Shown: positions 1 to 21,564 of the stretch, piece by piece | Position numbering within the stretch: position 1 is the stretch's first letter | Layout of the letters: every line of letters starts with the position of its first letter | IMG/VR virus record: IMGVR_UViG_3300042465_000407 | Coordinates: 1-21,564 of that record | Source: a virus | DNA: 21,564 nt | Reading direction: 5' to 3' (one strand) | Notes under the pieces: model-generated | What the model was told of the DNA's origin: nothing | What the model saw: the letters and a program-made list of their open reading frames with translations, nothing else | The model's database searches: none | Program-made: the position numbers and the translations under genes

Positions 1-193
1 ACATATTGCTAGGCGACAAGTACAAGATAGCTGTCCGATAGCCTAACTTATTGCCCTTGATCACTTTGGTTGATCCATCAATCCGCAACATTTGATCGGG
101 TTTTTCGCTAAACCATTTAGTGTATTTAGGTGACGCGTGGATTTGAGCGACAATGGCTGGATTTACTTTTGAGAGATTGTAAATGATTGTCAC
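1..193 (-). CDS. N-terminal part of a Gp88/DUF7227-like phage protein (cut by left edge)
   Basis: An open frame of 64 codons runs leftward from a GTG at 193-191 off the window edge without a stop. A GGAG Shine-Dalgarno (complement of 202-205) lies 8 bases before the GTG and a promoter lies further upstream, so the start is well supported. The peptide begins VTIIYNLSKVN and contains KVIKGNKLGYRTAILYLSPSN. From memory, this resembles the N-terminal region of the phage Gp88/DUF7227 family, where a Cys-rich stretch follows; that part lies outside the window. Biochemical function is not known to me. It is transcribed away from the virion genes, so it probably starts a different (early or replication) module. 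The family call rests on about 30 residues; that the frame is coding is more certain. Confidence 0.66.
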   Translation of the reverse strand, partial: MTIIYNLSKVNPAIVAQIHASPKYTKWFSEKPDQMLRIDGSTKVIKGNKLGYRTAILYLSPSNM

Positions 194-222
194 GGTAGAA
201 TCTCCGAGTGGTTGGTGTTTCG

Positions 223-235
223 ATTGTTCAACAAT
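223..235. promoter_or_regulatory. 13-bp palindrome, candidate operator
   Basis: ATTGTTCAACAAT is a perfect inverted repeat with 6-bp arms around one central base. It overlaps the -10 box of the leftward promoter and lies just upstream of a candidate rightward -35 box, so one bound protein could influence both directions. The winged-helix protein encoded at 279 is an obvious candidate binder, but nothing in the sequence proves it. Confidence 0.4.
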
Positions 236-259
236 AATTTAACATGATTGGGCTGTCAA
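231..259 (-). promoter_or_regulatory. Sigma-70-like promoter for the leftward gene
   Basis: On the minus strand, TTGACA (complement of 254-259) is followed after 17 bases by TATTGT (complement of 231-236). The -35 is a perfect match and the -10 matches 4 of 6. Transcription would start near 224, leaving a leader of about 30 bases with the GGAG ribosome site and GTG start at 193. The -10 box overlaps the 223-235 palindrome, a typical position for a repressor operator (inference). Confidence 0.55.
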
Positions 260-268
260 CAGGATAAT
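239..268 (+). promoter_or_regulatory. Possible rightward promoter facing the leftward one
   Basis: TTAACA (239-244) and GATAAT (263-268) are separated by 18 bases, each matching 5 of 6 consensus positions. Initiation would fall near 275, only a few bases before the ATG at 279. The mRNA would then be nearly leaderless if that start is used, or the ATG at 321 could be the true start. The site is interleaved with the leftward promoter, so the two could not be occupied at once. AT-rich sequence makes chance matches possible. Confidence 0.33.
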
Positions 269-278
269 TCAAAATAAA

Positions 279-1022
279 ATGAATTTGTGCCGAATATCAA
301 ATGATGTTATAACTAAGGCCATGAAAACATTAGATAAAAAAAATGCATCGCCTAACCCGTTAGATGGGGATTTAAGACGGTTTAGTGCTGTTCCCATTAG
401 GGCTTGCCAAGACAAACGATTGTCGATCAATGACCACCGGGTTTTGTTGGTCTTGTGTGCTTATACCAATAAGAGCGGCGTATGCTTTCCGACTTATGAA
501 ACGATGGAAAACATTATCGGATTAGGGAAAAGTGCAATCCAGGCGAGCATAAAGCGATTGGAAAGCTATGGTATTTTGCGCCACCTTAAACCCGTTTGGT
601 ATCCTAATCAGAAAAGCCCATGGAAGACTAACCGTTATCAAATCCTATACCTTGGCAGCGAAACACCTATCCCAAGCGAGGAGGAGCTAAGAGACGCGAG
701 AGCTTATAACATCGGGCAAGATGATGAAGAGCGAGATGATAGCTATAGAGAGATAGGGGAGAAGCCTAAGAATGATCCATCGCATATCGAAAGGGATGCA
801 AAGGGTATGCAGCTATTCAATTCATTTAATAGAGCAATCAACCAATTTGGATCAAATGCGATTTATCAAACCAATCAAATCGTTGCCAATCGATTAGCTG
901 ATAATGGCATGACACCGGGGCAAGTATCAACCGATACGCTGGCATTCATCAAGGCCAATCTTGCAAGAACCGGAACCGTTCCCACGAGCATGAATGCAAT
1001 TTACCCAATGCAAAACATATAA
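279..1022 (+). CDS. Winged-helix (HTH_36-like) DNA-binding protein, possibly replication-related
   Basis: A 247-aa protein. Residues about 48-105 have the pattern of an HTH_36-type winged helix: LSINDHRVLLVLCAYTNK, then CFPTYETMENIIGLGKSAIQ as the helix-turn-helix, then a third helix ending near YGILR, with a beta wing around KTNRYQILYL (117-125). HTH_36 domains occur in phage and plasmid replication initiators and in some regulators. The remainder (130-247) is polar and matches no family I recognise. The start is uncertain: ATG 279 has only a distant AGGA (261-264), and ATG 321 has AAGG too close. The last codons lie inside the heptanucleotide array, so the C-terminus is itself repeat-derived. 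Position next to the array and facing a leftward gene fits an origin-binding or regulatory role (inference). Replication initiator and transcriptional regulator cannot be separated from sequence alone. Confidence 0.72.
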   Translation: MNLCRISNDVITKAMKTLDKKNASPNPLDGDLRRFSAVPIRACQDKRLSINDHRVLLVLCAYTNKSGVCFPTYETMENIIGLGKSAIQASIKRLESYGILRHLKPVWYPNQKSPWKTNRYQILYLGSETPIPSEEELRDARAYNIGQDDEERDDSYREIGEKPKNDPSHIERDAKGMQLFNSFNRAINQFGSNAIYQTNQIVANRLADNGMTPGQVSTDTLAFIKANLARTGTVPTSMNAIYPMQNI

Positions 1023-1187
1023 TGCACCATATGCAATGCATCATATAGATTGCCCAATGCATCATATAAAATGCCCAATATAAAATGCATCCATCCCACC
1101 AAATGGGTCCAACAATCTAAAACAAATGCACAATATAAAATGCAATGTGCATCATATAAAATGCATCCAGCCCAATATGTGAGTCCC
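993..1187. repeat. Degenerate heptanucleotide (7-bp) repeat array
   Basis: Read in steps of seven from 993, the sequence splits into related units: AATGCAA, AATGCAC, AATGCAT, CATATAA, AATATAA, AATGCCC and C-rich units such as CCATCCC/CCAGCCC. AATGCA begins at 993, 1007, 1021, 1035, 1056, 1084, 1125, 1139 and 1160. Spacings are 14, 14, 14, 21, 28, 41, 14 and 21: all multiples of 7 except one slip of a single base between 1084 and 1125. ATATAAAATGC occurs exactly at 1064, 1078, 1133 and 1154, and a 17-base block (TGCATCATATAAAATGC) at 1058 and 1148. The array starts inside the 3' end of the upstream gene and fills the adjacent gap. Possible roles are replication iterons, a binding array for the neighbouring winged-helix protein, a packaging site, or a slippage-derived repeat. 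No function is shown by sequence alone. Confidence 0.8.
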
Positions 1188-1341
1188 ACGCTGTGAGACA
1201 AGACACATGCCCCCCACCCCTGCGCGGTCCTCTCGGGGTCTCCCCCTCAATATTTTTTCCAAATTCATAAATTCAAACCATCAGTGCTTGTGCAGGGGAA
1301 ATTGAGATCTGCATCAACATTTAGTTAACCCAGTATATTTT
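1188..1341. other. Non-coding stretch with C-rich tract and AT-rich flank
   Basis: Together with the repeat array this fills the 379-base gap between the genes at 279 and 1402. It holds a C-rich segment (1210-1246: six Cs, A, four Cs, then later five Cs) whose complement is G-rich. A small GGGG-TCT-CCCC hairpin (1235-1245) is followed 7 bases later by six Ts (1253-1258). The hairpin could be a weak rightward terminator for the winged-helix gene, but the arms are only 4 bp and the T run is displaced. From 1259 to 1341 the sequence is AT-rich, with a short AAATTCA direct repeat and no convincing gene or RNA. A packaging or origin site would fit here but cannot be shown. Confidence 0.4.
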
Positions 1342-1370
1342 TTGACAAGTTTCTGTAGAAGGCTTATCTA
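1342..1370 (+). promoter_or_regulatory. Candidate promoter of the packaging/structural operon
   Basis: A perfect TTGACA (1342-1347) is followed after 17 bases by TATCTA (1365-1370). The -10 matches only 3 of 6; an alternative TATGTT at 1369-1374 fits better but with a 21-base spacer. It stands directly upstream of the first late gene, whose AAAGAGG ribosome site is at 1385-1391. Position and -35 quality support it; the weak -10 suggests modest or activated use. Confidence 0.45.
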
Positions 1371-1401
1371 TGTTTTATTGAATTAAAGAGGTTAATGCTC
1401 C

Positions 1402-1875
1402 ATGCGTAGATCAATGCGTTCTATCCGTAGGGATATTGCTACTCCAAAGCGTGATGCTGTGCTGCAGGAATTAGAGGCTGTAGCGGCATCGTCCATCACT
1501 GACGTACTTTGGTGGGATAATGCTGGCAACGTGGCTGTACGGCCTTCTGAGGAGCTTGCTGGGCATGTTAAGGCTGCTATCAAGAAGGTGAAGGTTACGC
1601 CAACGATGCATGGTAACCAGATCGAGATAGAGATGCACGATAAGATGAGGGCTTTGAATACCCTTGCCAAGCACTATGGCTTGATGGAGGTAGTGCAGGA
1701 TGAGAACAGGCCGTCTATTATTGGAATCAATCTGCATGGCCCAGCGGTAACGAGTTATGAAGTCAAAGAATCTGTCGAAGAGGAAGATGAAGAAGAGGTC
1801 ATTGGAGGCATTGGCACTCCAGTCATCGATCTTTCGGCTGAAGATAATCAAAAGCAAAAAGAGGAGGTGGCATGA
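1402..1875 (+). CDS. Terminase small subunit-like protein lacking the usual N-terminal HTH
   Basis: A 157-aa protein directly upstream of the large terminase, ending in an ATGA overlap with it. Residues about 17-97 match the C-terminal part of Terminase_2-type small subunits: AVLQELEAVAASSITDVLWW, an acidic DNAGN turn, VKVTPT, then HDKMRALNTLAKHYGLME, the helix that normally closes the family core. In those proteins a DNA-binding HTH domain of roughly 60 residues precedes this. Here the frame is closed by TAA at 1393-1395, so no such domain can be encoded upstream in frame. Start ATG 1402 has AAAGAGG (1385-1391) 10 bases before it. The C-terminus (residues about 122-157) is strongly acidic (EEEDEEE). 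The role would be selection of DNA for packaging and modulation of the large subunit; how DNA is recognised without the HTH is unclear. Confidence 0.72.
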   Translation: MRRSMRSIRRDIATPKRDAVLQELEAVAASSITDVLWWDNAGNVAVRPSEELAGHVKAAIKKVKVTPTMHGNQIEIEMHDKMRALNTLAKHYGLMEVVQDENRPSIIGINLHGPAVTSYEVKESVEEEDEEEVIGGIGTPVIDLSAEDNQKQKEEVA

Positions 1876-3413
1876 AGATCAAAGGCGCATCAGCAAAGAG
1901 GAAGCCGACTGAGGAGCCAGCCATTGATGGACTCAATTTTGATTTTTCCAAGTCACCTACTGTCTGGAAGTTCCTCGGAGATGATAGCTTTTTTCGTGGT
2001 CTGCTCGGTCCTGTGGGTTCTGGTAAGTCTTATGCTTGCGCCGCCGAGATAATCTTTAGAGCCATCAAACAACCGCCAAGCCCGATTGATAATGTGCGAT
2101 ATTCACGGTTTGTAATCGTTCGTAACAGTTATCCTGAACTTAGAACTACAACGATCAAGACGTGGAACGAGATCTTTCCAGAGAATATCTGGGGGCCAAT
2201 GCGCTGGTCGCCCCCTATTACCCACCATTTGCGGTTGCCGACACGCGAGGGGATTCCCGGTCTTGACTGCGAAGTGATCTTTCTTGCCCTCGATCAGCCC
2301 AAAGATGTTCGTAAACTGCTGTCACTGGAACTTACAGGAGCATGGATCAATGAAGCGCGTGAACTACCGCTGGCTGTTGTCCAAGGGCTTACTCACCGCG
2401 TTGGTCGCTATCCCACTAGAGCTAATGGTGGTGCTCCTTGGCGTGGGATCTGGGCTGATACTAATCCAATGGATTCAGACCACTGGTGGTATCGACTGAG
2501 CGAGAAGGAAACTGTCCAAGGGAAATATAAATGGACGTTCTTTAAGCAGCCACCAGGCATGATCGAGGTAATGCACGATGCTCCAGAAGCCATCCCTGCC
2601 GCTGGCAAACACTGGCTGATCAATCCTGCTGCCGAGAACATTGATAACCTGGTCAACGGCTACTACGAACAGCAACTTGGCGGCAAGAATCTTGACTGGA
2701 TCAGGTGTTATGTAGGAGGTCAATTTGTTTACGTTCAAGAAGGCAAGTCTGTCTGGCAGGAATATCTGGACTCACAAATGGTCCAAGATAAGATTGATTA
2801 TAGACCAGACCTACCATTACATATTGGCCTTGATTTTGGTCTCACTCCTGCTGCTGTTTTTGGGCAGCGGTTGCCAACTGGTAGGTGGAACATCCTGCAC
2901 GAAATCGTATCTTTCGACATGGGCTTGGAACGTTTCGCCCAGATCCTTATCGGTGACGTAAACAGCCGCTATCCAAAGGCTCAGATCTTCATCTGGGGTG
3001 ATCCTGCGGGTATTGCGCGAGACGGGATCTTTGAAGTGACTGCGTTCCAGCACCTGAAAAGCCTCGGCCTCAACGCCCAGCCCACTCAAAGCAACGACTT
3101 CATGGTTCGACGCGAAGCTGGTGCTGCTCCAATGCAACGTCTGATTGATGGAAAGCCTGGACTACAGGTGGACTCAGCGTGTGTTCGGGTTAGAAAAGCC
3201 CTTGGGGGCGGGTATCATTTTAAGCGCGTAGGGGTTGGAGGCGGCACAGATCGTTTTCGAGACGCCCCTAATAAAAATGAGCACTCGCACGTAGGTGATG
3301 CTTACGGTTATCTTATGCTTGGTGGAGGGGAATTTCGTCACCTTACCCGTGGTCATACTGCTCATCATCCTAAACACCAGGTTATAGCCCCGTTGGATTT
3401 CAATGTCTTTTAA
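1872..3413 (+). CDS. terL: Terminase large subunit (packaging ATPase and nuclease)
   Basis: A 513-aa protein of normal size for a large terminase, which drives DNA into the prohead and cuts it. The ATPase half shows Walker A GPVGSGKS (46-53), a Walker-B-like strand GAWINEARE (156-164) with Asn-Glu in place of the common Asp-Glu, and a coupling-motif-like DTNP (196-199). The RNase H-like nuclease half has three Asp clusters: GLDFGLTPA (D321), IWGDPAG (D377) and HVGDAYGY (D476). Translation begins at ATG 1872, overlapping the small-subunit stop by 4 bases, behind a strong GAGGAGG (1861-1867), which indicates coupling. The following gene starts 11 bases before this one ends. Identification is secure from motif order and spacing. 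Confidence 0.95.
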   Translation: MKIKGASAKRKPTEEPAIDGLNFDFSKSPTVWKFLGDDSFFRGLLGPVGSGKSYACAAEIIFRAIKQPPSPIDNVRYSRFVIVRNSYPELRTTTIKTWNEIFPENIWGPMRWSPPITHHLRLPTREGIPGLDCEVIFLALDQPKDVRKLLSLELTGAWINEARELPLAVVQGLTHRVGRYPTRANGGAPWRGIWADTNPMDSDHWWYRLSEKETVQGKYKWTFFKQPPGMIEVMHDAPEAIPAAGKHWLINPAAENIDNLVNGYYEQQLGGKNLDWIRCYVGGQFVYVQEGKSVWQEYLDSQMVQDKIDYRPDLPLHIGLDFGLTPAAVFGQRLPTGRWNILHEIVSFDMGLERFAQILIGDVNSRYPKAQIFIWGDPAGIARDGIFEVTAFQHLKSLGLNAQPTQSNDFMVRREAGAAPMQRLIDGKPGLQVDSACVRVRKALGGGYHFKRVGVGGGTDRFRDAPNKNEHSHVGDAYGYLMLGGGEFRHLTRGHTAHHPKHQVIAPLDFNVF

Positions 3414-3894
3414 CTTTATCGACCATCTCAATCAAATTCTACCAGAAGAGTGTAGAGCAGTGCCATTCCACTGGGGACATCTGCATTTGATGGACCTCGA
3501 TGCTGGTCAGCAAAAGACAATCAAGCATACACCAAACTTTGCCCAGACTGTGCAGCACTATGCAGACAATGGATACTCCGCGACTATCCTTCTTCTCGGC
3601 AAGCCCGTTATTTCTTTTGGTGAAATGCAGATCTGGCCTAACGTCCATGAGTTGTGGATGATGGGAGATATACCAACCTTCAAGAAAAACCCCATAAAGT
3701 TAACTAAATTATCGAGAAAGTCTATTAATAGTTTAGAAAACAACCTCATTTGGCACAGATTGCAGATAGTTGTGCGCTGTGATAATGTTTCGGCTGTTAA
3801 ATGGGCGCGGACTATTGGCTTCGAATATGAGGGGCTTGTTCGCAAATACACTCCAGACGGGTGCGATTGCATCTTTTATTCGAGGGTCAAATAA
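3403..3894 (+). CDS. GNAT-fold acetyltransferase-like protein (T7 gp13/DUF2833-like)
   Basis: A 163-aa protein overlapping the end of the terminase gene by 11 bases. The C-terminal motif NVSAVKWARTIGFEYEGLVR (128-147) is the typical GNAT region where Asn-x-x-Ala is followed by a helix and a Gly-Phe-x-x-x-Gly strand. The middle (60-95) holds beta strands ILLLGKPVISFGEM and VHELWMMGD. No clear acetyl-CoA P-loop (Q/RxxGxG/A) is visible, so catalysis is uncertain. The combination resembles phage proteins of the T7 gp13 (DUF2833) type, which have a GNAT-like fold and act in virion assembly. The ribosome site is weak (GGA at 3395-3397), so expression probably depends on coupling to the terminase gene. 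Alternative: an active acetyltransferase modifying a phage or host protein. Confidence 0.7.
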   Translation: MSFNFIDHLNQILPEECRAVPFHWGHLHLMDLDAGQQKTIKHTPNFAQTVQHYADNGYSATILLLGKPVISFGEMQIWPNVHELWMMGDIPTFKKNPIKLTKLSRKSINSLENNLIWHRLQIVVRCDNVSAVKWARTIGFEYEGLVRKYTPDGCDCIFYSRVK

Positions 3895-4112
3895 TGGGCG
3901 GTCTTTTTTCCAAACCGAAAATGCCTGACACTTCCAAGCAGGAAGCACTGATGGCTGAACAACAGAAATCCCTCGACAAAAAAGAGGCTGATCAGCAAAA
4001 GCAGTTGCAAGCTCGTCGTGTTGCACAGAGCCGTGGCGGTATGCAAGCACTCCTCAGCCCTGAGCGCACCAATGCAGAACAGGGTCTGGGGACTACACTC
4101 GGTCCTCAGTAA
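3894..4112 (+). CDS. Small Gln/Lys-rich virion-module protein, function unknown
   Basis: 72 aa if started at ATG 3894, which overlaps the previous stop as TAATG (3892-3896) and has GAGG at 3882-3885, 8 bases upstream. This start is preferred over GTG 3861, which lies inside the previous gene. The protein begins MGGLFSKPKMPDTSK, has a charged helical middle (residues about 14-45, rich in Gln and Lys), and ends RGGMQALLSPERT...GLGTTLGP. The arrangement resembles small, poorly characterised proteins found near connector genes of many podoviruses, but I recognise no named domain. No membrane segment or signal peptide is visible. Tight overlaps on both sides indicate one co-translated unit. Confidence 0.75.
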   Translation: MGGLFSKPKMPDTSKQEALMAEQQKSLDKKEADQQKQLQARRVAQSRGGMQALLSPERTNAEQGLGTTLGPQ

Positions 4113-4417
4113 TGGTTGCGAAGAAGTATCAAGATCCCAAAGGTGGCCTTAATGCCGCTGGTCGCGCCTACTTCAAGCGCACGGAAGGCTCTAATCTGAA
4201 GGCTCCCGTCAAAGGTGCGCCGCAGAGCAGGGCTGATCTTGGTAGGAAGGCTAGTTTCTTGGCTCGTATGGCTGGCAATGATGGCCCAGACTACGACGAG
4301 AAGGGCAATCCGACACGCAAACTCTTGTCGCTCAGGGCATGGGGCGCATCATCCACCGCAGATGCCAAGGCAAAAGCAAAGCGTCTGTCGGAACGGCTGA
4401 AGAATATGAAGGACTGA
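4112..4417 (+). CDS. Small basic phage protein resembling DUF6321
   Basis: A 101-aa, Lys/Arg-rich protein whose ATG overlaps the preceding TAA (TAATG, 4110-4114). It starts MVAKKYQDPKGGLNAAGRAY and contains KRTEGSNLKAPVK, FLARMAG, a short acidic turn (DGPDYDEKGNP) and RKLLSLRAWG. This pattern, GGLNxxGRxxF followed by GSNLKAPV and a late LxLRxW, matches from memory phage proteins annotated DUF6321, of unknown function. No strong ribosome site precedes it, so translation probably depends on re-initiation after the upstream stop. Its place between terminase and connector suggests a packaging or head role (inference). Confidence 0.75.
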   Translation: MVAKKYQDPKGGLNAAGRAYFKRTEGSNLKAPVKGAPQSRADLGRKASFLARMAGNDGPDYDEKGNPTRKLLSLRAWGASSTADAKAKAKRLSERLKNMKD

Positions 4418-4444
4418 TTCTGAAAGTGGAAATGGAGACTGAAG

Positions 4445-4594
4445 ATGGCGAAGCAAGCTAAAGCGTTCAACGCAATGGTGAAGAAGAAGATGAAGGCAAA
4501 GAAGAAAGACTCTATGCCTATGGAAGAGAACCCAATGGCTCCTGAAGCTATGGGTATGCCAGTGAAAAAGAAGGAAATGGGCTATGCCTCTTAA
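4445..4594 (+). CDS. 49-aa Lys/Met-rich small protein
   Basis: A short frame from ATG 4445 with GGAG (4434-4437) 7 bases upstream. The product starts [20 protein letters not shown], has a Met/Pro/Glu middle, and ends with another Lys cluster before YAS. It overlaps the next small gene by 11 bases in another frame. Good ribosome site, correct operon position and matching strand support it as real despite its size. Its basic, low-complexity composition could suit nucleic-acid or capsid contact, but no family is recognised. Confidence 0.62.
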
Positions 4595-4724
4595 AAAAGG
4601 TTCATCTCAAAAGGTTGTTTCAGCAAATATCAAGGCTGAAATGAAAAAGGGTTACCCACAGAAACAAGCAATTGCTATGGCTCTGTCTGCCGCTGGTAAG
4701 GCCCAGAAGCAGAAAGCCAAATAA
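4584..4724 (+). CDS. 46-aa basic phage protein (DUF6496-like pattern)
   Basis: Starts at ATG 4584 inside the previous frame, with AAGGA (4571-4575) 8 bases upstream, and ends at 4724. The product begins [20 protein letters not shown] and continues with [18 protein letters not shown] and a Lys/Gln tail. The core RKQA(I/V)A(I/M)ALSxAGK-like pattern recurs in many short phage proteins, some annotated DUF6496; function unknown. The conserved-looking core makes this better supported than most ORFs of this length. It ends 11 bases before the connector gene. Confidence 0.72.
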
Positions 4725-4735
4725 GGAATATATTC

Positions 4736-6304
4736 ATGGCACGAATGAAGGTTGAAGAAGTCATTAAGCGGTCCACGCTGGCTAATGCTCGCAAGGATGA
4801 ATGGCGAGCAATCTATCAGGAGTGCTATGAGTATGCTCTCCCACAGCGGAACCTGTACGATGGCAATTATGAAGGTGGTACGCCTGGCCAGAATAAAATG
4901 CAGAAGGTCTATGACTCGACTGCTATTGATTCTACGCAGAGATTTGCGAACAGGATTCAATCAGGGCTGTTCCCTCCATATCGTGTGTGGTGCAGACTGC
5001 AAGCAGGGACCGCTATCCCTACTGAACGCACCTCAGAAGTCCAGATTATATTAGACAACTACACCGAGCGCATGTTCAACATCATGCGGCAGACCAATTT
5101 CGATCTGGCAATGTCCGAGTTCCTGTTGGATCTGGCTGTCGGCACTGCTGTTATGCTGATTCAGCCCGGCGATGAGACCGCACCTATCCGTTTTACCCCA
5201 GTTCCGCAGTATCTTGTGGCTCTGGAAGAGGGTCCGCATGGTTCGGTAGACAATGTTTACCGTAAATTACGGATTAAAGGCGAGGTTATCGACCGTCAGT
5301 GGACTGATGCCAAGATTCCAGCGGTGCTGAAGGATCAGATTCAGCGTAAACCCACCGACGAGATCAATCTGCTGGAGGCTACGGTCTATAACAAGGATCT
5401 TGGCGTGTATTGCTACCATGTGATCCATGAAAAGAGCAAAGAGGAACTGGTCTATCGCACGATGAAGATCAGTCCTTGGATCGTTGCGCGATTTATGAAG
5501 GTCTCTGGTGAAGTTTACGGTCGTGGGCCTTTGCTTTCTGCCATGCCTGACATCAAGACGCTTAATAAGGTGCTGGAACTGGTGCTGAAGAACGCATCTC
5601 TGGCTATTGCTGGCGTATATACAGCAGCAGACGATGGTGTTTTGAACCCTCAGACGATCCGCATCCAGCCTGGTGCTATCATTCCTGTGGCCCGTAACGG
5701 TGGCCCAACTGGTCCTAGCCTTCAGCCTCTCCCTCGTGCAGCAGACTTCAATGTCAGCAATATCATCATCCCTGATCTGCGGATGAACATCAAAAAGACG
5801 CTGCTTGATGATAGTCTGCCGCCAGATAACATGTCTGCTCGGTCGGCTACCGAGATCGTGCAGCGTATGAAAGAGTTGAGTCAGAACCTTGGCTCGGCAT
5901 TTGGTCGCTTGATCACGGAAGCCATGATTCCAATCATTAACCGCGTCCTGTTTATCATGGATGACCAAGGCTTGATTGACATGCCGTTGAAAGTTAACGG
6001 TCAGGAAGTAAAGGTTGTGCCGATCTCACCATTGGCTCAGGCGCAGAACATGGATGAAGTGAACGATGTCCTGCAATTCATGCAAGTCGTTGGTGGTATG
6101 GGGCCAGAGGCTCAGTTGGCTCTTAAAAAGGATGCGGTTATTGACTTTATTGCTAATCGTCTGGGTGTCCCTACTTCTCTTCTCACCTCACCAGAAGAAC
6201 GACAAATGATGATGCAGCAAATGCAGCAACTGGCGCAGCAAGCACAGGCAATGCAACAGGGTCAGGCTCCAGAACAAGGGATGCCGCCACAAGGAGCGAT
6301 GTAA
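4736..6304 (+). CDS. Head-tail connector (portal) protein, T7 gp8 type
   Basis: A 522-aa protein of the podoviral head-to-tail connecting protein family. It forms the twelve-fold ring at one capsid vertex through which the terminase packages DNA. Recognisable features are the N-terminal helix with WRAIYQECYEYALPQRN (23-39), the family-typical DSTAIDSTQRFANRIQSGLF with Pro-Pro following, and SPWIVARFMKVSGEVYGRGP in the middle. It ends in a Met/Gln-rich tail (about 487-522) with a helix of MQQ repeats, as many connectors have. Length is close to T7 gp8 (536 aa). AAGGAA (4723-4728) lies 7 bases before the ATG. The next gene begins one base after the stop. Confidence 0.93.
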   Translation: MARMKVEEVIKRSTLANARKDEWRAIYQECYEYALPQRNLYDGNYEGGTPGQNKMQKVYDSTAIDSTQRFANRIQSGLFPPYRVWCRLQAGTAIPTERTSEVQIILDNYTERMFNIMRQTNFDLAMSEFLLDLAVGTAVMLIQPGDETAPIRFTPVPQYLVALEEGPHGSVDNVYRKLRIKGEVIDRQWTDAKIPAVLKDQIQRKPTDEINLLEATVYNKDLGVYCYHVIHEKSKEELVYRTMKISPWIVARFMKVSGEVYGRGPLLSAMPDIKTLNKVLELVLKNASLAIAGVYTAADDGVLNPQTIRIQPGAIIPVARNGGPTGPSLQPLPRAADFNVSNIIIPDLRMNIKKTLLDDSLPPDNMSARSATEIVQRMKELSQNLGSAFGRLITEAMIPIINRVLFIMDDQGLIDMPLKVNGQEVKVVPISPLAQAQNMDEVNDVLQFMQVVGGMGPEAQLALKKDAVIDFIANRLGVPTSLLTSPEERQMMMQQMQQLAQQAQAMQQGQAPEQGMPPQGAM

Positions 6305-6305
6305 C

Positions 6306-6566
6306 ATGAATAATTGGGATGTTATCAACGACTTTGCCCAGCCAATCGACGGTGGGATCAACAAGCAATCGGACCTAGACGCTATATACGCTCACGTTTT
6401 TGGGTCTGATGAAGGTCGGAAGGTATTAGCCGATCTTCGAGCGCGTACAATTGAGCAACCATCATGGTATCCCGGCGAGGAAGCATCGCATGGATTTGCT
6501 CGGGAAGGTCAAAACTCGATTGTCCGTAACATTGAAGAGCGTATTAAACGAGCGAGGAATAAATGA
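6306..6566 (+). CDS. Bbp19-like phage protein
   Basis: An 86-aa protein with the pattern VFGSDEGRKVLADLRARTIE (31-50) followed by a WYPGEEASHGFAREGQNSIV block and a basic tail. I recognise this as the Bbp19-like domain, named from Bordetella phage BPP-1 and usual between connector and scaffold genes; its function is not established. AAGGAG at 6291-6296 inside the connector gene provides the ribosome site, 9 bases from ATG 6306. The stop overlaps the scaffold start as ATGA (6563-6566). Confidence 0.85.
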   Translation: MNNWDVINDFAQPIDGGINKQSDLDAIYAHVFGSDEGRKVLADLRARTIEQPSWYPGEEASHGFAREGQNSIVRNIEERIKRARNK

Positions 6567-7363
6567 CAGAAGAACAGACAACTCAGGCCGCTGATACCAG
6601 CGACAACCAGAGCCTGTTAACGGCAACTACCGAGGAAGCAAAGCCTGATGAGGTAACTGTTTCCCACAAAGAAGTAGATCCTAATGCGGTTACCGCGGAG
6701 GACACTACGAATACTGAAGAAGAGGAATGGGTGCGCCCAGACTTTTTCCCAGAACAGTTTTGGGACGAAAAGGAAGGTCCAGATGTTGAGAAGCTGGCAA
6801 CTGCTTACAAAGAACTGCGGACTAAAATGTCGCAGGGCAAGCATAAGGCTCCAGCGGATGGCAAGTATGATCTGGAAGTCTTTAAGTCTGTCGGTGTTGA
6901 AGAGGGTGATGACCTTCTCCAGAAGTATGTCAGCAAATCTAAAGAGCTTGGAATCTCTCAAGAATCATTTGAAGAGCTTGCCAAGATCTATCTGGAAGAA
7001 GCTGGTGCAGCGTTTGAAAACGTCAAAGTAAACCGTGAGGCCGAGGTTAAGAAGCTAGGTCCACGCGCTAATGACATTATTCAGGCCAACAACCAGTGGC
7101 TCGGCAAACTATCACGCTCGGTCCTGAGTGAATCAGAGACCAACGCTATTGCTCGCGCATCAACCAGTGCTGACTTTGTGTCCGCTATGAACAAGATCCG
7201 TCAGGCATCAGGTGAAATGGCTATCCCGACTTCTGGTGTGGCTGCATCTGATGGTATGCCATCCAAAGATGATCTCTATGCGATGGTTGGTGACGAACGG
7301 TATGGTAAAGACAAGAACTATACCCGCCAAGTCGAGACGCTTTTCCAGAAAGCATTTGGATGA
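6563..7363 (+). CDS. Scaffold (capsid assembly) protein
   Basis: A 266-aa acidic protein directly before the capsid gene, the usual place for the scaffold that templates head assembly and is then removed. The first 60 residues are disordered-looking and rich in Glu, Asp and Thr. Then follow a RPDFFPEQFWDEKEGPDVE motif and the helix KLATAYKELRTKMSQG (77-92), typical of podoviral capsid assembly proteins. The C-terminal helix, SKDDLYAMVGDERYGKDKNY onwards, is the likely capsid-binding part. T7 gp9 (307 aa) is the analogue. ATG 6563 overlaps the previous stop and has GAGGA at 6554-6558. Confidence 0.85.
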   Translation: MTEEQTTQAADTSDNQSLLTATTEEAKPDEVTVSHKEVDPNAVTAEDTTNTEEEEWVRPDFFPEQFWDEKEGPDVEKLATAYKELRTKMSQGKHKAPADGKYDLEVFKSVGVEEGDDLLQKYVSKSKELGISQESFEELAKIYLEEAGAAFENVKVNREAEVKKLGPRANDIIQANNQWLGKLSRSVLSESETNAIARASTSADFVSAMNKIRQASGEMAIPTSGVAASDGMPSKDDLYAMVGDERYGKDKNYTRQVETLFQKAFG

Positions 7364-7364
7364 T

Positions 7365-7394
7365 TTGACAATATTAGGCAGATGGGATTATATT
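7365..7394 (+). promoter_or_regulatory. Strong sigma-70-like promoter for the capsid gene
   Basis: A perfect TTGACA (7365-7370) and TATATT (7389-7394, 5 of 6) are separated by 18 bases, immediately after the scaffold stop. Transcription would start near 7401 and give a leader of about 120 bases before the capsid ATG at 7521. An internal promoter here would raise capsid output above that of scaffold and connector, which fits the copy number needed. An inverted repeat covers the spacer and the -10 box. Confidence 0.6.
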
Positions 7395-7404
7395 CTGTCT
7401 GCCT
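7376..7404. repeat. Inverted repeat over the capsid promoter
   Basis: AGGCAGA (7376-7382) pairs exactly with TCTGCCT (7398-7404). With G-T pairs the stem extends inward to 12 positions around the loop TTATA (7388-7392). It starts within the promoter spacer and spans the -10 box and likely start site, so as DNA it is placed like an operator. As RNA from upstream transcription it could form a hairpin that slows or ends read-through, but no T run follows, so it is not a standard terminator. Confidence 0.55.
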
Positions 7405-7520
7405 GATAACTATCCTACATAGCCGGGCATAAGAGGTGGAGACCTTACACTCAAGTCGCGGCCCACTAGGACAACCTCGGCGTTTAACCGTAAAGCGATT
7501 AACAACTCAAGGAGATACAG
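7405..7520 (+). promoter_or_regulatory. Leader of the major capsid gene
   Basis: This non-coding leader carries a small AGGT-GGAG-ACCT hairpin (around 7433-7445) whose loop holds a decoy GGAG. A clear AAGGAG ribosome site (7509-7514) lies 6 bases before the capsid ATG. A GTG-started frame at 7436 runs into the capsid gene but has no family resemblance and is not accepted as a gene. Long leaders before capsid genes can stabilise mRNA; that role here is inference. Confidence 0.4.
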
Positions 7521-8363
7521 ATGGCTCAGGGCATCTCAAACGCCTTTGTTACGCTGTTCGACGCGGAAGTAAAACAGGCTTATCAGGGGATGCGTTCCTT
7601 GGGTGGTCTGGTCCGCGAGCGCAACGGTGTTGAAGGTTCTACCGTTAAGTTCCCAAAAATCGGCAAGGGTTCGGCTACGATCCGTATTCCCCAGTCGGAT
7701 GTTACCCCACTGAACGTGACCTATTCTCAGGTTACTGCTACTCTGTCTGATTACAATGCTGCTGAATATAGCGACATTTTCCATCAGGCTAAAGTAAACT
7801 TCGACGAACGCCGTGAACTCGTAATGGTTGTCTCGAACGCAATCGGTCGCCGTATGGATCAGTTGGTCCTTGACGCTCTGTCTGCTTCTTCGACTTCGCT
7901 GACCGTCTCGAACGACATCGGCGCAACCGACTCGAACCTGAACGTTGCTAAACTTCGCCGCGCCAAGAAGCTGCTTGATCAGAACAATGTTCCTGCTGAA
8001 GGCCGTGTGATGATTATCTCGGCTGCTGGTCTTGAAGGTCTGCTCGGTGAAACTCAGACTACCTCGACCGACTTCAACTCGGTTCAGGCTCTGGTGTCTG
8101 GTTCTATTGATACCTTCCTCGGCTTCAAGTTCGTCACCCTTGGTGATCGCGCTGAAGGCGGTCTGCCAGTTGACGGCTCGTTGGATCGTACTTGCTACGC
8201 TTTCCACAAGGACGCAGTCGGCATGGGTATCGGTATGGCTCAGAAGACCGAGATCAACTACGTTCCAGAAAAGACTTCGTTCCTCGTGAACAGCATGTTC
8301 TCTGCTGGTGCGGTTGCCATTGACGATGAAGGTATCGTCAAAATCACCTGCCGCGAATCCTGA
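7521..8363 (+). CDS. Major capsid protein
   Basis: A 280-aa protein forming the icosahedral shell, probably of the HK97 fold. It has the typical beginning MAQGISNAFVTLFDAEVKQA, an N-arm motif GSTVKFPKIGKGSA, and the spine-helix region NFDERRELVMVVSNAIGRRM, where the helix carries conserved RR...GRRxD. Next comes LRRAKKLLDQNNVP with the strand GRVMIISAAGLEGLL, and a C-terminal GMAQKTEINYVPEKTSFLV. That last block is common to podoviral capsid proteins of this group. The strong AAGGAG site and own promoter agree with high expression. Third-position C is frequent (TCG, GAC, AAG), as in highly expressed genes. The protein is shorter than T7 gp10A (345 aa), but no domain appears missing. Confidence 0.9.
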   Translation: MAQGISNAFVTLFDAEVKQAYQGMRSLGGLVRERNGVEGSTVKFPKIGKGSATIRIPQSDVTPLNVTYSQVTATLSDYNAAEYSDIFHQAKVNFDERRELVMVVSNAIGRRMDQLVLDALSASSTSLTVSNDIGATDSNLNVAKLRRAKKLLDQNNVPAEGRVMIISAAGLEGLLGETQTTSTDFNSVQALVSGSIDTFLGFKFVTLGDRAEGGLPVDGSLDRTCYAFHKDAVGMGIGMAQKTEINYVPEKTSFLVNSMFSAGAVAIDDEGIVKITCRES

Positions 8364-8379
8364 TAGGGAGATTTGAACA

Positions 8380-8652
8380 ATGGCATTTTCATCGACTGGT
8401 TGGAATACCATCGCAGCTAACAAATCGGGCAATGCGCCTTCTTTGTACAGCTACAAGTCGGCTGATACTCAGGCAACAATCAACTCTTCTGGCTACTTCG
8501 ATTCGCTTTCGACGTTGCTGAAAGTTGGCGATGTTATCTTTGTGTACGACAGCACAACTCCTTCGCTGGTTATCACATATGTGAACAGCAATTCGAGCGG
8601 TGTGGTTGACATTGCGGATGGCACGACCGTTTCCGCTACCGACACCGACTAA
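8380..8652 (+). CDS. Small capsid-associated protein, possible head decoration
   Basis: A 90-aa protein just after the capsid gene, with AGGGAG (8365-8370) 9 bases before ATG 8380. It is rich in Ser, Thr, Val and Gly and starts MAFSSTGWNTIAANKSG. It continues with WGYKST-like LYSYKSADTQATINSSGYF, LLKVGDVIFVYDS and a final VVDIADGTTVSATDTD, a beta-strand pattern without membrane segments. Similar small proteins follow capsid genes in many phages and are often annotated hypothetical or decoration. Co-expression with the capsid, closed by a shared terminator, supports a structural role in matching copy number (inference). No sequence motif proves it. Confidence 0.7.
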   Translation: MAFSSTGWNTIAANKSGNAPSLYSYKSADTQATINSSGYFDSLSTLLKVGDVIFVYDSTTPSLVITYVNSNSSGVVDIADGTTVSATDTD

Positions 8653-8662
8653 TATGCTACAG

Positions 8663-8696
8663 GAGTAGGGGGCGGAATCTCCCTACTCTTTCCCCT
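8663..8696 (+). terminator. Rho-independent-type terminator after the capsid pair
   Basis: GAGTAGGG (8663-8670) pairs exactly with CCCTACTC (8681-8688), extendable inward by G-T and G-C pairs and outward by one G-T and one A-T pair. The loop is about 6-10 bases. The tract after it is TTTCCCCTT, a weak T run, so termination is probably partial and lets enough transcript continue into the tail genes. It ends the unit begun by the 7365 promoter. Confidence 0.68.
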
Positions 8697-8709
8697 TATG
8701 AGGTGACCA

Positions 8710-9324
8710 ATGGCATCGGGCGATTCCAAGCTGACAATCTGTAACGATGCTTTACTTATGCTGGGGGCCGCTCCAGTTTCGTCGTTTAGTGATGGCTCTG
8801 ACTCTGCCCAGATTGCAGATCGCCTCTACAATGACATCAAGATTCTTGTTCTGACCCTGTATCCGTGGTCATTCAGTTTTAAAAAAGTCCAACTCGCTCG
8901 CACTCTGAACACTCCCGTCTCTGAATGGCGGTATGAGTATCAATTGCCCGGCGACATGATCATCGGCCCTCGTGCTTTGTTTAACTCGCCATCCTACGGT
9001 GCGCGTCCTGTTACCCAATGGGAAGTGTTCGAGGATAAGGTGCTGACGAACTATGAAGCATGTTACGCGGATTATCAGTTCGACACGCCAGAAGATAGGC
9101 TTCCTTCGTATTTCGTTCAGATCTTGAAGTACTATCTCGCTTGGCATTTTGCAGAACCAGTCACTGACCAGTTCACTAAGGGTCAGTATTGGCAAGCCAT
9201 TGCTGTTGGCACACCTCAAGAGAACGGTCGTGGTGGCTATCTTCGTCAAGCCATGAACATTGATGGTGCTAACCAGCCCAACCAGATGATAGAGGACTTT
9301 AGTCTTACTGGCGTGAGGTTCTAA
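8710..9324 (+). CDS. Tail tubular protein A-like (T7 gp11), head-tail adaptor
   Basis: A 204-aa protein; T7 gp11 has 196 aa. It would form the ring between connector and tail nozzle that acts as gatekeeper. Family features are the start SKLTICNDALLMLGAAPVSS, the helix IADRLYNDIKILVLTLYPWS with the conserved Pro-Trp-Ser-Phe, YEYQLPGDMI, and the late SYFVQILKYYLAWHFAEPVT. GAGG (8700-8703) lies 6 bases before ATG 8710. The stop overlaps the next start as TAATG (9322-9326). Confidence 0.88.
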   Translation: MASGDSKLTICNDALLMLGAAPVSSFSDGSDSAQIADRLYNDIKILVLTLYPWSFSFKKVQLARTLNTPVSEWRYEYQLPGDMIIGPRALFNSPSYGARPVTQWEVFEDKVLTNYEACYADYQFDTPEDRLPSYFVQILKYYLAWHFAEPVTDQFTKGQYWQAIAVGTPQENGRGGYLRQAMNIDGANQPNQMIEDFSLTGVRF

Positions 9325-11303
9325 TGTCTCGCTTAATCCAGATCCAGACTAATTTCTCGGTTGGTGAAGTCGATCCGCTCATTCGCGGTCGTATTGATCT
9401 GGCCCAGTATTACTCTGCTCTGAAGAAAGCTACCAATGTTACGGTGATTCCACAGGGTGGAGTTCGGCGCCGTCCTGGTCTGCGTTACGTTTCAGAACTT
9501 CCAGCCAATGCGTCTGATGGTGCTATCCTTATTCCATTTGAGTTTAGCGTATCAGACAGTTACATGTTTGCGCTTACCCATCAGCGCATCTATGTGTTTA
9601 AGAATGGCGCACTAATTACAAACATAAATGGAACTGGTAACCCATACATCGCCGCATCAACAATCACATCAGCCATGCTGTCCACCATTAACTGGGCGCA
9701 ATCGGCTGATACACTACTCTTAGTGCATGAGGATCTGCCTCCACAGAAACTGGTCCGTGGTGCAACTGATGCATCTTGGACGTTTAGTGCGCTGACGATT
9801 GACCATTATCCCAATCATGCGTTCACAATTACGCTAACTTCTCCAGCGCATAGCCTGACTCCTGCTGCTAAAGACGGGACAACAGAAGTAACTGCTGGTG
9901 GCGGTGCGTTCTCTGCGGCAGCCGTTGAGCAATATATCCAGATTAAAGAAGGGTATGGCTACGGTCGCGCTCGTATCATTGGATATGTATCTTCGTCTAA
10001 AGTGACTGTTCAAACGATTATTCCATTCAATAAAACCACTGCATATGCTTCTGGTGAATGGGAAATTGAGAGTGGGTATGAGCATGTTTGGTCCGCTACA
10101 CGAGGCTATCCTCGTTCTGTTACATTCCACCAAGGCCGTCTATTCTTTGGTGGTTCTAAGTCTCGTCCTGCTACTGTATGGGGCAGTCGTGTTGGGGACT
10201 ACTTTAACTTTGATCCTGGTACTGTCCTAGACGATGATGCGGTTGAGGCAACGGTCGATACGGCTCAGTTGAACTCAATTGTGCATACTTACTCTGGGCG
10301 GGATTTGCAGTTTTTTACCACTGGTGCTGAGTTCTATGTGCCTCAGAACCTGATGGACCCTATCACGCCGAGCAACTTCTTTGTTAAGATTGCTACACTC
10401 AATGGCTGCAAGAAAGAGATAAGGCCTCAAGGGTTGGAGTCAGGGACGCTTTTTATCCAGCGGCAGGGCAAGGCAGTCAATGAGTTTGTCTATACCGACA
10501 CTCAGGCAGCATATGTCTCTAATAAGATCTCTCTGTTATCATCGCATCTGCTGAAGAATCCTACTGACATTGCTATTCGCCGAGCCACTTCAACGGATGA
10601 ATCTGACCAACTGCTAATCATCAATAGTGATGACGGCACAATGGTCTGCTTCTCCATGCTGCGCTCCCAGCAAGTGATTGCACCGAGTGAGTTCGTCACT
10701 GATGGCCTGTTCAAATCTGTCGGCGTGGATGTTGATACCATCTATACCATTGTGCAGCGCACCATCAATGGTTCAACCAAGTACTTTGTAGAGCGGTTTG
10801 ACAGCACTCTGACCTTGGATAACGCAGTCTCTGGTGGCGCGGCGGCATCTGTCACGGCTGCTAACCTTGCTGCCAAGACATGTAAGGTCATTGCTGATGG
10901 CGTGGTGCTTGCTGATGCGGTAGCCAATGGATCTGGTGTTGTAACATTTAGTCGCTCGTCTACGACCAGTTACCAAGTAGGCTTGAACTACAATGTTGAA
11001 ATTACCACTATGCCAGTTGAGCCTCGGTTGCAAAGCGGTAACTTGCGTGGATTCAAGAAGCGCATCATTGAAGTGAACGCTGAGTTCTACAAGACTCAAT
11101 CTGCGTCTATTGCCGGGCAAGAGGTCCAGTTCAGGAAATTCGATAGCGCAGTTTTTGATACCCCTGTAGCAGAATACACTGGTCTCAAGACCGTTGGACC
11201 GCTGCTTGGCTTCGACTATGATGGCTCAATCACTATCACTCAACCTATTCCATTGAAGATGACGCTCCTCTTCTTGGATTACAAAGTTAGCGTGGGGCAA
11301 TAG
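9324..11303 (+). CDS. Tail tubular protein B-like (T7 gp12), tail nozzle
   Basis: A 659-aa protein beginning with the signature of this group: NFSVGEVDPLIRGRIDLAQY, then LKKATNVTVIPQGGVRRRPG (about 11-53). It should form the tail nozzle attached to the gp11-type ring and carry the fibre attachment surface. Other recognisable parts are FHQGRLFFGGSKSRPATVWG and the FFTTGAEFYV strand in the propeller-like middle, and a C-terminal beta region with RGFKKRIIEVNAEF. It is somewhat shorter than T7 gp12 (794 aa), but both ends are present. Start ATG 9324 overlaps the previous stop, with GAGG at 9315-9318. Confidence 0.86.
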   Translation: MSRLIQIQTNFSVGEVDPLIRGRIDLAQYYSALKKATNVTVIPQGGVRRRPGLRYVSELPANASDGAILIPFEFSVSDSYMFALTHQRIYVFKNGALITNINGTGNPYIAASTITSAMLSTINWAQSADTLLLVHEDLPPQKLVRGATDASWTFSALTIDHYPNHAFTITLTSPAHSLTPAAKDGTTEVTAGGGAFSAAAVEQYIQIKEGYGYGRARIIGYVSSSKVTVQTIIPFNKTTAYASGEWEIESGYEHVWSATRGYPRSVTFHQGRLFFGGSKSRPATVWGSRVGDYFNFDPGTVLDDDAVEATVDTAQLNSIVHTYSGRDLQFFTTGAEFYVPQNLMDPITPSNFFVKIATLNGCKKEIRPQGLESGTLFIQRQGKAVNEFVYTDTQAAYVSNKISLLSSHLLKNPTDIAIRRATSTDESDQLLIINSDDGTMVCFSMLRSQQVIAPSEFVTDGLFKSVGVDVDTIYTIVQRTINGSTKYFVERFDSTLTLDNAVSGGAAASVTAANLAAKTCKVIADGVVLADAVANGSGVVTFSRSSTTSYQVGLNYNVEITTMPVEPRLQSGNLRGFKKRIIEVNAEFYKTQSASIAGQEVQFRKFDSAVFDTPVAEYTGLKTVGPLLGFDYDGSITITQPIPLKMTLLFLDYKVSVGQ

Positions 11304-11304
11304 T

Positions 11305-11907
11305 ATGTTTTTAGCAGCACCACTTCTCGGCGCAATGGGCATGGGCAGCGCAGTAGCAGCCACATCGGGGGTTATGAGCGCGATTGGATCTATCGCTTCT
11401 ATAGCCTCCGCTGTTGGAGCATTTGCTAGTGGTGGGCAGCAGCAAGCTATGTACGATGCTCAGGCTAAACAGGCACAGCTTCGCGCACAGGCTGAAGAGT
11501 TGAAATACAAGCAACAGGGTGTGGCTGTTCTGGAACGGACCAACATGACTGCCGCTGCTATTGCTGCTCGTGCTGGTGCTGGTTCGGTTGATCCATTCTC
11601 TGGCTCGGCAGCAGATCTTACATCCTATGCGTTCGGGCAGGGCTTTGGTGAGTTTAATATGACCGCTACTAACGCTGCACTGGCTCGTGAGCAGGGTGTT
11701 GCACAGGCTGGTATCTATCGCATGATGGGTCAGCAAGCCTACACTGCTGGTATCGCTAAGGGTGTTGGCGGCATCTTCTCTGGCCTGGTGTCAGCATCAG
11801 CTATTGGCGGTGCGCCATTTGGGGAAACTAGTTTGGCTGGTACAAACGTAAGCAACAATTGGACCCCATCCATTGGTGGATCTTCTTATTACAACCCAAT
11901 TCTTTAA
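11305..11907 (+). CDS. Internal virion protein, T7 gp14 type
   Basis: A 200-aa protein (T7 gp14 has 196). The N-terminus is strongly hydrophobic and Gly/Ala-rich (residues about 1-42), suitable for insertion into the outer membrane as part of the DNA-ejection channel. A helical segment rich in Gln, Ala and Lys follows (about 45-85), then NMTAAAIAARAGAGSVDPFSG and NMTATNAALAREQG. These are typical of gp14-like proteins of podoviruses. The start follows the previous stop by one base, with only a GGGG ribosome site (11294-11297). Confidence 0.82.
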   Translation: MFLAAPLLGAMGMGSAVAATSGVMSAIGSIASIASAVGAFASGGQQQAMYDAQAKQAQLRAQAEELKYKQQGVAVLERTNMTAAAIAARAGAGSVDPFSGSAADLTSYAFGQGFGEFNMTATNAALAREQGVAQAGIYRMMGQQAYTAGIAKGVGGIFSGLVSASAIGGAPFGETSLAGTNVSNNWTPSIGGSSYYNPIL

Positions 11908-11916
11908 GGTATCAAA

Positions 11917-14301
11917 ATGGCTCTTCCTAGGTATCAGAATGTTGGTGTTGAAGTTGGCGGCGGGATTCGCGGGTTAGATTTTCCTAGCCGTGGAGAGGCT
12001 ACACGCGGGTTTGATACTATCAGCGCAGTCCTTGATAGGATGTCTGAATCATTCTTTAAAGAAGCAGCAACAGCAGCAACTGCTGAAGGTGAGAAGTATG
12101 GTGCTGAGAACGCTCCAACTCCAGAGCAGATTGCTGAGGCGCGTAAACTCAACCAGCCAGTTGCACCTATCGGCGATTCCCGTACCTACTTTGGTAAGGC
12201 TGCTAGTCAAGCTGCAAGCCGCATTGCTGCAAAGAATGTTGCCGTTGATGCCGAACTCCAAATGGGTCTTATCCAGCGCGATGTTGCCGCTGGTAGAGTA
12301 TCAGCCAATGATGTAATCCCTCGCGTTAATGCTCTTGCTAAAGGCTACTCTGGCGCACTGAAAGAGTTTGACCCAGTGATGGCCCGTAGTGTCGAGGCTG
12401 ATCTTGCTCTGCACGGCAATAAGATGTTCCTTGCTGCATCTAAGAAGGCTACATCTGATGCTATTGCTGCTCAGGGTGTTAAGGCTGCCGAGGCGGCTGA
12501 AGAAACAGTTAAAAACTTAACAAACCTTATTGCACAAAATGGACCACAGCTTATTCAAAGTGGGGATGGAGCTATAGTCCATACAGTCCAACAACAAATC
12601 GATGATGTCTATGCTAAAGCGGAGAGCCAAATTAATGGCTTGCCTAAAGCTGCTAGAAAAGAAGCATTAAAAAACCTGCCTGTTTGGATTCAATCTGAGT
12701 TCAAGAGTTTTGTTGTCGATAAAATTGTCAAAGCTAAATCTGAAGATGAGTTGAAACCAATTGTCGAAAGTTTAAAAACTGGACAATACGATGCGTTTTT
12801 TACAGCAAATAGAGATCAACGCTTTGACATTATTAAAGCTCTTGAAGGCGAGATTAATAAGTATGAATCAAAAGAAAACCGTGGCCTTTCTGGTGAAAAA
12901 GCAAGACTAAGTAAGTTGTCTGACAATATAATGGCATCTATAGATAGCGGAAAATCATTAGATCTTGCTATTCTACCTACAAAAGAACAAGTTGCCGCAA
13001 CTTTTATAAACGATCCCGCTCGTGGAGAAGTAATATGGTCGCAAATTTCGACGGCAGCAGAAACACATCAAGTATGGACAGAAAATAAATATCGGTCTTA
13101 TGAAGAAGTGACTGCAAAGCGCCGCCAACTTGCTCAAGAATTTAAAGATTCTCCATTAGAGCAGTCTTCTGATCGCAAAAGAAAACTAGATATTTTTGAT
13201 AGGATGATTGCTGCAAGAAATCAAATTCTTGAAAAAGACCCAGCCCCATTTGCAATGCAGCTACCAGAAGTCAAAGCCGCATTTGAAAAAACAGGCAGAG
13301 AATATGCCATTGCAAACAATCTTACTCCTAAACAAAGGGTAGCCGCATACGAAAATTATGCTGACGTTATGACAAACGCACAAGTTTATCTTGGTCTTCC
13401 AAATTCTGCTGTTAAGATTCTACCAAGGGGAGAAGTAGATAGTCTTATTGCTGAGTGGAAAGAAACAACGGCAGGCGGAGCTTTTGCAACACAATGGCTG
13501 CAAGAAAAAGCTGCCCTGTTCGGCAAAGCATGGCCTGATGTTATGAAGCAGTTGCAACCAGACCTTCCTCCGACTGCTGTTATTATTGCGGGGATGGATG
13601 ATATATTACAACGCACCGCAGCAGAAACGCTAGCTAACCTAAGCACAAAACCGAATGAAGAGGGGATTAATGTTTGGCGGAAAGAAAATTCTGCAAAAGC
13701 AAAGGATATTAATGAAGCCCTAAACAGAGTAATGAATCCATTTGAGGCATCAATTGCTGCATTACAAGACGCTCCTGCTGTATCGGCTTCATACAACAAT
13801 GCGATTAGAACTCTTGCAACAGGCTATGTTATAACGGGTGTATTACCAAATGAAGCAGTAGCACAGGCTTATAAAGAAATACTAGGATCACGATACTCGT
13901 TCCACGACACATTTCGTGTGCCATCAAACATAAGAAATGCAAACCGAATTGCACAAACAGCAAATGAACTAAAGTATTATTTAGGGGAATATAATATTAA
14001 AATTCCAGATTCTATTATGCGTGAGGCTACAGGTATGAGTGATGAGGAAAGAAGAAAGGTTTACCTTGAAAGTCTGCGCGACAGTGGTAGATGGGTAAAT
14101 AACCCTGATGACCGCGATGGGCTTGTTTTGATGAATGGAGCTGGTGCTAAAGTTTTGCGCGAAATTAGACAACCAGACGGAGAACTAAAAACCATACCTT
14201 TTGTAATGAGTTGGGATGATCTATCTACTGAGGTCATGAGGCCAGTGTTCCAGTTTGGCAGCCAAATTACTCGACCTCAAGTTTTGCCAGGGATAAAATA
14301 A
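11917..14301 (+). CDS. Internal virion protein, T7 gp15 type
   Basis: A 794-aa, mostly helical, Ala-rich protein in the gp15 position (T7 gp15: 747 aa), expected to form the periplasmic part of the ejection channel. The N-terminus has GGGIRGLDFPSRGEATRGFD, and the next 150 residues are Ala/Gln-rich helices (AASQAASRIAAKNVAVDAEL). I see no transglycosylase catalytic motif. AAGG (11906-11909) lies 7 bases before the ATG. Base composition changes inside the gene. Hand counts give 34/60 GC at 12121-12180 and 33/60 at 12241-12300, but 20/60 at 12901-12960 and 19/60 at 13681-13740, with Lys and Asn codons shifting to AAA/AAT. This indicates that the C-terminal three quarters came from a different source. 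Confidence 0.78.
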   Translation: MALPRYQNVGVEVGGGIRGLDFPSRGEATRGFDTISAVLDRMSESFFKEAATAATAEGEKYGAENAPTPEQIAEARKLNQPVAPIGDSRTYFGKAASQAASRIAAKNVAVDAELQMGLIQRDVAAGRVSANDVIPRVNALAKGYSGALKEFDPVMARSVEADLALHGNKMFLAASKKATSDAIAAQGVKAAEAAEETVKNLTNLIAQNGPQLIQSGDGAIVHTVQQQIDDVYAKAESQINGLPKAARKEALKNLPVWIQSEFKSFVVDKIVKAKSEDELKPIVESLKTGQYDAFFTANRDQRFDIIKALEGEINKYESKENRGLSGEKARLSKLSDNIMASIDSGKSLDLAILPTKEQVAATFINDPARGEVIWSQISTAAETHQVWTENKYRSYEEVTAKRRQLAQEFKDSPLEQSSDRKRKLDIFDRMIAARNQILEKDPAPFAMQLPEVKAAFEKTGREYAIANNLTPKQRVAAYENYADVMTNAQVYLGLPNSAVKILPRGEVDSLIAEWKETTAGGAFATQWLQEKAALFGKAWPDVMKQLQPDLPPTAVIIAGMDDILQRTAAETLANLSTKPNEEGINVWRKENSAKAKDINEALNRVMNPFEASIAALQDAPAVSASYNNAIRTLATGYVITGVLPNEAVAQAYKEILGSRYSFHDTFRVPSNIRNANRIAQTANELKYYLGEYNIKIPDSIMREATGMSDEERRKVYLESLRDSGRWVNNPDDRDGLVLMNGAGAKVLREIRQPDGELKTIPFVMSWDDLSTEVMRPVFQFGSQITRPQVLPGIK

Positions 14302-16019
14302 TGCCAATAATCGGCACGTTATCTGATAGACAGTCATACTTTGAAGAGCAGCCTACTGCTTTATCAACTGCGCTTGGCATGACGGCAGAAGAAACTTTGC
14401 TTCGCAGCCCTTTGCCATCTATCTATCGTGCCGTCGAATTGTTTGCTGCCTACCGTAATGAGGATTCTCCTCTAATTGCACCCTCGGATGCCAAGAAAAA
14501 GATTGAACAGTATGGTTTTGATCTAAAAGTTCCAGAAGAAGGCATCCGAGAGTCGGCATTAAATATTTTAATTAGTCGCAAGCAGAACGAAATTAGGATT
14601 CAAGATACATTATCTCGCAGTCCTGATGGATTCTTTCCGACTACGGCAAAACTGGCAACGGCTCTTGGCGCGTCTTTAATCGACCCGTTAAACGTAGCAT
14701 CTGCATTTATTCCAGTCGTTGGCGCAACACGGTACACAGCTCTTATTGAAAATGCTGGTGGTGCTGTGGGACGCGCAATGGTCCGCGGTCGTGTAGGCGT
14801 AATGGAAGGTGTAGTCGGCGCCGCTGTCATCGAGCCATTTGTTGCTGGTGCTGCTATCTATGAGCAAGCAGACTACAATATGACTAACTCCATTGAGAAC
14901 CTAGCTTTTGGTGGTCTCTTTGGCGGTGGCTTGCACATGGGTGCTGGGGCTATCGGGGACGCTCTGTCTCGTGGCGGCTCTGCTTATACGACTAAACCTA
15001 CTGGCAAGATGAGCGAAACAATCAATATGCTCGATGCTAGTACTAGGCAGCAAGCGTTAAAGACCGCCATCTCTCAGGCCATGAGCGGCAAAGAGATCGA
15101 TGTTGAAGCTATCCTGCATCTAGATCCTAAGTTTGCCCCGTTAAAAGACCGTCTGTTGACTAGCACTTCAATGACTCCGTTCACTGAGGTCAAGCTGCCA
15201 GTCAATCCAACTGACCCTGCACCGTTTTTGCAACTTGGCGCATTTGGCCCATCTGCTAATGTAACCAATGGCAACCGTACAACTGCTATTGCGCTGAAAA
15301 ACGATGGCACACCGACTGTCTTTGCTACGTTCGAAGAAGCAGAGAAGCTCCAGAAAACTATTGAGCGGCGCAGTGATGAGCGCATGGAGATTGCCAAGCA
15401 ACCTGATGGGCAGTTCATTCTACGCCGGGAGTTTCCAGAGCAGCCAGCCAGAGACACTAGCGGCAACGTATTCCTGTTTGACAATGAACGCGCTGCATTG
15501 AAGGCGACAGATTCCATCTTGGCTTTACAGGACGGCAATTATTCTGCTGTGCCTATCATGGTCAATGACGAGATGAAGTGGGCTTTGGTTGATAACGCAT
15601 CGCCAGAGTTTGTGTCCGCTGCCAAGCACTCTCCTGATCTTGTGTCGTTTGACGTATCACACATCAATCGGTTTACCGATACCAGCATGATGAAGCAAAC
15701 TGCACCAGAGGATCTAACTCGGCTGCAAGAGGCAATCAGGCAGTCATATAAACCTGGTAGATACCGTTTGTCTGATCAGGAATCATCTATTGCTGCAACT
15801 AAATACCTTGAAGAAAAGTCTGTTAAAGTAGACGATATAGCCGCTGTTGATGCAGACATTGAGTATCATATACAAAAGGCAGATAGTCTTGCTGCTACTC
15901 TTGGCATTGAAAAGGAGCTGGCTAAAGATATTGAAGGCTATAATTTGCTGGTCAAAGACGCTGAAGATATATCTAGAGGCATTGAAGCTGCCGCTACTTG
16001 TTCGATTAGAAGGGGCTAA
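14301..16019 (+). CDS. Internal virion (ejection) protein, N-terminal gp16-like partner
   Basis: A 572-aa protein starting at ATG 14301, overlapping the previous stop as TAATG, with AGGGAT (14289-14294). Residues about 114-220 form a long Gly/Ala/Val-rich hydrophobic region (LGASLIDPLNVASAFIPVVG, VGAAVIEPFVAGAAIYEQAD, NLAFGGLFGGGLHMG) typical of membrane-active ejection proteins. The last 50 residues are helical and end AAATCSIRRG, an ending I recall in phage proteins that directly precede genes like the next one. No lytic transglycosylase motif of the T7 gp16 N-terminus is visible. Together with the next gene it has 1421 residues, close to T7 gp16 (1318), so the pair probably does the gp16 job. 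Confidence 0.7.
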   Translation: MPIIGTLSDRQSYFEEQPTALSTALGMTAEETLLRSPLPSIYRAVELFAAYRNEDSPLIAPSDAKKKIEQYGFDLKVPEEGIRESALNILISRKQNEIRIQDTLSRSPDGFFPTTAKLATALGASLIDPLNVASAFIPVVGATRYTALIENAGGAVGRAMVRGRVGVMEGVVGAAVIEPFVAGAAIYEQADYNMTNSIENLAFGGLFGGGLHMGAGAIGDALSRGGSAYTTKPTGKMSETINMLDASTRQQALKTAISQAMSGKEIDVEAILHLDPKFAPLKDRLLTSTSMTPFTEVKLPVNPTDPAPFLQLGAFGPSANVTNGNRTTAIALKNDGTPTVFATFEEAEKLQKTIERRSDERMEIAKQPDGQFILRREFPEQPARDTSGNVFLFDNERAALKATDSILALQDGNYSAVPIMVNDEMKWALVDNASPEFVSAAKHSPDLVSFDVSHINRFTDTSMMKQTAPEDLTRLQEAIRQSYKPGRYRLSDQESSIAATKYLEEKSVKVDDIAAVDADIEYHIQKADSLAATLGIEKELAKDIEGYNLLVKDAEDISRGIEAAATCSIRRG

Positions 16020-16021
16020 CA

Positions 16022-18571
16022 ATGGCTATTACAGATTGTCTGCTTGAAGTTGAAACAGCAGTAGGCCGCGCACTCAGCAGCGATGAAGCGGAAATGATCT
16101 TTGAAGAAGTGCAGAAGCGCGAAAAGATTGCTCGTGCCAAGAACTCTCTTGATACAGTAGACGTTGCTATCCGCGATGCCGCTAGTGAACTTGCCAAGCA
16201 ATTGATTCGTGCTGCCAAGATCGAGAAGCGCAATGCTGCAATCTCGTTTATCAAGCGCACTGAAGCATTAGAGTACATTAAAAATAACTTTGCCAATGCA
16301 CCAGAGAAAGGATTGGAATCTATTCTGACTGGTGTCAATACGGTTAAACTTGGCTCTCGTGATAGTATAGCAGCAAGGCAGCATACTCTTTTAACAGAGT
16401 GGGGCCGTGGATTTATTGCCGATTTAGATAATGCCGGGACGTTGCATATCCTTACATCTGGTGAGTTTGACCGCGACATTTCCCGTGCATTAGAGACAAT
16501 TGATAACCCGGCGGCTGCTCCATTTAAAGGGCTACCAGAGGTTATGAAAACTGCGGAAGTCATTAATAAATGGCAGGAAACAATCCGCATGAAATACAAT
16601 GATCATGGCGGTGCAGTTGACAAGCAAGTCGGCTACATCGTGCGTCAGTCTCACAGTTCAGACAAGATTCGTCGCGCTGGCAAAGACACTTGGGTCAGTG
16701 GCATTATTGAAAAGCTGGACATGGCTCGGACCTTTGAGGATGGAGCAGATCCAAAAGAAGTCCTTGGCAAGATCTATGATAACTTTGTTAGTGGCGTTCA
16801 CCTCAAATATAAAAAGGAAGTCACTGGCTTTAAAGGCGGCACTGCAAACCTTGCAAAGAAAGTTAGTCAAGAGCGAGTGCTGCATTTTAAAGACGCTGAT
16901 AACTGGTTTGATTATCACCGAGAGTATGGTGTTGGAACTATTGCTGATGCAGTTACGCACTCAATGAACACGGCTGCTCAGAACATTGGGTTGATGAGTA
17001 AACTTGGTCCAAATCCTAGCGATAATTTTAATCGAATTGTTGAATATCTCACCATGTCAATGAAAGGGGAGCCAGAAAAACTTCGTATTTTGCGAGAAGC
17101 AACTAAACCGAATGGCTACCTTAACAATGTTTTTGCTGAGGTTGATGGCACATCGCGGATTCCTGTTGATGGCATTTTAGCTAATGTTGGATCAGGAGTT
17201 AGATTCATACAAACAACATCTAAACTTGGTGCTGCTGTTTTCGCGTCAATAACTGACCTTTCAAGCGTTATGTCTGAAATGGCGTATCAAGGCCATAGCC
17301 CTACTTCTGCTCTTGCAGAATCAATCGTCAGCCTTGGATCTGGGCAACGCGGCAAAGATTTTGCAATAGTTGACGCTGGTCTTGGGGTATGGACAGATGC
17401 ACAGCGCGGTGCAATGTCAGGTGCTCGATATGCTGGGGATGATAATCTTCCCGGGGCAATGTCAAAACTACAACAAGTTTTTTTTAAACTGAACGGTCTA
17501 ACTTGGTGGACTGATACGCTGCGGTCATCGACAATCCGCATGATGTCGCACATTTCTGCTCTGTCAAAAGATCTGCCATTTGAAAAGTTATCTTCTGATA
17601 TGCAGCGTGTTTATAGTCTTTATGGAATTGATGCTGGTCGCTGGGAAATCATCAGGTCAACTGCGACTAAAGCAGTAGATGGTCGAGAGTATCTTTTGCC
17701 ATCTGCTATTAAAGATCTTCCCGACGAGATGTTCGCAAAATACATTACAGACGCTGGCGGCAAAGTTTCGCCTCGTGCCATCAATGAATTGAAAGATGAG
17801 ATTAAAACGCAGTTTGGCGCATACTTTCATGACCGTGCAGATTTTGCAGTGCTTCAGCCAGATGCAAGAACACGTTCTATTTTAAATCAGGGCACTCAAC
17901 CTGGCACTCCAGTAGGAGAGTTGTTGCGATTTGTTACTCAATTTAAATCATTTCCGACCGCATATGTCCAAAAAGTATTAGGGCGTGAAGTATATGGCAG
18001 AGGTGCTGACCCATCTGCTGGCTTAATAGACGCGCTTAAAAGCGGAAATGGTGAGATGATGGGTCTAGCCCAATCGTTTATTTGGTCTACATTGTTTGGT
18101 TATATTGCTTACAATGCTAAAGATCTTCTGCGTGGTCGGTACACTGAGAAGCCAGAATCTGCCGCTGATTATGCCAAGATGTTGCAAGCCTCAATGCTGC
18201 AAGGCGGTGGTGCTGGTATCCTCGGCGACTTTATGTTTGGAGAAATGAAGAATCGCTATGGCAATACTCCATTAAGTTCAATGCTCGGCCCCACAGCGGG
18301 TACAGTAGAAAGCGTCCTTGATCTTTTTGGTAAGGCAAAGTCTCAAGCTATCACTGGTAAAGATGAGAACCTTGCTGCAAATGCCTATAAAGTGGTGATT
18401 AACAATACGCCGTTTGCCAACCTGTTCTACACTCGAATGGCACTGGACTATATGATTACCTATCGTCTGCAAGAGTCAATGAATCCTGGTTACCTATCTA
18501 GGATGGAAGAGATAGCGAAGCGAGAGCAGGGCAAATCGTTCCTCTTCCCGCCAAGCCAGTATGTAAGATAG
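16022..18571 (+). CDS. Internal virion (ejection) protein, C-terminal gp16-like partner
   Basis: An 849-aa, largely helical protein starting two bases after the previous stop, with GAAGGGG (16009-16015) 6 bases before ATG 16022. The beginning, DCLLEVETAVGRALSSDEAE then IFEEVQKREKIARAKNSL, is a pattern found at the start of separate phage proteins, so this is an authentic gene start and not a frameshift fragment. A hydrophobic middle (around residues 390-450, KLGAAVFASITDLSSVMSEM) could span a membrane. The end is basic and closes with SFLFPPSQYVR. The expected role is formation of the inner-membrane part of the DNA-ejection conduit. No enzyme motif is visible. Confidence 0.72.
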   Translation: MAITDCLLEVETAVGRALSSDEAEMIFEEVQKREKIARAKNSLDTVDVAIRDAASELAKQLIRAAKIEKRNAAISFIKRTEALEYIKNNFANAPEKGLESILTGVNTVKLGSRDSIAARQHTLLTEWGRGFIADLDNAGTLHILTSGEFDRDISRALETIDNPAAAPFKGLPEVMKTAEVINKWQETIRMKYNDHGGAVDKQVGYIVRQSHSSDKIRRAGKDTWVSGIIEKLDMARTFEDGADPKEVLGKIYDNFVSGVHLKYKKEVTGFKGGTANLAKKVSQERVLHFKDADNWFDYHREYGVGTIADAVTHSMNTAAQNIGLMSKLGPNPSDNFNRIVEYLTMSMKGEPEKLRILREATKPNGYLNNVFAEVDGTSRIPVDGILANVGSGVRFIQTTSKLGAAVFASITDLSSVMSEMAYQGHSPTSALAESIVSLGSGQRGKDFAIVDAGLGVWTDAQRGAMSGARYAGDDNLPGAMSKLQQVFFKLNGLTWWTDTLRSSTIRMMSHISALSKDLPFEKLSSDMQRVYSLYGIDAGRWEIIRSTATKAVDGREYLLPSAIKDLPDEMFAKYITDAGGKVSPRAINELKDEIKTQFGAYFHDRADFAVLQPDARTRSILNQGTQPGTPVGELLRFVTQFKSFPTAYVQKVLGREVYGRGADPSAGLIDALKSGNGEMMGLAQSFIWSTLFGYIAYNAKDLLRGRYTEKPESAADYAKMLQASMLQGGGAGILGDFMFGEMKNRYGNTPLSSMLGPTAGTVESVLDLFGKAKSQAITGKDENLAANAYKVVINNTPFANLFYTRMALDYMITYRLQESMNPGYLSRMEEIAKREQGKSFLFPPSQYVR

Positions 18572-18576
18572 CAAGT

Positions 18577-18605
18577 TTGAACGAAACAACACTTTGCTGT
18601 ATAAG
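18577..18605 (+). promoter_or_regulatory. Candidate promoter of the host-recognition genes
   Basis: TTGAAC (18577-18582, 4 of 6) and TATAAG (18600-18605, 5 of 6) are separated by exactly 17 bases in the 52-base gap after the ejection genes. Initiation near 18612 would leave only about 12 bases before ATG 18624 and would start at the GAGG ribosome site (18613-18616), which weakens the case. A bulged 7-bp hairpin (18570-18598) covers the same stretch. Confidence 0.36.
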
Positions 18606-18623
18606 AAGGTATGAGGTGCTTCA

Positions 18624-19973
18624 ATGTCTGACTATAACATCACAGCGGTAACACGGCGCAAAGTCTACTCTGGTTCCGCTGGAACTGGACCCTACGCATT
18701 TACGTTCCCGGTGATCAGTCAGACCGACATTGCTGTCTATAAAAACTCTACCAAACTGACGCTAACAACTGATTACACTGTAACGATTAGCAGCGCGAAT
18801 GGCACTGGTAGTGTTACTCTGGTATCAGCAGCCACTGGCTCTGATAAGATTACGATCATCGGATCTCGTACTATCCAGCGCACGACAGATTTTGTTACTG
18901 CTGGTGATCTGAACGCATCAGCATTGAACGAGCAGCTTGATAGCCAGATCATTATGCTTCAGCAGCTTGCCGAGGAAAACAAGCGCACGTTGAAGGCTCC
19001 TCCTTATGATCTGGAATCGGTCGAGGACGGCGGCACTCTTAACATGGTTATGCCACCATCGGCACAACGCGCTGGCAAAGTGCTTGCGTTTGATGAGAAC
19101 GGTATCCCTACAGTTGCCGCAACAGTTGGTAGCTACGCAGGATCGTGGACTACTGCAACTGCTTATAACTACCGTGATCTGGTCAAAGACCCGGTTAACT
19201 CTAACGTCTATTTCTGTAATACATCGCACACCTCGTCAGGCTCTGCTCCTATCTCAAGCAATGCTGACACAGCTAAATGGGACTTGGTAGTTGATGCCGC
19301 GTCTGCTGCCGATTCTGAAACTAACGCTGCGGCCTCTGCATCTGCTGCATCCAGTTCAGCTTCTGCCGCATCTTCTAGCGCATCGGCTGCATCAACTTCT
19401 GCATCCAATGCCTCGACCAGTGCAGGGAACGCATCGACATCTGCTACTGCGGCGGCGGCTTCTGCTACTGCGGCTGCTGCTAGTTATGATGCTTTTGATG
19501 ATCGCTATCTTGGATCTAAGAGTTCTGATCCTTCCGTTGATAATGATGGAAATGCGCTTCTGACTGGCGCACTTTATTTCAATTCATCGTCAACCAAAAT
19601 GCGGGTGTATAACGGCACTGTCTGGCAAGATGCTGGATCTTCTGTAAACGGAACGTCTCAAAGATATTCATATGTAGCAACTTCTGGGCAGACAACATTC
19701 TCTGCAACGTATGATTCTGGATATGTTGACGTATACCGCAACGGTGTAAAACTTGTTCGCACAACAGATTTCTCTGATTCAACTGGAACATCTATTGTTC
19801 TTGTGACTGGCGCAACTGTAGGTGATAACGTAGACATTGTAGGATACGGGACATTTTCAATTGCAGCTATTGATGCTGGCTCAATCACAACTGGTACACT
19901 TGATATTGCTCGCGCACCGTGGGCTGCTTCAACAGGAAAGGCAATTGCTATGTCAATTGTTTTTGGAGGTTAA
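18624..19973 (+). CDS. Tail fibre with T7-type N-terminal attachment domain
   Basis: A 449-aa modular fibre. Residues 1-160 match the N-terminal tail-attachment domain of T7 gp17-like fibres: YSGSAGTGPYAFTFPVISQT, TDYTV, TIIGSRTIQRTTDF, LNEQLDSQIIMLQQLAEENK. Residues about 170-224 (GSWTTATAYNYRDLVKD, VYFCNTSHTS, AKWDLV) resemble a CBM5/12-like carbohydrate-binding module. Residues 225-287 are an almost pure Ala/Ser/Thr stalk. Then comes YDAFDDRYLGSKSSDPSVDN with ALYFNSSSTKMRVYNG, common in phage fibre proteins. Residues 346-410 look like a second, shortened copy of the N-terminal beta unit. The C-terminus (GSITTGTLDIARAPW) is brief, so the main receptor-binding surface may lie in the downstream adhesin. 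GAGG at 18613-18616 serves ATG 18624. Confidence 0.87.
   Translation: MSDYNITAVTRRKVYSGSAGTGPYAFTFPVISQTDIAVYKNSTKLTLTTDYTVTISSANGTGSVTLVSAATGSDKITIIGSRTIQRTTDFVTAGDLNASALNEQLDSQIIMLQQLAEENKRTLKAPPYDLESVEDGGTLNMVMPPSAQRAGKVLAFDENGIPTVAATVGSYAGSWTTATAYNYRDLVKDPVNSNVYFCNTSHTSSGSAPISSNADTAKWDLVVDAASAADSETNAAASASAASSSASAASSSASAASTSASNASTSAGNASTSATAAAASATAAAASYDAFDDRYLGSKSSDPSVDNDGNALLTGALYFNSSSTKMRVYNGTVWQDAGSSVNGTSQRYSYVATSGQTTFSATYDSGYVDVYRNGVKLVRTTDFSDSTGTSIVLVTGATVGDNVDIVGYGTFSIAAIDAGSITTGTLDIARAPWAASTGKAIAMSIVFGG
19297..19484 (+). repeat. Ala/Ser/Thr-coding low-complexity repeat (fibre stalk)
   Basis: About 63 codons, nearly all Ala, Ser or Thr with a few Asn, Glu and Gly, in recurring units such as SASAAS and STSA. 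At DNA level short pieces (tctgctgcatc, tctgccgcatc, catcggctgcatc) recur with different synonymous codons. The repeat is therefore old or held at protein level. It links the fibre base to its distal domains, probably as a trimeric helical stalk. Confidence 0.75.
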
Positions 19974-19976
19974 ATT

Positions 19977-20330
19977 ATGGCTGCTCCTAATATTGTTAAC
20001 GTAACAACTATCACGGGCAAGACTGCTGTTCAGGCGGTAGGAACAAGCGCAACAGCTATTGTTTCCAATGCTGGTTCATCGGGGACTGTTGTAAAAGTCA
20101 ACGCTTTGTATGTAGGTAACAAAGACACATCTGTTGCTTACAAAGTCACAGTTGATTTGTTTCGGTCATCTACTGCGTATAGCATGTTGTATCAAACTTC
20201 TATTCCAGCAGGATCAACTTTGGATGTTCTGTCCAAAGCAATCTATCTTGAAGAAGGTGATGCGCTTCGATTGACCGCTGATAGTGCTACAAAACTTGAG
20301 GCAGTTTGTTCTTACGAGGTTATCAGCTAA
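19977..20330 (+). CDS. Small beta-rich structural protein
   Basis: A 117-aa protein with a strong GGAGG site (19965-19969) 7 bases before ATG 19977. Hydrophobic and polar residues alternate as in a beta sandwich: [20 protein letters not shown], then [14 protein letters not shown] and [20 protein letters not shown]. Similar small proteins lie beside fibre and adhesin genes in many aquatic phages and are usually annotated only as structural. No signal peptide, catalytic motif or membrane segment is seen. It sits between the fibre and the large adhesin and overlaps the latter's start as TAATG (20328-20332), so it may be an adaptor, chaperone or decoration of the fibre complex (inference). Confidence 0.72.
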
Positions 20331-21564
20331 TGCGTAAAGGCAACGGTGGGATCATTGGGCCATTAAACAGTCCGACAACAACTGTTGCGACTGGGGTCTG
20401 GTCTGTAAACGAACAGCAGCAATATTTAGGTGATGTAAGTTGGCCTGTAACGCCATCTCCAGCCAAGCCTAACCCACCAAGTTTTGCTAATTCAGCATCA
20501 TTTACCGCTTATATTAGCGGATCGACGATGACTGTTTCTGCTATTTCTGCTGGCACATTGGCAGTTGGGCAGGTTATTTCTGGAACAGGCGTTGCACAAT
20601 ACACAATTATCACTGCTCAGTTGACTGGAACTACTGGCTCGACAGGAACCTACACAGTTTCCATTGGGCAAACAGTTGGATCTGTTGGCTCGCAAGTGAG
20701 CATGTCATCGACTGTTGTTATTACATCTGTCACATCTAGCACTTCGTCAATACAAGTGCCGTTTACCCTTGGGTTTGATGGTGGCAGTCCTGTTACATCT
20801 GTAACTGCAAAAGTCTATCTTGGAAGCACTGTTGTTGGAACAGCAAGTGGCTTGTCATCTCCATTGACTATTACTGGATTGGCTAACAGCGCAGTTTATT
20901 CTGTTACGTTGACTGCCACTAATGCAATTGGGACGAGCATTGTAAGCACTGGTCCATATTTCAAAACTCCATCTGTTCCTAATGCTCCGACAATTGGAAC
21001 TGCAACTCTTGTTGGGTCAAATGCAAGCGTAGCGTTTACGCCTACAACGACAAACAATGGAAGCACTATTACGACATATACGGTTACATCAAGTCCCGGT
21101 GGAATTACGGCTACAGGTGCGTCATCGCCAATCACCGTAACAGGGCTTGCTGGAACAACTTCTTATACATTTACAGTTACAGCAACAAACACTGTTGGAA
21201 CCAGTGCGGCATCGGCAGCCTCTAATTCAATTACAACTCCGACCCCATCTCCTGTAACATATCTTGTTGTTGCTGGCGGCGGTGGTGGTTGCTTTGGTGG
21301 CGGTGGTGCTGGCGGTCTTTTGACTGGGACATTTTCTGCGGCTGCGGGAACTGCATATACTGTAGTTGTTGGAACTGGCGGGGCTGGAACATCTGGGACT
21401 GGTGCTACTGACGCTAATAATGGCCTTAATTCAACTGTGTTTGGATTAACTGCAATCGGCGGTGGTGGTGGCGGTAAAATTGGTACGGGCATTGGTCAGG
21501 TCGGTGGATCTGGCGGTGGTCATGGTTCCAGTAGCACTGAAGTTGCTAATGGCGCGGCTGGTAC
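20330..21564 (+). CDS. Large adhesin with FN3-like repeats and glycine-rich tip (cut by right edge)
   Basis: An open frame of 411 codons from ATG 20330 to the window edge without a stop; GAGG (20316-20319) lies 10 bases upstream and the start overlaps the previous stop. The N-terminus ([38 protein letters not shown]) is a pattern I know from phage tail and adhesin proteins of aquatic origin and may be the attachment part. Residues about 56-125 form a Gly/Thr beta domain ([22 protein letters not shown]). Residues about 130-215 and 216-305 are two fibronectin-III-like domains, each with an ITGLA or VTGLAG turn and a (S/F)TVTATN strand. From 311 the chain is Gly-rich ([10 protein letters not shown] onwards), a type of receptor-binding tip or loop-rich bundle. 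The remaining length is unknown. Confidence 0.8.

Follow-up and report, generated by a model that had tools for sequence, protein, structure and literature searches.

We find that, in this virus, the spacer separating a winged-helix gene from the packaging genes contains a degenerate heptanucleotide tandem repeat, that is, a long simple-sequence repeat, which on balance we think arose by slippage and has no role shared across the phage family. The window (the whole stretch analysed, 21,564 nucleotides of IMG/VR virus record IMGVR_UViG_3300042465_000407, contig G000) encodes a terminase, a head-tail connector (PF12236), a T7-type capsid assembly protein and a capsid protein. Of the named phages, Methylophilales phage MEP301 comes closest in TerL (65% identity), and a search for similar DNA among named phages and plasmids gave no match. 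The gene order is winged-helix gene, array, GC-rich element, terS and terL:

321..1022, plus strand: winged-helix (HTH_36) gene, probable start ATG at 321 in an open reading frame running from 279; Pfam PF13730 (E 1.2e-12) and PHROG 391/270 'replication initiation' matches.
993..1187, plus strand: degenerate heptad array with a composite 14-bp unit, AATGC-N3-ATAT-NN, and some 21-bp units (autocorrelation at 14, 21 and 76; motif count; heptad parse).
1205..1260, plus strand: GC-rich dyad element consisting of a C-run, CCCC...GGGGT and then CTCAATATTTTTT (C-A-C-rich plus an A/T run).
1342..1370, plus strand: putative promoter-like TTGACA-17-TATCTA before terS, with a weak -10, in a block 95-100% identical among the four array-bearing records.
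1402..1875, plus strand: small terminase subunit gene, terS, matching only positions 62-130 of Pfam Terminase_2.
1872..3413, plus strand: large terminase subunit gene, terL.

The promoter scan did not list the promoter-like sequence. The TerS match covers those positions out of 141 in the Terminase_2 model, and the usual N-terminal DNA-binding part is apparently missing. The winged-helix neighbour is predicted to fold into a winged helix followed by a C-terminal helical domain; its AlphaFold model gave only generic winged-helix matches in the PDB (DnaD, Rep, TubR, MarR), and tblastn found no match to it among named phages. The 5′ end of the array lies inside the last codons of this gene, and the array also holds its stop codon (TAA). 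The protein ends in MNAIYPMQNI in the window and in the related record L003, and in S(I/V)VFPI, terminating in the first array unit, in L002 and L004.

An earlier note on this DNA had reported nine copies of AATGCA at spacings of 14, 14, 14, 21, 28, 41, 14 and 21 bases, and our recount reproduced these exactly (positions 993, 1007, 1021, 1035, 1056, 1084, 1125, 1139 and 1160); 2000 dinucleotide shuffles of the segment gave a mean of 2.3 copies and a maximum of 8. A heptad parse places all 11 A[AT]TGC words in a single 7-base phase before the one-base slip and a single phase after it, and the alternation of CATATAA/AATATAA heptads with AATGCNN heptads was also described correctly. Against 2000 dinucleotide-preserving shuffles, the autocorrelation of 993-1187 is strong at lag 14 (z 6.1), lag 21 (z 5.3) and lag 76 (z 4.5). 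The peak predicted at lag 7, however, was not significant in this test (z 1.1, p 0.14), so that the 7-base phasing stands, with periods of 14 and 21, and the literal 7-bp period does not. The weakness of lag 7 beside lag 14 reflects the alternation of AATGCNN with NATATNN, which makes adjacent heptads unlike and every second one alike; the 21-bp units carry an extra AATGCCC-type heptad at some places in the array. Reducing the sequence to purines and pyrimidines raised lag 7 to z 3.2, but lags 5 and 9 were equally high and we discarded this as support for period 7. The array is thus 7-phased and built of composite 14- and 21-bp units, and is not a simple 7-bp repeat. In a scan of the whole window, no other 195-bp stretch reached its summed lag-14 and lag-21 value; all five copies of AATGCNNNATAT in the window fall within it (0.36 expected). 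The array can be divided as follows:

993..1090, plus strand: first in-phase heptad block, with a copy number that varies among relatives (21- and 56-bp indels).
1091..1124, plus strand: single-copy stretch between the two blocks, holding the one-base slip; conserved in four records.
1125..1173, plus strand: second heptad block, nearly invariant across four records.
1077..1097, plus strand: AATATAAAATGCATCCATCCC, with a copy, CATATAAAATGCATCCAGCCC, 76 bp downstream at 1153-1173 (from the lag-76 peak and the sequence).

The same array occurs in three other IMG/VR records, the closest relatives of the window (L002/G001, L003/G002 and L004/G003), making four records in all, and, as the earlier note had anticipated for related phages, the number of units differs among them, with three to eight recognisable per record. 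Their alignment shows gaps of 56 and 21 bp, both multiples of 7. Two further loci, L085 and L088, had been picked up as carriers; they matched the pattern by chance and are not related. One reading frame through the array stays open in the window and L003, but the 56-bp indel breaks it, as does a stop in L004, and we rejected a coding role. The array therefore has the features by which heptanucleotide tandem repeats are recognised: tandem units in 7-base steps (one phase, a single slip), though with significant signal at lags 14 and 21, not 7; a length beyond statistical expectation; copy number that varies by unit steps among close relatives (the 21- and 56-bp indels); and indels free of the multiple-of-three limit of coding DNA, as seen from the 56-bp indel and the frames in the four records.

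Beyond these records the array is rare. Among 64 non-redundant loci sharing this gene order, strong periodicity immediately 5′ of the GC-rich element was limited to the window clade and one other locus, L108 (IMGVR_UViG_3300016476_000583). There the slot that the array occupies in the window, flanked by the homologous gene and the conserved GC-rich element (3848-3900 in L108), holds about 15 degenerate direct repeats (3650-3830; z about 10-12) with an 11-bp period and an unrelated unit, TCNGCATACNC, with variants such as TCTGCATCCGG and TCGGCATACAC. The corresponding slot of L006 contains no array, although L006 and L108 share 88% identity in TerS and 65% in the winged-helix protein, which indicates that arrays are gained or lost over short distances. 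Since most relatives lack the array, it is not needed for functions common to this gene order, and any function it has would at most be that of an accessory spacer or a lineage-specific binding site.

Similar heptads are found outside phages. In a scan covering one genome for each bacterial and archaeal species, two consecutive 14-bp units turned up at 46 places, most of them single and chance-like; the search pattern presupposes the heptads, and only extension beyond it counts as evidence. Eight of the 46 places do extend, to runs of 8-25 heptads (AATGCNN, AATATNN and AATACNN types), in contigs of Lentisphaerae, Anaerolineales, Bacteroidales, Saprospiraceae, Nostoc, Prevotella, Clostridia and Verrucomicrobia, lineages that we assume to lack this phage's proteins. 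According to Mrazek et al. (2007), as cited in PMC4679880 and PMC4692102, in most bacterial genomes no class of long simple repeat is more abundant than the heptanucleotide one, and such repeats are attributed to DNA polymerase slippage by 7 nucleotides. It is because of these similar AATGCNN/AATATNN arrays in unrelated bacteria, together with the literature on 7-nucleotide slippage, that we class the array as a heptanucleotide repeat, a kind known from bacteria and here found in a phage. Bacterial repeats of this class (PMC4679880, PMC4692102) resemble the array in their 7-base step, intergenic position, direct orientation and variation in copy number among close relatives; the array differs in lying in a phage, in being more degenerate and in alternating two heptads, which makes periods of 14 and 21, not 7, visible. 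The intergenic TAACTGA repeats of Beggiatoaceae, Cyanobacteria and Bacteroidetes (PMC4679880) likewise form direct heptamer arrays beside genes, have a scattered phylogenetic distribution and have been proposed, without proof, to be regulatory. They are, however, built of another heptamer and lie mostly upstream of start codons, whereas the window array overlaps a stop codon.

If slippage is the correct explanation, the array would have grown by replication slippage or unequal recombination in steps of 7, 14 and 21 bp, within a spacer that presumably tolerates changes in length, and fork stalling at the adjacent GC-rich element may have aided the process. The 21- and 56-bp indels with three to eight motif copies among the four records, the restriction of the array to these records, the contrast between L108 and L006, and the heptad runs in bacteria all point in this direction. 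The suggestion in the earlier note that slippage expansion also shaped the C-terminus of the gene gains support from the multiple-of-7 indels between relatives and from the last codons and TAA lying inside the array. Some observations, however, fit slippage less well: the units are degenerate and not near-perfect, there is a single frame slip, and the second block is almost invariant. In addition, changes in orthologous arrays avoid the AATGC/ATAT core, where 5 of 83 columns vary; in the spacers the figure is 13 of 43 (Fisher p 0.0007). The variable columns are also grouped according to heptad phase (permutation p 0.00075). This core conservation may mean selection on a binding motif, or it may stem from copying between units whose sequences were already different at these sites.

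The avoidance of core changes is one argument for a tentative second reading, in which the 14-bp AATGC-N3-ATAT units are operator-like sites of a lineage-specific binding array acting in late transcription or packaging, and which we regard as possible though doubtful. The putative binding partner would be the neighbour's C-terminal domain, TerS or a host protein. Consistent with such a role, all units share one orientation, no comparable density of them occurs elsewhere in the array-bearing records, the array has a DNA-binding gene on one side and the late/packaging genes on the other, and conservation extends jointly over the C-terminal half of the neighbour, the array and TerS. Turnover of units by slippage, however, could produce the same pattern of core conservation; the same heptads occur in unrelated bacteria, and close relatives with similar TerS and winged-helix proteins have no array. 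Overall, moreover, the core is about as conserved as the four-fold degenerate sites of terS and terL, which gives no sign of strong extra constraint. If the binding reading were true, a large family of uncultured podoviruses would offer a case of a repeat array that evolves as a regulatory module where the early and late regions meet.

Allele exchange in the neighbour gene bears on which protein could be involved. The winged-helix domain has one allele in the window and L002 and another in L003 and L004, whereas the last codons of the gene together with the 5′ part of the array have one form in the window and L003 and another in L002 and L004; alleles and tail/array variants thus occur in all four combinations. 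Window positions 347-751 gave no nucleotide match in L003 or L004. This segment, the winged-helix domain, is swapped for an unalignable allele between close relatives while both flanks are 80-91% identical. Identity at four-fold degenerate sites is 0.37-0.54 in the winged-helix gene (near saturation) versus 0.81-0.96 in terS/terL. As judged by sequence comparison, then, the DNA-binding domain is exchanged and the array retained, which argues against a tight protein-array pairing; the C-terminal domain, TerS or a host protein could still bind the array. Cooperative binding by the HTH_36-like neighbour, also proposed in the earlier note, is weakened by this reassortment. A broader version of the binding idea treats the slot between the winged-helix gene and the GC-rich element as a hotspot, where independently arisen arrays (7/14-bp in the window clade, 11-bp in L108) would be lineage-specific multivalent sites controlling the late/packaging region, the repeat and not the protein being the fast-evolving specificity element. 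We consider this improbable.

Direct repeats beside an O-like gene invite the label 'origin', and caution is needed because the comparison points to an origin elsewhere and to slippage for the array. The proposal that the array consists of iterons for the neighbouring O-like protein, with its AT-rich units as the unwinding region, has in its favour the match of the neighbour to PHROG 391, 'replication initiation O-like' (E 1.1e-11), and the fact that variable numbers of AT-rich direct repeats overlap the 3′ end of the gene. The likeness to lambda, whose origin has repeats followed by an AT-rich stretch inside gene O, however ends with direct repeats overlapping a winged-helix, O-like gene; the array has irregular 14/21-bp units at the gene's 3′ end, and a better lambda-like candidate in this phage family lies inside a separate early gene. 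The early operon of G003 encodes, about 3.4 kb upstream of the array, a second winged-helix protein matching phrog_270 (E 1.6e-27), and homologues in L008, L102 and L119 match at E 6e-42 to 7e-39 (lowest 5.9e-42). This early initiator gene, present in G003 and G001, is distinct from the array's neighbour and scores better. In G003, G001, L008, L102 and L119 it holds short direct or palindromic repeats and then an AT-rich stretch, the sequences differing and the layout being alike:

L215 10288-11043 (G003, minus strand), L099 2-493, L008 1377-2270, L102 97-948 and L119 87-911: early initiator gene with internal, lineage-specific iteron-like repeats.

The gene is the likely lambda-like origin of the phage family, as far as sequence analysis can indicate; the window contig begins downstream of it, and the evidence for it comes from relatives. 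The array also lacks two properties of iterons, in that the winged-helix alleles of its neighbour and the array variants reassort freely instead of co-varying, and most phages that share the gene order carry no such array. DnaA-box-like words show no excess, and the cumulative GC skew recommended in the earlier note is not informative and does not single out the array. The array is thus probably not the replication origin, and we give that reading very little weight. Another product of the G003 early operon is a phage protein whose C-terminus resembles DnaA domain IV (Bac_DnaA_C; L215 11170-11673).

The GC-rich element is far more widely conserved than the array. It lies directly 3′ of the winged-helix gene homologue in 69 non-redundant loci and in MEP301 (L089, about 33870-33930, minus strand), even where terS is far off. 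Three contigs end within it (the start of L012 and the ends of L105 and L116), and contig ends fall in the element and not in the array; these may be physical genome ends or assembly breaks at a hairpin. The element may be a packaging (cos), replication (origin) or termination site. That the array, just 5′ of this element and of terS, belongs with 1205-1260 to a cos/pac packaging or transcription-termination region is a reading for which we see only a small chance. The strongest C-over-G asymmetry of the window, at 1151-1290, and the three contigs ending in the element would fit it, but nearly all 69 loci keep the element without the array, which is therefore dispensable for it, and several near-complete contigs run through the element. 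Folding of the array as RNA is unremarkable (z -1.4), and an Rfam search of it matched no family. Rho-dependent termination in the array, considered from the C-over-G bias, was set aside, as the bias fits the GC-rich element at least as well. Elsewhere in the window (19335-19481), a tail-fibre-like open reading frame contains 21-bp tandem repeats that encode serine/alanine-rich heptads.
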